DNA of 64,000 nucleotides from Haloplanus sp. HW8-1. Lineage in GTDB: Archaea > Halobacteriota > Halobacteria > Halobacteriales > Haloferacaceae. Position 1 is the first letter of the stretch; the number at the start of each line of letters is the position of its first letter. The DNA is taken from the NCBI RefSeq assembly GCF_023703795.1, contig NZ_CP098518.1:3162001-3226000 (forward strand), in the 5' to 3' direction. The position numbers and the translations under genes were made by a program. The notes below the pieces were generated by a model that was not told the DNA's origin, did no database searches, and saw only the letters and a list, made by a program, of their open reading frames with translations. This document shows, one piece after another, positions 1 to 64,000 of this stretch.

Positions 1-3
1 CGT

Positions 4-1041
4 TCAGCCCAGGAGCCAGCGGAGGAATCCGGTTCGCTCGCTCCCGTCGTCGTCCTCGCTCTCGACGGTGACCACCTCCTCGTCGTCGGAATCGTCGTCG
101 CTCGGCGTGTCGCCACGGTCCATCGCGGCCGCGGGGGTGTCGTCCGTCGAGTCTTCCGCACCCACCGCGATTCCGGCTTCCTCGTCGATCCCGGCGGCGT
201 CCGTCTCCCCGTCGCGGGCCATCTTCTCGGCGTCGGCGACGACCACCCCGTCCGCGTCGGCAGTCGGTCCGGAAGCGGGTTCGTCGGCCGCCGCCGGGCC
301 GAGCGAGTCGTCCCCGACCAACTCGACGGCGAGCCGACGGTAGGCGTCGGTTGCAGGGGCGTTCGGGGCGGCAGTGACCAGCGGCTCGCCGGCCTCGGCG
401 GCGGCGGACACCGCCGGATCGTCGGGGACCGTTCCACGGACCGTGACACCGAGTCGGTCGGCGACGGTGCCGGCGTCACCGCCTTGTGACCGACCACCCC
501 GGGAACGCCCTTCCCCCTTCCCGGCCGACGCGCGCGTCGCTACGGCACCCCACACGGGCGTTCCAAACCGGTCGGCCACCTCGCGGGTCTTCGCCGTATC
601 GCCCAGCGCCCCCCGTTCGGCCGTCGACACCAGTACCACTTCGTCGACCACCCGGAGGGGCTCGACGCTGTCGTGGCTCAGTCCCGCCGAGGTGTCGAGG
701 AGGACGATCTCCGTATCGAGGTCGTCGAGGAGCGTCGAGAGCGCGCCCGGATCGCCGGTCGCGAAATCGTCGAGGTCGTCCGACACTGGGAGCACCGACA
801 GGCCGACCGGGCCCTCGCGGATGGCCGCGTCCACCGTCGCCGTCCCCGCGAGCACGTCGTTGACCGTCGGTCCCGCGTCGACGTCGACACCGAGGACGCC
901 CGCCAGGTTCCCCATCCCGAGATCGGCGTCCACGACGACCGTCTCGTGGCCCCCCTCCGCGAGGACGGCCCCGAGGTTGGCCACCGTGGTGGTCTTGCCG
1001 ACGCCACCCTTTCCACTGGCGACCGCGTACACCCGGCTCAT
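4..1041 (-). CDS. minD4: MinD-family ATPase with long acidic C-terminal tail (MinD4-like)
   Basis: A ParA/MinD ATPase of 345 residues. The deviant Walker A loop GKGGVGKTT lies at residues 10-18 and the switch motif DTSAG at 116-120. The ATPase domain ends near residue 240. It is followed by about 100 acidic, low-complexity residues and a short hydrophobic end, GFLRWLLG, which could act as a membrane-targeting helix. In Haloferax volcanii the MinD homologue with an extended C-terminus (MinD4) oscillates and positions the archaellum and chemosensory arrays, and as I recall it also lies close to the ATP synthase genes. The tail and the location together suggest that orthologue. The MinD4 assignment is inference; the MinD fold is clear. 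Confidence 0.82.
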   Translation of the reverse strand: MSRVYAVASGKGGVGKTTTVANLGAVLAEGGHETVVVDADLGMGNLAGVLGVDVDAGPTVNDVLAGTATVDAAIREGPVGLSVLPVSDDLDDFATGDPGALSTLLDDLDTEIVLLDTSAGLSHDSVEPLRVVDEVVLVSTAERGALGDTAKTREVADRFGTPVWGAVATRASAGKGEGRSRGGRSQGGDAGTVADRLGVTVRGTVPDDPAVSAAAEAGEPLVTAAPNAPATDAYRRLAVELVGDDSLGPAAADEPASGPTADADGVVVADAEKMARDGETDAAGIDEEAGIAVGAEDSTDDTPAAAMDRGDTPSDDDSDDEEVVTVESEDDDGSERTGFLRWLLG

Positions 1042-1097
1042 AGGTCGTCAGAAACCTCCGCCGACGAGCATATAACTCTACTCCCCGGGCCGACCGC

Positions 1098-1340
1098 TCA
1101 CCGTCGCACCTTCGTCGGTCGCTCGGCCCGGATGAAGGGTTCTTCCCCGTCGCCTCCGGCGAACGCCACACCGCCCTCGGCGGGCCGCGTGACCGTCCAC
1201 GTCGGCAGTTCGGGGATGTCGTAGTCCGTCGGATCACGGTACCGGAACGCGACGGTCCACGCGCGGGCCCGCATGGGTGACGCCGCCCGCGGTGAGCCCC
1301 GCTCCGCCGATCCGTCGCGTCGCCTGGTGTCTTCGACCAT
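1098..1340 (-). CDS. Small hypothetical protein, probably metal-regulated
   Basis: A hypothetical protein of 80 residues from the ATG at 1340. I do not recognise the family. The C-terminal 58 residues (from an internal ATG at 1274) look like the folded part, with RYRDPTDYD, a WTVTRP strand and a basic end, PTKVRR. The N-terminal 22 residues are low complexity. I chose 1340 because a TATA-like GATTATGC (minus strand, about 1363-1370) lies some 25 bp upstream and a perfect palindrome sits between that box and the ATG, which fits a leaderless, repressed promoter. An upstream TTG at 1352 would fall inside the palindrome. The internal start at 1274 remains possible. Confidence 0.55.
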   Translation of the reverse strand: MVEDTRRRDGSAERGSPRAASPMRARAWTVAFRYRDPTDYDIPELPTWTVTRPAEGGVAFAGGDGEEPFIRAERPTKVRR

Positions 1341-1343
1341 GTT

Positions 1344-1393
1344 TTTAGGCAAGCCTAAACTGGCATAATCGTTCTGTTTTAGGCTGGGCTAAA
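1344..1393. promoter_or_regulatory. Two DtxR/Idr-type palindromic operators
   Basis: The first site is TTTAGGC-AA-GCCTAAA at 1344-1359, with perfect 7-bp arms. The second, at 1378-1393, is TTTAGGC-TG-GGCTAAA and differs from it by one arm position. They are spaced 34 bp apart. The TTAGG..CCTAA core is the known operator type of DtxR-family metalloregulators, including the haloarchaeal iron regulators Idr1 and Idr2. Site 1 abuts the start of the small minus-strand gene; site 2 lies about 90 bp upstream of prf1. Regulation of the small gene is the simplest reading. Confidence 0.65.
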
Positions 1394-1449
1394 ACAAGAA
1401 GTCACGAACACGAGGCGGGGTCGTCGGGCCGTCTTTGCCCAGTCAAAGG

Positions 1450-1457
1450 TTACTTAG
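1450..1457 (+). promoter_or_regulatory. TATA-like box of prf1
   Basis: TTACTTAG lies 25-32 bp upstream of the prf1 ATG, the spacing expected for a leaderless haloarchaeal transcript. No Shine-Dalgarno sequence is visible before the ATG. Confidence 0.5.
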
Positions 1458-1481
1458 CCGCGGGACGGGCTAGGGACACCA

Positions 1482-2726
1482 ATGAGTACCGACACGCAGG
1501 ACGCCGACGATGACCGTCGGAAATACGAGTTCCGGAGGGTCATCGAGGATCTCAAGGAGTACGAGGGCTCCGGCACCCAACTCGTCACTATCTACATTCC
1601 GCCGGACAAACAGATATCCGACGTCGTCGCCCACGTCACCCAGGAGCATTCGGAGGCGAGCAACATCAAGTCCAAGCAGACCCGGACGAACGTTCAGGAC
1701 GCGCTGACGAGCATCAAGGACCGCCTCCGCTACTACGACACCTACCCCCCGGACAACGGCATCGTGATCTTCAGCGGCGCCGTCGACGCCGGCGGCGGCC
1801 AGACCGACATGGTCACGAAGGTTCTGGAGAGCCCGCCAGATCCCATCCAGTCTTTCCGGTACCACTGTGACTCCGACTTCCTCACCGAACCCCTGGAGGG
1901 GATGCTCTCGGATAAGGGGCTGTTCGGCCTGATCGTCCTCGATCGCCGCGAGGCGAACGTCGGGTGGCTGAAAGGCAAGCGCGTCGAACCCGTCAAGTCC
2001 GCCTCCTCGCTCGTTCCCGGCAAGCAGCGGAAGGGTGGCCAGTCGGCCCAGCGGTTCGCCCGTCTCCGCCTGGAGGCCATCGACAACTTCTACCAGGAGG
2101 TCGCGGAGATGGCCAACGACCTGTTCGTCCCCCAGCGCCACGATCTCGACGGCATCCTCGTCGGCGGCCCTTCGCCGACGAAAGACGAATTTCTGGACGG
2201 CGACTACCTCCACCACGAACTCCAGGACCACGTGGTCGGCAAGTTCGACGTGTCCTACACCGACGAGTCGGGACTCTACGACCTCGTCGACGCCGCACAG
2301 GACGTCCTCGCCGACCAGGAGGTGATGAAGGACAAAAAGCAGATGGAGGAGTTCTTCGAGAACCTCCACACCGGCGACCTCGCCACCTACGGGTTCGAAC
2401 AGACCCGTCGCAACCTGGTGATGGGCTCCGTCGACCGTCTGCTCATCAGCGAGGACCTCCGAAAGGACGTGGTGGTGTTCGACTGCGACGGCCAGGAGGA
2501 GTTCGAAGTGATCGACCGGCGACACTCGACGCCCGATCACGAGTGTGCGGACGGGAGCGAGGCCGAGGTTCAGGAGCGCGAGGACGTGATCGAACACCTG
2601 ATGACCATCGCCGAACAGCGCGGCACCGAGACGAAGTTCATCAGCACGGACTTCGAGAAGGGTGAACAGCTCTACGACGCGTTCGGCGGTATCGCCGGCA
2701 TTCTTCGGTACTCCACCGGCATCTAA
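1482..2726 (+). CDS. prf1: Peptide chain release factor aRF-1
   Basis: Archaeal class-I release factor of 414 residues, homologous to eukaryotic eRF1. It recognises all three stop codons and triggers peptidyl-tRNA hydrolysis on the ribosome. The stop-codon recognition motifs NIKS (residues 61-64) and YHCDSDF (127-133, the YxCxxxF motif) are intact. The catalytic GGQ lies at 185-187, inside PGKQRKGGQSAQ. The central and C-terminal domains, which contact the ribosome and ABCE1, follow at normal length. The ATG at 1482 fits the leaderless promoter and the acidic N-terminus usual in halophiles. A T6 tract 17 nt after the stop probably ends the transcript. Confidence 0.96.
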   Translation: MSTDTQDADDDRRKYEFRRVIEDLKEYEGSGTQLVTIYIPPDKQISDVVAHVTQEHSEASNIKSKQTRTNVQDALTSIKDRLRYYDTYPPDNGIVIFSGAVDAGGGQTDMVTKVLESPPDPIQSFRYHCDSDFLTEPLEGMLSDKGLFGLIVLDRREANVGWLKGKRVEPVKSASSLVPGKQRKGGQSAQRFARLRLEAIDNFYQEVAEMANDLFVPQRHDLDGILVGGPSPTKDEFLDGDYLHHELQDHVVGKFDVSYTDESGLYDLVDAAQDVLADQEVMKDKKQMEEFFENLHTGDLATYGFEQTRRNLVMGSVDRLLISEDLRKDVVVFDCDGQEEFEVIDRRHSTPDHECADGSEAEVQEREDVIEHLMTIAEQRGTETKFISTDFEKGEQLYDAFGGIAGILRYSTGI

Positions 2727-2742
2727 CCGCGTAACCGCGTCG

Positions 2743-2748
2743 TTTTTT
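2743..2748 (+). terminator. Oligo-T terminator after prf1
   Basis: A run of six T residues begins 17 nt after the prf1 stop codon and before the next gene. T-rich tracts are the usual archaeal termination signal, and this one is conspicuous in GC-rich sequence. Confidence 0.45.
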
Positions 2749-2775
2749 GGGCTCCCGAGTCGCACTCCCGACCGA

Positions 2776-4002
2776 ATGTCGCTCCCCCGCCGACTGCTCG
2801 CCCGCCGCCACGACCGCCCCCTGTTCGTCGTCGTCGCCCTCCTCGCACTCGTCGCCATCGGCACGTATCCCGCCGTCGACTGGTACCTCCGCTCGGTCGG
2901 CATCGCCCCGCGCTTTGGCTTCTGGGACTTCGGCGCCTACTCCAGTGCCGTCGACCGCTGGACGGCCGGCGAGTCGCTGTACGCTCCGAACGACGACGGC
3001 GGCTACCACGGGAGCTACCTCTACCCGCCCGTCGCGTTGCTCGCGTTCGCCCCCTTCCTCCTCGCGCTCCCTTTCCGTCCGGCCGCCCTCCTGTGGACCG
3101 TCTGTACGGTCGCACTCCTCTGGCTTGCGATCCAGCGCCTCGTCACCGCCCTCGGCGTCCGCCTTCGGCCGTGGGAGCGCCTCGCTGTCCTGCCGCTCGT
3201 CGCCGGCTTCCAGCCCGTACTCCTCTCGATGAAACTCGGGCAGACCGCGGCCGCCCTCGGCGCGCTTCTCACGTTCGCGGCGGCGGCATCGCTCCGCGGA
3301 CGGTCGCATCTCAGCGGCGCGCTCACTGCCTGCTGTGGCGTGATCAAACTCCCCTACGCCCCGGCGGGCGCCCACCTCCTCGGCGACCGCGACCGGTTCG
3401 TCGGCGCCGTCGGCGGCGGCCTCGTGCTCTTTCTCCTGTCCCTTTTCGCGTTCGGCATCGACGCCCACCGCACCTTCCTCGACGTGCTCGCGTGGGGGAT
3501 CGACGAGGGGAGCGTCGCCCGGTCGCCGCGAATCTGGCTGCCGCCGTACTACCGACCGCTGTACGACCTCCCCCACTCGCTGGCGATTCGCCTCCTCGCC
3601 AGTCTCGCCATCGTCGGCGGCGTCCTCCGTGCCCCGACCGACGCCGTCCGGGAGTCGACCGCGCTTGGCTTCGCCGCCGTTCCGCTGCTCGCACCGCTAA
3701 CGTACGCCTACTACTTCGTCGCCGCACTCCCCGCCGTCGTCCTGCTCGTGGCCGCCGAACTCGACCGCCCGGACGGCGTTCCGGCGGTCCCCGTCGTCGG
3801 CCTGTTGCTCCTGCACGGTCACTCATACGGGCTCCGGACGGCGGGGCGGACGGCCCCCGAGTGGGTCCCCGCCCTCCTGCTCCAACCCGGGCTCTGGGGG
3901 AATCTCCTCCTCGTCGGCCTCGCGGCCGCCCGGGTCGCCACAGCCGGTGGCTCCGTCTCGATCCGCTCGCTCGCATCAATGGCTGGACGGCGTGAGGACT
4001 AG
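2776..4002 (+). CDS. GT87-family (DUF2029-type) membrane glycosyltransferase
   Basis: A polytopic membrane protein of 408 residues with about ten hydrophobic segments. The first begins just after the basic N-terminus RRLLARRHDR. The first extracytoplasmic loop has the features of GT87/DUF2029 proteins: an acidic residue in FWDFGAY, then AGESLYAPND and YLYPPVALL. Characterised relatives are polyprenyl-phosphomannose-dependent alpha-1,2-mannosyltransferases of actinobacteria; haloarchaeal members are uncharacterised and may act in lipid or surface glycan assembly. The ATG at 2776 is preferred over an upstream in-frame start at 2662, which would overlap prf1. The 3' end overlaps the convergent gene by 4 bp. 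Confidence 0.75.
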   Translation: MSLPRRLLARRHDRPLFVVVALLALVAIGTYPAVDWYLRSVGIAPRFGFWDFGAYSSAVDRWTAGESLYAPNDDGGYHGSYLYPPVALLAFAPFLLALPFRPAALLWTVCTVALLWLAIQRLVTALGVRLRPWERLAVLPLVAGFQPVLLSMKLGQTAAALGALLTFAAAASLRGRSHLSGALTACCGVIKLPYAPAGAHLLGDRDRFVGAVGGGLVLFLLSLFAFGIDAHRTFLDVLAWGIDEGSVARSPRIWLPPYYRPLYDLPHSLAIRLLASLAIVGGVLRAPTDAVRESTALGFAAVPLLAPLTYAYYFVAALPAVVLLVAAELDRPDGVPAVPVVGLLLLHGHSYGLRTAGRTAPEWVPALLLQPGLWGNLLLVGLAAARVATAGGSVSIRSLASMAGRRED

Positions 4003-4394
4003 CGGAGCATCTCCGCCAACTGGTGACGCCGCCGGTCGACGTCGACGTGAGGATCGATCCCCTCCTCGGCCGCGAGCCGATCGAGCGTCAACAGGACGTC
4101 CGCCCCCGCCCGCTCGGCGTACGCACAGCAGTCGTCGATGTCGTCACGTCGGAGGGCCAGCGAGTTGAGTAGGCCGAGCGACAGCGCCAGCGCGGCCCCT
4201 GCCTCGCCGTCCGGGAAGGCGGAGTGGACGGCCGCGAAGTCGGACGGACCGTCGACGGCGTCCCCGCCGACTGCATGGGTCCGCAGACAGTTCGTACAGA
4301 TGGCCGCGTGCCCGCCCGATCCGGGGGCGTGCTCGCGGAGCGCCGACGGCACGGCGAACGCGACGGTGTGCGCACCGCAGACCGGACACGTCAT
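3999..4394 (-). CDS. Haloarchaeal zinc-ribbon-like protein (probably DUF6276)
   Basis: A protein of 131 residues beginning MTCPVCGAHTVAF. It carries two CxxC knuckles, CPVC near residue 3 and CTNC near residue 34, which probably bind zinc. A helical C-terminal region contains another cysteine pair (DDCCAY). It looks like the haloarchaeal DUF6276 family, which I recall only by its N-terminal pattern; the function is unknown. The ATG at 4394 starts the conserved CPVC region. An upstream in-frame start at 4475 would add a low-complexity extension and is less likely. Confidence 0.65.
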   Translation of the reverse strand: MTCPVCGAHTVAFAVPSALREHAPGSGGHAAICTNCLRTHAVGGDAVDGPSDFAAVHSAFPDGEAGAALALSLGLLNSLALRRDDIDDCCAYAERAGADVLLTLDRLAAEEGIDPHVDVDRRRHQLAEMLR

Positions 4395-4508
4395 GGTCCC
4401 GCTCTCACTCCCGTCCGCTCCCACCTCGCCGCGTGCCACCGGGACGTCCCGCCGGCTGACCCTGGATCGTTGCACATGGCTCGTCGTGACGGGGCGTGGC
4501 CGGAAAAG

Positions 4509-4844
4509 CTAGAGGACGACCCAGAGGTTGACGCCGACCGCGCCGATCCACGGGACGGCCAGTCCGGCGAGGTTGAGGCGTCCCAGGTGTCTCGGCAGCA
4601 GGAGCCACCCGGCGAGTCCGATCAGCAGGGCCGGGGCCTTGAGGAACGCCAGAGCGGCGTAGCCGAAGAGATCGAGGCCGAACAACATGACCGGGTTCCG
4701 TTCGAGCAGCCCCTGTTTCAGGCCGTAGATCGTCAGGCCGATATCTGCCAGCATCGCGACGATCACGAGTCCCCAGAGCTGTACGTCGCGTCGCTCCAGC
4801 GCGTACGACGGTGACAGCCGTCCATCCCCGAGACGAATGTCCAT
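4509..4844 (-). CDS. Small membrane protein, DUF5658-like
   Basis: A protein of 111 residues with three to four hydrophobic segments. The signature ADIGLTIYGL...LLERNPVM (Asp, Thr and Glu-x-Asn-Pro in the first two helices) is typical of DUF5658, a family of small archaeal and bacterial membrane proteins of unknown role. The start at 4844 is supported by the TATA-like box CTTATCAG on the minus strand (4868-4875) about 25-32 bp upstream. The gene is separated from atpD by 84 bp and read in the same direction. Confidence 0.7.
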   Translation of the reverse strand: MDIRLGDGRLSPSYALERRDVQLWGLVIVAMLADIGLTIYGLKQGLLERNPVMLFGLDLFGYAALAFLKAPALLIGLAGWLLLPRHLGRLNLAGLAVPWIGAVGVNLWVVL

Positions 4845-4875
4845 CCCGACATCGTCGGGAACTGAGACTGATAAG
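4844..4875 (-). promoter_or_regulatory. Promoter with palindrome overlapping the start codon
   Basis: A TATA-like CTTATCAG (minus strand) lies at 4868-4875. Between it and the ATG is an inverted repeat, TCCCGAC-ATC-GTCGGGA (4844-4860), whose last base belongs to the start codon. For a leaderless transcript this would place an operator over the transcription start site. No regulator is known for it. Confidence 0.4.
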
Positions 4876-4928
4876 TGTTGTCGCCACCCCGCTGGGGATC
4901 TACGTCGGAGTCGGAGTCGGAACCGCGA

Positions 4929-5630
4929 TCAGTCGTCGGCTTCGACGACTTCGAGTCCGTTTTCGGCCTCGGCCTCGGCCTCGGCGACCGCCTCCGCTTT
5001 CTCCTCTTCCTCTTTTTTGGCCTTGATCTTCTTCAGGCGGAAGATCTCTTCACGTTCCTGCTCTTCGAGTTTCTGCTCGATGTACTCCTTGTTCTCGTGG
5101 AGGTCGGGCAGGAGTTTGAACTCCAGCGCGTTGACGCGGCGCTTGGTGGTCTCGATCTCGGTCAGCATCTTCTTCATCGCCGTCTCCACCTCGGCGGCGA
5201 GGATGATCGACTCGAGGAGTTCCTCGTAGGCGTCCGCGGCCTCGTCGATGCGTGCCGAGGAGCCGAGCAGGCCGTACCCCCGTTGATCGAGGCTCTTTCT
5301 GACGCGCGAGGACTCGATCTGTGGCACGACCACGCCCATGATGTTTTTCGACTGGGTCGTGATCTCAGGGTGTTCCTTGAGCGCGGCGGCGGCGCCGCGG
5401 ACGGCCACGTCGCCTTCCATCGCCCGCGCCATGTTGATCTTTCGCTGTGCGGTCTCGTAGTTCGCGTCGAGGTCCGCGCGAATGTCCTGGGCCTGGTCCA
5501 GGATGTCCATGAACTCCATGATGAGGCCGTCCCGCTTCTGTTCGAGCGTGTCGTGTCCCCGCTCGGAGAGTTCGATCCGGTCCTCTATCGCCATGAGGTT
5601 CTTTCGAGTGGGTTTGACGTCCTCGGCCAT
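4929..5630 (-). CDS. atpD: A/V-type ATP synthase subunit D
   Basis: Central-stalk subunit D of the archaeal ATP synthase, 233 residues. The start [19 protein letters not shown] is typical of the family, and long N- and C-terminal helices form the coiled-coil axle inside the A3B3 head. The last 30 residues are an acidic halophilic extension. It is the last ATP synthase gene here and is separated from atpB by 4.7 kb holding the bacteriorhodopsin cassette. A TATA-like stretch (minus-strand TAAAAGGATAAG, overlapping the end of blh) may give it its own promoter; only 34 bp separate it from blh, so read-through is also possible. Confidence 0.95.
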
Positions 5631-5664
5631 TGCCGGAGAGTTGTGGGCCGAGCCCCTTATCCTT

Positions 5665-6744
5665 TTACTGTTTCCCGGCGCGCCACCCCAGGCCGAGCCG
5701 CTCCGTCCGGTCCATCCACGTCACTACGACGACGTGTGGAAGCGTCAGGACGGCGATGAAGACCAGATACAGCGCCGCCAGCGTCTCGGGTGCCGTATCC
5801 ACCCCGGCGACGACGGCCACGCCGACGAGCAGGAGGACCGATACGGCGGTCAACGGCGTCGCGTCGCGTCCCGTCCGCAGGAGCGCCGCGGTCGGGCCAC
5901 GGGCCGCCGCCGCCGTCCGTGCCCCGTCGTCGACGCCGATCAGCCGAACCACGTGTCGCAGCGAGTGCCACACACAGAAGTACACTCCGACGGCGAACAG
6001 CGGCGGGACGACGAGGAAGTACGCCCACAGCAACAACGTCTCGGCGGCGTCGCGGCGCCAGTCGCGTCCCCCGCTGGAGCGGTAGCCAGCGAGGAGCGTC
6101 CCGACCGTCAGGGCCACGAAGGCGACCCCGAGGCCGAGACGAACGTCGGGGGCCACGAGCCACGTCGCATCGAGGTTCCGGCCGAACAGTGCGACCCAGG
6201 CGTCGATCACCGACCGGTAGCGCTCCGGGAAGCGAAACAGCGGGACCAGCATCGGCAGGCCGCCCCGGACGAGCAGTGTGCCCGTGCGCGTCCACCGCCC
6301 GTCGAGGTGGTCGTTCCCGAGGACGTCGAGGGCGTAGAGGTCGCCCTGCCCCCAGTGCAGCCAGGTCAGCCCGACGAACAGCGCCGCCGAGGCGGCCGGC
6401 GCGACGACCCAGAACGCGGCGTAGGCCCCGCCGAACAGGAGGTAGCCGAGGCCGACGACCGCCATCGATGGCCCCGTCGGCCGCCGCCCGGCCGCCCGGG
6501 CCGGCGCGAGGTGGTCCACGGCGCCGTGGGGCAACCCGAACGCCAGGAGGCTCACGGCCAGCGGGAGATAGCGCACGAGCGGCGGAAGCGTCGGAGCCAC
6601 ACCGATCGCCGCCGTGACGACTGATCCGAGCGTCAGGGTCCCGACGACGATCCAGGCGGGGCGACTGCCCACCGTGTACATGAGTGCCGCTCGAATCGTC
6701 TCCCCTGACCCGTCGGCGTCCGCAGTGTGGTGTGTTCCCTCCAT
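5665..6744 (-). CDS. blh: Brp/Blh-type beta-carotene 15,15'-dioxygenase
   Basis: An integral membrane enzyme of 359 residues that cleaves beta-carotene to two retinal molecules, the chromophore of bacteriorhodopsin. The family's iron-ligand regions are present: PHGAVDH at residues 72-78 and WLHWGQGD at 128-135, with further histidines in the later helices ([10 protein letters not shown]). About ten hydrophobic segments are seen. It lies 4 bp after crtY on the same strand, so beta-carotene synthesis and cleavage are probably co-transcribed. Haloarchaeal proteins of this family are also called Brp. Confidence 0.92.
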
Positions 6745-6748
6745 CGCC

Positions 6749-7549
6749 TCACGTCGAGTCCGGGTCGCTGACGTCGTCCGGTTTCGGTGCCGCCTCTGCC
6801 GTCCCGTACCGGTCGAGAACCCACCGGTAGAGGACCAGTCCCTGCACGACGAAACAGTTCGTCACGAGGAAGAAGGTCGCCTCCTCGACCGGGAGTCCGC
6901 CGACCGTGTGGCCGGTGGTGTACCGCTCCGAGAGGATCCAGATGCCGTACTCGATGGCGATCCGATCGGCCACACAGAGATACGCCGTCGGTACGAGGGT
7001 ACCGAGCGCGACGAGTCGCCGCCGCGCCCACAGTTGCGGCGCGCCGACGGCCCACTGCAGGGCCAGTACCGGTGCCGCCCACGCCAGGATCGCTCCGAGG
7101 TAGAACGTCGCCGGCGTGCCGAGCAACCGCCAGCCGGCGACCCCGATGGTCGCCGCGAGCGCCAGCGCACCGAGCCGTTTGCGGATCGGCCCGTCGACCG
7201 TCGGCCACTCGGTCGGCACGGACAGGTGGGAGAGCCACAGCGCCGTCAGCCACGGTTGGACGAGGATGAACAGATACTCCTCGACCGGCGCGTGGCCGAG
7301 CGTCGCGAGCGTACTCCCCGCGCCGTACGACCAGACACCCCTCGCGATGAGGTAGTTGTCCCACGGCGTCGTGTACACCAGCGCGACGACGGTGATGATG
7401 GCGACACCGGACCAGTAGTCCCGCCCACCCCCGAACGCCCGGACGGTGGCCCCCACGTGCGTTCGGCTCACGAACGCCGTCGCGACCATGAACATCATGG
7501 CCGGGAGCAGGAAGGCGAGGTGGAACTGCAGGTACGTTGGTCCGGTCAT
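6749..7549 (-). CDS. crtY: Lycopene beta-cyclase (fused CrtYcd type)
   Basis: A membrane protein of 266 residues that cyclises lycopene to beta-carotene, the precursor of retinal. It is the archaeal/fungal type, in which two homologous halves (CrtYc and CrtYd in actinobacteria) are fused. Half one has PWDNYLIARGVWSY and PVEEYLFI; half two has ILSERYTTG and LPVEEATFFLVTN. The paired PxEE motifs are the family hallmark. Six to seven membrane segments are apparent. It sits between bop and blh in a single-direction cluster. Confidence 0.93.
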   Translation of the reverse strand: MTGPTYLQFHLAFLLPAMMFMVATAFVSRTHVGATVRAFGGGRDYWSGVAIITVVALVYTTPWDNYLIARGVWSYGAGSTLATLGHAPVEEYLFILVQPWLTALWLSHLSVPTEWPTVDGPIRKRLGALALAATIGVAGWRLLGTPATFYLGAILAWAAPVLALQWAVGAPQLWARRRLVALGTLVPTAYLCVADRIAIEYGIWILSERYTTGHTVGGLPVEEATFFLVTNCFVVQGLVLYRWVLDRYGTAEAAPKPDDVSDPDST

Positions 7550-7619
7550 CGGTGTGGGGTGTCGCCGTCGTCCGAAGCGGGTCGGGGCGGGAGTTCGTCC
7601 GATCCCGGTATAGCTTCTG

Positions 7620-7657
7620 GGGTCACGCTATCACGAACGGAAACGTGAGCGTGACCC
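7620..7657 (-). terminator. Long stem-loop directly after bop
   Basis: The arms GGGTCACGCT (7620-7629) and AGCGTGACCC (7648-7657) are perfectly complementary. A nested CACG/CGTG pair extends the stem across a 2-nt bulge and leaves an 8-nt loop. The hairpin starts 8 nt after the bop stop codon, so it could protect the bop mRNA 3' end or attenuate read-through into crtY-blh. No T-tract follows. Confidence 0.55.
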
Positions 7658-7665
7658 ACCGCCGA

Positions 7666-8412
7666 TCAGTCGGCCGGTTCCGCGGCCGCCGCACTCGATC
7701 CCGCGGCGTCGAGTACCTCGCGGCTCGACAGGAGGATGATGCCGAAGCCGACCTTCGCGACGAGGTCGAGCACCATGAATCCCGCCGTCTCGATGGACAG
7801 TGGCACCATCTGCAGCCCTTCGGTACCGACGATCCACCACACGGGGTAGATCAGCCAGACCACCACGATCAGCGTCCGTAGCGTGCTAAACGTCGAGGCA
7901 GCCGACCCCGAGAGCTGACTGGCCTTCTCGTCGAGCGACCCGTACAGCATGTACAGGAGGACGAGCAGGAAGCCGGTGGAGACGCCCCACCAGATCAGCC
8001 GGCGCGCCCCCTCGCCGAGGGCGCCCGGTCCCGCCGACAGCGTCGCGACCGCTCCCGTCCCGATCATCAGCATGTCGAGGCCGACAAGCGCCGATAGCTG
8101 GTTTCGGCTCGCCCCGACCAGCAGGCCGAGATCGAGGAGCAAGAGCGGTGTCGTGAAGAACCAGTCCGTGTACCGCGCCCAGTAGATCGGTAGCTCCTCG
8201 CCACCGACCATCACCGTCGTCAACCCGAACCCCAGTGCCATCGCGAGATAGTTTACGAACGCGATGGCGGTGATGAAGATGGTGACGATGTAAAACTCCT
8301 GTCGCCGCCGGTCAGTTTCGCCCCAGCCCCTGGCGATGAAGTACAGCATCCCCAGGAACATGCCGAGCGTGCCGATCCAAAGCCAGATGCCTTCGCTACC
8401 AGGTTGTGGCAT
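7666..8412 (-). CDS. bop: Bacteriorhodopsin, light-driven proton pump
   Basis: A seven-helix retinal protein of 248 residues. It has every key residue of an outward proton pump: Arg80-Tyr81-x-Asp83 in [10 protein letters not shown] (primary acceptor, Asp85 of Halobacterium), Asp94 in LLLLDL (cytoplasmic donor, Asp96), Glu198 and Glu208 in GTEG and SIET (release group, Glu194/204), and Asp216 with Schiff-base Lys220 in LDLVAKVGF. It is therefore neither a halorhodopsin nor a sensory rhodopsin. The start at MPQPGSE gives a short N-terminus with no long precursor. bat lies 47 bp upstream, crtY and blh follow, and ATP synthase genes flank the cluster. Confidence 0.97.
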
Positions 8413-8440
8413 AGTGCGAGCAAGTATTACCGGTCGACCG

Positions 8441-8469
8441 TTGTAAGCGAGATGCACAACTAGTTGGGA
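8441..8469 (-). promoter_or_regulatory. bop promoter: Bat-type UAS and TATA-like box
   Basis: Read on the minus strand, TCCCAACTAGTTGTG (8455-8469) matches 11 of the 13 specified positions of the Halobacterium bop UAS, which I recall as ACC(C)n(ACTAG)TTnGG. It is centred about 50 bp before the bop ATG and spans the bat stop codon (8460-8462). A TATA-like TTACAA (8441-8446) lies 29-34 bp before the ATG. The arrangement fits Bat activation of a nearly leaderless bop transcript. Confidence 0.7.
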
Positions 8470-10184
8470 CTTGCCTCGCCGTCCGTGACCGCGCCGGCGT
8501 CGGCCCCGAACCCCCTGTCGACGAGCGCACCGACGAGTTTCCGCTCCGCCGCCCGCAAGTGCTGGTGGAACGTCGAGCGACAGACGCCCATCGCCGACGC
8601 GATGTCGTCGCCGGTCGCCTCGTGTGGCCACTCGAAGTAGCCGCCGGTGTACGCCCGTACCAGCGCCGCGTGCTGGCGCTCCGTCAGGTCGGCTTCGAGG
8701 GTCGCGAGAAACTCTCGTTGCGTTTCGGTCCGTCGGTCCTGCCGCCGAAAGCCGAGCAGATCGGCGCTCTCGAACCGTTCGGTCACGGCCTCGGCGAGCG
8801 ACCTGGCGAGCGACTCCCTCGCCACGTTGACCGTGAACTGACCGGTACTCCGATCGAACGTCGCCGCCCGCAGTTCGGCCCCGTGCTCCGCGAGGAGGCC
8901 GCGGAGTCCCGGATCGGCGACCGACAGTTCGACGAGGCAGCCGTCGGCCCCGTCGACGAGGACGGCGAGTACGTCCACGTCCAGCCCCGTGACCGCCCTC
9001 CGCACCGCCTCGCCGTCGACCTCGCAGCCGGTCAGTTCGAGCAGGTCGGCCGGCTGGTCGCGATCGCCGACGCTCCCGGTGTATCTCACCCGACAGTCCA
9101 GCCGGGCTGCGAGTTCCGTCAGCGGATGCTCGTCGAACAGGCCGAACCGGAGCTCTACCGCCTCGTCGGCACGCAGTGTCCGCTGGCTCTCCAGGGCGTT
9201 CGTCCCCGTCGCGACCGTACGCCCGAGCGCCGTCAGGACGTCCCGCTCGTGTTCCGCGAACACGCTGCAGTCTCGGGAGTAGACACAGAACACCCCGTAC
9301 TGGACGTCGCCGTACCACAGCGGTACCGCGGCCACCACGTTCACCTCCCCGGTGGCCGTCGCGAGCGACTCGATGCGGACGCGCCGGTCGTCGAGCGCCC
9401 CCGACACCGCCGTCGCGACGGGATCGTCGCCCCCGTCGCCCACCGGGAACGTCCGAGCCGGGACGTCACCGGCCGTCGTCCCCGCTTTCGCTGCCGGGAC
9501 CACGACGTCGGCGGCGGGATCGTACTCGCCGTACCACGCGCCCGCGTACGTCGATTCGAGGCTCGAGACGACACCACACACCAGGTCGCCGTGCGACCGT
9601 GCCCGAGAAACCGCCGCCGTCACGTCGCCGACCACCCCGTCGAGACGGTCGAGGAGGTGCTCCTGTGTCGCCTGCTCGGACTCGATACGGGCGGCCCGGC
9701 GCGCCGCGGCCCGTTCGGCGTGTTTGCGTCGGGTCACGTCCTGCTGGAAGCCGACGTAGTAGGCGACCTCTCCGGTCGCGTCCCGGAGCGGTGAGAGGGT
9801 CACCTCGTTCCAGAACGGGTCGCCGTCCCGGGTGTAGTTCCGCAGTTCGACCGAGGTTGCCTCCCCCGCCTCGATGGCGGCCCGCATCCGTGCGACCGGT
9901 TCGTCGCGCGTCGCCTCGCCCTGCAGAAACCGGCAGTTCCGGCCGACGGCGTACGTCGACGGATAGCCGGTGATCCGCTCGAAGGTGGTGTTCACGTACA
10001 CCAGCGGCATGTTCGGCGTCGTGGCGTCGGCGACGGTGATTCCCACCGGCGCCTCGTCTATAGTCCGCGTTTTCAACGCTTCGTCGACGGCGTCGCTACT
10101 CGCTACCCCTGTCGCCGTCCAGTCATCCGGTTTCGTCACCCCGATGGGGTCGCCCCCGGTAAACGCTCTCGGCACCTCCGACAT
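8460..10184 (-). CDS. bat: Bacterioopsin activator Bat (PAS/LOV-GAF-HTH_10)
   Basis: A transcription activator of 574 residues for bop and the carotenoid/retinal genes. A PAS domain spans about residues 40-150 and contains GRNCRFLQG, the flavin-binding signature of LOV photoreceptors with the adduct-forming cysteine at position 84. The PAC segment ends near DVTRRK. A GAF domain follows (about 195-330), then an HTH_10 domain at the C-terminus ([13 protein letters not shown]...[19 protein letters not shown]). It is directly upstream of bop on the same strand, so it may read into its own target. A degenerate low-oxygen or light input is known for Halobacterium Bat; flavin binding here is inferred. 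Confidence 0.92.
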
Positions 10185-10294
10185 GGCCCCCCACGGGCGT
10201 CGCTCCCAAAATGGCCGTCGGCGGTTGGCTCAGTAGTGTAAGAACGCGCACAAATTCTGGGTCTTTCCGACTGACTCGAAAAGAATCGCCGCGA

Positions 10295-11704
10295 TCAGTC
10301 CGCCGTCGCCTCTTCTTCGGCGACGTCTTCGCGGTAGTACTCCGCGATGAGTTCCTCGTCGATCCGGTTGAGCTCCTCCTCCGGAAGCTCCGAGAGGAGG
10401 TCCCAGCCGATGTCCAGCGTCTCGCCGATGCCGCGGTTCGTGTCGAAGCCCTGGTCGACGAAGTCGCTCTCGAACGCGTCGGCGAAGTCGAGGTATTTGT
10501 TGTCACGATCCGACAGCGCCTCGCGACCGACGATGTTCACTAGGTCACGCAGGTCCTCGCCCTCCGCGTACGCGGCGTACATCTGGTCGGAGACGTCGGC
10601 GTGGTCGGCGCGGGTCAGCCCTTCGCCGATGCCGTCGTCCATCAGACGCGACAGGGAGGGAAGCACGTTGACCGGGGGCTGGACCCCCTGACTGTTGAGG
10701 TCGCGGTCGACGTAGATCTGGCCCTCGGTGATGTACCCCGTCAGGTCGGGGATCGGGTGGGTGTCGTCGTCGCCGGGCATCGTGAGGATCGGGATCTGGG
10801 TCACCGAGCCGTCACGGCCCTGAATCCGACCGGCACGCTCGTACAACTGGGCCAGGTCGGTGTACATGTAGCCGGGGTAGCCACGGCGTCCCGGGACCTC
10901 CTCGCGGGCGGCACCGATCTCGCGGAGCGCCTCACAGTAGTTGGTCATGTCCGTCAGGATCACCAGCACGTGGTAATCCTTGTCGAAGGCGAGGTACTCG
11001 GCGGTCGTCAGAGCCATCCGCGGCGTGACCGTCCGCTCGACGGCGGGGTCGTCCGCGAGGTTCATGAAGACCACGGAGCGTTCGAGCGCGCCGGTGCGCT
11101 CGAAGTCGTCCATGAACTCGTTGGCCTCCTCGGCGGTGATCCCCATCGCGCCGAAGATGACGGCGAACTCGGAGCCTTCGCCCTCTTCCTCCTCTTCGGG
11201 CACGCTCGCCTGTCGCGCGATCTGGAGCGCGAGTTCGTTGTGCGGCAGCCCCGATCCGGAGAAGATCGGGAGCTTCTGCCCGCGAACGAGGGTGTTCATC
11301 CCGTCGATGGCGGAGACGCCGGTCTGGATGAACTCCTCGGGGTACTCGCGGGCGTACGGGTTGATCGCCGCGCCGACGATGTCCCGTCGCTCCTCGGGTT
11401 CGATGGCCGGGCCGCCGTCGATGGGCTCGCCCGATCCCGAGAGGACACGGCCGAGGAGGTCCTCGGTCAATTTCATCTTCAGCGTCTCGCCCTGGAAGCG
11501 GACGAACGCGTTCTTGTCGATGCCCGAGGTCCCCTCGAACACCTGGATGGCGACGAGGCCGTCCTCGGATTCGAGCACCTGCCCGCGGCGGATCTCGCCG
11601 TCGGCCGTCTCGATCTCGACCATCTCGTCGTAGCCGATGGGTTTGTCCACCTCGGCGAACACCAGCGGGCCGCTGATCTCGGTGATCGTCTTGTACTCTT
11701 TCAT
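10295..11704 (-). CDS. atpB: A/V-type ATP synthase subunit B
   Basis: Non-catalytic nucleotide-binding subunit B of the A3B3 head, 469 residues. It has the family sequence [17 protein letters not shown] where the catalytic A subunit has a P-loop, plus [13 protein letters not shown]-like and ILTDMTNY motifs near the nucleotide site. Acidic surface runs such as [10 protein letters not shown] are halophilic. It starts 1 bp after atpA. After its stop, bat begins within 110 bp, so the usual neighbour atpD is displaced by 4.7 kb. Confidence 0.97.
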
Positions 11705-11705
11705 G

Positions 11706-13463
<1,758 letters not shown>

Positions 13464-13464
13464 G

Positions 13465-13788
13465 TTAGTCTTCCTCCATCAGATCGATACCGATGGCTCG
13501 CTTGATCTGCTCGCGCAGGCCGCCGCTGCCGGCGCCGCCACCCAGGGTGACGAGCACCGGTTCGATGCTGCCCTCGACGGCTTCCCGGGCCTCCCGGGAG
13601 AGATGCGCCATGTCGTCGTCGTGCATCACGACGATGCCGACGTCGTCGTCGTCGAGCGTTCGCATGACGGCGTCGTCGAGTTCCTCGTCTTTCCGTTCGT
13701 CCGGTACGTTCTCGAACTTCCGTACCCCCGCGAGTCGGAAGCCCGTCGTGAAATCGGGGCTGCCGATGACGGCGATTTCCTGGCTCAT
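13465..13788 (-). CDS. atpF: A/V-type ATP synthase subunit F
   Basis: Small central-stalk subunit F, 107 residues, beginning [21 protein letters not shown], the usual Rossmann-like start with the GF..AG motif. It couples the D axle to regulation in the A1 sector. Its ATG overlaps the atpC stop in an ATGA junction, so translation is likely coupled. Confidence 0.93.
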
Positions 13789-14834
13789 AGGATCACCAGT
13801 TCTTCCTCGATCTCCGATTCGGACAGGCCGGCTTCGCGGCCGCGGGCGATGGCGCGGATGTTGTCCACCTCGCGCTCCTTCGCGAGGATGTAGGAGATGA
13901 TCGGCGCCACCGACAGCGGGTGGACGAAGCCGAGCCGTTCCGAATATTCGAGCAGTGCCGCGTCAAGCGCCCGCTCGAACGAGATGAGGCTGTCGGCTTC
14001 CTCGAACTCGTCGAGCGCGCTGTCGAGGTCGTCACCGTACGTGCTCTCGCGGATCGCCACGACGAGTTCGTCGAGGTTCGACGCCAGGGCGTTCAGTTCG
14101 CCCGCGGAGAACAGCCGACCGCCGTCGATGTAATACTCCGAAGGATCGACGTCGGCCCCGCTTCGGGCCAGGCGGAGCGCGTTCCGCGCGTTCCGGAAGT
14201 CGATCTCCGCTTCGAGGAACTCGCGGTAGGTCTCGGTCGCCTCGTCGACCACCAGTTCCGCTAGGAGTTGCTCGTAGAAGACGCGGTCGACCGCGTTCTC
14301 CAGCGGGACGAGCACGCCGGTGTCCTCGTACTCCTCGATCGCCTCGCGGAGTGGGTCCGCGAACATCGTTCGATCGAGGAGATCGATGACCTCCTCGATC
14401 GACCCCGCGTCGAGTAGCCGGTCGAGCAGCCGATCGTCCAGCTCGCCCGCCCGGATGAGATCGTTTTCGACGTCCTCGCGCTCGGCGTCGGAGTAGATGC
14501 CCCGCAACACCGTCTTGACGTTCCAAGCGTCGAACTTCCGCAGATATCGGGCGATCAGATCGTACAGGCGCCCGTTGGCCCAGTCTAACAGGTCGTTGAA
14601 ATGCTTCGCGAGGTTCCGGTTGAGCGCGTACTCGATGAGGTCGACCCCCGAGTGGCGCGCCCCGAGTGCGTTGATCTCGCGCTCGTACTCCGACTCCTCC
14701 ATGAAGCGGGCGATCTCCGCCGGCCCCATGCGAACCAGTTTCCGGTAGTCGTCGTCGCTGAACAGCGACGCTCGACGCGACCGAACGCGGGTGGTGACGT
14801 ACTCCGGATTCGAACCGCCGGGGCTCGCGCTCAT
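13785..14834 (-). CDS. atpC: A/V-type ATP synthase subunit C
   Basis: Subunit C (the d subunit of vacuolar ATPases), 349 residues and mainly helical. It forms the funnel between the c-ring and the central stalk. Recognisable stretches are YVTTRVRSRRASL near the start, YLRKFDAWNVKTVLRG in the middle and ISYILAKEREVDNIRAIARG near the end. It overlaps atpF and atpE by 4 bp each, showing a tightly packed operon. Confidence 0.94.
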   Translation of the reverse strand: MSASPGGSNPEYVTTRVRSRRASLFSDDDYRKLVRMGPAEIARFMEESEYEREINALGARHSGVDLIEYALNRNLAKHFNDLLDWANGRLYDLIARYLRKFDAWNVKTVLRGIYSDAEREDVENDLIRAGELDDRLLDRLLDAGSIEEVIDLLDRTMFADPLREAIEEYEDTGVLVPLENAVDRVFYEQLLAELVVDEATETYREFLEAEIDFRNARNALRLARSGADVDPSEYYIDGGRLFSAGELNALASNLDELVVAIRESTYGDDLDSALDEFEEADSLISFERALDAALLEYSERLGFVHPLSVAPIISYILAKEREVDNIRAIARGREAGLSESEIEEELVIL

Positions 14835-15412
14835 CGCTCGAACAGTCGGTTACTCAGTTCCTTCAAGTTGTCCTCCCAGACCGTCTCGAGGATCGAGTCG
14901 AAGGTGTTGTTCACGCGGACCCGCGACTCCTCGCTCTCGACGACGACGCCGCCCAGGCAGTCGTACTCCCCGGCGACGTCGAAGCCGTCGTACTCCTCGA
15001 GCAGGTCCTCGAGCAGCGCCTCGTCGTCCGCCCGTCCGTAGACGGACACCGACTCGCCGTCGTCGAACTCCTCGGCGGCCGCGTCGAGCAGCGCCCCCGT
15101 GAGCGACCGGCGCCGCTCGCCGTCGATCCCGGCGATCGCCGTCTCGACCTCCCCGCGGACCTCTTCGAGCGCGTCGCGGCGGGCCTCCAAGCGGGCCTGC
15201 TTGGCTTCGAGTTTCGCGCTGGAGACGGCCTGTTCGCGCTGTTGTTCGATCTCGCGTTCGACCTCCGCCTCGCGCTCTGCGAGGATCTCCTCGGCGTCGG
15301 CCTCGGCATCCTCGACGATCTCCGCGGCGTGCTCCTCGCCCTCCTCGCGGATCTCCTCCGCACGCGCGCGGGCCTCGTCTCGAATGTCCTCGGCGACTGT
15401 TTCCAAACTCAT
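14831..15412 (-). CDS. atpE: A/V-type ATP synthase subunit E
   Basis: Peripheral-stalk subunit E, 193 residues. The N-terminal half is a long, highly charged coiled coil (EEIREEGEEHAAEIVEDAEA and following) that pairs with subunit H. The C-terminal half is the globular domain that binds the A3B3 head. It lies 20 bp after atpK and overlaps atpC by 4 bp. Confidence 0.93.
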   Translation of the reverse strand: MSLETVAEDIRDEARARAEEIREEGEEHAAEIVEDAEADAEEILAEREAEVEREIEQQREQAVSSAKLEAKQARLEARRDALEEVRGEVETAIAGIDGERRRSLTGALLDAAAEEFDDGESVSVYGRADDEALLEDLLEEYDGFDVAGEYDCLGGVVVESEESRVRVNNTFDSILETVWEDNLKELSNRLFER

Positions 15413-15432
15413 AGTGGGGAGAACTGGGGGCG

Positions 15433-15753
15433 TTAGTTACCTGCAGCGCTGAAGACGGCCTCGAGGAATCCCTCGCCGCCCCACGGGATCGAGGTCGTGA
15501 GGAACAGCGTCACGAGCGCCAGGATCACCAGCGTCTCCGGCAGGACTGTGAAAATCAGGCCCCGAACGAACATGTCCTCGTCCTCGGCGACGGCGCCGAC
15601 GGCGGCCGCACCGATCCCACGCTCGGCGTAGCCCGCACCGAGTGCGGCCAGCCCGACCGCGAGCGCCGCAGCGGCGTTGGCCGGGATTGCGGGGAAGGAC
15701 GTGGCGTTGTTCTGCAGTACGACCGTCGCGAGTTGTGAAGTAGCTTCGAGCAT
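15433..15753 (-). CDS. atpK: A/V-type ATP synthase proteolipid subunit K (c-ring)
   Basis: Membrane proteolipid of 106 residues with two transmembrane helices after a short hydrophobic N-terminus. The first helix has glycine spacing typical of c-subunits (LAVGLAALGAGYAERGIG). The second carries the ion-binding glutamate in LPETLVILAL, consistent with proton transport. The start at 15753 is preferred because further upstream the frame has no family resemblance. A 235-bp gap separates it from atpI, unlike the tight spacing elsewhere, suggesting an internal promoter that raises c-subunit supply. Confidence 0.92.
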   Translation of the reverse strand: MLEATSQLATVVLQNNATSFPAIPANAAAALAVGLAALGAGYAERGIGAAAVGAVAEDEDMFVRGLIFTVLPETLVILALVTLFLTTSIPWGGEGFLEAVFSAAGN

Positions 15754-15762
15754 TGGGGTCAC

Positions 15763-15797
15763 TTCGGATTTCCGAACAGGCACACGTCCGTATAGAC
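15763..15797 (-). promoter_or_regulatory. Internal promoter and palindrome upstream of atpK
   Basis: On the minus strand GTCTATACGG (15788-15797) is a TATA-like box 35-44 bp before the atpK ATG. The inverted repeat TTCGGA-TT-TCCGAA (15763-15776) lies 10 bp before the ATG and would straddle or closely follow the transcription start. It could be an operator or a small leader hairpin. Confidence 0.4.
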
Positions 15798-15988
15798 CAG
15801 CCATAAAACTTCCCAAAAGAGACGGGCACTCTGACCGTTGGAGCCGGTGATTTCGGGCGAATCCATGAGAGGCGTTGACAGCATCACCCGACACACGCCG
15901 GTCCGCGGCGGTCGGGGATCGTCGCTGGCGGCGCTCCACGGGATCGGAGCGGGAACGCGAACGGGGAAGGCGACGAGACCGAGACCGT

Positions 15989-18151
15989 TCAGTCGTCGGT
16001 CGTGTACTGCCGTTCGTAGCCGAACGGCTGGTACTCACGACCGCCGCCCTCGTAGAACTTGCCGAAGAACTCGACGTACTCGAGACGCACCGCCTGCAGG
16101 CCGGCGCTGGTGACTCCCAGAGCGAGCACGAGCAGGTGTCCGAGCAGAAGCACGAAGAGCCCGAGGATCAGCATTCCCGGACCCATGTTCTTCAGCCCCG
16201 CGAACAGCACCGTGCCGTGTGCCTCGCCGCTGTACATGAAGTGATACGCGCCCTCGCCGCCGATGTACGCCCCGAAAAAGAGGAGGTTGACCGTGAAGGC
16301 CATCCCCGCCTTCGCGAGCAGCACGGCGGCGATCCGCGTGTACGACAGCGCGTTCACGAACACGTTGAGGAACTCGATGGCTTCGACGGGTTCGCCGACG
16401 ACCAGCATCACCAACCCGAGCCCGAAGATGGCGATGGCCACCTGTCCCACGAGCGGGCTGAACCCCGCGAAGGGGAGCTGGAACGCCTCCTCGAAGACGG
16501 TGAAGAGCAGTTCGGGCTTGACGCCCCGAGCGTGGGTGGAGAACACCCACACCCAGAGCCCGTTGAGCATCAGGAGCCACGATCCGCTCTCGAGAACCGC
16601 GTGTTTGGCGTCGTGCAGCTGGAGGTTCTCGACGAAGTCGAACAGCCAGCCGACGTTGAGATGCAGGATGCCGGCGAGGACGCTGATCACGAGCCACGCC
16701 TGCGCCCACGCGAGGTAGGCCGGCTGGAGCCCCTTGTGCAGGGGGGCGTGTACGTGGAACAGCCCCTCCCAGAAGAGCGTCGTCACGAAGTGCGTCCCGA
16801 AGATCTCGCCGTACAGGACGCCGAAGAGCATCGTGAACACGCCGGCGAAGATCGTCACGCCGCCCATGCTCTTGAACGCCTGGCTGTCGAAGTTGGTGTA
16901 GAGGTAGTAGCCGATCAGGGTGTACAGTGCCCCGTAGCCGAGGTCGCCGATCATGAACCCGAAGAAGGCCGGGAAGGTCAGGAAGAGCACGACCGTCGGG
17001 TCGAACTCGTCGTATTTCGGCCGACTCACTGCGCCGGTGAGCACCTCGAACGGTTTGACCAGTCCGGGGTTGTTCTGGATGACCGGCGGGGAGTCGTCGT
17101 TCATCACGACGCCGCCGCCGTCGGCCCGGACCTCTTCGTCACCCCCGTCGGCGGCCGCGGCGCCGCCCTCGACGCCGCCGCCGACGTTCTCGCGGACCGC
17201 CTCCTCGCCGTGGGAGTCGAACGTCGCCCGCTGGAGTTCCTCGACCTCGACGTGGTCGCCGACGGCCTCGGTGATCGCCGCGGCGAAGTCGGTGTACTCG
17301 TCGGTCGGGATCCAGCCCTCGGCGACGAAGGCGTTGTCCGTCGTCGCGAAGGAGAGCGGCGCCTCCCGCTTCTGGACGTCGATGGAGAGTTTCTCCTCGG
17401 CGGCCAGCAGGAACCCCGCCGCGTCGAGTTTCACCTCCTCGAGTTCGTCCTCGACGGTACGGCGCTTCGATTCGAGTTGCTGTTGTCGGTGTTCGAGCTC
17501 CGCGACGTACTCCTCGGGGGAGCCCTCGGCATCGGGCACCTCGAGGGCGGTAAAGTCGACGCCGACGAGAGCGTCCGTGATCACGTCCTCCTCGGCACCC
17601 TGGGTTGGCTTGGCGAAGACGGCGACGACGCCGTCCTCCGCGAACAGCTCGACGTCGTCGACGCCGTCCGCGTCGACCATCGCTCGCTCGACGGCGTCGG
17701 CGCTCCCCTCGCCGACGACCACGTTCAGCGTGTCGTATCCCGAGAGCAGATCGAGGTCGATGCCGAGCTTCGCGAACGGCTCGACTGCCCCGATCCGCTC
17801 CTCGACTTGACCGAGTTCGCTCCGAATCTCGTCGCGACGGTCCTCCAGGTCGTTGACCCGTTCGCGGATCTCCTCGAGTTCGTCCTCGAGCGCGTCGTCG
17901 GTGACGATCCGCGTCGGTCCCGCGTCGGCGTCCTCCACGTCGAGGATGCTCTCGATGGAGCGGACGGTCACCAGTTTCTCGGAGGCCTCCTCGGCACCGT
18001 CGATCGGGTTCCCCGGTTCGAACCCCTCCCAGGTCCCGTCGTACTCGGTGACGTGCAGCAGGTTGCAGTCGTGGACCGCCTCGACGACGTCGTCCATGAC
18101 CGTCTTCGAGCCCGTCACCGACACTTTGCTCATCCGTTCAGGTCTGAGCAT
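15989..18151 (-). CDS. atpI: A/V-type ATP synthase membrane subunit I (a)
   Basis: The a-type stator subunit, 720 residues. The cytoplasmic N-terminal half begins MLRPERMSKVSVTG and contains long helical hairpins that hold the peripheral stalks; a poorly conserved acidic insert lies near residue 345. The C-terminal half has about eight membrane helices, including GFMIGDLGYGALYTLIGYYL and ALSYTRIAAVLLAKAGMAF, which form the proton half-channels. I chose the ATG at 18151, which overlaps the end of atpH; MSKVSV at 18133 is the alternative. A 235-bp gap follows before atpK. Confidence 0.95.
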   Translation of the reverse strand: MLRPERMSKVSVTGSKTVMDDVVEAVHDCNLLHVTEYDGTWEGFEPGNPIDGAEEASEKLVTVRSIESILDVEDADAGPTRIVTDDALEDELEEIRERVNDLEDRRDEIRSELGQVEERIGAVEPFAKLGIDLDLLSGYDTLNVVVGEGSADAVERAMVDADGVDDVELFAEDGVVAVFAKPTQGAEEDVITDALVGVDFTALEVPDAEGSPEEYVAELEHRQQQLESKRRTVEDELEEVKLDAAGFLLAAEEKLSIDVQKREAPLSFATTDNAFVAEGWIPTDEYTDFAAAITEAVGDHVEVEELQRATFDSHGEEAVRENVGGGVEGGAAAADGGDEEVRADGGGVVMNDDSPPVIQNNPGLVKPFEVLTGAVSRPKYDEFDPTVVLFLTFPAFFGFMIGDLGYGALYTLIGYYLYTNFDSQAFKSMGGVTIFAGVFTMLFGVLYGEIFGTHFVTTLFWEGLFHVHAPLHKGLQPAYLAWAQAWLVISVLAGILHLNVGWLFDFVENLQLHDAKHAVLESGSWLLMLNGLWVWVFSTHARGVKPELLFTVFEEAFQLPFAGFSPLVGQVAIAIFGLGLVMLVVGEPVEAIEFLNVFVNALSYTRIAAVLLAKAGMAFTVNLLFFGAYIGGEGAYHFMYSGEAHGTVLFAGLKNMGPGMLILGLFVLLLGHLLVLALGVTSAGLQAVRLEYVEFFGKFYEGGGREYQPFGYERQYTTDD

Positions 18152-18470
18152 GCACCGCCTCCTCGAACTGTGTGATGGCGTACTCGATCGCCTCGTCCAT
18201 CTGTGCCTCCGCCTGGGCGATGAGTTCCTCTTGGGCCGCCTCCCCCTCTTCCCGGATCTCCGCGGCCCGCGCTTCGATCTCCGATTCGGCTTCGTCGAGA
18301 CGGCGCTCGGCCATCTCCTCGGCCTCAGATTCGGCCTCGGCGCGGATCTCGTCGGCCTGCTCCCGCGCCTCGGCGATCCGTTCCTCCCGGTCCGCCTCGG
18401 CCTCCTCGACGATCTCTTCGGCCTCGGCCTCGGCCGTCTTGATCCGTTCGAGAACCTCTGGTCTCGGCAT
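18138..18470 (-). CDS. atpH: A/V-type ATP synthase subunit H
   Basis: Peripheral-stalk subunit H, 110 residues, almost entirely an acidic coiled coil (ERIKTAEAEAEEIVEEAEAD and so on) that pairs with subunit E. It is the first gene of the ATP synthase operon and has a clear TATA box upstream. Its 3' end overlaps the atpI start. Confidence 0.9.
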   Translation of the reverse strand: MPRPEVLERIKTAEAEAEEIVEEAEADREERIAEAREQADEIRAEAESEAEEMAERRLDEAESEIEARAAEIREEGEAAQEELIAQAEAQMDEAIEYAITQFEEAVHAQT

Positions 18471-18500
18471 GCTACTGATCGTTGGGACGTTGCAGTATCG

Positions 18501-18509
18501 GATATAAGG
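18501..18509 (-). promoter_or_regulatory. TATA box of the ATP synthase operon
   Basis: Minus-strand CCTTATATC lies 31-39 bp upstream of the atpH ATG. It is the best TATA match in this region and implies a short leader of a few bases. Confidence 0.6.
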
Positions 18510-18567
18510 TGTTTGCGGAACGCCGACGCCGCTCGCGGTCGCTTTCGGACCCGGCCGCCCCGTCGCA

Positions 18568-18798
18568 CTACTCCGTCAGCGGGAGCAGGAGGCCGAACAC
18601 GAGCGGTGACAACAGAAAGAGGAGGACACCGATCACCTCGGCGTCGAACAGTAGCGCTGCTTCCCACGCCGGAAGCTGCAGGCCCACTGCGCTGGCCGTT
18701 AGTTCGCCGAGCGCGCCGACCACGAACAGGCCGACCCCGAGCAGTGTCCCCCGCTTTGCCCACGTCGGATAATCGAGATCGCCGTACCGTCCGGTCAT
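18568..18798 (-). CDS. Small haloarchaeal membrane protein next to the ATP synthase operon
   Basis: A protein of 76 residues from MTGRYGDLDYPTWAKRG, with two membrane helices (LGVGLFVVGALGELTAS and VIGVLLFLLSPLVFGLLL). I recognise this sequence type as a haloarchaeal family of unknown function, possibly DUF7860, often close to atpH. The ATG at 18798 matches the conserved start; an in-frame ATG at 18825 would add nine residues. It is 97 bp upstream of atpH and read in the same direction. Confidence 0.65.
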   Translation of the reverse strand: MTGRYGDLDYPTWAKRGTLLGVGLFVVGALGELTASAVGLQLPAWEAALLFDAEVIGVLLFLLSPLVFGLLLPLTE

Positions 18799-18862
18799 AT
18801 CCTCCGGTCGTTCCCTCCCGATCAAGAAGCTTCGGGTTCGGGTGCCGACGCGACCGACCTGC

Positions 18863-19288
18863 CTACGTGGTCACGAGTTCGGTCGTCACGGAGACGTCGA
18901 AGTCGACGGAATCGAGGATGAAGCAGTGTTCCTGTGTCCGTTCGAGTATCACGTCCGCCTTCTTCGAAGACGCGTCGGCCCGCAGCGTCACGTCGAGGGC
19001 GAACGAGTCGACGACCGTTTCCCCGTCGTGGGGACGGAGTTTCAGGGTTCCCTCGGCGGCGAGTTCCTCGAACTCGAGTGTCGAGTTCCCCGCGATCACT
19101 TTGAACGTCGCCACGTAGCAGTTGGTGAGCGCGATCGCGTAGTAGTTCTCCGGCGCCGGCCCGTCGAAGTCACCGCCGAACTCGGGCGGGATCCCGACGT
19201 CGAACTCGCCCCGCGAATCCGTCGTCCAGTGGTCCGCGTCGTCGGTCGCGCTCGCGACTGCGTGGTAATCCTCGGAGTATTCCACCAT
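18863..19288 (-). CDS. OsmC-family protein
   Basis: OsmC/Ohr-type protein of 141 residues. The core motifs are present: PPEFGGDFDGPAPENYYA near residue 35, then the cysteine in LTNCYVATF at the start of the central helix, and a second cysteine in QEHCFILDS. In active OsmC and Ohr proteins two such cysteines reduce organic hydroperoxides. The ATG at 19288 (MVEYSED) is chosen because upstream codons are low complexity. It probably acts as a single gene. Confidence 0.8.
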   Translation of the reverse strand: MVEYSEDYHAVASATDDADHWTTDSRGEFDVGIPPEFGGDFDGPAPENYYAIALTNCYVATFKVIAGNSTLEFEELAAEGTLKLRPHDGETVVDSFALDVTLRADASSKKADVILERTQEHCFILDSVDFDVSVTTELVTT

Positions 19289-19408
19289 GTCCCCGGTTGG
19301 TCCTACCGGGACAAAACGGTGCCCCCGGCGGCCGTAGCGCCGCCCGGACGCCGGGTCCATGTGGGGGGCGACCGAAAGATCCACAACGGATGTAGCGTTT
19401 GAGTGCGT

Positions 19409-19660
19409 ATGACCACGACTCTGCTCGAACTACTCCCCGAACTCCTCGAACTGCTCGTTTTCGGCCTCGGCAGCGTCGGACTGTCGGTCGCCGGTCTCTA
19501 CATCGAGCGGTTCGCGCTCGCGACCGTCGAGAGCGGTCACGTCAAACTCGGTGCGTGGATCGGATTCATGGGTGTGATGGCGTTCTACTTCGCGTACCTC
19601 ATGAGTACCGACAAGTTCCGGCCGAAGTTGGCCGCGGTGCGTCGTCGACTCGCCGAGTAG
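19409..19660 (+). CDS. Small two-helix membrane protein
   Basis: A hypothetical protein of 83 residues from the ATG at 19409; a GTG two codons upstream is the alternative. A leucine-rich first helix contains FGLGSVGLSVAGLYIERF, and a second is WIGFMGVMAFYFAYLM. A basic C-terminus (RPKLAAVRRRL) probably faces the cytoplasm. I do not recognise the family. It is convergent with the radical SAM gene; the 92-bp tandem repeat lies between them. Confidence 0.55.
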   Translation: MTTTLLELLPELLELLVFGLGSVGLSVAGLYIERFALATVESGHVKLGAWIGFMGVMAFYFAYLMSTDKFRPKLAAVRRRLAE

Positions 19661-19683
19661 CGACACCCCCGTCGACGACCGCT

Positions 19684-19890
19684 ACGCCAGCGGCGTCCGC
19701 TCGACGACCGTCCCAGTCCCACCTTTTACTCGGGGCTCGCTGCGCTCACCCCTCGCAAAAGCTGGACCAAAACTCACGCCAGCGGCGTCCGCTCGACGAC
19801 CGTCCCAGTCCCACCTTTTACTCGGAGTTCGCTGCGCTCACTCCTCGCAAAAGCTGGACCAAAACTCACGCCAACGGCGTCCGCTCGACC
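19684..19890 (-). repeat. 92-bp tandem duplication of the radical SAM gene 3' end
   Basis: Units begin at 19684, 19776 and 19868 with an exact 92-bp period; the third is the true 3' end of the radical SAM gene. Each unit carries a copy of the last codons (VVERTPLA and stop) plus a GC-rich hairpin flanked by AAAAG/CTTTT. The two full units differ mainly at paired positions: GGGG with CCCC in one, GGAG with CTCC in the other. That pattern suggests the hairpin is maintained, perhaps as a termination or processing signal. Confidence 0.8.
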
Positions 19891-20861
19891 ACTGTACCGT
19901 CGACCGTCGGATACTGCTCGACGATCTCGCCTTCGCCCACGTCGCCCTCGTCAACCATCTCCTCCAGCAACCACCACGCGAGTTCGACGTGGTCGGATTT
20001 GACCGTGTAGAACTCCTCGGGGACGCCCAGGTCGCGCAGGCGCTCCTCGGTCACCCACGTCTTGCCGTAGACGAGGGTGCCGTCGTCGGTCACCTCGTCG
20101 AACTCGCGGCGGATCTTCCGGGCCATCCGCTTCAGCCGCCGGCGGTGTTGTGCGGCGTCCTTGAACACCGACGTACAGAAGTAGACGCGGTCGTGATCGC
20201 CCATCACGTCGAGGATCTCCTCTTTGGGGGAGTCGACCGCGCTCATGTGACCCTCGCGCAGGTCGTAGCCTGCCTCCTGCATCCGGCGGTAGTTGCCGTC
20301 GGACATCTCGAACTCGTTGATGTTACAGAACTCGGCGGCGCCCTCGTCGAGAAAGTCGAGGAACTCGGGTTCGGCGCGGATACCGGGAATCTCGAATGCC
20401 GGGGTCAGCCCCTCCTCGCGGGCGATGTGGAGGATTTCCTCCCACTCGGTGCCGTGGAGGTCGCCCCATAGATCCAGCGGCGGGTGGAAGCGAATCTCGT
20501 CCAGTCCTGCCTCCGAGAGACGGCGCATGTTCTCGCGTCCCCCCGTGATGCCGGTGTAGAGGTGGGTGTGGTGGTCCTCGCCGAACTCGTCTTTCAGGAG
20601 GGAGAGGTAGTGACAGGTGCGGTCGAGGGACTCCTGGGGCTCGCCGCCGGTGATCGACGTCCCGAGCGCGTCCATCCGGCGGGCCTCCGTCAGGACGTCC
20701 TCGTCGGATTCGACCTCGCGTTCGTTGGCGTAGACCGTATCGACGTTCTTGCGGTTCTCGCCCAGGGGACAGTAAAAGCAGTCGCGCTGATCGCAGTAGC
20801 CGTAGACGAACAGTACCATCTTTCCGCCCTTGGCGCACTGTTCACAGCCCTTCGAGATCAT
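19866..20861 (-). CDS. Radical SAM protein of the COG2108 type
   Basis: A protein of 331 residues related to pyruvate formate-lyase activating enzymes. The cluster-binding motif is YCDQRDCFYC (residues 21-30), a Cx4Cx2C spacing instead of the usual Cx3Cx2C, and extra cysteines precede it (GCEQC). The SAM-binding segment SITGGEP follows near residue 68. Haloarchaeal members have no established substrate. The C-terminus ends in a Glu-rich stretch followed by VERTPLA, the segment copied in the adjacent tandem repeat. The ATG at 20861 gives the family-typical start MISKGCEQC. Confidence 0.8.
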   Translation of the reverse strand: MISKGCEQCAKGGKMVLFVYGYCDQRDCFYCPLGENRKNVDTVYANEREVESDEDVLTEARRMDALGTSITGGEPQESLDRTCHYLSLLKDEFGEDHHTHLYTGITGGRENMRRLSEAGLDEIRFHPPLDLWGDLHGTEWEEILHIAREEGLTPAFEIPGIRAEPEFLDFLDEGAAEFCNINEFEMSDGNYRRMQEAGYDLREGHMSAVDSPKEEILDVMGDHDRVYFCTSVFKDAAQHRRRLKRMARKIRREFDEVTDDGTLVYGKTWVTEERLRDLGVPEEFYTVKSDHVELAWWLLEEMVDEGDVGEGEIVEQYPTVDGTVVERTPLA

Positions 20862-20934
20862 TCGTTATCGGTATGACGGCGCCGAGGTGGGAAAAGCCGT
20901 CGGTACGGATCGTGCGCCGGACCGGCTGGCGAGA

Positions 20935-23253
20935 TCAATCACGCCGGCGGGCCAGCAGGCTCACCGCCAGCAACGCGACCAGCGTGCCGACGCCCCCGAA
21001 TCCGGGGCTGCTCCCCGCGGTCGGCGTCCGCGTTCCGGTGTCCGCCGTCGGCGTGGCCGTCGTGGTCGGGGTCGGCGTGAGTGGCGCGGTTGACGTGTGC
21101 GTGGGTGTCGAGGTCGGAGCTGGGGCGGGTGTCGCGGTTGGTGTCGTTGTCGGCTGGTCACGCACAACCACGCCGAACACCGAGAATCCCGGCGTCTCGG
21201 CCGTCAGGACGACCTCTCGACTGTCGGCCCGCGCGACGGACGTCTCCAAAGGCTGGAGTCCGACACCATCGTAACGGACGATCTGGAGGCGCTCCGGCGT
21301 CCCGCCCATGGCGTCGACCGCCGATCGGGCCACGGTGATCCTGAGTGACCCGGCGTCGGACGTCACGTCGCTCGGTGGCGTGATGTCGACGGCGCCGAGC
21401 ACTCGTCCGTCCGGTACCGGGGCCTCGCTCGGGAACGACCCGACCGGGTCGACGGTGACCGACCCCGTCGTCGTCGACCCGAACGTCGCCTCGACTTCCT
21501 CGACTGGACCGGTGTGGATAGTCTGAGACACCGAGTCCTCTCCAACGAGAGTCGACCGGCCGACGTTGTTGCGAGCGTTCCGCTCGCCGACGCCTGTGAT
21601 GGTGACGGTGATCGTGCCCCGGTCGGTGCCACCGTTTCCGTCAGCCACACTGTAGGTGAAACTGTCCGTGTCCGTCTGGCCGTCGCCGAGGCTCCCGAAC
21701 TGGCCGTTGGGATCGTAGACCCAACTACCATCACCGTCGACGGTGACCGTCGCCCCGCTATCGAGGGTGACAGTGCGTCCCGAGGAGAAACTCTCCCCGT
21801 CGACCGCGCTGAGTGAGAGCGAGTCTCCCTCGACGTCGGTGGACCGTTCCAGCAGATCGGCACTGTCCCCGTCGTCGACCGAGAGTAGGGTGTTCTCGTC
21901 GGTGGTGGCGGTGTCGTCGTTCGCAGTTGGCGCGTCGTTGACCGGGGTGACGGTGACGTTCAGCGTCGCCGTGTCGGTACCGCCGTTGCCGTCGCTCACT
22001 TCGTAGGTGATGGAGACGTCGCTGGTCGCGTCGGCGCCGGGGTCGAACTGAACCGCGTCGTTGCTCGCGCCGGTGATCCGGGCCGTGCCGTGACTCGGGC
22101 CGTTCGTGATGGCACTCACGTCGAGGGCGTCGCCGTCGGGGTCGGTGTCGTTGGCGACGACGTCGACGGTGACGCTGGTGTCCTCGTCGGTGGTGGCGGT
22201 GTCGTCGTTCGCAGTTGGCGCGTCGTTGACCGGGGTGACGGTGACGTTCAGCGTCGCCGTGTCGGTGCCACCGTTGCCGTCGCTCACCTCGTAGGTGATG
22301 GAGACGTCGCTGGTCGCGTCGGCGCCGGGATCGAACTGAACCGCGTCGTTGCTCGCGGTGATCTGGGCCGTGCCGTGACTCGGGCCGTTCGTGATGGCGC
22401 TCACGTTAAGCGCGTCGCCGTCGGGATCGCTGTCGTTGGCGACGACGTCGACGGTGACGCTGGTGTCCTCGTCGGTCGTCGCGGAATCGTCGCTGGCCGT
22501 GGGCGCGCTGTTCACCACGTTGCTCTCCTGGGTGGTCGCCGCGCCGCCGAAGAAGTTGAACGAACCGGCATCGTTCTCGGTCACGTTGATGGTAACCTGC
22601 TGGAGCGTCTTGCTCGAATTCGCTGCCACGGCGTAGCCCCAGATCCCGGGTTCGTTGGCGTCCTCGTAACCGGTTCTGTATCGATCCATGCCGTCCCGAA
22701 TCGCGTAGCCAGGGTCGCTGGGTGGTGCCCCGAACCAGTCGGGGACGGTGAACACCTGTGACGTCTTGGTCGATCCGTCGCCGTAGTGGAGTTTGATCTC
22801 GAACTTCGCCGGCGTGCTCGGCCCGGCACCGCCGGCCGACGCGACGACGTGGACGGTCTTGTACTGGTCGGGGCTGACTGACGCCTTCACGCTCCCCGTC
22901 CCGGTAGTCTGCCACGCGTTGCTGTCCGCGGAGTCGAAGTCGGCGAGGTCGAACTTGGGGTGAACGTCCGTCTTTGCGGGGAACACGCCGTCGTCTGGAA
23001 CGCCGTCATCGGCTGGATTACCGTTGTTCTGGGCCTCCGAGGACGAGACGAGTGTGTAGCCGCCATTGTCGAAATCACCGTCCGTACTGTCGGTCGTCCC
23101 GCGCACGACGTCGGCGTTGTAGATCCCCGTGAAATCGAGTTGGGATGTCGTCGCGGCCGTGGCCGTCCCCGAGAACGCGACGACGCCGGCGAACGTCGAC
23201 GTGACCAGCAGCACCGACAGCGTCAGTGCACGCAGTTTCGGCGCTCTCGACAT
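20935..23253 (-). CDS. Secreted PGF-CTERM surface protein with cadherin/Ig-like repeats
   Basis: A cell-surface protein of 772 residues. It has a Sec signal peptide (LTLSVLLVTSTFAGVVAFSG, cleavage near TATAA) and an N-terminal beta-rich domain of about 200 residues. Two nearly identical 95-96-residue Big_9/cadherin-like repeats follow (starting TASDDSATTDEDTSVTV and TANDDTATTDEDTSVTV), then a third divergent VCBS-like repeat and another beta domain. A Thr/Pro stalk and the sorting signal SPGFGG, a hydrophobic helix and RRRD complete it. Archaeosortase A cleaves such signals and attaches the protein to lipid. The ATG at 23253 starts the signal peptide. Function is probably adhesion or matrix binding. 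Confidence 0.85.
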   Translation of the reverse strand: MSRAPKLRALTLSVLLVTSTFAGVVAFSGTATAATTSQLDFTGIYNADVVRGTTDSTDGDFDNGGYTLVSSSEAQNNGNPADDGVPDDGVFPAKTDVHPKFDLADFDSADSNAWQTTGTGSVKASVSPDQYKTVHVVASAGGAGPSTPAKFEIKLHYGDGSTKTSQVFTVPDWFGAPPSDPGYAIRDGMDRYRTGYEDANEPGIWGYAVAANSSKTLQQVTINVTENDAGSFNFFGGAATTQESNVVNSAPTASDDSATTDEDTSVTVDVVANDSDPDGDALNVSAITNGPSHGTAQITASNDAVQFDPGADATSDVSITYEVSDGNGGTDTATLNVTVTPVNDAPTANDDTATTDEDTSVTVDVVANDTDPDGDALDVSAITNGPSHGTARITGASNDAVQFDPGADATSDVSITYEVSDGNGGTDTATLNVTVTPVNDAPTANDDTATTDENTLLSVDDGDSADLLERSTDVEGDSLSLSAVDGESFSSGRTVTLDSGATVTVDGDGSWVYDPNGQFGSLGDGQTDTDSFTYSVADGNGGTDRGTITVTITGVGERNARNNVGRSTLVGEDSVSQTIHTGPVEEVEATFGSTTTGSVTVDPVGSFPSEAPVPDGRVLGAVDITPPSDVTSDAGSLRITVARSAVDAMGGTPERLQIVRYDGVGLQPLETSVARADSREVVLTAETPGFSVFGVVVRDQPTTTPTATPAPAPTSTPTHTSTAPLTPTPTTTATPTADTGTRTPTAGSSPGFGGVGTLVALLAVSLLARRRD
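21895..22467 (-). repeat. Tandem 288/285-bp coding repeats
   Basis: Two adjacent units, 21895-22182 and 22183-22467, are almost identical at the DNA level and encode the two Big_9-like domains. They differ by a 3-bp indel (GASNDAV against ASNDAV) and scattered substitutions. Near-identity including third positions indicates recent duplication or gene conversion. Confidence 0.85.
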
Positions 23254-23661
23254 CACGACTCTCCCGTGACGTGTTCGTGCACTCCCGTCCAGTCGGCCGA
23301 CTGCCGTTCTATCGACCTGCCCGTGTGTCCGCCCACTCGACGACCACACGACGATCCAAGAGACTGAACCGCCCTGGATCCGGCTCCATCAGGTCCATGC
23401 TTCATGTGCGATAATGGGATAGATGTGACAAAACCGTTCGGGTAGCGCTGTGGCGGTGTGTGAGCCCGTATGGAGGGAAATGCGCGAGGAGGTGATCGAC
23501 GGTCGGGCACGACTGTCGGACCGACGACCGGGATGCCACCCGTTCGCGCACCCGGTGGGACTCCCCGGTCGTCGGTGAGGATCGAAGTCCGACCGACAGC
23601 TAGCGCCACCCCGACGTGCGTCGAACGTGCTTTTAGGCTTCCCGCACTCTTACCGACGGCT
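23254..23661. other. 408-bp intergenic region between divergent genes
   Basis: No convincing gene is present. On the plus strand GCTTTTAGG (23628-23636) is a TATA-like box 26-34 bp before the isochorismatase-family ATG. On the minus strand no TATA box lies at the usual distance from the surface-protein gene. The AT-richer patch at 23405-23435 could give a leader of about 150 nt. Confidence 0.5.
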
Positions 23662-24240
23662 ATGCCCTACGATCCCGACAGCACGGCGGTGATCGTCGTC
23701 GACATGCAGAACGGGTTCTGTCACCCGGACGGTAGCCTCTACGCGCCGGCGAGCGAGGCGGTCGTCGACGAGGTGGCGTCGCTCGTCGAGGCTGCCCGCG
23801 AGGCGGGCGCACGCGTCGTCTACACGCGCGACGTCCACCCGCCCGAGCAGTTCGACGACGCCCACTACTACGACGAGTTCGACCGGTGGGGCGAGCACGT
23901 CGTCGAGGGTTCGTGGGAGGCCCGAATCGTCGACGACCTCGACGGGCGCGCGGATCACGTCGTCGAGAAGCACACCTACGACGCGTTCCACGAGACGGAA
24001 CTCGACGGCTGGCTCTCGGCCCGCGGGATCGACGACCTCCTCGTCTGTGGCACCCTCGCCAACGTCTGTGTCCTCCACACCGCGGGCAGCGCCGGCCTCC
24101 GGGACTACCGACCCGTCCTCGTCACCGACGCCATCGGCTATCTCGACGAGGCCGACCACGAGTACGCCGTCGACCACGCCGACTGGCTGTTCGGCGAGAC
24201 GACGACCGTCGACGCCGTCGAGTATCTCCCCGCCCGCTGA
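23662..24240 (+). CDS. Isochorismatase-family cysteine hydrolase (nicotinamidase-like)
   Basis: A cytoplasmic hydrolase of 192 residues. The catalytic triad is visible: Asp in VVDMQNGFCHP (near residue 14), Lys in VVEKHTYDAF and Cys in TLANVCVLHTA, preceded by the cis-peptide segment. DVHPPEQF and WGEHVVEGSWEA resemble the metal-binding and substrate segments of nicotinamidase (DxH and a later His), so nicotinamide deamidation for NAD salvage is likely. Other isochorismatase-fold amidases cannot be excluded. A leaderless promoter precedes the ATG, and an upstream in-frame start at 23470 is rejected on that basis. Confidence 0.8.
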   Translation: MPYDPDSTAVIVVDMQNGFCHPDGSLYAPASEAVVDEVASLVEAAREAGARVVYTRDVHPPEQFDDAHYYDEFDRWGEHVVEGSWEARIVDDLDGRADHVVEKHTYDAFHETELDGWLSARGIDDLLVCGTLANVCVLHTAGSAGLRDYRPVLVTDAIGYLDEADHEYAVDHADWLFGETTTVDAVEYLPAR

Positions 24241-24287
24241 CCGCCGCGATAGTAATGGTTATTATCCAAACGGCTTTGAGTTAATAT

Positions 24288-24716
24288 ATGACGGTCGTCA
24301 GCGTCTCGATGCCGGAGGAACTGGTGGAGCGAATCGATGCCTTCGCGGCGGAACACGGGTACACCGGGCGGAGCGAGGTCGTCCGCGACGCCTCACGCAG
24401 CCTGCTCGGCGAGTTCGAGGACAAGCGGCTGGAGAATCGCGATCTCATGGCCGTCGTCACGGTCATCTTCGACTACGAGACGACGAGCGTCGAGGAGCGG
24501 ATGATGGGGCTCCGCCACGACTACGAGGGTCTGGTCGTCGCCAACTTCCACAGCCACGTGGGCTCGCACTACTGCATGGAACTGTTCGCCCTCGAAGGGC
24601 GCCTGGAGGCCATCTCCTCGTTCGTGGGCAAGATTCGGGCGACCCAGGACACCCTCAGCGTCGACTACTCGGTGATGCCGGTCGACGAGTTCGGACCGCT
24701 GGCACCGTCGGAGTGA
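24288..24716 (+). CDS. nikR: NikR-type nickel-responsive ribbon-helix-helix regulator
   Basis: A regulator of 142 residues. The N-terminal ribbon-helix-helix ([15 protein letters not shown], then [12 protein letters not shown]) binds DNA. The C-terminal ACT-like domain keeps all four nickel ligands with E. coli NikR spacing: His77, His88, His90 and Cys96 in RHDYE and [10 protein letters not shown]. Tetramers repress nickel-uptake genes when nickel is bound. No nickel transporter lies in this window. The palindrome TGACG-GT-CGTCA overlaps the start codon (24289-24300) and might be an autoregulatory site, though its arms are short. Confidence 0.88.
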
Positions 24717-24717
24717 C

Positions 24718-25578
24718 TCACTCCGAGGGGTCCCCCGTCTCGACGACGATGGCACCTTTCGCCCCGAGCGAGTGGTGCGGGGCGCAGGCGTAACGGTAGA
24801 CTCCCGCCTCATCGAACGTGTGTTCGAACCGGACACCCGGCTCGGTCTCCACCTCGCTCCCGATGTCGGCGTCCTCGAACGAGATCTGGTGAGGGCCGCC
24901 GGTCCACACCCACCGGACGGTCGTTCCGGTCGAGATCCGGGCCGCCGGCGGCGAGAACGTGAACTCGCTTTCCCCTTCCGCGGAGCCGACCGTGACGAGC
25001 GGCGACGGGTAGTCCCGCCAGTCGGCGACTGTCCCGTCGTAGATGTTCACGTCCGCGAGCCAGTCGTCGACGGCCGGGTAGTCGCTCGACGGCGGGTCGG
25101 CGACGACGGCGGCGCCGAGCATGCCCGCCGCACGGCTCGGTTCCGAGACGTAGCGGTAGGTACCCCGTTTCTCGAACGTGTGGCTGAACGTGTGGCCGTG
25201 GACCGACACGGGGTCGCCGCTGTCGAAGGCGTCGTCGAGGGCGACGACGTTCGCGGGGTCGCCGTGCCCGCTCCACTCCCAGGTAACCGTCGTGCCGGGT
25301 GTGACGCGGACCGCGGCGGGACCGAAGGCGTCGTGGCCGTGGCCCGCGCCGACCCCGTCGCCGACCGTCACCGAGGGGTCGTCGTCGGGCCCGTACCGCT
25401 CGATGGCGCCCTCGTAGCCGTTCGCGTCGGCCAGCCAGTCGTCGAGACAGCCACTCGACGTGTCGCTGGCGTCCGCGTCGTTGGGTTGCCCTCGTGCCGT
25501 GCAGCCGGCAATCGCGCCGGTGCCGAGGAGGGAAGCGGCCACGAACTCGCGCCGGGACCAATCGGACGGATTTCGCAT
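24718..25578 (-). CDS. Two-domain halocyanin-like Tat lipoprotein with altered copper sites
   Basis: An exported protein of 286 residues. The Tat signal SRREFVAASLL and lipobox AIAGC (Cys26) predict a lipid-anchored protein outside the membrane. Two plastocyanin-like domains follow. Domain 2 keeps His (GGPHQISF), Cys and His (YACAPHHSLG) but has Ala where the axial Met should be (LGAKGA). Domain 1 keeps the Met (AAGMLGA) but has lost the two His and the Cys (DPANVV and YVSEPS). If copper binds, it would be in domain 2 with unusual axial coordination. The gene is convergent with nikR and almost abuts it. Confidence 0.85.
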   Translation of the reverse strand: MRNPSDWSRREFVAASLLGTGAIAGCTARGQPNDADASDTSSGCLDDWLADANGYEGAIERYGPDDDPSVTVGDGVGAGHGHDAFGPAAVRVTPGTTVTWEWSGHGDPANVVALDDAFDSGDPVSVHGHTFSHTFEKRGTYRYVSEPSRAAGMLGAAVVADPPSSDYPAVDDWLADVNIYDGTVADWRDYPSPLVTVGSAEGESEFTFSPPAARISTGTTVRWVWTGGPHQISFEDADIGSEVETEPGVRFEHTFDEAGVYRYACAPHHSLGAKGAIVVETGDPSE

Positions 25579-25716
25579 GGCTAACACACCTCCCGTCGAA
25601 CTGGCCGACTGCGTGTAAAGTACCCCCCGTCGCGTTCCCGGCGTCCGGGAACCGTCCAGTCGGGCGAATCCGTCCCGATCTGCAGCCTTTTGCCCCTCCG
25701 GCACCATCCGTCGATC

Positions 25717-26439
25717 GTGACCGACCTCCGTTACCTCCCCGACGCCGACGGCGTCACCGAGTTCGAGGCCACCGTGACCGAGGTGACCGACGACTACGTC
25801 GTCCTCGACGGGACGTACTTCTACCCCGGCGGCGGCGGCCAACCCCCAGACACCGGTGCCATCGAGTGGGACCGCGGCCGGGCGACCGTCGTCGACGCCG
25901 AGAAGAACCACGGCGACGTGCGCCACCACGTCGCCGACGTCGAGGGGAGCCTTCCTCGGTCCGGTACGACCGTCACGGGACGGATCGATGCCGAGCGTCG
26001 CGACCGCCTCCGCCGGACCCACACCGCCCAGCACGTCGTCTCCCGGGTCGTCCTCGACGAGTACGGCGCGGCGACGGTCGGGAACCAGGTCTCGGTCGAC
26101 GGCGCCCGCATCGACTTCGAACCCGCCGACTTCGACGACGACGACCTGGCGACCATCGAGCGCCTGACCAACCGAGTCCTCGATCGCGACCTGCCCGTCG
26201 AGAAGGCCGAACGGCCCCGTCCAGCCGTCGAGGACGCGGTGCCCGAGGGCCGAACGCAACTCGACCTGATCCCCGAACACGTCGACCCGCTCCGCGTCGT
26301 CGCCATCGACGACTTCGACCTGTGTCCCTGCGGCGGGACCCACGTCGACCGGCTCGGCGAGGTCGGGCGCGTCCGGATCACGAACCGTGTCTCGAAGGGG
26401 GCCGACGTCGAGCGGATCGAGTACGTGCTGGAGCCCTGA
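25717..26439 (+). CDS. alaX: Alanyl-tRNA editing protein AlaX
   Basis: A free-standing editing factor of 240 residues that hydrolyses mischarged Ser-tRNA(Ala). The N-terminal beta-barrel contains the conserved FYPGGGGQPPDTG segment. The zinc site is complete: His102 and His106 in THTAQH and Cys205 with His209 in CPCGGTH. Length and N-domain fit AlaX-M. I chose GTG at 25717 because the preceding residues are not family-like; an upstream ATG at 25690 is the alternative. Confidence 0.88.
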   Translation: MTDLRYLPDADGVTEFEATVTEVTDDYVVLDGTYFYPGGGGQPPDTGAIEWDRGRATVVDAEKNHGDVRHHVADVEGSLPRSGTTVTGRIDAERRDRLRRTHTAQHVVSRVVLDEYGAATVGNQVSVDGARIDFEPADFDDDDLATIERLTNRVLDRDLPVEKAERPRPAVEDAVPEGRTQLDLIPEHVDPLRVVAIDDFDLCPCGGTHVDRLGEVGRVRITNRVSKGADVERIEYVLEP

Positions 26440-26573
26440 GACGGGTCATCGTCCGTCAGTACCGGAGGTTCGCCGAGACGGTCCGCCGAATCACCGATAC
26501 ACAGTGATGATACTCCGTAGGGGACGACGCTCGCGGGGTCACGTATTTCGGGGCGTGTGACGTACCCCCAGTC

Positions 26574-26945
26574 ATGCTCAGGAAGGCGCTTCACGCACTC
26601 GGCTACGTCATCGCGCACGTCCTCTTTCTCGGCGCCGAGACGCCGGCGGCCGTGGTCGGTCGCCTCCGGGTGGCGTACCGCCTCGTCGGCGTCGACATCG
26701 TCGAGACTCCGCGCGTCGACGACGCCGAACGGACCATCTTCCTGTGTCCTTATCGGAACCTCGGCGCGACCTGGTTCGGCGAGAAGTGGCTCTGTCACGA
26801 CGTGCTCGACCGCGTCGACGACGGCTACGTGACCTTCCTCCGGCGACACAGGGACATCGACTACCAGCGTCCCCGCGGCTGTGGCGACCTCGCCTACTGC
26901 GACGACTCGGCGTACTGCTACTCGGAGGTCTCGGACCGCCGGTAG
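26574..26945 (+). CDS. Cysteine-rich hypothetical protein coupled to a methyltransferase
   Basis: A protein of 123 residues that I do not recognise. A hydrophobic N-terminal helix (ALGYVIAHVLFLGAE) is followed by a soluble region with five cysteines: FLCPYR, WLCHD, GCGDLAYC and AYCYSE. The spacing suggests a zinc or iron-sulfur site. Its TAG stop is immediately followed by the ATG of the methyltransferase gene, so the two are probably translated together and may act on the same substrate. Confidence 0.6.
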   Translation: MLRKALHALGYVIAHVLFLGAETPAAVVGRLRVAYRLVGVDIVETPRVDDAERTIFLCPYRNLGATWFGEKWLCHDVLDRVDDGYVTFLRRHRDIDYQRPRGCGDLAYCDDSAYCYSEVSDRR

Positions 26946-27818
26946 ATGGATCGGGACGACCTCCGATCGCGGATCGCCGACCAGTTCTCCTATCGCGGCC
27001 AGCGGGCCGACATCTGGCGGGGATTCGATCTGGTACTCGACACCGACGCGTTCCTCAACCTCGGCTACTCCCCGTGGTATCTGCCACACGTCGTCGGATC
27101 GAGTCAGTCGCGCCTCGCCGACGAGGTGGGGACCCGTCTCGCGGCGGCGCTCCCGACGACCGACGGCGTCCGCCTCCTCGACGTCGGCTGTGGACGCGGC
27201 GGCCCGACCGACCACCTCGCCGACCGGTACGGGGTCGACGCCGTCGGCGTCGACCTGGTGCCGTACAACGTCCGCCGGGCCGCCCGGCGCCCCGCCGACG
27301 CGTCGTTCGTCGTCGGCGACGCCACCCGCCTCCCGTTCGTCGCCGGAACGTTCCCCGCCTGTACGGCGATCGACGCACTCGTCTACGTCCCCGACCGGGC
27401 GGCCGCCTTCGGGGAATTGGCGCGCGTCCTCGAACCCGGCGGCGTCCTCGTCTGTTCGGATCTGGTGGCGGCGCCGACCCTCGACGACGCGGAGCGCCGG
27501 ACGGTCGACGCGTTCGCCGACGCCTGGGACATGCCGTCGCTCGCGACCGTCGACGCGTACGAACGCGCCGTCGACGGCGCGGGACTGGCCGTCCGTACCG
27601 TCGAGGATCTCACCGCCCACAGCGTCGGGCGCTTCCGACGGTGGACCGCGCTCTACCTGCGGCTGGCGTCGGCGTTCGGCGGCCGCCCGCTCGCCGCCTG
27701 CCTCCGGCGCGTCGGCCTCGATCCCGCGGCCGTCACCGAGCAGATCCACCGCGCCCACGCGGCGCTCCCCCACCTCCGGCACGTCGTCGTCGTCGCCGAG
27801 CGGCCCGCCGCGAGGTGA
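26946..27818 (+). CDS. Class I SAM-dependent methyltransferase
   Basis: Rossmann-fold methyltransferase of 290 residues. Motif I is LLDVGCGRGG (near residue 80), the acidic residue after strand 2 is in VGVDLVP, motif II is VVGDATRLPF and motif III is LEPGGVLV. The N-terminal part (LNLGYSPWYLP) and overall length resemble small-molecule methyltransferases acting on sterol, tocopherol or quinone-like substrates, but the substrate is unknown. The ATG directly follows the stop of the cysteine-rich gene. Confidence 0.82.
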   Translation: MDRDDLRSRIADQFSYRGQRADIWRGFDLVLDTDAFLNLGYSPWYLPHVVGSSQSRLADEVGTRLAAALPTTDGVRLLDVGCGRGGPTDHLADRYGVDAVGVDLVPYNVRRAARRPADASFVVGDATRLPFVAGTFPACTAIDALVYVPDRAAAFGELARVLEPGGVLVCSDLVAAPTLDDAERRTVDAFADAWDMPSLATVDAYERAVDGAGLAVRTVEDLTAHSVGRFRRWTALYLRLASAFGGRPLAACLRRVGLDPAAVTEQIHRAHAALPHLRHVVVVAERPAAR

Positions 27819-27918
27819 CGGTGTTCGGCGACGTCCCCGGTGTCGTCCCGACGGTTCCCGTCGTCTCACCCGTCCGAAAGCGACGAACTCAAACGCCCAC
27901 ACCGCCACGGATCGGCAA

Positions 27919-29151
27919 ATGGACGTTCGCTTTCTCGGCGGTGCCGGCGAGGTCGGCCGGAGTGCCATCCTCGTGAACGACCGCCTCCTCCTCGACTACG
28001 GGCTGCTGACCGGGAACCCGCCGCGGTTTCCGGTCGAATCCCCCGATCCGGACGCGGTCGTGGTCGGCCACGGACATCTGGACCACGTCGGCGCCGTCCC
28101 GTCGCTCCTCTCGGGCGATCGGCGGCCGCCAATCCACTGGACGCCGCCGACCCGGGAGTTGGCGCTCACGCTCGCCCGCGACACGCTGAAACTCCACGGC
28201 GGGTCGTACCGGTGCCCGTTCACGGAGAACGACGTCAAACGCGTCACCGAGGTTTCGCGGACACACGGATACCGAGAGACGTTCGAGGCGGCCGGCCACG
28301 AGGTGACGTTCTACAACGCCGGCCACGTTCCCGGAAGCGCCCACGTTCTCGTCGACGACGGCGGCACTCGGCTCTTCTATACGGGCGATTTCCACACCGA
28401 CGACCAGCGCCTCGTGTCGGGGACGACCGCACGACCCGACGCGGACGTCGTCATCTGTGAGAGCACGTACGCCGACGTCGACCACGAGGATCGGGCCGAC
28501 GTCGAGGAGCGGTTCGTCCGGAGCGTCGAGACGACGCTCTGGGAGGGCGGAACGGTCGTCGTTCCGGCGTTCGCGATCGGACGCACACAGGAGATGATGC
28601 TCATCTGTGACACGTACGACATCCCCTGTTACGTCGACGGGATGGGGACGCGCGTCACCGAGATGCTACGGCAGTACCCCGAGTTCATCCGGGATGCCGA
28701 TGCGCTTCGGCGTGCGAAGTCGCATGCGCGATTCGTCACCGGCCGCGACGGACAGCGCAAGCGCATCGCCGAACAGCAGGCAGCGATCATCACCACCAGC
28801 GGAATGCTGTCCGGTGGGCCCGCGATGACGTACATTCCCGAGATTCGCTCTAACCCGGTGAACAAGGTCACGATGACCGGCTATCAGGTCGAAGGAACTC
28901 CTGGGAGGGACCTCATTGAGTCGGGTCGCGCCGAAATCGACGGACGCGTGATGCCCGTGAGTGCCCAGGTCGAACGGTACGATTTCTCCGCCCACACCGA
29001 CCGGGACGGGCTGTTTGCGTTCCTCGACTCCTATCGGGACGCCACGGTACTCGTGAACCACGGCGACCGCTGTGAGTCGTTCGCCGCCGACCTCGCCAGC
29101 GAGGGGTTCGACGCGTCGGCCCCGACGACCGGCGACGAGATCACCGCCTGA
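27919..29151 (+). CDS. Beta-CASP metallo-beta-lactamase ribonuclease
   Basis: A nuclease of 410 residues from the CPSF73/RNase J superfamily. The metallo-beta-lactamase motifs are GHGHLDHVG (HxHxDH, near residue 52), GHVPGSAH and TGDFHTD. The beta-CASP part has CESTYAD, AFAIGRTQE, TTSGMLSGGP and FSAHTD, and it ends with VNHGD. There are no N-terminal KH domains, so it is not aCPSF1 and is closer to aCPSF2-type proteins. It probably processes RNA ends. The ATG at 27919 begins the family start MDVRFLGGAGEVG. Confidence 0.85.
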   Translation: MDVRFLGGAGEVGRSAILVNDRLLLDYGLLTGNPPRFPVESPDPDAVVVGHGHLDHVGAVPSLLSGDRRPPIHWTPPTRELALTLARDTLKLHGGSYRCPFTENDVKRVTEVSRTHGYRETFEAAGHEVTFYNAGHVPGSAHVLVDDGGTRLFYTGDFHTDDQRLVSGTTARPDADVVICESTYADVDHEDRADVEERFVRSVETTLWEGGTVVVPAFAIGRTQEMMLICDTYDIPCYVDGMGTRVTEMLRQYPEFIRDADALRRAKSHARFVTGRDGQRKRIAEQQAAIITTSGMLSGGPAMTYIPEIRSNPVNKVTMTGYQVEGTPGRDLIESGRAEIDGRVMPVSAQVERYDFSAHTDRDGLFAFLDSYRDATVLVNHGDRCESFAADLASEGFDASAPTTGDEITA

Positions 29152-29157
29152 GCCGGA

Positions 29158-29961
29158 TCACTCCGCGGTGTCGACGACCTCGTAGTTGATGTTGCTATCG
29201 CGGAGGCGGTCCAGATGCGTCGAGAGTTCGTCGGCCACGGCGAGCAAGAGGACGTCGAGTCCCCTGGCGGCGGCCTCCCCCACCGCCTCCGGGGTTCCGA
29301 ACCGGATGTCGGGGTCGAGATCCGCCGCCTGTGCGGCCGCGAGCGCCTCGGTTCCTGCCGTCGCGAGCAGGTCCGCCCCGGCGGCTTGGTCGACGATCGT
29401 TTCGGTGGTGACGTCGGCGCTCCCGCCATCCTGCACCCGGGGTATCGAGACGGCGGTCACGCGACCCAACTCGTAGTCGAGGACGCCCTCGAAGTCGGTG
29501 ACGCCCACGTCCCGTCCCGCCTCGGCGGTCGTGACCGAAACTGCAGTTGTACTCCCCGCGGCGCCGGGCGTCGCGCGCAGGACGCCGTCCCGCATCGACA
29601 GCGAGACTGCTTCCCCTTCCGCGATGGACGCCGTGGCCAGGGCGGTCTCGATCTCCACCTGCCCGATTACGTCCTCGGCAACGTGCGTGACGAAATCGCG
29701 GAGTTCGTCGGTCTGGGTGATGAGCCAGTCGACACCCTCCTTGGTCACCTCGTAGCGGCCACGGCCGGGACTCCGCACGTATCCCTCCTCGGTGAGTCCC
29801 TGCAGGTAGTCGCTCACCGCTTGGGCCGTGATCCCGATGTCGTCGGCGATCTCCCGTTGACTGACTGCTGGCTGTCGCTCCGCGATACCCACGAGGATCT
29901 GATACCGGGTCGCCGAGCGCTTGCTCCGCAGGACGCCCGAATCGTCGCCAGTCCCTGCCAT
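29158..29961 (-). CDS. Winged-helix transcription regulator (MarR-type HTH) with C-terminal sensor domain
   Basis: A protein of 267 residues. The N-terminal winged helix has VSQREIADDIGITAQAVSDYL as helix-turn-helix and GRGRYEVTKEG as wing. The remaining 190 residues are an alpha/beta domain (DVGVTDFEGVLDYELG and later IRFGTPEAVGEAAARGLDVL) that may bind a ligand; I do not know it by name. ATGs at 29961 and 29967 are equally good; the frame extends further upstream to 30081 without family-like sequence. An AT-rich patch (29990-30060) upstream may hold its promoter. Confidence 0.75.
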   Translation of the reverse strand: MAGTGDDSGVLRSKRSATRYQILVGIAERQPAVSQREIADDIGITAQAVSDYLQGLTEEGYVRSPGRGRYEVTKEGVDWLITQTDELRDFVTHVAEDVIGQVEIETALATASIAEGEAVSLSMRDGVLRATPGAAGSTTAVSVTTAEAGRDVGVTDFEGVLDYELGRVTAVSIPRVQDGGSADVTTETIVDQAAGADLLATAGTEALAAAQAADLDPDIRFGTPEAVGEAAARGLDVLLLAVADELSTHLDRLRDSNINYEVVDTAE

Positions 29962-30102
29962 CGCCATCACTCCGGCTGCACTCCCCAAGTATCTTTGTGA
30001 TAGTACGGGTGTAATTGGCGAGATAGCCGAAAAAGGAAGATATAGATTCATTAGAACAAGTTGATTTGTCCAACGTTTCACGGGAGTTGTCGTTCGAGGC
30101 GC

Positions 30103-30834
30103 TTACCGATCCCACCGATCGGCGCCGTTTCCGAGGTCGTTCTCGAAGACGACCGACAGCAGATGTCGGTGGGCCGAACGCAGGTGTTGGCTGACGGTCT
30201 CCTGACTGATGTCCATCGTTTCGGCCAGCGCCGACTGGGTGACGTCGCGCGGCCGTTCGAAATAGCCTTCGTCGTGGGCGAGACGCAGCGCCTGCCACTG
30301 TCGATCGGTGAGGCGCGCTTGCAGGGTCGCCCGGAAACGACGCCGCGTCAGAAACGGCGGCGCGACGGGCCGGTCGGTGACGGCGACGACCTGCATCGAG
30401 GGGTGGGCCGTCCGGACCGTCTCGACGACCGTCTCCGTCGACCGGGTGGGCGGCAGGTGTGCCGTCAGTCGGGATCCGTCGTCGTCGGCGTGAGCGTCCG
30501 AGAGGATCGCCCCGGCGTCGGTCACCGATCGCACGGCGGCGTCGTCGACGGCGACCTCGAGGAGCGCCTCCCCGTCCCGTCGATCCAGCAGGACGGCACG
30601 CCGTGTGCGATCGCAGGCCTCGACGGCGTCGGCGACGCGGTCGGACCCCCCTTCGACCCCAAAATATTCCAGCGTGTGTTCGTGTTCCCCCGCCGAGGGG
30701 ATCGTCTCGAGAACGTCCACCCGACAGCCGAGTTCCCGGGATGTGTAGACCAGCGGATACGCGGGATCGTGGAGTGCGAACTCCACCTCGGTGATGCTTC
30801 GGGCCGAGGACGTGCCGACGTCGTTCGGGTTCAT
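30103..30834 (-). CDS. HTH_10 (Bat-type) transcription regulator
   Basis: A regulator of 243 residues with the C-terminal HTH_10 domain also found in Bat: LTDRQWQALRLAHDEGYFE followed by VTQSALAETMDISQETVSQHL. The N-terminal 170 residues form the sensor-like domain common in this haloarchaeal family and include no recognisable PAS, GAF or metal motif. Targets are unknown. It is divergent from the histidine kinase gene across a 271-bp region. Confidence 0.8.
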   Translation of the reverse strand: MNPNDVGTSSARSITEVEFALHDPAYPLVYTSRELGCRVDVLETIPSAGEHEHTLEYFGVEGGSDRVADAVEACDRTRRAVLLDRRDGEALLEVAVDDAAVRSVTDAGAILSDAHADDDGSRLTAHLPPTRSTETVVETVRTAHPSMQVVAVTDRPVAPPFLTRRRFRATLQARLTDRQWQALRLAHDEGYFERPRDVTQSALAETMDISQETVSQHLRSAHRHLLSVVFENDLGNGADRWDR

Positions 30835-31105
30835 GACCGTGCCATCTCCGTTCGCACCGACGTACCGACCGTCGGAACGGAGCGGTGTCTCGCTATACGT
30901 TCGGACTCGATCGACAAATGTTCGGTGGCTACTGTGGTGGGTGCGAGATCACCACCGATCCGGGAGCGACTTACGTCCCGCGATCGACCCGATACTGGCT
31001 GTGCGGGGCGTCGAGGAGGACCGACGCTCGCTTTCGGCGGATGAAATCAGGGGTGATAATCGGATCCAGTCGTTTATGTAACGAGTTCTCGATGCCTCGG
31101 ATAGA

Positions 31106-32212
31106 ATGGTTTCGAAGGGGGACCTGGGGGTGAGCTACCTCATCTGTGTCGGCGTCGTGCTTTTCGGCACGCTGAGCACCGGCATCGTGGTCCCGCTCGG
31201 AGAGTTGCTCGCCCCCTCGACGTCCCTGCTTGGCCTCACGATGGGCGTGATGGTCGTCGGTGGCTTCACGATGACCGGCGTCGGGTTGGCGAACAGCCGC
31301 ATCGACGACCACCGGGTGTGGCGCGTAGCCACCTGGTCGACGGTCGGCTTGGGCGTCCCGACGCTGCTCGCCGTCGTGTTCCTCCTCTTGGCACCGTCGT
31401 CGCTCCGAGTGGCCGGCTGGCAGAACGTCGTCACGGTCAACATCGCGGCCGGGGGCGTCGTCGGCGTCCTCGCGGGCGCGCTCTTCGAGTTACGCGCGGA
31501 ACACGAACGAGCCCGAACGCTGAACCAGCGCAACACCGTCTTCCTGCGTCTGTTCCGCCACGACATCCGGACCAGCATCAACATCGTCCGCGGGCACGTC
31601 GACATGCTCGACGGCGATTCGGCGGCGCCCGTCGACGTGATCCACGAGCAGATCGATCACATCGAACGGCTGAGCGACGCCGCGAACCGTCTCGAAGACC
31701 TCGAATCGACGACGGAGACGGAACCGATCGATCTCGGACGGCTCGTCGAGGACCGTATCGCCGACCTCCGACGGACGAACGACGCCGTGACGGTCGAAAC
31801 GGAGATCCGGCCCGAGACGTACGTGTGGGCGAACGATCTACTGGCGTCGGTCGTCGACAACCTGCTTCGGAACGCGGTCGAACACAACGACGACGATCCG
31901 TGGCTGGCCGTGAGCGTCCGCCCCGGCGGGCCGCGGACGAGCGCGGTCGAACTACAGGTCCGGGACGACGGGCCGGGGTTTTCCGCCGCCGAACTCGCGG
32001 TCCACGCCGAGGCGACCGAGACGCCGCTCCAGCACAGCGACGGGATCGGCCTCTGGCTGGTTCGGTGGATCGTCGACTCCCTCGACGGCGAGGTGTCCGT
32101 CAGCAACCACCCCACGGGCGGCGCCGTCGTCAGCGTCACGCTCCCCGCGGCCGACCCTGCGTCGTCCCGCCGCCGGTCCCGGGTTCCGGGGCTGTCGTCG
32201 ATCCGGGAGTAG
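31106..32212 (+). CDS. Membrane sensor histidine kinase
   Basis: A kinase of 368 residues. The N-terminal 125 residues contain four hydrophobic helices with short loops (a 4TM-type sensor). The dimerisation and phosphoacceptor motif is FRHDIRTSINIVRGH with His152. The ATPase domain has the N-box VVDNLLRNAVEHN, G1 DDGPGF and G2 DGIGLWLV. No response regulator gene is adjacent. The stimulus cannot be told from the sequence. Confidence 0.88.
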   Translation: MVSKGDLGVSYLICVGVVLFGTLSTGIVVPLGELLAPSTSLLGLTMGVMVVGGFTMTGVGLANSRIDDHRVWRVATWSTVGLGVPTLLAVVFLLLAPSSLRVAGWQNVVTVNIAAGGVVGVLAGALFELRAEHERARTLNQRNTVFLRLFRHDIRTSINIVRGHVDMLDGDSAAPVDVIHEQIDHIERLSDAANRLEDLESTTETEPIDLGRLVEDRIADLRRTNDAVTVETEIRPETYVWANDLLASVVDNLLRNAVEHNDDDPWLAVSVRPGGPRTSAVELQVRDDGPGFSAAELAVHAEATETPLQHSDGIGLWLVRWIVDSLDGEVSVSNHPTGGAVVSVTLPAADPASSRRRSRVPGLSSIRE

Positions 32213-32293
32213 CGATCGCTGGCCGATACCCACCGCGTCGCTCGTCGGCCGACCGTCGGGATTAACGGGACTGGATCGGCTATCGGACCGACG

Positions 32294-32731
32294 ATGCCCG
32301 CCCCCGACGTGTACGACCACGTGTCGCCGGCGACCGCCGACCTCCCCGACGGAACCTATCGCGTCGTCGGGACGACCGACCGGACCGTGACACTGCTCCG
32401 GGTCGGCACTGCCGACGGCCGGCGCGTCGTCACCGGCGAGACGGTCACCGTCGACCGCGACGCGTTCGACGGATTCGAACCGGCCGCGAACCCCGACGGG
32501 AACCGGTCGCCCGCTGCCGTCGTCGCCTCGGCCGCCGGGGCGGGCTACTGGTCCCTCCGGGCGTTCGTGCGGGAACTGCGCTCGCGCCCGCTCCCGGCCG
32601 CCGCCGCGCTGGCGCTCGTGCTGTTCGGCCTCGGCGGCGACCGTATCGTCCGGCTTCCGGACCTCGCCTTCGGCGGACTGATCTTCGCGGGGAGTCTCGC
32701 CCTCGCGTACCTCGGGAGCGGCCGGTCGTGA
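32294..32731 (+). CDS. Hypothetical haloarchaeal membrane protein
   Basis: A protein of 145 residues. A soluble beta-rich N-terminal part (DGTYRVVGTTDRTVTLLRV...GRRVVTGETVTV) precedes two hydrophobic helices near the C-terminus (AAAALALVLFGLGG and GGLIFAGSLALAYLG). I do not recognise a named family. Codon use is normal for the genome. It lies beyond the broken end of the dehydrogenase remnant. Confidence 0.55.
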   Translation: MPAPDVYDHVSPATADLPDGTYRVVGTTDRTVTLLRVGTADGRRVVTGETVTVDRDAFDGFEPAANPDGNRSPAAVVASAAGAGYWSLRAFVRELRSRPLPAAAALALVLFGLGGDRIVRLPDLAFGGLIFAGSLALAYLGSGRS

Positions 32732-32800
32732 CCGCCGGTACGTGCCGACGGACCCGTCGCGTCGGGGTCGGTACGCCGACGGGTCGGCCAACTGGGTGGC

Positions 32801-33022
32801 GACGGCGCCGAGCAGGATGGCGTCGAAAGCCGCCAGTCGGTCTAGCCCGTCGTCGGGCATGAGCGCCCCCTCGTCGAGGTAGCGCTCGCTCCCCCAGTCG
32901 AACCACGTCGGTTCCACCCCGACGCCGTCCGCCGCCGCGACGTCGACCCGCAGCGGCACGACCGCCTCGACCACCTCGTTCCCGATACCGTCGCCGGGAA
33001 CGACCGCGATGTCGTAGGACAT
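32801..33022 (-). pseudogene. Truncated isopropylmalate/isocitrate dehydrogenase-family gene
   Basis: The first 74 codons match the N-terminus of the decarboxylating beta-hydroxyacid dehydrogenases (LeuB, tartrate dehydrogenase): YDIAVVPGDGIGNEVV, then WGSERYLDEGALMP and FDAILLGAV. Homology ends at the point where the substrate loop should begin. The frame stays open but runs antisense through the neighbouring gene without similarity. A TATA-like CTTTATGC (minus strand, 33045-33052) still lies 23-30 bp before the ATG, so the loss was at the 3' side. Confidence 0.75.
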
Positions 33023-33069
33023 GGGCGTGGGTGTCGGGGTGCGAGCATAAAGGACCGGGAGGCGTGCCC

Positions 33070-34212
33070 TCAGCCCGCTGCACAGTTGTTCGGGCCGAGT
33101 TCGAGTTCGAACGCCTCGTCGTCGTCGGGGACCTCCCGCCCGAGGTTGACGGCGACGATGCGCTCGGCGTTGGCCGGTTCCGCGCCGACGCGAGTCGCGT
33201 GATCGACGAACGCCGCCTCGTCCATTCCGAAGACGGCGAGTCGCTCCCGCAGGTCGTCGAGGCGGGCGACGGCCGGACTCGTCCCCTCGGGACCCGCCTC
33301 GGCGTGGCCGGGTGCGATCAGTGTCTCCCCCGAAACCCGTTCGAGCCGGTCGGTGAGCGTCGCGTACAGCTCTCTGGCCCGTCCTCTGGGGTCGGCGCCT
33401 TCCTGCAGGTCGGGCCGCGCAACGCCGTCGAGAAAGAGGCTGTCGCCGGTCAGGAGACAGCCGTCGACGTCGAAGCCGGTCATGCCCGTCGTGTGACCGG
33501 GAAGCGCCGCCGCCGTCATCGCCGTCCCACCCACGTCGAGGGTATCGCCGTCGGCCACGGCCTCGAATCGCTCGGCGTCGACGACACCGCGGTCGATCGA
33601 ACCCTGCGGGAGGACGGCCACCGCGCCGGTCGCCGCCGCGAGCGCCCGCACGCCGCTCACGTGGTCGGCGTGGACGTGCGTGTCGACGGCGTAGGTCAGG
33701 TCGACCCCCAGTTCGGCCGCGTCGCTCCGGTAGCGGTCGACGAACGCGCGCAGCGGATCGACCACCGCCATCTCGCCGTCCCCGACGACGGCGTAGCCGA
33801 GACATCCGCTCGCGGGCCGGCGGTACTGGTAGACCGTCCGACCCTCCCGTTCGGCGACGACGGTTCGGTCGTACAGCCGTGCCCACGCGTCCATCCCGCC
33901 GGCCAAGTTCTCGGCGTCGATGCCCGCCGCGACCAGTTGGTCGGCCACCTCGGCGCTCGCCTCGCCGTGCGGGCAGACGACGACGACCGGTTCCTCGACG
34001 TCGGCCGGCACGAGGTCGCTCACGTCGCCGGAGACGCCCGCGGCGACGAACTTCATGTACGGTACGTGGACACGGGTGACAGACGGCGACTCGATCCGCC
34101 AGCGTTCCACCTCCTCGCGGTTCCGCACGTCGAGGAGCGTCATCGGCTCGCCCGCGGCGAGTCGCTCGCGGAGCGTCGACGGCGCGAGTTCCCCTGCGGT
34201 GTGGGCTGTCAT
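33070..34212 (-). CDS. Rhodanese/persulfide dioxygenase-like fusion
   Basis: A fusion protein of 380 residues. The N-terminal rhodanese domain has TLLDVRNREE and the active-site Cys80 in VVVVCPHGEAS. The following metallo-beta-lactamase domain has THVHADHVSG (178 onward), PGHTTGMTG, LLTGDSLFLDGVARPDL and APGHA, the pattern of ETHE1-type persulfide dioxygenases. Together they could oxidise persulfide sulfur to sulfite and shuttle it to or from thiosulfate. The domain order, rhodanese first, is noted. The ATG at 34212 begins MTAHTAGELAP. Confidence 0.82.
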   Translation of the reverse strand: MTAHTAGELAPSTLRERLAAGEPMTLLDVRNREEVERWRIESPSVTRVHVPYMKFVAAGVSGDVSDLVPADVEEPVVVVCPHGEASAEVADQLVAAGIDAENLAGGMDAWARLYDRTVVAEREGRTVYQYRRPASGCLGYAVVGDGEMAVVDPLRAFVDRYRSDAAELGVDLTYAVDTHVHADHVSGVRALAAATGAVAVLPQGSIDRGVVDAERFEAVADGDTLDVGGTAMTAAALPGHTTGMTGFDVDGCLLTGDSLFLDGVARPDLQEGADPRGRARELYATLTDRLERVSGETLIAPGHAEAGPEGTSPAVARLDDLRERLAVFGMDEAAFVDHATRVGAEPANAERIVAVNLGREVPDDDEAFELELGPNNCAAG

Positions 34213-34294
34213 CGGCGACTCTACGCGCCGGACAGCGTTAAGCGTAGGGTGACGTGGGGCCAGGGTAATGACCCTCGCCGCCCTACGGCCCCGC

Positions 34295-34933
34295 ATGGAC
34301 GGTGACACGCTGGTCGAGACCCTGACCGAGAACCGGGCGACCGAACTCGACCGACTTGGCTCCGAGAAGGCGCTGGTGGCGACGACGGCCGCCCGACTCG
34401 ACCGGACGACAGTGCTCGCCGCCACCCACGACGCCGAACACCGCGCCGCGGAGACGTTCGCGGCGTGGGCGGCGGACGAACCCCACGACGCGGCACGTGA
34501 GACGTTCGACCGCGTCGCGGCGCGGGAACGCGACCACGCCGACCGAGTGGCCGGCCTGTTCGAGGGGGAGCCCCCGACCGCCGACCCCGATCCGGACGCC
34601 CTACACGATCACCTCCGGGGACTCGATGGGACGCCCGAACGAGTCGCTGCGGGACTGGTCGCCCGGCCGCTGGTGAGCGACCGCTCGCTCCTCCAGGTGG
34701 TGAACTTCTTCGTCAACGAGGCCGACGAGGCCGCCGCCGACGTCGTCCGCGGCCTGCGGTCGGAGACCCGCGATCTCGTCGACGACGGCACGGCCCTCCT
34801 CGATACCTGTTGTGACGAAGACGACGACTGGGATCGGGCGGCCGAGGCCGCCGACCGAACCGTCGCCATCGCCTACGCCGAGTACGAGGAGCACCTGACG
34901 GAGATGGGCGTCGACCCGAAACCGGTCTGTTAG
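34295..34933 (+). CDS. Ferritin-like/rubrerythrin-type helical protein
   Basis: An all-helical protein of 212 residues from MDGDTLVETL; an in-frame ATG at 34268 adds nine. Two helices carry ExxH-like elements (DAEHRAAE and ARERDHAD), and a later one has NEADEAAAD, suggesting a ferritin-like bundle that may hold a di-iron site. A CC pair lies near the end (DTCCDEDDD). Haloarchaeal homologues are, as I recall, sometimes labelled transcription antitermination protein without evidence. Function is uncertain. Confidence 0.6.
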   Translation: MDGDTLVETLTENRATELDRLGSEKALVATTAARLDRTTVLAATHDAEHRAAETFAAWAADEPHDAARETFDRVAARERDHADRVAGLFEGEPPTADPDPDALHDHLRGLDGTPERVAAGLVARPLVSDRSLLQVVNFFVNEADEAAADVVRGLRSETRDLVDDGTALLDTCCDEDDDWDRAAEAADRTVAIAYAEYEEHLTEMGVDPKPVC

Positions 34934-34969
34934 GGTCACGATCCTCCCGTCGCGACGCTTCGATCGCCG

Positions 34970-35839
34970 TCAGCCGTCCGCCCAGTCTGCCAGCCGCGAG
35001 CGGGCGAACCCGGTGAGTGCCCGCAGTTTCGACGGCTGCCGGATTCGTTCCATCTCCGCGTCGGTCAGTTCGAAATCGAACACGTCGAGGTTGGCCCGGA
35101 GGTGATCGCGGCTCGTCGCCTTCGGCACGGTACAGACGCCGTCGTGTTGGATGGCCCACCGGATCGCCACCTGCGCCGCCGTCTTGTCGTACCGTCGACC
35201 AATCGCCGTGAGCACGTCATCTCGGAGGACGCCCCCGTGGCCGAGCGGACTGTACGCCGTCAGCAGGATCCCGTGACGTCGACAGTACGACAGGAGGTTG
35301 CGCTGGTCCCAGTAGGGGTTGAACTGCACTTGATTCGTGAGGATCGGCACATCCACGAGTGACCGCGCCTCGTCGAGCAATCGAACGTCGAAGTTCGAGA
35401 CGCCGACGTGGCGCACCCGACCGTCCGCGACCAGGTCGGCCATCGCCGTTAGCGTCTCCGAGAGCGGGGTGGCGCCGGGCAGAGACACGGGGGAGAACGG
35501 GGGTTTGGCGTTCGGCCAGTGGATCAAAAGGAGGTCGAGGTAGTCGGTGTCGAGCCGACGGAGGCTCCGGTCGACCGACCGACGGACCGCCTCACGGCTC
35601 CGGGAGTCGCCGTCGAGTTTCGTCGTCAGGAAGACCGCTTCGCGGTCGACCGAACTCCGCTCGAGCGCGGCGCCGACCTGCCGCTCGTTGTCGTAGGCCT
35701 GGGCGGTGTCGACGTGCCGATAGCCGAGTTCGAGCGCCGTCTCGACGGCCCGGCGGCAGTCCTCGCCACGCAGACGCCACGTGCCGAGACCGACCGCGGG
35801 CACGTCGACGCCGCCGACGGTCACGGTGTCGCATGTCAT
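34970..35839 (-). CDS. Aldo/keto reductase
   Basis: NADPH-dependent oxidoreductase of 289 residues with the (beta/alpha)8 fold. The catalytic tetrad is visible: Asp and Tyr in HVDTAQAYDNE, Lys in LTTKLDG and His in LLLIHWPN. The cofactor region VPKATSRDHLRANLDVF is near the C-terminus. It resembles archaeal 2,5-diketo-gluconate-reductase-like enzymes; the physiological substrate is unknown. The upstream 283 bp (35840-36122) hold no recognisable gene. Confidence 0.88.
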   Translation of the reverse strand: MTCDTVTVGGVDVPAVGLGTWRLRGEDCRRAVETALELGYRHVDTAQAYDNERQVGAALERSSVDREAVFLTTKLDGDSRSREAVRRSVDRSLRRLDTDYLDLLLIHWPNAKPPFSPVSLPGATPLSETLTAMADLVADGRVRHVGVSNFDVRLLDEARSLVDVPILTNQVQFNPYWDQRNLLSYCRRHGILLTAYSPLGHGGVLRDDVLTAIGRRYDKTAAQVAIRWAIQHDGVCTVPKATSRDHLRANLDVFDFELTDAEMERIRQPSKLRALTGFARSRLADWADG

Positions 35840-36122
35840 ACAATACCACGGGGGGCGCGGCGACCTAAGGGTGACGCCCGACGAGGGATCGTTCGGAGAG
35901 TCGCGACCTCACCGCCTCCCGTCGTGTCAACACCGGCCGCGTGCGACCTCGGGGTCCGGACGGTCGTCCTCGTCTTCGAGCATCGTCGCTCGAAGAGGGC
36001 AATTTATCGACGGAGTACGGAACCGTATCACGCAGGGACTAACGGCCGGTTCATCGTTTCGAACGCACTTCCCCCTCATCCCGTGGTCGACTCTACCATC
36101 TAGCCACCGGATCCGCCAGGCA
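35840..36122. other. Gene-free spacer before the HD-domain gene
   Basis: I see no gene. G+C drops in its second half toward the HD-domain gene. No inverted terminal repeats or integrase fragment were found, and the sequence does not match the spacer on the other side of that gene. Confidence 0.5.
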
Positions 36123-37724
36123 TCAAACCACCTCCCAACAAATGTGCACTTGGTGCATCGGATCCTTCTTCTCTACCATGCCACTGACTACCATGCCTTC
36201 TGACTTAAATTCACCGGCAATCTCCCTCACCAGTCCTCCGTTCTGTCTCTCCTCTCGACATCGTACGTTCTCGATTTCCAACGGTTCGGGATAACGGATC
36301 TCGAATTCTACTTCACCTGCGTTTCCGGTCACGATATACACCTCCTCCTCCTGTGGGAACAGTTTCTCCCAGTCGTATTCGTACGTATACGTGTATTCTT
36401 CGTTTGCCTCCAGGGTCTTGGGAAACTTGATCTTGAACCGCTTGTTGTTCGGCCGGTCGATCAACTCCTCTACCTGTAGCGTCCGATCACTTGCGTCGTA
36501 TACCCGTAGATCGCTTTCCCAGTCCCACTCCATCGGATTATCGAAGCTACGGACGAAATGCGTCCGGTCGTAATCCTCCTCCAGCAGTTTCATCGTCGTC
36601 TCTCTGGACACGGTAGCGTCGCCCTGCCGGTTCCGAACTTGGATGCTCCACTTGTTGCGTATATCGTGGAAGTTCGATATTTGTCTCTCACGGATGGACT
36701 CGCTTTCCTGACTCAGTCGTTCTAGGTGCTGTTCACGACCACTGATCCTGATACTGTGGTCGACGGCTGTCCGGTGATCACTTTCGACTACGATGTCGGT
36801 GAGATGAAATTTGAACGGCTCTCCGGCGATGATCTCCTCGATATCCTTATACTCGTCGTACAGATGTTCGGCCTTCATCTCCAGCAGATGTCGTTCCCGC
36901 TCCGAGCTGTGATGAGCTTTGATGGTCAGCTGACGGTCAACTCCATCCAATTCGATACCTGTGATAAGTTGACAGACCTTCCAGTGTTTCTGACTCTCTT
37001 CCGGAAGCGACTGGAGGTAACTACTGATCTCCGGTGCTCGCTCCTTGCCGATATCCAGAGCATCGGCAAACTGGAGGAGAGCCGCGAGGTCGCGGAGCGC
37101 GACCTCATGGCGAACCGACGATTCGTCTACGACGACCGATTCTTCCACCCGGGTGGTATCAGCCCGGCGTCGATGGGCGCGGCATAGCTCCGCGATATAC
37201 TTCGACAAATAGTAGTCGTCGAGGCCAAGTCGATCGGCGTTGTTTCGAACGAAGTTCCAAGAGAGGATGTGGTGCCACTTGCGGATGAGGTCGTCATCGT
37301 CGATCGTCCGATCTTCCTCTTCGGTCGTTCCGATCTCGTGGAACCACTCCGTTCTGGTATCCTCCCCGATAGAGATCTGGCTGGTGGATATCTTTTCGTT
37401 GATGCTCATCCCGATGTCGTGAAGCCACGAAGCAGCCGCCAGCAGGAACTTTTCGGTTTCGTTCAATTCGATGTCGTATTCTATCATCAATAATGTTATG
37501 TTTCCGAAGATCCGCTCGGTGTGTCGCGACCCGTGATCGTTGAAATATCGGTTGTGAGCGGGGATCTCTTCGAGTCCCTCCTTGATTTCCTCGACGAGCG
37601 TCCGATACCGGTTCCCGTAGACCGACATGAACGACTCGTGGAAGGTGACGACCCTGTCGGCGATCTGTGTATCCCCGAAAACACCACTGAGCCACCTTCG
37701 AACGTCATCCTCCGTTTGATTCAT
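36123..37724 (-). CDS. HD-domain protein resembling HD-CE conflict-system proteins
   Basis: A protein of 533 residues. The N-terminal 300 residues are an HD-type domain: FNDHGSRHTERIFGNI (His64, His68), then LLAAASWLHDIGMSIN (His102-Asp103) and later RAHRRRA and LLQFADALDI. This resembles the HD-CE type described in biological-conflict systems. The C-terminal 180 residues look like a beta-sandwich (NKRFKIKFPKTLEANEEYTY). G+C is about 50 percent by eye, far below its neighbours, and AT-rich codons are common, so recent transfer is likely. The ATG at 37724 has GGTGA upstream; a GTG at 37733 is the alternative. It stands alone. Confidence 0.75.
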   Translation of the reverse strand: MNQTEDDVRRWLSGVFGDTQIADRVVTFHESFMSVYGNRYRTLVEEIKEGLEEIPAHNRYFNDHGSRHTERIFGNITLLMIEYDIELNETEKFLLAAASWLHDIGMSINEKISTSQISIGEDTRTEWFHEIGTTEEEDRTIDDDDLIRKWHHILSWNFVRNNADRLGLDDYYLSKYIAELCRAHRRRADTTRVEESVVVDESSVRHEVALRDLAALLQFADALDIGKERAPEISSYLQSLPEESQKHWKVCQLITGIELDGVDRQLTIKAHHSSERERHLLEMKAEHLYDEYKDIEEIIAGEPFKFHLTDIVVESDHRTAVDHSIRISGREQHLERLSQESESIRERQISNFHDIRNKWSIQVRNRQGDATVSRETTMKLLEEDYDRTHFVRSFDNPMEWDWESDLRVYDASDRTLQVEELIDRPNNKRFKIKFPKTLEANEEYTYTYEYDWEKLFPQEEEVYIVTGNAGEVEFEIRYPEPLEIENVRCREERQNGGLVREIAGEFKSEGMVVSGMVEKKDPMHQVHICWEVV

Positions 37725-37750
37725 TACCTTCACCTAACACTTGCGCTCAG

Positions 37751-37758
37751 TATAAAAA
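37751..37758 (-). promoter_or_regulatory. TATA box of the HD-domain gene
   Basis: Minus-strand TTTTTATA lies 27-34 bp before the ATG at 37724, and a Shine-Dalgarno-like GGTGA is found 7-11 bp before it. Both are stronger than at most native genes here. Confidence 0.6.
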
Positions 37759-38021
37759 GTCCGGGCGATCGACCCCACCGAGTAACGGTTGAACGTGTTT
37801 TCCGCTCACTGAACGGATCGTACGGAGAGAGTTCGGTGGTGCTCTCCGGACGCTCGACCACGATTTCCTTCGGAAGACGCGGTCGATGGCGGTTGGGGGC
37901 CGACCACTTCTACCGTCACCGTAATCCACGGCGACGTGTCGATCAACGACACGCAGTGACAGTCGATCCTGCCGGGCGCCCACCCGGTGCGGATCCACGA
38001 CCCCCGGAAACGGGGTCGGCG

Positions 38022-38312
38022 TCACTCCGCGTCGGGCTCCGGCGCGTAGATCCGCATCGCGTCGGTGGTGATCGTCACCGGGTGGCCGTAAAGTTCGAGT
38101 GTCGTTCGGATCGGCGCAGTTCGCGACTTCCGAAAGAGGTTCCGAAGCGCGTCGACGTCGACAGTCTCGTGGAACGGGGTGTCCCGTTCCATCACGTCGA
38201 TGCCGACCCGGTCGAAAGCTCTGGCCAGCGCTAGTTCGAGCGCCTCGTCGGATTCGCGGTCGTACGTCGCGAGCGTGCGTCGGTCCGTGAGGGGCTGGGA
38301 CTGGGATGGCAC
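38022..38312 (-). CDS. Stand-alone HalOD1 output-domain protein
   Basis: A protein of 96 residues consisting of little more than a HalOD1 domain: ALELALARAFDRVGIDV, then FHETVDVDALRNLF, then TLELYGHPVTITTDAMRIY. HalOD1 is the haloarchaeal output domain otherwise found behind receiver and PAS domains; its biochemical role is unknown. I place the start at GTG 38312 because TATA-like ATTCATTATGG (minus strand, 38343-38353) lies about 31-41 bp upstream. An ATG at 38381 would sit inside the photolyase promoter. Confidence 0.7.
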   Translation of the reverse strand: MPSQSQPLTDRRTLATYDRESDEALELALARAFDRVGIDVMERDTPFHETVDVDALRNLFRKSRTAPIRTTLELYGHPVTITTDAMRIYAPEPDAE

Positions 38313-38342
38313 TGACCGATCTCTCTCGAATACGTGGCTGGA

Positions 38343-38394
38343 CCATAATGAATCTCCCGATCCGTCGCCGCCCGCCCGCATCGAGCGTTTATAC
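38343..38394. promoter_or_regulatory. Divergent promoters of HalOD1 gene and photolyase
   Basis: On the plus strand GTTTATAC (38387-38394) lies 23-30 bp before the photolyase ATG. On the minus strand ATTCATTATGG (38343-38353) faces the HalOD1 gene. Both genes would be leaderless or nearly so, with about 40 bp between the two boxes. Confidence 0.5.
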
Positions 38395-38416
38395 TCCCCC
38401 GTTCCTACGTTCCCGT

Positions 38417-39820
38417 ATGCGACTCCACTGGCACCGGACGGACCTCCGTCCGTCAGACAACCTTCCCCTGGTGAGGGGTGACGACCCGATCCTGCCGGTG
38501 TACGTCTTCGACCCGAAGGTACTCGCTCACGCCGCCCCGCCGCGAGTGGCCTTCGTCCGCGACAGCCTTGCGACCCTCCGGTCGTGGTACCGTGCCCGCG
38601 AGAGCGATCTGCTGGTCGTCCGCGGCGAGGCGCCGGCCGAACTCGCCCGCCTGGCCGACGAGTACGACGCCGAGACGGTGTCGTGGGCGCGGGCCTACTC
38701 CGGGCTGGGCCGGCGTCGCGACGACCGCGTCGCCGACCGCCTCGCCGAGATGGGCGTCGAGTCCCGAACCGTTCACGACCACCTGCACCACGAACCTGGC
38801 TCGATCACCACCAACGACGGCGATCCCTACCAAGTCTACAGCTACTTCTGGAAGAAGTGGCGCGACCGGGAGAAGGAGTCCTCGGTGGCGGCCCCGGGCG
38901 CGGACCGCCTCGTCGATCCCGGCACTCACACCCCGATCCCGACGCTCGCTGATCTCGGCTTCGACGAACCGGAGGCGACGATCCCGCCCGGCGGGTACGA
39001 GACGGCGCGTCACCGTCTCAACGACTTCTGCTCGGGGCCGATCTACGACTACGAGACGGGACGCGACCGACCGGCCGCGGACGCCACCTCCCGCCTCTCG
39101 CCACACCTGACCCACGGCACCGTCGGCGTCCGGACGGTCCACGACCGGGTCGTGAGCGCCCGAGAGGACGCCCCCGACGAGGCGGCCCGCGAGGCCGTCG
39201 AGACGTTCCGTGGCGAACTCGCGTGGCGGGAGTTCTACCACCACGTCCTCCATTTCAACCCGGCAGTCGTGACGGAGAACTACCGAGACTACGAGAACGA
39301 CATCGAGTGGCGAAGCGACGAGGAGGCCCTCCGGGCTTGGAGGGACGGCGAGACGGGCTATCCCATCGTCGACGCCGGCATGCGCCAGTTGCGCGAGGAG
39401 GCGTACATGCACAACCGGGTGCGGATGATCGTCGCCTCCTTCCTGACGAAGGACCTCCTGATCGACTGGCGCGAGGGGTACGACTGGTTCCGGCGGAAAC
39501 TCGTCGACCACAACCCCGCGAACGACAACGGCGGCTGGCAGTGGGCCGCCTCGACGGGGACGGACGCCCAGCCTTACTTCCGCATCTTCAACCCGATGAC
39601 CCAGGGGGAGCGCCACGACACGGACGCCGAGTACATCCGCGAGTACGTCCCCGAACTTCGAGGGGTCGCTCCCGACCGGATCCACGACTGGCACGAACTC
39701 TCGGACGCGGAGCGCCGCCGGACGGCCCCCGAGTATCCGGCACCGATCGTCGATCACAGCGAGCGACGGGAGGCGGCGCTCGCGATGTTCGAACGGGCCC
39801 GGGGCGAGCGGGCGGACTGA
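38417..39820 (+). CDS. phr: DNA photolyase (class I CPD type)
   Basis: FAD-dependent photolyase of 467 residues that repairs UV-induced cyclobutane dimers with blue light. The N-terminal antenna-binding domain starts [15 protein letters not shown]. The FAD domain has [42 protein letters not shown] and [20 protein letters not shown], which includes the Asn facing flavin N5 and electron-transfer tryptophans. The length is normal. The ATG at 38417 fits a leaderless promoter. It suits a sunlit organism with a light-driven pump. Confidence 0.95.
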
Positions 39821-39911
39821 CGCGTCGACGGTCCCGTCGCCGACGGCGCGGCGCCGGCCGCGCGACGGTGGACCGGAAAGGTTCTTGGCGGCGGCGCGCG
39901 CGACCCTCACC

Positions 39912-40925
39912 ATGACCAGCGTCAAGGAGTTCCGCGTCGAGCGCGAACCCACGGCGACGGCGACCGGGCGCGGACGCTTCGCCTTCACCGACGACTACTC
40001 CGTCTTCGACTGGGGGCCGATGCCCGATACGATTCCGGAGAAGGGCCGGAGCCTCTGTACCATGGGGGCGTTCAACTTCGAGTTGCTGGAGGGGGCGGGC
40101 GTCACCACCCACTACCGCGGCGTCGGCCCCGACGCCGTCCCGCTGGCCGAGGTGGACGACGCGCCGCGGGAACTCGCGATCGAACTCGTGCAGGTGCCGG
40201 ACCTGCCCTTCGCGGACGGGGCGTACGACTACGACGCCTACCACGCGGCGGCGGGCGGGAACTACCTGGTGCCGCTGGAGATCGTCTTTCGCAACACCGT
40301 CCCGGTGGGGTCGAGCCTCCGGACGCGTAGCGAGCCGGCCGACTACGGGCTGGACCGCGAGTCGTGGCCGGACGAACCGGTCGACCTGCCGGAGCCGATC
40401 GTCGAGTTCTCGACGAAGTACGAGGAACAGGACCGCTATCTCGACCGTTCCGAGGCCGAACGGATCGCGGGCGCCGCCAACCTCGACGCCCTCGAAGCCC
40501 TGGCCCACGAGGTGAACCGGGTCGTCACCGACCGCGCGAACGAGGCCGGGTTCGTCCACGAGGACGGCAAGATCGAGTGTTGCTACGTCGACGGCACGGT
40601 GGCGGTGGCGGACGTGGTCGGCACCTTCGACGAGAACCGCTTCGCCTACGACGGCCAAGAGGTCTCCAAGGAGGTGGTACGCCAGTACTACAAGCGCAGC
40701 CATCCCGAGTGGGTCGAGGCGGTGAGCGAGGCGAAGGCCGCTGCCGACGAACGGGGCGTCGCCGACTGGCGGCCGCTCTGTGACGTCGATCCGGACCCGC
40801 TCCCGGGGTCGGTGATCTCCGCCGTCGCCGACCTGTACGCCGCGGGCGCCAACGCCTACACCGACGAGTCGTGGTTTGACGCGCCGCCGATCGACGACGC
40901 CGTCGACGCCGTCCACGACCTGTAA
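39912..40925 (+). CDS. purC: Phosphoribosylaminoimidazole-succinocarboxamide synthase
   Basis: SAICAR synthetase of 337 residues, which joins aspartate to CAIR in purine synthesis. Recognisable segments are [17 protein letters not shown] (ATP site), [23 protein letters not shown] and the catalytic acidic segment [11 protein letters not shown]. It is the long haloarchaeal form with an inserted central region. purS and purQ follow after a short antisense microprotein gene. A TATA-like AAAGGTTCTT lies about 27-36 bp upstream of the ATG. Confidence 0.93.
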
Positions 40926-41057
40926 CTACGGGAGGGCGGAGGGCCACGGCAGGTCGCTCAACAGCGTCGTCGCGAACCGGTAGAGCGCCGCCGCGACGAG
41001 CAGCGACAGCAGGAACAAAAGGAGGTGGTGGATCCGGTCGAGGGACTGGACGGACAT
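40926..41057 (-). CDS. 43-residue membrane microprotein antisense between purC and purS
   Basis: An ORF of 43 codons from ATG 41057 to TAG at 40926, just after the purC stop. The product starts MSVQSLDRIHHLLLFLLSLL, followed by a short remainder of the membrane helix (VAAALYRFATTLL) and a proline-containing end. Codon positions look typical of this genome (GC-rich third positions), and one hydrophobic segment is flanked by basic residues. I do not recognise the family, and coding status is inferred from composition only. Confidence 0.5.
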   Translation of the reverse strand: MSVQSLDRIHHLLLFLLSLLVAAALYRFATTLLSDLPWPSALP

Positions 41058-41148
41058 GGGGGCGCTAACAGGCCGAACGACCTATAGGGTTCGGCTGGAC
41101 GCGGGCACTCCAAAACGGCTTTCCCCCGCGGCCGCGCAGGAGCGACCG

Positions 41149-41400
41149 ATGACGGCTTACACCGCGACGGTCACGGTGCGACTCAAGCGGGGCGTCCTCG
41201 ACCCCGAGGCCGAGACGACCCAGCGCGCGCTCGAACGACTCGGGTTCGACCTCGACGACCTCCGATCGGCCGACCGATTCGAGATCGACCTCGACGCGGC
41301 GTCGGCAGAGGAAGCCGCCGACCGCGCCGACGAGATGGCCGAGCGCCTACTCGCGAACCCGACCATCCACGACTACGAGGTCGCGGTCGAGGACCGATGA
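41149..41400 (+). CDS. purS: Phosphoribosylformylglycinamidine synthase subunit PurS
   Basis: Small subunit of 83 residues of the three-part FGAM synthase (PurS, PurQ, PurL). The sequence YTATVTVRLKRGVLDPEAE, a central FEIDLD strand and a C-terminal NPTIHDYEV segment are characteristic. It overlaps purQ by 4 bp (ATGA), so translation is coupled. purL is not in the window. The ATG at 41149 gives the usual PurS length. Confidence 0.93.
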   Translation: MTAYTATVTVRLKRGVLDPEAETTQRALERLGFDLDDLRSADRFEIDLDAASAEEAADRADEMAERLLANPTIHDYEVAVEDR

Positions 41401-42089
41401 CGGTCGCGGTGATCCAGTTCGGCGGGAGCAACTGCGACCGCGACTCGGTGCGTGCGCTCTCTCACCTCGGGATCGACGCCGAGCGCGTCTGGTACGAGGA
41501 CGGCCTGCCCGCGGAGGCGACGGGCGTCATGCTCCCCGGCGGATTCTCCTACGGCGACTACCTCCGGGCGGGCGCCATGGCCGCGCGGACGCCGATCGTC
41601 GAGTCGATCCGCGAGGCCGCACGCGAGGGGCTCCCCGTCCTCGGCGTCTGCAACGGCGCCCAGATCGGGTGTGAGTCCGGACTCACTCCCGGTGCGTTCA
41701 CCGTCAACCGGAGCGCACGTTTCCAGTGTGAGCGCGTCCACGTCCGCGTCGAGAACGCCGACACGCCCTGGACGCGAGCGTACGACGAAGGGGCGGTGCT
41801 GGAACTCCCTATCGCCCACGGCGAGGGCCGGTTCGAGGCGGCCGACGACACCTACGAGCGACTGGTCGACGAGGACCGGATCCTGCTGCGGTACTGCGAC
41901 GCCGACGGCGACGTGACCGACGACGCGAACCCCAACGGCTCGCGGGGGTCGGTCGCGGGCATCCTCGGTGACCGGGAGACGGTGGCAGTGATGATGCCCC
42001 ACCCCGAACGCGCGACGCTCCCCGACCTCGGCGGAACGGACGGCGCGGGTGTGCTCCGTGGGTTCGAGGCCACGCCGGCGACCGTTTAG
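41397..42089 (+). CDS. purQ: Phosphoribosylformylglycinamidine synthase glutaminase subunit PurQ
   Basis: Class I glutamine amidotransferase of 230 residues that supplies ammonia to PurL. The nucleophile is Cys85 in LGVCNGAQIG; the His/Glu pair is in MMPHPERA near the C-terminus. The N-terminal VIQFGGSNCDRD is typical of PurQ. The stop overlaps that of the convergent lipoprotein gene. Confidence 0.96.
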   Translation: MTVAVIQFGGSNCDRDSVRALSHLGIDAERVWYEDGLPAEATGVMLPGGFSYGDYLRAGAMAARTPIVESIREAAREGLPVLGVCNGAQIGCESGLTPGAFTVNRSARFQCERVHVRVENADTPWTRAYDEGAVLELPIAHGEGRFEAADDTYERLVDEDRILLRYCDADGDVTDDANPNGSRGSVAGILGDRETVAVMMPHPERATLPDLGGTDGAGVLRGFEATPATV

Positions 42090-44323
42090 AGCGTTTCGGC
42101 GGCGGCCGCCTGGTTCGTCCGGCGCCGGGCCTCCCGCAACTGCCGGTCGGTCGCGGCCGCCCGTTCGGCCGGCAGCGTGTCGCGGAGTCCCTCGAACCGC
42201 TCGATCGCGCGTTCGAGGTTCGACGCGAGCGCCGAAAGCGCCCGGTCAGACCCGCTCCGGTCACCCGACTCGGCCCGCTCGGCCGCGCGACCCGCGGCGC
42301 CGCTGACCGCCTCCAGCGCCCGGAGCAGACCGCCGAGGGTCCGAGTCGACCCCGAGGCACCGGGTTCGTCGTCGTCGTCGCCACCCTCGTCCTCGTCGCC
42401 GCCGTCGTCGCCCACCGCGGCGAGGCGGTCCGTCGTCTCGCCGACCAGCGTCTCGACGAACGACGCCAGCGACGCTGTCCCCGTCCGTGGGCGGTCGATC
42501 CGGATCGGCTCGGTCCCCGAGGGATTGACCCGGAAGGCACCGACGGCGCCGTCGACGTCGCGGACCTCCGCCGTGTACGCCCCACCCCGATGGACGTAGA
42601 CGGTGTCTGGGCCGCCGACCGCCGCCTCGTACAGTCGGCCGCCGAAGTCGTCGTCGACGGCGAACGTCGACAGGTCGACGTCGACGCCCTCGGCGTCGAC
42701 CTCGACCTTTATCGCCTCGCCGGCGGGGACGAGGGGAATCTCGCCACCGACGCCCGCGAGGGTGACGGCAGTGAGTCCGTCGGACGGGGTGGCGGTAGTC
42801 GTGTCGGCGCCAGTAGCGGTGGCCGTGTCGGTGTCGGTGGTCGGCGTCCCCCCACTCGCACCCTCGTCTCCGACCGTCACCGGTTCGGTGTGGGGGGCGA
42901 CGCCGGCTCCGTTGACGGTCAACTGATGGTCGCCGGCCTCGACGCCTCGGAGCATCGCCACGCCGCGGAACGTCGGCGCGGCGACGGGATCACTCCGGAG
43001 GAGCGTGATCGTCTCGACGGATGGCTCGGTCGTCTCGACGCCCTCGTCTTCCGGCGCGTCGGGCGACTGGATCGTCTCGGATATCGTCGCGACGAGGTCG
43101 TTGAGCGGGCCGGGCGGCGCGACGGCGTCGTAGCGATCGGACAGCGCCGCCCGGTGGGCGGGTTCGGTGATATCCGCGGCCGGGTCGTCGTATCGCTCCT
43201 GGTTCCAGGGCGTCCCCGCAGTCGTGATGTGGCTCGCGACGGCGTCCTCGGCGACCCCCGGAATCGCGAACTCGAAACTCAACTGCGGGCCGGTGAACTC
43301 GTCGATGTCCTCGAGTTCGTGCGTCGGGACGAGGTCGTAGGTCACGTCGGCGCCGTCGTCCGTCTCGCGGTCGGCGGGGGCGAAGACGACCCCCGTCTCC
43401 CGGGCCGAGAGGTCGGTCGGCGGCGAGGAGAGGGCGTCGAACGACCGGACCGTCAGCGAGTCGGGGACGAGTGCGTCCCGGTCGACCGACGGCAGGTCGG
43501 GGTGTTCGTAGATCGGTGCCCCGTCGAGTTCGGGGACGACGTACGGCAGGCGGAGCCCCTCGTCGCGGGGGAGTCCGTAGGCGGCCGGGAGTTCGGCCAA
43601 CTGTTCGACGGCGTCGAGTGCGCGGTTCGTGATGTCGGCCGGGAGGTCGTCGAGGGGCAGACGCTGGAAGCTGTTCCGACGGTCGTTCAGCGACAGTGCG
43701 CTAGAGTGCGAGCCCAGTTCAGAGAGGATCCGAGGCACGCGGTCGGGGTCCGGATCGAGGTGTTCGTTGTTCGGTACCCGACCCGAGTGCGAACTCGCGA
43801 CGAACAGCTGTGGGTCGCCGGTGTCGGTATCGACGAAGACGTGCAACACCTCCCAGTCGTGCCAGTGGAAGTTGGTGGTGAACTGGTCGAACGCGGAGTA
43901 GTACCAGAACTGGACGACCGCGAGGGGCGAGTCGCCGTACTCGACGACGTGGTAGAACACCGCCGGCTCCGGCGGATCGCCGGCCTCGTCGTACCGCCGG
44001 GTGTAGCCGTCGAAAGCGTCGAAGCCGTCGACGACCGTCCGGCCGTCTCGCTCGCTCGTGTACGGCCGGGGATCGGTCGGGAGCCACTGCTCGGCGTCGT
44101 CGAACGCGAACGTCGGCGCGAACCGCTCGGCCAGTTGGCGTGCCATCTCGGGGTCGGCCGTCGTCGTCGGGGTCGGGTCCGCGCCGTCGCCGTCGCCGTC
44201 GCCGGGAGTCTCCCCACTGTCGTTCGACGCCGGACAGCCGGCCAGCGACGCGGTGCCGGCGCCCGCGAGGGCGGCGAGGAGCGACCGGCGACGGAGGCCG
44301 GGCGAGGGGTCAGCGTCGATCAT
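42086..44323 (-). CDS. Large Tat-exported lipoprotein of unknown function
   Basis: A protein of 745 residues. The N-terminus has a Tat motif (RRRSLLAALAGAG) and lipobox SLAGC, followed by an acidic, Thr-rich linker. The first half has an aromatic-rich block, FWYYSAFDQFTTNFHWHDWE, similar in style to the Vps62/NPP1-type HxHDWE motif, and SSHSGRVPNNEH. The middle is beta-rich, then a Thr-rich linker with beta modules. The last 120 residues are a helical coil preceded by an Asp/Glu run. I do not know the family; a surface-bound hydrolase or binding protein is possible. No adjacent gene explains it. Confidence 0.7.
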   Translation of the reverse strand: MIDADPSPGLRRRSLLAALAGAGTASLAGCPASNDSGETPGDGDGDGADPTPTTTADPEMARQLAERFAPTFAFDDAEQWLPTDPRPYTSERDGRTVVDGFDAFDGYTRRYDEAGDPPEPAVFYHVVEYGDSPLAVVQFWYYSAFDQFTTNFHWHDWEVLHVFVDTDTGDPQLFVASSHSGRVPNNEHLDPDPDRVPRILSELGSHSSALSLNDRRNSFQRLPLDDLPADITNRALDAVEQLAELPAAYGLPRDEGLRLPYVVPELDGAPIYEHPDLPSVDRDALVPDSLTVRSFDALSSPPTDLSARETGVVFAPADRETDDGADVTYDLVPTHELEDIDEFTGPQLSFEFAIPGVAEDAVASHITTAGTPWNQERYDDPAADITEPAHRAALSDRYDAVAPPGPLNDLVATISETIQSPDAPEDEGVETTEPSVETITLLRSDPVAAPTFRGVAMLRGVEAGDHQLTVNGAGVAPHTEPVTVGDEGASGGTPTTDTDTATATGADTTTATPSDGLTAVTLAGVGGEIPLVPAGEAIKVEVDAEGVDVDLSTFAVDDDFGGRLYEAAVGGPDTVYVHRGGAYTAEVRDVDGAVGAFRVNPSGTEPIRIDRPRTGTASLASFVETLVGETTDRLAAVGDDGGDEDEGGDDDDEPGASGSTRTLGGLLRALEAVSGAAGRAAERAESGDRSGSDRALSALASNLERAIERFEGLRDTLPAERAAATDRQLREARRRTNQAAAAETL

Positions 44324-44465
44324 TCGACTCACCCGGCCGGATCGGACGGGGTGTCGGGAGCGTCGGTCGGACGGGGGGAGCGCCCCGGGGGGTGACCGGG
44401 GATGGGACTGCTCGGGACATGGATCCACCTGCGGCCGGCGAGCGAAAGGTGTTGTGGCGGGGTCG

Positions 44466-45536
44466 TCAGCGCGCGAGCGGCATCGCGAAACTCGTCTCCT
44501 CGTCGAGGATCGCCTCCCACGTCGCCTCACAGTCACAGGATACCTGCTCGAACACCGTAGGGTCCTGCCGGAGGTCGAAGTCCTTGATCGCCCGCTGGAC
44601 CCGGTCGTCACACTCGCCGCAGTTGTGCGGGCCGCGGTCGCTCCCCGCGCCGACGGGATCGGAGACGACGATGGCGTCGGCGTCGGCGGTCCGTTCGAGG
44701 ACGTCCGCGACCGACCAGAGCCACGGCGGTCGGTAGCCGCCCTCGAAGTGCAGGTCGTCGACCATGGTGTACCGCTGGACGTTACAGGGGTTCATCGAGA
44801 CGGTGTGACAGTACTCCGCACACCGGCGCACCGACTCGACCATGTCCTCGACGGCCTCGCGCTCGGAGAGGAAGGGCGGTTTCATGAGGAGGTACGCCTT
44901 CACGCCCGCGCCGGCGGCGGCGGCCTCCTCGGTCGCGGCGACGAAGTCCGCGAAGTCGAAGTACTTGTTCACGCAGTCGTGGCGGACGCGGTCGGTGGCG
45001 GTCTCCAGCCCAACCGCCACGTCGGTGTCGAGGCCGCAGTCGGTGAAATCGGCGAGTTTCTCGCGGTCGACGAAGTCGGGGAGCGATTCGACGACGATCC
45101 GTTCGCGGTCGGCGAACGTCTCGGCGATGGCCTTCCGGGTCTCCGCGCCGACCTCGCGTTCGTCGAGGAAGGAGCCGGAGGTGTAGATTTTGATCAGGCC
45201 GGACGTCTCGTCGGCGTTCTCGCGTTCGTGGTCGAGACAGGCGTCGATCTGGTCCATCAGCGCGTCGTGGGGGACCGACCCGCCCTCGACGGATTCGGCG
45301 ACGTAGCCACACATGGTGCACCCGCCGGCGCGCGCCCACCGACACCCGCCGGTGTTGAGGATGATCGTCAGCGACTGGTAGACGCCGCCGGGCGTGTTGT
45401 CCTCGTCGATCCACACGCGGGTCGGCTCGTGGGGGTCGTACGTCTCGTCCTTGCGGGAGCGGATCTCCCGCATCACCTGGTTGTGGGCGTCCATCCCCTT
45501 CCCCCGTTCGTAGACCTCGGGGCTCGGCTGGCTCAT
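44466..45536 (-). CDS. raSEA: Archaeosine-biosynthesis radical SAM protein RaSEA
   Basis: A radical SAM enzyme of 356 residues (COG1244 type). The cluster motif is GGCRWARAGGCTMCGY, a Cx7Cx2C arrangement characteristic of this group. GLIKIYTSGSFLDE and VGLETATDRVRHDCVNKYF follow, and two Cys clusters lie near the end (HNCGECDD and SCDCEA). RaSEA acts with ArcS to form archaeosine at position 15 of tRNA. ArcS is not in this window. The ATG at 45536 gives MSQPSPEVYERGKG, the likely start. Confidence 0.85.
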   Translation of the reverse strand: MSQPSPEVYERGKGMDAHNQVMREIRSRKDETYDPHEPTRVWIDEDNTPGGVYQSLTIILNTGGCRWARAGGCTMCGYVAESVEGGSVPHDALMDQIDACLDHERENADETSGLIKIYTSGSFLDEREVGAETRKAIAETFADRERIVVESLPDFVDREKLADFTDCGLDTDVAVGLETATDRVRHDCVNKYFDFADFVAATEEAAAAGAGVKAYLLMKPPFLSEREAVEDMVESVRRCAEYCHTVSMNPCNVQRYTMVDDLHFEGGYRPPWLWSVADVLERTADADAIVVSDPVGAGSDRGPHNCGECDDRVQRAIKDFDLRQDPTVFEQVSCDCEATWEAILDEETSFAMPLAR

Positions 45537-45603
45537 TGCCGTCGGGTAGCCGGCCGACGCGTAAAGCGGCTTCGGGGTGTGGACGCCGGTCGTCGGTCGG
45601 CGA

Positions 45604-45999
45604 TCACTCGTCGGGCGACGACGCCCGGTGCCGGCGGGAGAGCCACCACCCCCCGACACCGAGACACGCCCCGACGCCGTTGACCGCCGCGTCGGCGAGG
45701 CTGCCGGTCCGGGTCGCGAGGCCGAGTTGCAGGAGTTCCACCCCGGCGCCGTAGCCGGTGGCGACGCCGACGGCGACGGCCGCTCCACGCCGATCCGGGC
45801 CGACGACGGCGGCGACGGCCGCGCCGAGGACCGCGTAGCCGATCAGGTGGAGCCACGCCGTACCCCCGGTCGCCGCGGCGCCGGCCGCACCCAGCCACCG
45901 GGGATCCAGACTCGACGCCACGAGGAGCCCCACCGCGGCGGTAACGCTGATGAACGTTCGTCGTGTTCGTGACACATTTTCGGCACATGACGCCCACAT
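45604..45999 (-). CDS. VanZ-like membrane protein
   Basis: A membrane protein of 131 residues with four hydrophobic helices. The VanZ-like pattern is WLHLIGYAVLGAAVA, then GAGVELLQLGLATRTGSLADAAVNGVGACLG, where Glu and the DxxxNxxG segment are the conserved features. VanZ relatives occur in teicoplanin resistance but are widespread and mostly uncharacterised. It is divergent from the aldehyde oxidoreductase gene. Confidence 0.75.
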   Translation of the reverse strand: MWASCAENVSRTRRTFISVTAAVGLLVASSLDPRWLGAAGAAATGGTAWLHLIGYAVLGAAVAAVVGPDRRGAAVAVGVATGYGAGVELLQLGLATRTGSLADAAVNGVGACLGVGGWWLSRRHRASSPDE

Positions 46000-46069
46000 A
46001 AAGAAGGCTCGTAACCCGTTCCGGTTACATCATCGAAGCAACGACTAACAGCATGGAGATGTAATAAAC

Positions 46070-46081
46070 TAACGTACGTTA
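46070..46081. promoter_or_regulatory. Perfect 12-bp palindrome before the AOR gene
   Basis: TAACGTACGTTA ends 2 bp before the ATG of the AOR-family gene, directly after an AT-rich stretch (GTAATAAAC at 46061-46069) that may be part of its promoter. Such placement suggests an operator; the binding protein is unknown. Confidence 0.45.
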
Positions 46082-46083
46082 CC

Positions 46084-48018
46084 ATGACAGACTTAGGTGG
46101 ATTCAGAGATCACGTAGCGCACGTGGACCTCGGCGCGGGCGATGTCTCGTATCAGGGCATCGACGACGAGGACGCGAAAAAATACATCGGCGGGCGCGGA
46201 CTCGGCGTGAAGTACGTCTTCGACGCCGGTCCCGACGTGGATCCGCTGGGTCCCGACAACCGACTCGCGTTCATGACCGGCCCCCTGACGGGGTCCCAGG
46301 CGGTCATGAGCGGCCGGATCGCGATCTGTACGAAGTCCCCGCTCACGGGCACCGTCACGGACTCCCACCACGGTGGCTGGTCCGGGGCGCGACTCAAGTG
46401 GTCGGGCTTCGACGGACTGCTCTTCGACGGGCAGAGTGAGGATCCGGTCTACGCCGTCGTCGAGGACGGCGAGGTCGAACTCCGTGACGCCTCCCACCTG
46501 TGGGGCAAGGGCGTTCACGAGACCCGCGAGACGATCGAAGAGGAGATCGAGGGGTCCTACGGCAAGAACCTCTCGATCATGGCCATCGGTCCGGGCGGCG
46601 AGAACGAGGTGCGGTACGCCTGCATCGTCAACGAGGACGACCGCGCCTCGGGCCGTGGCGGCACCGGCTGTGTGATGGGCAACAAGGGCCTGAAGGCCGT
46701 CGTCGTGAAGTCGGGGACGAAGATGCCGAAGCCGGCCGACTCCGATACGTTCGGCGAGGGTGCCCGACAGGCGATGCAGGTCATCCAGGAGTCCGACGTC
46801 ACCGCGCCCAACGAGGGCGCGCTCTCGATGTACGGCACGAACGTGCTGATGAACATCACGGAGGAGATGGACGGCCACCCGACGAAGAACGGCCAGTACA
46901 CCTCCGGGTTCGCGATGAACGAGGCGGAAGACTCCGACCTCGTCGCCGAGCGCATCAGCGGCGAGAACGTCCGCGAGAACATCCTCGTGGACGAGCCCAC
47001 CTGTCACTCCTGCCCGGTCGCTTGCAAGAAGGAGGTCGAAGTCAACTACAAGCACAAGGGCCAGGACATGAACGTCCAGATGGAGTCCTACGAGTACGAG
47101 AGTGCGTGGGCCCTCGGCACCAACTCCGCCAACGACGACCGTGACGCCATCGCGATCATGATCGATCGCTGTAACGACATGGGCGTCGACACCATCGACA
47201 TGGGGAACATGTTCGCCATGGCGATGGAGATGAGCGAGAAGGGCTACCTCGACGACCTCGACGACCGGATCGACTGGGGCGACGAGGAGCACATGATCGA
47301 CCTCATCGAGGAGGTCGGTCACCGCGACGGTGACCTCGCCGACCTGCTGGCGAAGGGGCCGGAGCGTGCCGCCGACGAGGTGGACGCTCACGACACCCGT
47401 CTCGACGTCAAGGGCCAGACTATCGCCGCCTACGACCCGCGCTGCATGAAGGGCATGGGCATCGGCTACGCCACCTCGAACCGTGGCGCCTGCCACCTGC
47501 GCGGCTACACGCCGGCCGCCGAGATTCTCGGCATCCCGGAGAAGGTCGACCCCTACGAGGAGGAAGGCAAAGGCGAACTGTGTGCCACCTTCCAGGACCT
47601 CCACGCCATCTCCGACTCCTTCGACATCTGCAAGTTCAACGCCTTCGCGGAGGGCATCGAGGAGTACGTCAAGCAGTACAACGGCATGACCGGCCGCGAC
47701 CTCTCCGAGGAGGAACTCATGACGGCCGGCGAGCGCGTGTACAACCTCGAACGCTACTTCAACAACCTCGTCGGCTTCGACGGCGCGGACGACTCGCTAC
47801 CCGGGCGGTTCGTCGAGGGCGACGACGAGGCCATCCCCGGTCAGGGTGGCTCCGAGGGCGAACTCTGCGACCTCGCCACGATGAAAGAGGAGTACTACAG
47901 CCACCGCGGCTGGGCGGACGGCGTCGTCACCGACGACACGCTCGAACGCCTCGACATCGACGTCGGTCCGGGCACGGGCGTCTCCGGATCCGGCGGGCAG
48001 GCGCCGGCCGACGACTGA
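46084..48018 (+). CDS. Aldehyde ferredoxin oxidoreductase family protein
   Basis: A tungsten-pterin enzyme of 644 residues. The N-terminal domain has YIGGRGLGVKYVF, MTGPLTGSQAVMSGR and SGRGGTGCVMGNKGLKAVVV. The [4Fe-4S] cluster ligands are CHSCPVACKK (CxxCxxxC) and the late Cys in DSFDICKFN. Relatives oxidise aldehydes to acids with ferredoxin as electron acceptor; the haloarchaeal substrate is unknown. The last 45 residues are a low-complexity acidic tail. The ferredoxin-type gene at 53.6 kb is not adjacent. Confidence 0.92.
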   Translation: MTDLGGFRDHVAHVDLGAGDVSYQGIDDEDAKKYIGGRGLGVKYVFDAGPDVDPLGPDNRLAFMTGPLTGSQAVMSGRIAICTKSPLTGTVTDSHHGGWSGARLKWSGFDGLLFDGQSEDPVYAVVEDGEVELRDASHLWGKGVHETRETIEEEIEGSYGKNLSIMAIGPGGENEVRYACIVNEDDRASGRGGTGCVMGNKGLKAVVVKSGTKMPKPADSDTFGEGARQAMQVIQESDVTAPNEGALSMYGTNVLMNITEEMDGHPTKNGQYTSGFAMNEAEDSDLVAERISGENVRENILVDEPTCHSCPVACKKEVEVNYKHKGQDMNVQMESYEYESAWALGTNSANDDRDAIAIMIDRCNDMGVDTIDMGNMFAMAMEMSEKGYLDDLDDRIDWGDEEHMIDLIEEVGHRDGDLADLLAKGPERAADEVDAHDTRLDVKGQTIAAYDPRCMKGMGIGYATSNRGACHLRGYTPAAEILGIPEKVDPYEEEGKGELCATFQDLHAISDSFDICKFNAFAEGIEEYVKQYNGMTGRDLSEEELMTAGERVYNLERYFNNLVGFDGADDSLPGRFVEGDDEAIPGQGGSEGELCDLATMKEEYYSHRGWADGVVTDDTLERLDIDVGPGTGVSGSGGQAPADD

Positions 48019-48057
48019 TCGGCTCCCGATCCCTCGATTTTTTCACCGACCCCGTAG

Positions 48058-48618
48058 CTACGGCGCTCTCCCGACGCCGTTCCGGAGTTCGTACCCCGTG
48101 ACGGCGGCGACGGTCCGCCCGTCGCGAACGTCCCCGTCGAGGACGGCCGCGAGCAGATCGTCGTAGCCAGTCGTCGAGACGCGGATGCTCTCGTTGAAAT
48201 CGAGGTCCCGATCGCCCGTCGACACGCAGTCACGGGCGACGAAGTAGTGATGGACGGAGTTGGCGATGCCGTTGGTCGGTTCGGCGGCGAACAGGTGCGA
48301 GACGGGACCGGCCTCGTAACCCGTCTCCTCGCGGAGTTCGCGCCGGGCGGCCGCCGGGAGGTCGGCGTCGGTGCCCTCGACGGATCCCGCGGGTAACCCC
48401 CGGTTCACCCGACCGACCGCCTGGCGCCACTCGTCGATGACCACGACGTCGCCGTCCGGAGTAAAGGGGAGGACGACGACCGCCGCGGGTTCGTCGACGT
48501 AGTGGTAGTCGGTCTCGGTGCCGTCGGGCAGTCGCACCTCGTCGCGGCGCACGTCGAAGCCGGGACAGGTGTAGTCGACCGCCGAGTCGGTCGTCTCCCA
48601 GGTCAGATCGTCGCCCAT
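48058..48618 (-). CDS. Nudix hydrolase (ADP-ribose pyrophosphatase-like)
   Basis: A Nudix protein of 186 residues. The Nudix helix is visible as AARRELREETGYEAG, preceded by GLPAGSVEG, which matches the ADP-ribose pyrophosphatase subgroup. The glutamate before the helix is replaced by Asp/Ala (GTDADLP), a minor deviation. IDEWRQAVGRVN is the upstream substrate segment. The ATG at 48618 starts MGDDLTWETT, better than the upstream in-frame start. It is convergent with the AOR-family gene. Confidence 0.82.
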   Translation of the reverse strand: MGDDLTWETTDSAVDYTCPGFDVRRDEVRLPDGTETDYHYVDEPAAVVVLPFTPDGDVVVIDEWRQAVGRVNRGLPAGSVEGTDADLPAAARRELREETGYEAGPVSHLFAAEPTNGIANSVHHYFVARDCVSTGDRDLDFNESIRVSTTGYDDLLAAVLDGDVRDGRTVAAVTGYELRNGVGRAP

Positions 48619-48669
48619 GGGGTGTCGTGGGGGCGGGCCCCGCAAAAGCGCCCCGGCCCCGCCCGTCAC

Positions 48670-49962
48670 CTACCCGTCGCGCCACCGGAGGATCAGGCCG
48701 GCGCCGACGAGGCCGACGGAGACGAGCGCCCCGAGGAGGTGGAGTTCGCTAACCCACCGCGGGAGGCGGACGGCAGCACTGAGAAGCCGGAGCAGGGGCG
48801 TGAGCACGGGGACCGTCGAGCCGGCCGCGGCGGCCGTGTCCGCGTCGCCGTAGGTCGGCCCACCGATGGTCTCCCCAGCCGGTAGGCGGTCGGCCTCGTA
48901 GGGGAGGGCTCGGTAGTCGAGTTGCCGTTCCCAGACGAGGCTTCCGGACTCGTTGACCTCGACGATGCGGCCGTTGCGCGTGTCGGTGATCAGGGTGTTG
49001 CCGTTGGGGAGCCGGTCGGCGTCCCGCGGCCAGTCGAACTTCTGCCCGCCGGCGCCCTCGAGCACCCAGGCGGGCTCCCACCTGCCGCTCTCCGTCCGGT
49101 GGAGTTCGACCACACGGTGGTTTTCGCTGTCCGCGACCAGCACGGCGCCGTCGCCGAGCCACTGGGGGTTGTGCTGGTGGTAGAGTACCGACGGATCGCC
49201 GACGAGTCCGTCGTCGTCGGTCTCGTCGTCGTGATCGCGGTTGATCACCTCGACGACGCCCTCGCCACGCTGGAGGACGACCAGTTGATTCGCGTTGCGC
49301 ACGGAGACCAGAAAGCGGCCGTCGCCGATGCGGTCGACGTCGTTGATGTGGAGCCAGTCGGTCTTCGTCGGGTCGGGGGGCGCCTCGTAGCGGGAACTCG
49401 CCTTCCACTCCCAGACCACCTCGCCGTCCTCGACGATCAGGACTCGTTCGTGTTCCATGTCGGCGACGACGAAGCCACCGCCGGGCAAGGGCTCCACGTC
49501 GTGAACCTCGCTGGCGACCCGATTGCGAACCGGGAACGACCACTCCTCGACGACGGTGGGGGTGGGATCGGGGTCGATGATCCGGTAGCCCGTGCGATGA
49601 CATGGCGGGTCGTAGGGACCACAGTCCTCGTAGCCGCCGGCCATGTAGCCGGCGAGTACCGAGCCGTCGTCCAGTTGCGTCACGTCGAAGTAGACGTCGG
49701 CAGAGGATTCCCGCCATCGCTCCTCGGTTCCGGAGAGCAGCCGAACGGATCCTCCCTCGACGTAGCTACCAACGCCCTGGACGCCGACGAGGGTCAGTCG
49801 CTCGTCGTCGGGCGCGACATCGCCACCGCCACCGGATCCGGACCCGGACGCGGCGCCCGTCGTGCCGGCGGGCGCGAGTGCGGCACCGAAGGCGACCGTT
49901 GCGAGCAGACAGAGACAGCCCACCGCGACGAGCGCGTTGCCGAGGCCGAACCGAGAGGACAT
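48670..49962 (-). CDS. Membrane-anchored ASST-like (arylsulfotransferase-family) beta-propeller
   Basis: A protein of 430 residues. An N-terminal hydrophobic helix (LVAVGCLCLLATVAFGAAL) anchors it; a Gly/Ser linker leads to a beta-propeller with repeated blade motifs such as EVHDVEPLPGGGFVVAD, HINDVDRIGDGRFLVSV, HQHNPQWLGDGAVLVAD and RDADRLPNGNTLITD. A second hydrophobic helix is at the C-terminus (LLGALVSVGLVGAGLIL). The blades and His positions match archaeal arylsulfotransferase-family proteins, though sulfotransfer has not been shown for them. It is divergent from the volactin-linked membrane gene. Confidence 0.78.
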   Translation of the reverse strand: MSSRFGLGNALVAVGCLCLLATVAFGAALAPAGTTGAASGSGSGGGGDVAPDDERLTLVGVQGVGSYVEGGSVRLLSGTEERWRESSADVYFDVTQLDDGSVLAGYMAGGYEDCGPYDPPCHRTGYRIIDPDPTPTVVEEWSFPVRNRVASEVHDVEPLPGGGFVVADMEHERVLIVEDGEVVWEWKASSRYEAPPDPTKTDWLHINDVDRIGDGRFLVSVRNANQLVVLQRGEGVVEVINRDHDDETDDDGLVGDPSVLYHQHNPQWLGDGAVLVADSENHRVVELHRTESGRWEPAWVLEGAGGQKFDWPRDADRLPNGNTLITDTRNGRIVEVNESGSLVWERQLDYRALPYEADRLPAGETIGGPTYGDADTAAAAGSTVPVLTPLLRLLSAAVRLPRWVSELHLLGALVSVGLVGAGLILRWRDG

Positions 49963-50069
49963 CAGTGTCCGGGTCGGGGGAGTTCGCGCATAAGCCTTCG
50001 GATACGGCGTCAGCCCCGCGTCAGACGGGGCGCCAACAGTCAAATGGGTTGAGCCTGTAACGCCCACTA

Positions 50070-51005
50070 ATGACCACGGACGGCACCCCCGACAACGTAC
50101 TCTTCGAGTGGTACGAGCGATACATCGGCGACCCCGAGACGGAGACGGACGTCTACCTGGGGTTCGCGCTCTTTTTCGGCGGCATCGCCCTGGGCGCCGT
50201 CGGCATCCTCGTGTTCCTGCTGTCGGCAGCGATGAGCGGCGGTGGCACGCCGGCGTGGGCGATCCGCGAGGTGGCGATGGTCGCCGCGTCGGTCGGCTTC
50301 CCCGTCATCCTGCTCGGGATGGTCGTCCTCCTCCCGGGCGACCGGCGGATGACGTACGTCTCGCTCGGCGGCCTGGCGGTGTGTCTGGTCGCGGTCGGGC
50401 TGTTCGTCGCCACGTATCCGATGCACTGGAACGTGGCGCGGACGCCGGACTACAGCGCCCAGGGCGTCGCCATCTACGCCGTCGGGCTGGTGGCCGTCGT
50501 CGGCGCGACCGGGGCAGCACTGGTCGGCCATCAGGTCGAACGCGCCACGCCGGGCGAGCGTGCCGCCGAGGTGGCCGCCGGAAGCGGGACGGGCGCGACG
50601 GGAGCGGGTGGAGCGGACGGCGACGCGGGGAAGACGGTCTCCGACGAACAGGTCCGCCGCGACATCGACGAGGCGATGGCCGACGCCGACCTGTCGTGGG
50701 GCGGCGTCAGCCGGAAGAACACCACGCGACTCGAACTCGATACGGACGCGGACGTGGAGGTCGACCGCGAGGCGTTCGAGAACGCGGAGGCGACGACCGT
50801 ACGATCCTCGGGAGACGGTGTCGACGACGCGCTCTCGAACCTGCGGAAACTCCAAGGGCGCGAACAGCAGACCGACGCGTCGACGGGCGTCGACGACCAG
50901 ACGGCCGCGCTGACGGAACTCCGCCAGCAACAGCAGGTCGAGGAGGTCGCCACGGAGGACGACGAGAGTATCGTCGACCGTGCGAGGGATCTGTTCTCGC
51001 GGTAG
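50070..51005 (+). CDS. Membrane protein linked to the actin homologue
   Basis: A protein of 311 residues. The N-terminal 155 residues hold four hydrophobic helices. The C-terminal half is cytoplasmic, acidic and partly coiled, with a Gly/Ala linker, DEQVRRDIDEAMADADLSWGG and a glutamine-rich ELRQQQQVEE end. I recall the same pairing, a DUF7139-type gene upstream of the volactin gene, in Haloferax. The conserved linkage suggests the protein anchors or regulates the actin filament, but this is inference. Confidence 0.65.
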   Translation: MTTDGTPDNVLFEWYERYIGDPETETDVYLGFALFFGGIALGAVGILVFLLSAAMSGGGTPAWAIREVAMVAASVGFPVILLGMVVLLPGDRRMTYVSLGGLAVCLVAVGLFVATYPMHWNVARTPDYSAQGVAIYAVGLVAVVGATGAALVGHQVERATPGERAAEVAAGSGTGATGAGGADGDAGKTVSDEQVRRDIDEAMADADLSWGGVSRKNTTRLELDTDADVEVDREAFENAEATTVRSSGDGVDDALSNLRKLQGREQQTDASTGVDDQTAALTELRQQQQVEEVATEDDESIVDRARDLFSR

Positions 51006-51153
51006 CCGTCGCCCCCGGCGCTGCTGTCCGGCGTTTCGAGGCGACGACGATTTCCATACGCGGCGATTTCGACCGTCTGACGCCCGTCAGACCTAGGTAA
51101 GCGGTCGGACACTTGTGCGAACGTTTATGATGACGACGAGGTATCACACGCGT

Positions 51154-52188
51154 ATGGCTAAAGGCCTAGACGTCGGCACCATGAATCTCATCTCGGCACA
51201 GCAGGAGGGCGCTGAGACGGTTTTCGTCCAGCAGCGCAACTCCTTCGTCGAAATCGAGTACTCCGACATGGCAGAGCAGATGCTCTCGCGGAGCGACGTC
51301 CTCCACATCCGGAAGGACGACAAGGTGTACGTCGTCGGCGACGACGCCCTCAACTTCGCGAACATCTTCAACGAGGAGACGCGCCGCCCGATGCAACACG
51401 GCATCCTCTCCTCCGAGGAGTCCTCCGCCATCCCGATGATCAAGCTCATCACCGAACAGGTGGTGGGCCAGCCCAACCACCCCGGCGAACGACTCTACTT
51501 CTCCTCGCCCGCCGACCCCATCGACTCAGACCTCTCGACGCTGTATCACGAGAAGACCCTCGAATCCATGCTCGGCGACATGGGCTACGAGACCGAACCC
51601 ATCAACGAGGGGATGGCGGTCGTCTACTCCGAACTCGCCAACCGCAACTTCACCGGCCTCGGCGTCTCCTTCGGCGCCGGCATGACCAACGTCTGTCTGT
51701 CCTACTACGCCGTCCCGGTCATGAAGTTCTCCATCGCCCGCGGGGGCGACTGGATCGACGAGCAGGCCGCCCAGGCCACCGGGACCCCGGTCGACAAGGT
51801 CACCTCGATCAAGGAAGACGACTTCGAACTCGACTTCCGCACCGACGTGGGCGGCGTCGAGGGTGCCCTGGCCATCTACTACGAGAACCTGCTCGACTAC
51901 GTGATCGAAAACATCGCCCGCGAGGTCGACGAGGAGGACGTCGAGGAGGACCTCGACGTGCCCGTCGTCGTCACCGGCGGGACCTCCAGTCCCCGCGGCT
52001 TCGAGAAACTGTTCGAGGATCACCTGCGCGACGCGTCGATTCCCTTCTCGATCAGCGACGTCCAGAGCGTCGACGAACCGCTCTACAGCGTCGCCCGCGG
52101 TGCGCTGGTGGCCGCCCGATCCGACGAGGAACAGGAGGAAGACGGGAGCGGTAGCCGGCAGGCTCAGGAGTCGCCCGCGGAAGACTGA
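51154..52188 (+). CDS. volA: Haloarchaeal actin homologue (volactin/salactin)
   Basis: An actin-superfamily ATPase of 344 residues. [12 protein letters not shown] is the phosphate-1 motif, [13 protein letters not shown] the phosphate-2 segment and [13 protein letters not shown] the adenosine motif. It forms dynamically unstable filaments in Halobacterium (salactin), and the Haloferax homologue volactin affects cell shape and development. A TATA-like CGTTTATGA lies about 24-32 bp before the ATG. The 3' end overlaps the convergent zinc-ribbon gene by 25 bp. The membrane protein gene lies upstream in the same direction. Confidence 0.85.
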
Positions 52189-52634
52189 GACGTCCGGGTC
52201 GTCTCGGTCTCTGCCTCCGACGCGTCCGCCTCCTCGGTCCCCCCAGCCGACGTCTCGGTCGCCCGTGTGTCGTCGGCGTCGGCCGACCCATCCTCGGGTG
52301 ACTCGTCCGCAGCGTTCTCGCCTTCCGGCTCGCCGTCGTCCGGCGATCCGCCGGTCCGTCGATCGTAGAATCGACGGAGCGCCTCGTCCCACGACTCGCC
52401 GGCGTCGTCCTCGGAGGGACGGGAGAGTGGCGGGCGAACCTGGACTCCCGGTTCCGCATCGGCGCCGTGTGCGCGGTAGAACCGTCGGAGCGCCTCGTCC
52501 CACGACTCGATCCGGTGAGGGTCGCCGCGGTGTTCGGCGGCGATACCGACGTAGCCGCAGTCCTCACAGACGGACGCCTCGCGGCCGCCCAGGGCGTACG
52601 TGGCGAGCGTGCCCTCACACTGCGGACAGTCCAT
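52164..52634 (-). CDS. Zinc-ribbon protein with duplicated WDEALRRFY motif
   Basis: A protein of 156 residues. The zinc ribbon CPQC...CEDC spans residues 3-26, as in TFIIB-type ribbons. The segment [11 protein letters not shown] then occurs twice, about 40 residues apart. The last 70 residues are a disordered acidic tail. It resembles small haloarchaeal zinc-ribbon proteins that may bind nucleic acid or act as adaptors. The gene end runs 25 bp into the volactin gene on the opposite strand. The ATG at 52634 begins MDCPQCEG. Confidence 0.7.
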
Positions 52635-52718
52635 ACCTCCGGATTTCCGCCCCACGTATTTAGCCTTCCCCCCGGCAGGGTCCACATTCATACGACTGCT
52701 GATGTAACAGGCCAGACA

Positions 52719-53606
52719 GTGAACGAACACACGACACGTCGGTCGGCGACCCTCCTCGCGCTCGTCCTCGTGATCGGGACGGTCGCGCTCCCGGCGGTCG
52801 CCGTGGACGAACCGCGGGAGGAACCGGCCGATACGGAACCCCCGGTCCGAATCTACGTCAGCGAGACGCTCGACATCTCCGGGATCGAACTGACCGGGAA
52901 CGGCGAGTCCATCGGAACCGATGAGACGACGTTCGAGGCCGTCGGTGGCGGCCCGTCGTTCACCGTCACGGATCCGACCGCCGCCGACTTCGACGGGATC
53001 GAACCCGGATCGTACTACGTCGCCACCGACAGCGACGTCCGGGCGGAGATCTCCGTGGTCACCCCGGACATCGATTCGGTCGAACTGCGGAACGAGGACC
53101 AGTCGACGGTCACCAACGGCAGCGACGACCCGGAGGAACTGAACAGGCTCTCGATCAGAGCCCGGTACAACTTCGACGAGGTCGACCGCCTCGACGTAAC
53201 GGTGACCGACCCGTCGGGCGAGGCCGTGGCGACCGGACGGATAACCCAAAGCGGCGACCGGATCCGGGTCGACCTCGGCGAGCCCACTTCCGGCGTCTAC
53301 ACCGTCACGGCGACGGGAAGCAACGTCGACGCGGCCTCACGGACGGTGACCGTTCGCGTCAGGGGCGCGACGCCGACGGCCACCGCGACGGCCACGCCGA
53401 CCGTCACTGCGACCCCGACGGCCACGCCGACCGTCACCACCACATCGACGGCCACGCCGACCGCCACCGTGACGGCGACGGGCACCGCGACACCGGCAGC
53501 TACCGCGACGCCGATGCCTACCACGTCCACCGACGGTCCAGGATTCGGCGTCCTCGTGGCCCTTCTCGGGGTGCTCGCCGCTGCAGGGGTCGCTCGGTGG
53601 CGTTGA
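52719..53606 (+). CDS. PGF-CTERM secreted protein
   Basis: An exported protein of 295 residues. The start is GTG 52719 (NEHTTRRSATLLALVLVIG follows), giving a signal peptide cut near AVAVDEP. Two beta-sandwich regions, SETLDISGIELTG and RLDVTVTDPSGEAVATG, resemble the domains preceding the stalk in halophile surface proteins. A stalk of repeated TPTAT units follows, then DGPGFGVLVALLGVLAAAG and basic residues, the archaeosortase A sorting signal. It will be lipid-anchored at the surface. The function is unknown. Confidence 0.8.
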   Translation: MNEHTTRRSATLLALVLVIGTVALPAVAVDEPREEPADTEPPVRIYVSETLDISGIELTGNGESIGTDETTFEAVGGGPSFTVTDPTAADFDGIEPGSYYVATDSDVRAEISVVTPDIDSVELRNEDQSTVTNGSDDPEELNRLSIRARYNFDEVDRLDVTVTDPSGEAVATGRITQSGDRIRVDLGEPTSGVYTVTATGSNVDAASRTVTVRVRGATPTATATATPTVTATPTATPTVTTTSTATPTATVTATGTATPAATATPMPTTSTDGPGFGVLVALLGVLAAAGVARWR

Positions 53607-53637
53607 TCCGATCACCGCCGGCGCGGGTCGCGCGAAG

Positions 53638-54285
53638 TCAGTCGACCGATCGCGCACGCTCGAACCGGTACGGCGGGAGGATGAGGTCGTCGAGGTCCGG
53701 CATCAGTTTGACGTTGTAGACGATCCGCAGTTCGGCCGTCGTCGGGGCGCCGATACAGGACAACTGGATGCCGCGATCGAGCATCTCGGACGAGAGGACG
53801 TGATCGATCGGCATCGTCATCTCGCCGTCGACGACGGCGACCGCACAGTTCGCACACGCGCCGCCACGGCAGGCGTACGGCCACGCGAACCCGCGGTTCT
53901 CGGCCGCTTGCAGGAGCGTCTCGCTCGGTTCGGCCAGGAACTCGCCGTAGTCCGCGGGATCGAGGTCGGCCGCAGCCGCCTTCTCGAACAGGTCGTCGTC
54001 GTCGAGGCTCCAGTTCCGGTCGTCGATCACCGCGTAGTTGAGGTACTCGACGCGGGAGCCATCCGGACGGGTCGCCCCGTCCCGATCCTCCTCGGCTGAC
54101 TCGTCGCTCCCGTCCCCGTCGACCTGTCCGTCGACGATCGCCTCGTACGCCGCCTTGACTCGCTGGAACGCGCGAACCGAGCCACCCTGATCCGGGTGGG
54201 TCTCCATCACCCGCCGGCGGTACGCCCGATCGATCTCCGCCTCGTCGGCGTCCGGATCGACCTCCAGAACGTCGAATGCGTCCAC
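53638..54285 (-). CDS. J-domain/2Fe-2S ferredoxin fusion
   Basis: A protein of 215 residues. Residues 1-52 are a J-domain with the HPD motif (METHPDQGG), which stimulates DnaK ATPase. An acidic linker leads to a plant-type 2Fe-2S ferredoxin with ligands in YACRGGACANC and LSCIG, the halophilic type with an acidic insert before the cluster loop. The fusion could deliver electrons to chaperone-bound or cluster-assembling clients. Similar fusions occur in haloarchaea as far as I recall; their function is not established. Confidence 0.88.
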   Translation of the reverse strand: MDAFDVLEVDPDADEAEIDRAYRRRVMETHPDQGGSVRAFQRVKAAYEAIVDGQVDGDGSDESAEEDRDGATRPDGSRVEYLNYAVIDDRNWSLDDDDLFEKAAAADLDPADYGEFLAEPSETLLQAAENRGFAWPYACRGGACANCAVAVVDGEMTMPIDHVLSSEMLDRGIQLSCIGAPTTAELRIVYNVKLMPDLDDLILPPYRFERARSVD

Positions 54286-54428
54286 GTCAGCGGGTAGGGG
54301 TTCGGACGGATAAATCTCCTTGGACCGGGGTGGCGCCGCCGCGGACTCGTGGCGGGAGCTCCCGTCGTGAGTGCCGGGGTGACGGCCATCCGATGGAGAC
54401 TACAATAGAGTCGAACTGCGCGAGAAGT
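54286..54428. other. Spacer between the ferredoxin fusion gene and the tRNA-like sequence
   Basis: No gene is visible. The stretch CTACAATAGAG (54400-54410) is the only AT-rich patch and might end the tRNA-region transcript or be a weak promoter for a minus-strand reading frame. Confidence 0.4.
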
Positions 54429-54551
54429 GGGGCCGGCGGGACTGTCGAATCACGCCCAGACGTGCTCGCTTCGTCGCCGGCCTGCGGCCGGCTTCCAGCG
54501 GGACCTTCGGTCCCGCACTGCTCGCGGGAACGCGGGTACGGCCACCCGAAG
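54429..54551 (-). repeat. Degenerate tRNA-Pro-like remnant with hairpins
   Basis: The 21-bp segment 54531-54551 is a copy, with one mismatch, of 54605-54625, the 3' half of the anticodon arm of the intact tRNA-Pro. Further on, 54429-54452 resembles a tRNA 3' end on the minus strand (GATTCGA and CCGCCGGCCCCA). Between them are two strong hairpins, GCGGGACC-GAA-GGTCCCGC and GCCGGCC-GCA-GGCCGGC. It may be an att remnant or a decayed tandem tRNA copy. Confidence 0.55.
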
Positions 54552-54583
54552 ATGGGTGCTGGTCGACGTGAGAATGCGGGAAG

Positions 54584-54656
54584 TGGGCCGGCGCGAATTC
54601 GAATCGCGGTTACGGCCACCCGAAGGCCGAAGGATACCAAGCTACCCCACCGGCCC
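54584..54656 (-). tRNA. tRNA-Pro(CGG)
   Basis: A 73-nt cloverleaf. The acceptor stem GGGCCGG pairs with CCGGCCC, with A73 as discriminator. The anticodon stem CGGCC/GGCCG encloses the loop TTCGGGT, with anticodon CGG for CCG codons. The T arm is CGCGA-TTCGAAT-TCGCG. CCA is not encoded and there is no intron. The GGGGTAGCTTGGTATCC D-arm is typical of haloarchaeal tRNA-Pro. trmY, whose product modifies tRNA position 54, lies just upstream. Confidence 0.93.
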
Positions 54657-54681
54657 GCGGTCGGACGAACGCCAGCGGCGA

Positions 54682-54688
54682 GTTTAAC
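54682..54688 (-). promoter_or_regulatory. TATA box of tRNA-Pro
   Basis: Minus-strand GTTAAAC lies 26-32 bp upstream of the tRNA 5' end. It falls between the trmY stop and the tRNA gene, so the tRNA has its own promoter. Confidence 0.6.
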
Positions 54689-54706
54689 AGTTGTGATTCG
54701 GCCCAC

Positions 54707-55297
54707 TCAGTACGACCGGAACCCCTCGGTGTCGAGGTAGTTGTGGGCGACGGTGATGGCGTGGTCGGCGTGGAGCGCGCGCGGGCCGAGGCGGACGCGG
54801 CGGTCCGCCCGCTCGGACAGGCAGTCGGCCTCGCGGTCGGCGAAGTCGCGGTGGTCGGAGAGGGCGAAGACGGGGTCGGACGGCGGGTCGCGGTCGACGA
54901 CCGGCGTGCCCGCCTCGTGGAGTTGGACGAGCGTGCCGTCCAGGGCGTCGAGGGTCGCCTCGAACCCGCGGCGACGGATCGAGACGCCGGGGCTCGACTC
55001 GACCGGCTGGTGGCCGATGGCGTCCTCGCGGCGCTCCAGTGCCCCCCGGATCAGCGCGGCCGTGCTCCGCTCGTCGGGATTGAGCCGGCGGAGGTCGCTC
55101 CCCTCGAAGGTGATCGTGAACGCGTCCCCGAGGACGAGGTGGACGCGGACGTCCTCGCGGATGGCATGGGAAAGGAAGAAGGCCGACGTGACACACCGAC
55201 AGAGTACGTCGAGGCGGCCGGCCCCGCCCGCGAGGTCGTCGAGCGTGAACTCCGGGGCGGTGGGCGCCTCGTGACCGACGACGACGAACTGGCGCAT
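54707..55297 (-). CDS. trmY: tRNA (pseudouridine-54 N1)-methyltransferase TrmY
   Basis: A SPOUT-class methyltransferase of 196 residues that converts pseudouridine 54 of archaeal tRNAs to N1-methylpseudouridine. The N-terminus MRQFVVVGHEAPT, the middle RVHLVLGDAFTITFEG and the knot region FALSDHRDF with LGPRALHADHAITVAHNYLD near the end match the family (COG1901). Position 54 is in the T loop of tRNAs such as the tRNA-Pro next door. Length and start are standard. Confidence 0.9.
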   Translation of the reverse strand: MRQFVVVGHEAPTAPEFTLDDLAGGAGRLDVLCRCVTSAFFLSHAIREDVRVHLVLGDAFTITFEGSDLRRLNPDERSTAALIRGALERREDAIGHQPVESSPGVSIRRRGFEATLDALDGTLVQLHEAGTPVVDRDPPSDPVFALSDHRDFADREADCLSERADRRVRLGPRALHADHAITVAHNYLDTEGFRSY

Positions 55298-55327
55298 GGC
55301 GGACGTGGGCGGCCGGCGGCCTTGGTT

Positions 55328-55819
55328 CTACTCGTTCCCGATCCGGATCGTCGTCGACGCGGCGAGACGGGAGTCGTCGACGAGGAGGCGAGCGGTCAGG
55401 GTGTGTTCGCCGGGATCCGCGGCGATCCACTCGTCGGCGGCGACCCGAAACCGCTGGAACCAGCGGGTGTGGAAGGTCGTGCGTCCGCGGCGGGCGACGT
55501 CGAACGTCCCCGACTCCGCGGGGAGGGTGTCGACGGTCGACGCGCGGTCGACGCCGTCGACGGCCCACGTCCACGGGACGGGTGCGGTCGTTCGCAGGCG
55601 GAGCGGGATCGGCAGGCGGTTGCGGACGGTGACCCGGAGCCGGACGGGTTCGTCGGGCGCGTATCGCTCGCGGTCGGTCGCGCAGTCGACGACGAGGGCG
55701 CGCCGGCGGACCCACTGGGGGAGGAGGGCGTGACTCGCCTTTGCGGCGTCGAGCGAGCGCGTCGTCCCGGGCGTCGACGTCGAGGACGGCGAGTTCTCCC
55801 GACGGGGCGGCGCGGTCAC
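55328..55819 (-). CDS. Hypothetical protein with Ig-like domain, last gene of the importer cluster
   Basis: A hypothetical protein of 163 residues from GTG 55819, whose GTGA overlaps the stop of the upstream ATPase gene. The C-terminal 110 residues are beta-rich (ERYAPDEPVRLRVTVRNRL, TWAVDG, DPGEHTLTARLLVDDS) and resemble BsuPI-type or Ig-like domains. No signal peptide is present, so it is likely cytoplasmic. The coupling to the transporter genes suggests a shared operon but not an obvious role. Confidence 0.6.
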   Translation of the reverse strand: MTAPPRRENSPSSTSTPGTTRSLDAAKASHALLPQWVRRRALVVDCATDRERYAPDEPVRLRVTVRNRLPIPLRLRTTAPVPWTWAVDGVDRASTVDTLPAESGTFDVARRGRTTFHTRWFQRFRVAADEWIAADPGEHTLTARLLVDDSRLAASTTIRIGNE

Positions 55820-56817
55820 GGACCGCCCTCCAGCAGGTCGTGGTACGGACAGGCGATCGCGTGATCGCCGGCTTCGTCGACGTGCTCCAGGTCCGGGTGG
55901 GCATCCCACTCACCGCAGTCGTCCTGTGCGATCGGACAGCGGGTGTGGAAGGCACAGCCGTCGGGCGGATCGGTCGCCGAGGGGACGGTCCCGTCGAGGA
56001 CGACGCGGTCGCCGTCCCATCGGGGGTCGGGTTCCGGGATCGCCGAGAGCAGCGCGTAGGTGTAGGGATGATAGGGGGGCGAGAACACCTCCCCGACGCT
56101 GCCGCGCTCGACGACGTGTCCGAGATACATCACCGCCACTCGGTCGGCGAGATGTTCGACGACCGAGAGGTCGTGAGCGACGAGGAGGTACGCGAGGTCA
56201 CGCTCCGCCTGCAGGTCGGCCAGCAGATCGAGGATGCCCGCCTGCACCGAGACGTCGAGGGCGCTGACTGGCTCGTCACAGACGACGAATTCGGGATCGA
56301 CCGCGAGCGCGCGGGCGATGCCGACGCGCTGGCGCTGGCCGCCGGAGAGTTCCCGCGGGTAGCGCGCGGCGTGACTCGGGCGGAGGCCGACCGTCTCCAG
56401 CAGGTCGGCGACCCGCCGGTCGCGGTCGGCGGCGAGGTCGTGGGCGTCGATCCCCTCGACGATCGCGTCGCCGACGGTGAGGCGCGGGTCGAGACTGGCG
56501 GTGGGGTTCTGGAAGACGTACTGGAGGTCGCGGCGCCGCTCCCGGAGTGCGTCCGGCGACAGCGTGCCGAGGTCGTCGCCGCGGTGGTAGACCGAGCCGT
56601 CGGTCGGCTCGTCGAGGTGGAGGAGAGTGCGCCCGAGCGTACTCTTGCCACACCCGGACTCGCCGACCACCGCCAGCGTCTCGCCGGCGCGTACGGTCAG
56701 GTCGACGCCCTGAACGGCCTGCACCCACCGACGCCGCCCGAGCAGCCGATCGAGAAAGCGATCCGAGGTGGGGTACTCCTTGACCAGCCCCTCGGCGCGG
56801 AGCAGCGGGGCGGTCAC
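55816..56817 (-). CDS. dppF: Dipeptide/oligopeptide ABC importer ATPase (DppF type)
   Basis: ATP-binding subunit of 333 residues. Walker A is [11 protein letters not shown], the signature [15 protein letters not shown] and Walker [12 protein letters not shown]. The oligopeptide-transport C-terminal extension has a Cys motif ([14 protein letters not shown]), seen in the OppD/OppF family. It is the second ATPase of the heterodimer and overlaps dppD by 4 bp. Confidence 0.92.
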
Positions 56818-57872
56818 CGATCCTCACCCCGATCGGGGGCGCCGTCGGGACGGTCGGTGTCGTCGACCTCGACGGCGAACGTCAACTCGCCGTCGAGGTC
56901 GCCGGTGTAGGCGAGACAGGCCGCCCGGTGGGTCGTCCCCTCGGCGTCGTCGTCGACCGCGGCGAGCGGCGGGTCGCGTTTCGTGCAGGCGTCCTCGGCG
57001 TAGGGACACCGCGGGTGGAACCGACAGCCGGGCGGCGGCGCCGAGAGGTCCGGCATCGACCCCGGGAGCGTTGCGAGGCGGTCGCGGTCGTCGCCGAGTC
57101 GGGGCACCGCGCTCAACAGCCCTGCGGTGTAGGGGTGTTTGGGGTCGTAGAACAGTTCCTCGACGTCGGCCCGTTCGACGGCCTGCCCCGCATACATCAC
57201 CAGCACGCGGTCGCAGAACTCCGCGACGACGCCGAGGTCGTGGGAGACGAGTTGGACGGCGAGGTCGTCGGCCGCGAGGTCGTCGAGCAGTTCCAGCAAC
57301 TGCGCCTGGACGGTCACGTCGAGTCCGGTCGTCGGTTCGTCGGCGATCAGCAGGGCGGGGTCGCCCGCGAGCGCCATCGCCACGAGTACGCGCTGGGCCA
57401 TGCCGCCGGAGAACTCGTGGGGGTACTGGCTGGCGCGCGTCGCCGGGTCGGGGATCCCGACTCGCTCCAGCAGCGAGACGGCGCGGTCGTGGGCGGCCTC
57501 GCCCGCCAGATCGGTGTTTGCACGCACCGCCTCGGCGACCTGCTCGCCGACAGTGTAGACGGGGTTGAGCGCCGTCTCGGGGTCCTGAAACACCATCCCG
57601 ATCTCGCCGCCTCGGACCGATCGCAGGCGGTCGTCGGTTGCGGTCCGAAGATCCTCTCCGGCGAAACGGACCGTTCCTCCCTCGATCCGCCCGGAGGCCT
57701 CGAGCAGGTCGAGGACGGCGAGCGCGGCGGCGGTCTTGCCCGCGCCGCTCTCGCCGACGACGCCCAGTCGCTCGCCGCGGTCGACGGCATAGGAGAGCCC
57801 GTCGACCGCACGCACGACGCCCTCCTCGGTGTAGAACCGCACGTCGAGGTCCTCGACTTCGAGCAGCGCCAT
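56814..57872 (-). CDS. dppD: Dipeptide/oligopeptide ABC importer ATPase (DppD type)
   Basis: ATP-binding subunit of 352 residues. Walker A is GESGAGKTAAA, the signature FSGGMAQRVLVAMAL and Walker B LLIADEPTTGLD. The C-terminal Cys cluster CRFHPRCPYAEDAC matches the oligopeptide ATPases. It overlaps both dppC and dppF by a few bases. Substrate specificity lies with the binding protein and is not known. Confidence 0.93.
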   Translation of the reverse strand: MALLEVEDLDVRFYTEEGVVRAVDGLSYAVDRGERLGVVGESGAGKTAAALAVLDLLEASGRIEGGTVRFAGEDLRTATDDRLRSVRGGEIGMVFQDPETALNPVYTVGEQVAEAVRANTDLAGEAAHDRAVSLLERVGIPDPATRASQYPHEFSGGMAQRVLVAMALAGDPALLIADEPTTGLDVTVQAQLLELLDDLAADDLAVQLVSHDLGVVAEFCDRVLVMYAGQAVERADVEELFYDPKHPYTAGLLSAVPRLGDDRDRLATLPGSMPDLSAPPPGCRFHPRCPYAEDACTKRDPPLAAVDDDAEGTTHRAACLAYTGDLDGELTFAVEVDDTDRPDGAPDRGEDR

Positions 57873-58885
57873 CAGCGCGCCTCCCGGCGGTAGGCGTCGC
57901 CCTCGGCGTCCGGATCGAGGGCATCTCGAACGCCGTCGCCGACGAGGTTGATCGCGAGGACGAACAGGAAGATGGCGAGCCCCGGGAAGACGGTGACCCA
58001 CCACTCGCCGCCGACGAGGGTGTCGCGGCCGGCCGAGAGCATGCTCCCCCACTCGGCGGTGCCCGGCGGGAGGCCGAGGCCGAGGAAGCCGAGCGCTGCG
58101 GCCGAGAGGACGACGGTGCCGACGTTGAGCGTCGCCTGGACGACGACGGGGGCGACGGCGTTGGGGACGACGTGCCGGGCGAGGACGTGCCGGTCGCGCA
58201 CGCCGAGTGCCCGTGCCGCGAGCACGTAGTCGCGCTCGACGACGCTCAACACCTCGCCCCGAAGCAGGCGGGCGTAGCTGATCCAGCCGACGGCGACGAG
58301 TGCGGCGACGAGTTTCCAGAATCCCTGGCCGAAGGTGGCGACGAACGCGATGGCGAGGACGAGAAACGGAAAGGCATAGAGCACGTCGACGAGTCGCATG
58401 ATCGTCTCGTCGACCCATCCGCCGACGTAGCCCGCCAGCGCCCCCAGCGGGACGCCGACGGTGACGGCGAGGCCGACGGCGATGGCGCCGATGGAGAGGC
58501 TGTACCGTCCCCCGTAGAGCACGCGGGAGAACACGTCGCGGCCGGCCCAGTCGGTGCCGAAGGGGTGGGCGAGCGAGGGGGAGAGATACGGCTCGGCGAC
58601 GCCGGAGGCCGCGGGATCGTACGGCGCCAACGCGATCGGCTGGACGACCACGCCGCCGACCTCGATGGGGCGAGCGAAGAGGGCAAGCAGCGCCATGACG
58701 CCGATGACGCCGAGGCCGACGACGGCGGTGCGGTCGCGGCGGAACCGCCGCCAGGCCCGTCGCCGGCGGTCGACCGAGGCGGTCGCGTCTGGCGCCGCGT
58801 CCGTCGTTCCGTCGTCGGCGTCCACTCCCTCGAAGCCGCGCACGCGCAGTCGGCCGCGGTCGGCGAGCGGATCCGGTCCGGTCAT
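57872..58885 (-). CDS. dppC: Dipeptide-type ABC importer permease (DppC type)
   Basis: Permease of 337 residues. An acidic N-terminal extension of about 45 residues precedes the first helix (AVVGLGVIGVMALLALF). The conserved loop HPFGTDWAGRDVFSRVLYGG and the coupling motif VVERDYVLAARALGVRDRHVLARHVVPNA fit the DppC/OppC family. It overlaps dppD in an ATGA junction, and its ATG overlaps the stop of the chimeric mini-ORF. Confidence 0.92.
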   Translation of the reverse strand: MTGPDPLADRGRLRVRGFEGVDADDGTTDAAPDATASVDRRRRAWRRFRRDRTAVVGLGVIGVMALLALFARPIEVGGVVVQPIALAPYDPAASGVAEPYLSPSLAHPFGTDWAGRDVFSRVLYGGRYSLSIGAIAVGLAVTVGVPLGALAGYVGGWVDETIMRLVDVLYAFPFLVLAIAFVATFGQGFWKLVAALVAVGWISYARLLRGEVLSVVERDYVLAARALGVRDRHVLARHVVPNAVAPVVVQATLNVGTVVLSAAALGFLGLGLPPGTAEWGSMLSAGRDTLVGGEWWVTVFPGLAIFLFVLAINLVGDGVRDALDPDAEGDAYRREAR

Positions 58886-59022
58886 GATCGGTAGCGAATC
58901 CGTGGATCGAGGTAGGCGTACAGTACGTCCGCGAGGAGGTTGGCGACGACGACGGCGACCGCCGCGTCGTCGCCGTCGCGGGTGAGCGCGTCCGATCGAA
59001 CTGGAAGTGGGTGCCGGATCAT
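58882..59022 (-). CDS. 46-codon chimeric mini-ORF (start-like segment plus DppB tail)
   Basis: The frame runs from ATG 59022, overlapping the dppB stop, to TGA 58884-58882, overlapping the dppC start. The first 20 residues, MIRHPLPVRSDALTRDGDDA, have no match to DppB and faintly recall the acidic start of DppC. The last 26 are identical to the DppB C-terminus (AVAVVVANLLADVLY...IRYRS). The gene order dppB, mini-ORF, dppC is held by ATGA overlaps on both sides. It may be untranslated debris or a coupled small membrane peptide. Confidence 0.6.
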   Translation of the reverse strand: MIRHPLPVRSDALTRDGDDAAVAVVVANLLADVLYAYLDPRIRYRS

Positions 59023-59100
59023 GATCGGTAGCGAATCCGTGGATCGAGGTAGGCGTACAGTACGTCCGCGAGGAGGTTGGCGACGACGACGGCGACCGCC
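58882..59100 (-). repeat. Exact 82-bp direct repeat of the dppB 3' end
   Basis: The segments 58882-58963 and 59019-59100 are identical over 82 bp and lie 137 bp apart. The copy includes the last 26 codons of dppB and the overlapping ATG. The 55 bp between them is unique. Perfect identity implies a recent duplication or ongoing recombination, and also creates a deletion hotspot. Confidence 0.92.
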
Positions 59101-59972
59101 ACGAGCAACACCACGGCCTGCACGACGGGGAAGTCGCGCTGGAGGATGGCGCGGACGAGCAGGCGGCCGAGGCCGGGCCACGAGAAGACCCGCTCGATGA
59201 CGACGGCGCCATCGAGGAGGACGGCCACCTGGAGCGCGGCGACGGTGACGACCGAGATCAGCGAGTTCCGCAGGACGTGTTTGACCAGCACCGTCCGCTC
59301 TGGGAGCCCTTTCGCGCGGGCGGTGCGCACGTAGTCCCGCCGGAGTTCCTCGCCGACGGCCGAGCGGGTGAGCCGCGTGAAGAGGGCGGCCGAGGCGGTG
59401 CCGAGGGTGAGCGCCGGCAGCGCGAGGAAGGCGAGCGATTCGGGGGCAAGAAGCGGCGCGACCGGCGGGATGACGGGCACGAGGTTCAGGTGGACGCCGA
59501 ACACGAGGATGAGTAGGAGCCCGAGCCAGAAGTTCGGTGTGGCGATGCCGGCGAGCGCGACGACGCGGCTGATCTCGTCGGCGGGACCGCCACGGTTCAC
59601 CGCTGCGAGGACGCCGGCGGGCACGCCAACGAGGAGCGCGACGACCAGCGCGGCGGTGCCGAGTGCCAGCGTCGCGGGCAGTCGTGCCGCGACGGCGGCG
59701 CGGACGCTCCGGTCGGAGACGACCCGCTCGCCGAAGTCGAGGTGGAGGACGTCCCACAGCCAGAGCGCGTACTGCGTGGGGAGGGGTTCGTCGAGGTGGT
59801 ACTGGGCGCGGAGCGACGCGCGGAGGTCGGGGGTCGACTCCTGGAACTGGAGGACGTAGTCGACGGGCGTCCCCGGGAGGAGTTTCACGAGGCCGAAAGT
59901 GAGCACGGAGACGCCGATGAGGATCGGGACCGTCAACAGGACCCGCCGCAGGACGTACCGTCGTAGTGACAT
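59019..59972 (-). CDS. dppB: Dipeptide-type ABC importer permease (DppB type)
   Basis: Permease of 317 residues from ATG 59972 (MSLRRYVLRRVLL). A GTG at 59987 overlaps the stop of the binding-protein gene and is an alternative start. Features of the DppB/OppB family are FGLVKLLPGTPVDY after the first helix and the coupling segment DYVRTARAKGLPERTVLVKHVLRNS. The C-terminal 26 codons are duplicated downstream in the mini-ORF. Confidence 0.93.
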   Translation of the reverse strand: MSLRRYVLRRVLLTVPILIGVSVLTFGLVKLLPGTPVDYVLQFQESTPDLRASLRAQYHLDEPLPTQYALWLWDVLHLDFGERVVSDRSVRAAVAARLPATLALGTAALVVALLVGVPAGVLAAVNRGGPADEISRVVALAGIATPNFWLGLLLILVFGVHLNLVPVIPPVAPLLAPESLAFLALPALTLGTASAALFTRLTRSAVGEELRRDYVRTARAKGLPERTVLVKHVLRNSLISVVTVAALQVAVLLDGAVVIERVFSWPGLGRLLVRAILQRDFPVVQAVVLLVAVAVVVANLLADVLYAYLDPRIRYRS

Positions 59973-59983
59973 CGGCTCGTGGC

Positions 59984-61609
59984 TCACCCGCCCCCGGTCG
60001 CGGTGTAGGTGTCGGCCCAGGGGGCGTAGATGGCGGTGAACTCGCCGGCGTCGATTGGATAGGTGCGAAAGCCCTCGACTGCGGCCGATCGGACGGCTTC
60101 GAGGCGTCTGTTGAAGCGGATGAAGGCGGCGGGCACGTCGGCGACGATCCGGCGCTGGGCGTCCTCGTAGAGCGCGCGGCGCTCGGCGGTGTCGTACGTC
60201 GCCAGCGCCTCGTCGAGCAGGCGGTCCACCTCGTCGTTCGCGTAGTGGGCGGCGTTACAGCACGAGGGGGTGGCCTGATCGCCGTGAAAGAGGTTCCGGA
60301 GGTAGGTGTCGGGGTCCCAGCCGCCGGTCCACCCGAGCGCCATCATCGAGTCCGACTGGTTGGAGTCGCCGGCCAGCACCCGCGAGACGTAGGTGTTCCA
60401 CTCGAACTGGTCGAGCGAGACGTCGAAGAAGTCGGTGCGGTCGAGTTCGTCGCGGACGAGTTGTGCCCACCGCACCCGTTCCGGCGTCTCGTTGGTGACG
60501 ATGGTCGTCTCGTAGGGGGGCGAGACGTCGAGCGTCTCGAAGCCGGACGCCAGCAGTTCGCGTGCGCGCTCGGGGTCGTACCCCTGGTGTTCGTCGCGCA
60601 TCTCGGCCTGGAACGACTCGGAGGAGTAGTCGTCGAGCAGGGGGGAGATGGGGGCGTACGCCGGGCGGCCGATCCCGCCGTACACCGAGGAGATGATCTC
60701 CTCCCGGGGGATCAGTCGAGCGATCCCCTTTCGCACCTCCCGGTTCGAGAACGGGGCGGAGGCGAGGGGGAAGACGACCATCTCGAACCCGCCGGCGAGG
60801 CGGTCGGTGACGGTGATGGCGTCGTCATCGCGGAGGTCGGCGATCGCGTCGGCCGGTGGGTTGTTCGCGAGGTCGACGTCGCCGGCTCGGAGCGCGGCCA
60901 CCTGCGAGGGCCCCTCGACGATGATGCGGAAGGTGAGCGTCTCGATGGGTGGCTCGTCGGGCACCTCGCCGGCGCCGTCGTACCAGTGATCGTCAGCGCG
61001 GGTGAGCCGGAAGAGCTGGTCGGGTTCGTGGGTGTCGAAAGCGTAGGGGCCGGTCCCGACGGGGGTCGTCGAGAGGTCGAGATCGCCGGCGGCGGCCGCC
61101 TCGGGGACGATCGGCACGCCCCCAAGTGAAACCCGGAAGGGCGCGTACCGGTCGGTGAGGGTCACGTCGAGCGTGTGGTCGTCGACGATCGTCGCGTCGT
61201 CGTACCAGAGGTAGACGTCGGATTCGCGGGGCGTCCCCTCGTAGCGCTCGAAGGTGGCGACCACGTCGCTCGCGGAGAACTCGCTCCCGTCGTGGAAGGT
61301 GACGCCCTCGCGGAGGGAGAGTCGCCAGGTGAGTTCGTCCTGCCGCTCGACCGCGGTGGCGAGGGCCGGGCGCGCCTGCCCCTCGAAGTCGATCGCGAGG
61401 AGCGGTTCGTAAACGAGGCCGAAGGCCTTTCGCGAGGTGGTGTCGTTCGCCCGCGCCGGATCGTAATTTTTCACGTCGGCGGCGAGCGTCGCGACGAGTT
61501 CGGCGCCGTTCGATCCGCCCGAGTCACCCGTACAGCCGGCGACACCGGCGGCAGCCGTCGCCCCGACCCAGCGAAGCAGTCGGCGGCGTGATGTGGTGGC
61601 CGGTGGCAT
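59984..61609 (-). CDS. dppA: ABC importer substrate-binding lipoprotein (family 5)
   Basis: A solute-binding protein of 541 residues. A Tat motif (SRRRLLRWVGATAAAG) and lipobox GVAGC predict a lipoprotein. The family-5 core is seen in FGLVYEPLLAID, LREGVTFHDGSEFSASDVV and GTGPYAFD. It captures peptides or similar cationic substrates for the importer encoded downstream. It is first in the operon, with a TATA-like CTATTTCG (minus strand, 61634-61641) 25-32 bp upstream of its ATG. Confidence 0.93.
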   Translation of the reverse strand: MPPATTSRRRLLRWVGATAAAGVAGCTGDSGGSNGAELVATLAADVKNYDPARANDTTSRKAFGLVYEPLLAIDFEGQARPALATAVERQDELTWRLSLREGVTFHDGSEFSASDVVATFERYEGTPRESDVYLWYDDATIVDDHTLDVTLTDRYAPFRVSLGGVPIVPEAAAAGDLDLSTTPVGTGPYAFDTHEPDQLFRLTRADDHWYDGAGEVPDEPPIETLTFRIIVEGPSQVAALRAGDVDLANNPPADAIADLRDDDAITVTDRLAGGFEMVVFPLASAPFSNREVRKGIARLIPREEIISSVYGGIGRPAYAPISPLLDDYSSESFQAEMRDEHQGYDPERARELLASGFETLDVSPPYETTIVTNETPERVRWAQLVRDELDRTDFFDVSLDQFEWNTYVSRVLAGDSNQSDSMMALGWTGGWDPDTYLRNLFHGDQATPSCCNAAHYANDEVDRLLDEALATYDTAERRALYEDAQRRIVADVPAAFIRFNRRLEAVRSAAVEGFRTYPIDAGEFTAIYAPWADTYTATGGG

Positions 61610-61647
61610 ACTGTACGTCCGGCGGCCGACGCCGAAATAGGCTACGG

Positions 61648-61666
61648 TCGGACGACGGTCGTCCGA
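61648..61666 (-). terminator. Stem-loop between the DUF4350 gene and dppA
   Basis: The arms TCGGACGA and TCGTCCGA (8 bp) enclose a 3-nt loop and begin directly after the DUF4350 gene stop. This could mark the 3' end of the sppA-DUF4350 transcript or be an operator for dppA. No T-tract follows. Confidence 0.5.
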
Positions 61667-62689
61667 TCAGGCCGGCGCGGGCGTCGGTGCCCGCGGCGGG
61701 CGTTCGGGGCCGCCGCCACCCGGCCCGCTGGCCGGCGTGTCGGCGTCCGGTTCCTGTGGGGCGCCGGGCGTCTTCTCGCCGGTCACGAGGAAGTCGGCGA
61801 GATTGCCGATGAGGACCTCGTTGTCGGCGTCGTAGGCGTTCTCGCGCGAGAGGAAGGAGGTGTCACCGACGGCGGTCACGTTCCCGCCCTCGCTCCGCGC
61901 GAGGACGGCGTACCGACCGGCGTCGCGGGTCGTCGACAGGGTCGTCCCCTCGGTGCCGACGAGGACGCGCGTGCCGCTGCCCGTCCGGATCGGCACGGCG
62001 TCGCGAACCACGACGCGCTCGATGCCGTCCGCGAGGCCGGCGCTCGACGCCGGCCGCGCGTAGATGCTCTTGTAGTTGTTGTCGTTCTCCTGCATGTTGT
62101 AGAGGTAGCCCGAACCGTAGGCGAGGCCGTACGTCGAGGCCAGCCCCGTCGTCCGGGGTGCGGTGGGTTCGAAGCTCCCGAGGCCGAACAGCAGGCCGCC
62201 GGAGGCCTGGACGGAGGGTGGCCCGCCCATCACGAGGACGCGACCGCCGGCGTCGGTGAAGGCTTCGACGCCCGCGAGTTCGTCGCTCGTGTACCGCTCC
62301 TGGGGGCTGGCGACGACGAACGCGTCGGCCGAGCGGAGCGACTCGTTGAGGCTGCGGCGCTGGCCGCGGTAGAACCGCACCCGGTGGCCGTTCTCGACGA
62401 GCGCCGAGAGCATGGGTTCGAGTTGGGTCTTCGAGACGCTGTTCCGATGGCCCACGTCGACGAGGACGGTCTTCCCGCTCGTCGAACTCTCCATGCTGAT
62501 CTCGCCTTGCTCGGGCGTCTCGTCGGGGAGGACCGTGCCGGGCTGGAACTGCTGGTTCTCGACGGTCGTGGCGTCGCTCCCGGGGTCGTCGCCCGAGCCG
62601 AGTGCGTAGGGGGCGACGGCCGCACCGCCGACGAGCACGACCACGATGACGACGAACAGGGCGGCGAGTCTGGACTTAGGCGCTGACAT
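61667..62689 (-). CDS. DUF4350 domain-containing membrane-anchored protein
   Basis: A protein of 340 residues with an N-terminal hydrophobic helix (LAALFVVIVVVLVGGAAVA). The rest is an extracytoplasmic domain of the DUF4350/GldG-like type: TVLVDVGHRNSVSK, ADAFVVASPQERYTSDE, AGGRVLVMGGPPS and VTAVGDTSFLSRENA. A proline-rich acidic tail ends the protein. The fold resembles glutamine-amidotransferase-like domains of gliding or transport proteins. It overlaps the sppA gene by 14 bp. Confidence 0.72.
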   Translation of the reverse strand: MSAPKSRLAALFVVIVVVLVGGAAVAPYALGSGDDPGSDATTVENQQFQPGTVLPDETPEQGEISMESSTSGKTVLVDVGHRNSVSKTQLEPMLSALVENGHRVRFYRGQRRSLNESLRSADAFVVASPQERYTSDELAGVEAFTDAGGRVLVMGGPPSVQASGGLLFGLGSFEPTAPRTTGLASTYGLAYGSGYLYNMQENDNNYKSIYARPASSAGLADGIERVVVRDAVPIRTGSGTRVLVGTEGTTLSTTRDAGRYAVLARSEGGNVTAVGDTSFLSRENAYDADNEVLIGNLADFLVTGEKTPGAPQEPDADTPASGPGGGGPERPPRAPTPAPA

Positions 62690-63575
62690 TACCGATCACC
62701 TCGTCTTGGGTTCGCACGTCCCCGTACACCATCAGGTAGGTGGGGGACTCGACGGCGTCGTAGCCGACCGGGCTCTTCTCGACGACGACCGTGCCGCCGT
62801 CTTGCGTACTGAGGAGGAAGAGCCCGCCGGTCCGTGGCGGTTCTTTGCGATAGACCTCGTAGTCGTCGAGGCCGGCCGCGTTGGCGGCCTGTCGGATGGC
62901 GTCCTGCGTCGAGCCGATGTCGTCGGCCATTCCGTTCTCGACGGCCCGGGCGCCGGTGTACACCTTCGCGTGGGCGACCTCGGTGCGGGTGAGTTCGAGG
63001 TCGTCGCTGCGGTGTTTCATGACGCTCCCGACGAACGCGCGCTGGAGGGTTTCGATCTGGGCGCGTCGCTGCTCGGCGGTGGCGCTGGCCTTGTCGGGGC
63101 CGCTCTTGATCTCTCCGGGGAGCGAGGGGCCGGGCGCCGCACCGCGGACGCCGACGCTACCGACGACGGAGGCCGGCGTGACGTAGATGTCGCGGGTCGG
63201 GAGCATCGCGTAGTAGGCGCCGGAGGCCCCGGTCGATTTGACGCTCGCGACCACGGGCATCACTTCGGCCGTTCGCTGGACCGACAGGTAGAGTTGTTCG
63301 CTCGCGGCCGCCCCGCCGCCGGGACTGTCGACGTTGAGGACGACCGCCTCGACCGATTCGTTCTCGCGGGCCTCGCGGAGGTCCTCCTGCACCTCGGACA
63401 CCGAGTTGGAGGAGATGAACCCTTCGACGGTGATGACGGCGACGCTGCCGTCGGGTTCGGTCGCCCGGTCGTACGCGACCGGGGCGAGGACCGCGCTCAA
63501 CAGGACGGCAGCGGCCACGACGAGGGCATAGGACTGGAACCTCGTCAGCGAACTGCCATCTGGACTGTTCGACAT
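62676..63575 (-). CDS. sppA: Signal peptide peptidase SppA-type serine protease (S49)
   Basis: A membrane-anchored protease of 299 residues from ATG 63575. One N-terminal hydrophobic helix is followed by the S49 core: VVLNVDSPGGGAAASEQL, the nucleophile in KSTGASGAYYAML and the general-base Lys in SGPDKASATAEQR. The pair Ser/Lys and the spacing fit archaeal SppA. It removes signal peptides left in the membrane and is probably co-expressed with the DUF4350 gene. Confidence 0.87.
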   Translation of the reverse strand: MSNSPDGSSLTRFQSYALVVAAAVLLSAVLAPVAYDRATEPDGSVAVITVEGFISSNSVSEVQEDLREARENESVEAVVLNVDSPGGGAAASEQLYLSVQRTAEVMPVVASVKSTGASGAYYAMLPTRDIYVTPASVVGSVGVRGAAPGPSLPGEIKSGPDKASATAEQRRAQIETLQRAFVGSVMKHRSDDLELTRTEVAHAKVYTGARAVENGMADDIGSTQDAIRQAANAAGLDDYEVYRKEPPRTGGLFLLSTQDGGTVVVEKSPVGYDAVESPTYLMVYGDVRTQDEVIGNVSA

Positions 63576-63651
63576 AGTGCATCCGCCCGTCCTCACTACG
63601 TCGGGTAATAAGCTGGCTAAACGAAAACGGCGATTGCACCTTGTGATGGTG

Positions 63652-64000
63652 TCACTCGGTCAGACCGTAGCCACGCTTGAACAGGACGAAATCGACGGAC
63701 AGCACGGCTACGGTCACGCCGGAGAGCACGAGGAGTGACGTGTTCGGGTCGATCTCTGTCACGCCGATCATCCCGTAGCGGACGCCGTTGACCATGTAGA
63801 CCATCGGATTCAGTAGCGACACGTCCCGCCAGAGCGGCGGGAGCACGTCGAGCGAGTAGAACACGGCCCCGAAAAACACCAGCGGGCGGAGGATGAACTG
63901 ATTCATCACGGTCAGATAGTCGAAATCGTCGGCCCACAGTCCGCCGATGATGCCGAGTCCGCCGAACAGCGTCGTGATGACAAGGGTAAACGCGACCAGG
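63652..64000 (-). CDS. ABC-2 type transporter permease, 3' part
   Basis: The C-terminal 115 residues of an ABC-2 permease; the 5' part lies beyond position 64000. TLFGGLGIIGGLWADD is the conserved helix end, VMNQFILRPLVFFGAVFYSL follows and SLLNPMVYMVNGVRYGMIG is the family's conserved loop; a last helix precedes KRGYGLTE. It exports a drug, lipid or polysaccharide, and its ATPase is probably encoded just outside the window. Confidence 0.85.
   Translation of the reverse strand, partial: LVAFTLVITTLFGGLGIIGGLWADDFDYLTVMNQFILRPLVFFGAVFYSLDVLPPLWRDVSLLNPMVYMVNGVRYGMIGVTEIDPNTSLLVLSGVTVAVLSVDFVLFKRGYGLTE

Follow-up and report, generated by a model that had tools for sequence, protein, structure and literature searches.

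HD-CE domains (Pfam PF24391) recur in conflict-like proteins across bacteria and archaea, and no described biochemistry was found for them. Among HD folds in general, the hydrolysis of signal nucleotides is frequent, and residue sets like H..H..HD..R..H..H..D are used by HD enzymes to build a metal centre. A literature search on HD-CE and PF24391 returned nothing relevant, including no source stating a link between HD-CE and biological conflict, and we know of no enzymatic activity reported for HD-CE proteins. The link to conflict systems invoked in the original prediction, for which a published source was thus not found, rests here on the architectures and gene neighbourhoods of relatives, which agree with it and make a conflict role for the HD-CE domain plausible.

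A scan of genome contigs with a pattern derived from the HD-CE alignment recovered 75 relatives in many phyla. Several kinds of additional domain are found in the 51 full-length relatives, including an HSP90-like ATPase (HATPase_c_3, in 23), TPR_12 (in 8) and NACHT (in 3); the first member of this set carries nSTAND3, and AAA NTPases, IF-2B-like and SEC-C parts also occur. A Pfam match to IF-2B was obtained for four of the 51, and the C-terminal part of L102, L109 and L135 looks IF-2B-like. Moreover, 27 of the 51 match the PADLOC model for the defence reverse transcriptases UG24 (RT_UG24, PDLC03762). In the four strong alignments that were inspected (L154, L129, L157 and L107), the HD-CE domains of the relatives lie opposite model positions ~698-911, in its C-terminal third, so that an HD-CE domain seems to be part of the model, which may then also match proteins other than reverse transcriptases.

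Two contexts of relatives were noted. First, the two other clear haloarchaeal HD-CE genes, from different families of the order, reside in a conserved four-gene cassette with genes for an ORC-CDC6-like ATPase (PF24389), a CARF6 protein and a C5 DNA methyltransferase (L066:8712-13767 and L067:5592-10783; GC ~48-50%). Only 3 of the 392 genomes examined in the order were found to encode PF24389, and the cassette looks like a defence system. Second, the virus contig IMGVR_UViG_3300031898_000278 encodes a 584-residue HD-CE protein (L207:4818-6572) between the gene for a probable major capsid protein and head genes that come later, the identity of the head genes being read from translations. Of the NTPases and effectors that were to be sought around homologues, NTPases are present, as NACHT/nSTAND and HSP90-like fusions and as the ORC-CDC6-like partner of the cassette, and CARF sensors and methyltransferases accompany HD-CE as well.

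The window, that is, the whole 64-kb stretch of the Haloplanus sp. HW8-1 genome that was analysed, contains the HD-CE gene at issue, an intact open reading frame of 533 codons on the minus strand (36123-37724; ATG at 37724, stop at 36123). As originally noticed, this gene is markedly richer in AT than its surroundings, with a GC content of 53.1% vs. 68-69% in neighbouring genes. The 1-kb windows across it constitute the GC minimum of the 64 kb (0.52, the next lowest value elsewhere being 0.63), and it ranks last in GC3 among the 42 called genes (0.667, against a mean of 0.863 with an sd of 0.049). It is the most AT-rich gene of the window. Its codon-position GC pattern (0.59/0.34/0.67) and the Pfam HD-CE match over residues 60-285 (E=7.7e-30) together indicate that it codes for protein. 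The strong promoter and ribosome-binding signals of the original prediction, a TATA-like box TTTTTATA (37751-37758, minus strand) and a Shine-Dalgarno-like AGGTGA located 5 nt before the ATG (37730-37735, minus strand), can both be read directly in the sequence. Nevertheless, transcription directed by TTTTTATA would begin just a few nucleotides ahead of the start codon, and the two motifs cannot both work as drawn. The encoded protein is acidic (pI 4.9, D+E 21%), as expected for a halophile, which suggests that the donor was probably also a halophile, or else that the gene has resided for a while in its present lineage.

Membership of the HD-CE family, proposed from resemblance, is clear. The HD-CE domain (residues 60-285; 36870-37547, minus strand) matches PF24391 with 104.9 bits, a score far in excess of the curated 27-bit cut-off. 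The expected HD site is there as well, with an HGSRH motif (residues 64-68; 37521-37535, minus strand) providing the first histidines of a probable metal site, followed by the HD doublet H102-D103 (37416-37421, minus strand). H64, H68 and the doublet are conserved in at least 90% of 56 HD-CE sequences, and the doublet is invariant in the 51 full-length relatives. In fact, all of the residues that are near-invariant in the family (H64, H68, H102, D103, R148, H151, H184, D221 and R229, in the numbering of the window protein) are retained. The protein differs from the relatives found in that identity over the domain is ~31% or less (31% for the best long match), its C-terminal module matches none of theirs and it sits on a long branch of its own.

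The AlphaFold2 model, built from 56 sequences, has a pLDDT of ~90 over most of residues 20-300, with lower values in a loop near residues 110-140. When the N-terminal model was submitted to Foldseek, the nearest solved structure was domain III of an exopolyphosphatase (3rf0, E=1.3e-3, probability 1.00), Ppx chains aligning at 12-14% identity, which is a distant likeness; weak matches to cyclic-nucleotide phosphodiesterases came next. A sequence search of the PDB gave chance-level matches only, and a fold search against viral proteins gave nothing at E<=0.001. The Pfam scan returned HD-type families only, including a weak, sub-cut-off match to domain III of Ppx/GppA with the other Ppx/GppA domains unmatched, and no HATPase, P-loop NTPase or TPR domain. 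The protein shares with the HSP90-like and NACHT/nSTAND-TPR fusions an N-terminal HD-CE domain followed by a different C-terminal module, but it belongs to neither group. The HD-CE part is a probable metal-dependent nucleotide phosphohydrolase, with residues of the kind from which HD enzymes build a metal centre, which would probably be a two-metal one.

The remainder of the protein is far less tractable. In the AlphaFold2 model, a long helix (residues 330-356; 36657-36737, minus strand), which also appears in an otherwise useless single-sequence model, lies between the HD-CE domain and a C-terminal domain (residues 354-533; 36126-36665, minus strand). The latter had been described as a beta-sandwich of unknown type; it is indeed predicted to be beta-rich and has no family match, but the structural prediction is of low confidence, with pLDDT mostly below 50. 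A Pfam search with residues 354-533 gave no match above chance, and chance-level matches only were obtained for this domain in 392 haloarchaeal genomes. The C-terminal ~180 residues represent either a fast-evolving version of a known fold or a new domain. A motif common to this region and the virus-borne L207 protein, [FY]EY.W...F, was considered as a sign of homology and rejected, as shuffled sequences scored equally high in 119 of 500 cases.

Comparison with congeners reveals how the gene came to its present place. In two of them (G006 and G007), the site is empty, with 70-77 bp separating the flanking aldo/keto reductase and HalOD1/photolyase genes where the window has ~2.15 kb (35870-38021). 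At the same place, G002 carries genes for a carotenoid oxygenase and a photolyase paralogue (names read from the sequences and not derived from Pfam); a matching photolyase-paralogue stretch occurs in G005, and the carotenoid oxygenase in G001 and G010. In the window, a decayed, frame-shifted fragment of the photolyase paralogue, which is whole in a congener, persists on the plus strand at 37887-38025 (tblastn E=1.4e-9; DNA 77-79% identical over ~125 bp to two congeners). On the other side, a possible 3'-end remnant of the carotenoid oxygenase gene, whole in congeners, lies at 35956-35991 on the plus strand (blastn 84% over 37 bp, E=2.7e-4; weaker at the protein level, with E=0.025 only). The presence of the paralogue remnant and of the possible oxygenase scrap at the borders indicates that the HD-CE gene replaced lost ancestral genes. 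The acquired stretch bounded by these remnants (approximately 36065-37886) comprises the gene and its promoter with little room for anything else, in keeping with the view of a lone gene. Short inverted repeats at the borders were examined as candidate element ends and rejected, because one arm belongs to sequence that is also conserved where the site is empty, and repeats of this sort are frequent in the region.

The distribution is sporadic. Among 12 genomes of the genus, the HD-CE gene occurs only in that of the window; above cut-off, the domain is found in 3 of 392 genomes in the order and in 2 of 170 in the family. Frequencies are higher in other parts of the phylum (47 of 393 genomes at E<=1e-8 in a phylum-wide sample, haloarchaea included). 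Protein searches covering 60 related genomes, genome contigs, viral contigs, phages and plasmids recovered no close relative. A quickly built tree places the window protein at the end of a long branch, without trusted neighbours; its clustering with the HD-CE proteins of the two other haloarchaea (SH-aLRT 94) was set aside, having been flagged by the program as a case of long branches meeting. The window gene thus does not belong to the haloarchaeal core, nor to a housekeeping HD family. Homologues that are core genes in all haloarchaea and a clear match to a housekeeping HD phosphohydrolase had been named beforehand as refuting the original prediction, and neither was found, the Ppx domain III match lying below cut-off. 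We conclude that the gene is a horizontally acquired single-gene module.

Its surroundings in the window are ordinary metabolic and repair genes, namely those for an aldo/keto reductase, a HalOD1 protein, a photolyase and a SAICAR-synthetase-like protein, and no defence gene adjoins it. The window protein has no match in PADLOC 2.0.0 at E<=10, RT_UG24 model included, and no reverse transcriptase part, which sets it apart from UG24. Likewise, it resembles the L066/L067 cassettes in being an HD-CE protein encoded by AT-rich DNA in a haloarchaeon, but the HD-CE proteins of the cassettes are 342-359 residues long, lack a C-terminal domain and have three partners. The window gene stands alone, with none of the three partner genes beside it and no ORC-CDC6-like PF24389 protein encoded in the genome. 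The conflict role of relatives does not transfer automatically to the window gene, for which defence would be inferred by association. Of the single-gene defence or signalling module originally proposed, the acquired, non-core single gene stands; defence is suggested by association, next to ordinary neighbours and without a PADLOC match.

The explanation that we favour, although we give it slightly less than an even chance, is that of an acquired one-gene HD-CE nucleotide phosphohydrolase under C-terminal control that takes part in conflicts with viruses or other elements. The HD-CE part would hold a metal centre, probably with two metals, and act on a nucleotide by hydrolysing one of its phosphate bonds. 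The beta-rich C-terminal part would sense a trigger, or keep the enzyme off until the trigger is met, and the triggered enzyme would then remove a nucleotide needed by the invader or by a signalling pathway. Such a one-gene conflict effector would follow a logic comparable to that of dNTP-removing or signal-removing defence enzymes. Membership of the HD-CE family, the intact residues, the likeness of the model to Ppx domain III and, weakly, to cyclic-nucleotide phosphodiesterases, the sporadic acquisition, the conflict-like builds of relatives, their matches to the UG24 model, the cassettes and the virus-borne relative all support this explanation. Conversely, the lack of an adjacent defence gene, of a PADLOC match and of an ORC-CDC6-like partner weighs against it, as does the orphan C-terminus, whose lack of relatives makes the sensing role a guess. 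A bolder version, in which an undescribed beta-rich C-terminal domain senses infection and switches on the HD-CE nucleotide hydrolase as a stand-alone one-gene archaeal antivirus system, appears unlikely.

Among the alternatives, the best survivor, possible yet still on the unlikely side, is that the protein degrades signal nucleotides as a phosphodiesterase so as to regulate or terminate a response, either as a ring-nuclease-like off switch or as a remover of Ap4A-type dinucleotides, and not a killer or starver. The general propensity of HD folds for signal nucleotides points in this direction, as do the phosphodiesterases among the weak model matches and the association of the two haloarchaeal relatives with a CARF6 gene, CARF6-kind domains being binders of cyclic oligonucleotides. 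However, the genome of the window has no Csm1 above its cut-off and no SMODS nucleotidyltransferase, and no gene for the synthesis of a signal nucleotide was found near the HD-CE gene. CARF6 also gave no match in this genome, in a search whose control likewise matched nothing.

That a virus or another mobile element left the gene stranded in the chromosome as its cargo, whether as an accessory or a counter-defence gene, is improbable. A single-gene insert and the HD-CE protein of similar size encoded between head genes of the virus contig would fit such an origin, but no integrase, transposase, viral gene or convincing terminal repeat was found within the insert, the window protein has no match in 50,697 phage and 72,556 plasmid records, and its C-terminal part is not demonstrably related to that of L207. 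Finally, an ordinary metabolic or stress phosphohydrolase acquired by chance (for polyphosphate, pppGpp-like compounds or nucleotide clearance) is more doubtful still. The structural and weak sub-cut-off Pfam likeness to exopolyphosphatase domain III speaks for it; against it stand the absence of the other domains of a full Ppx/GppA phosphatase, the sporadic distribution, and the NACHT/nSTAND and HSP90-like fusions of relatives, which are unlike housekeeping enzymes.

Of the readings considered, that of a one-gene phosphohydrolase engaged in conflict thus remains the one we prefer. As a stand-alone haloarchaeal HD-CE protein without partners, the window protein would be the simplest member of the family in which to ask what the substrate is and whether there is a role in defence, and the four-gene cassette opens the same HD-CE question in a second, richer setting.
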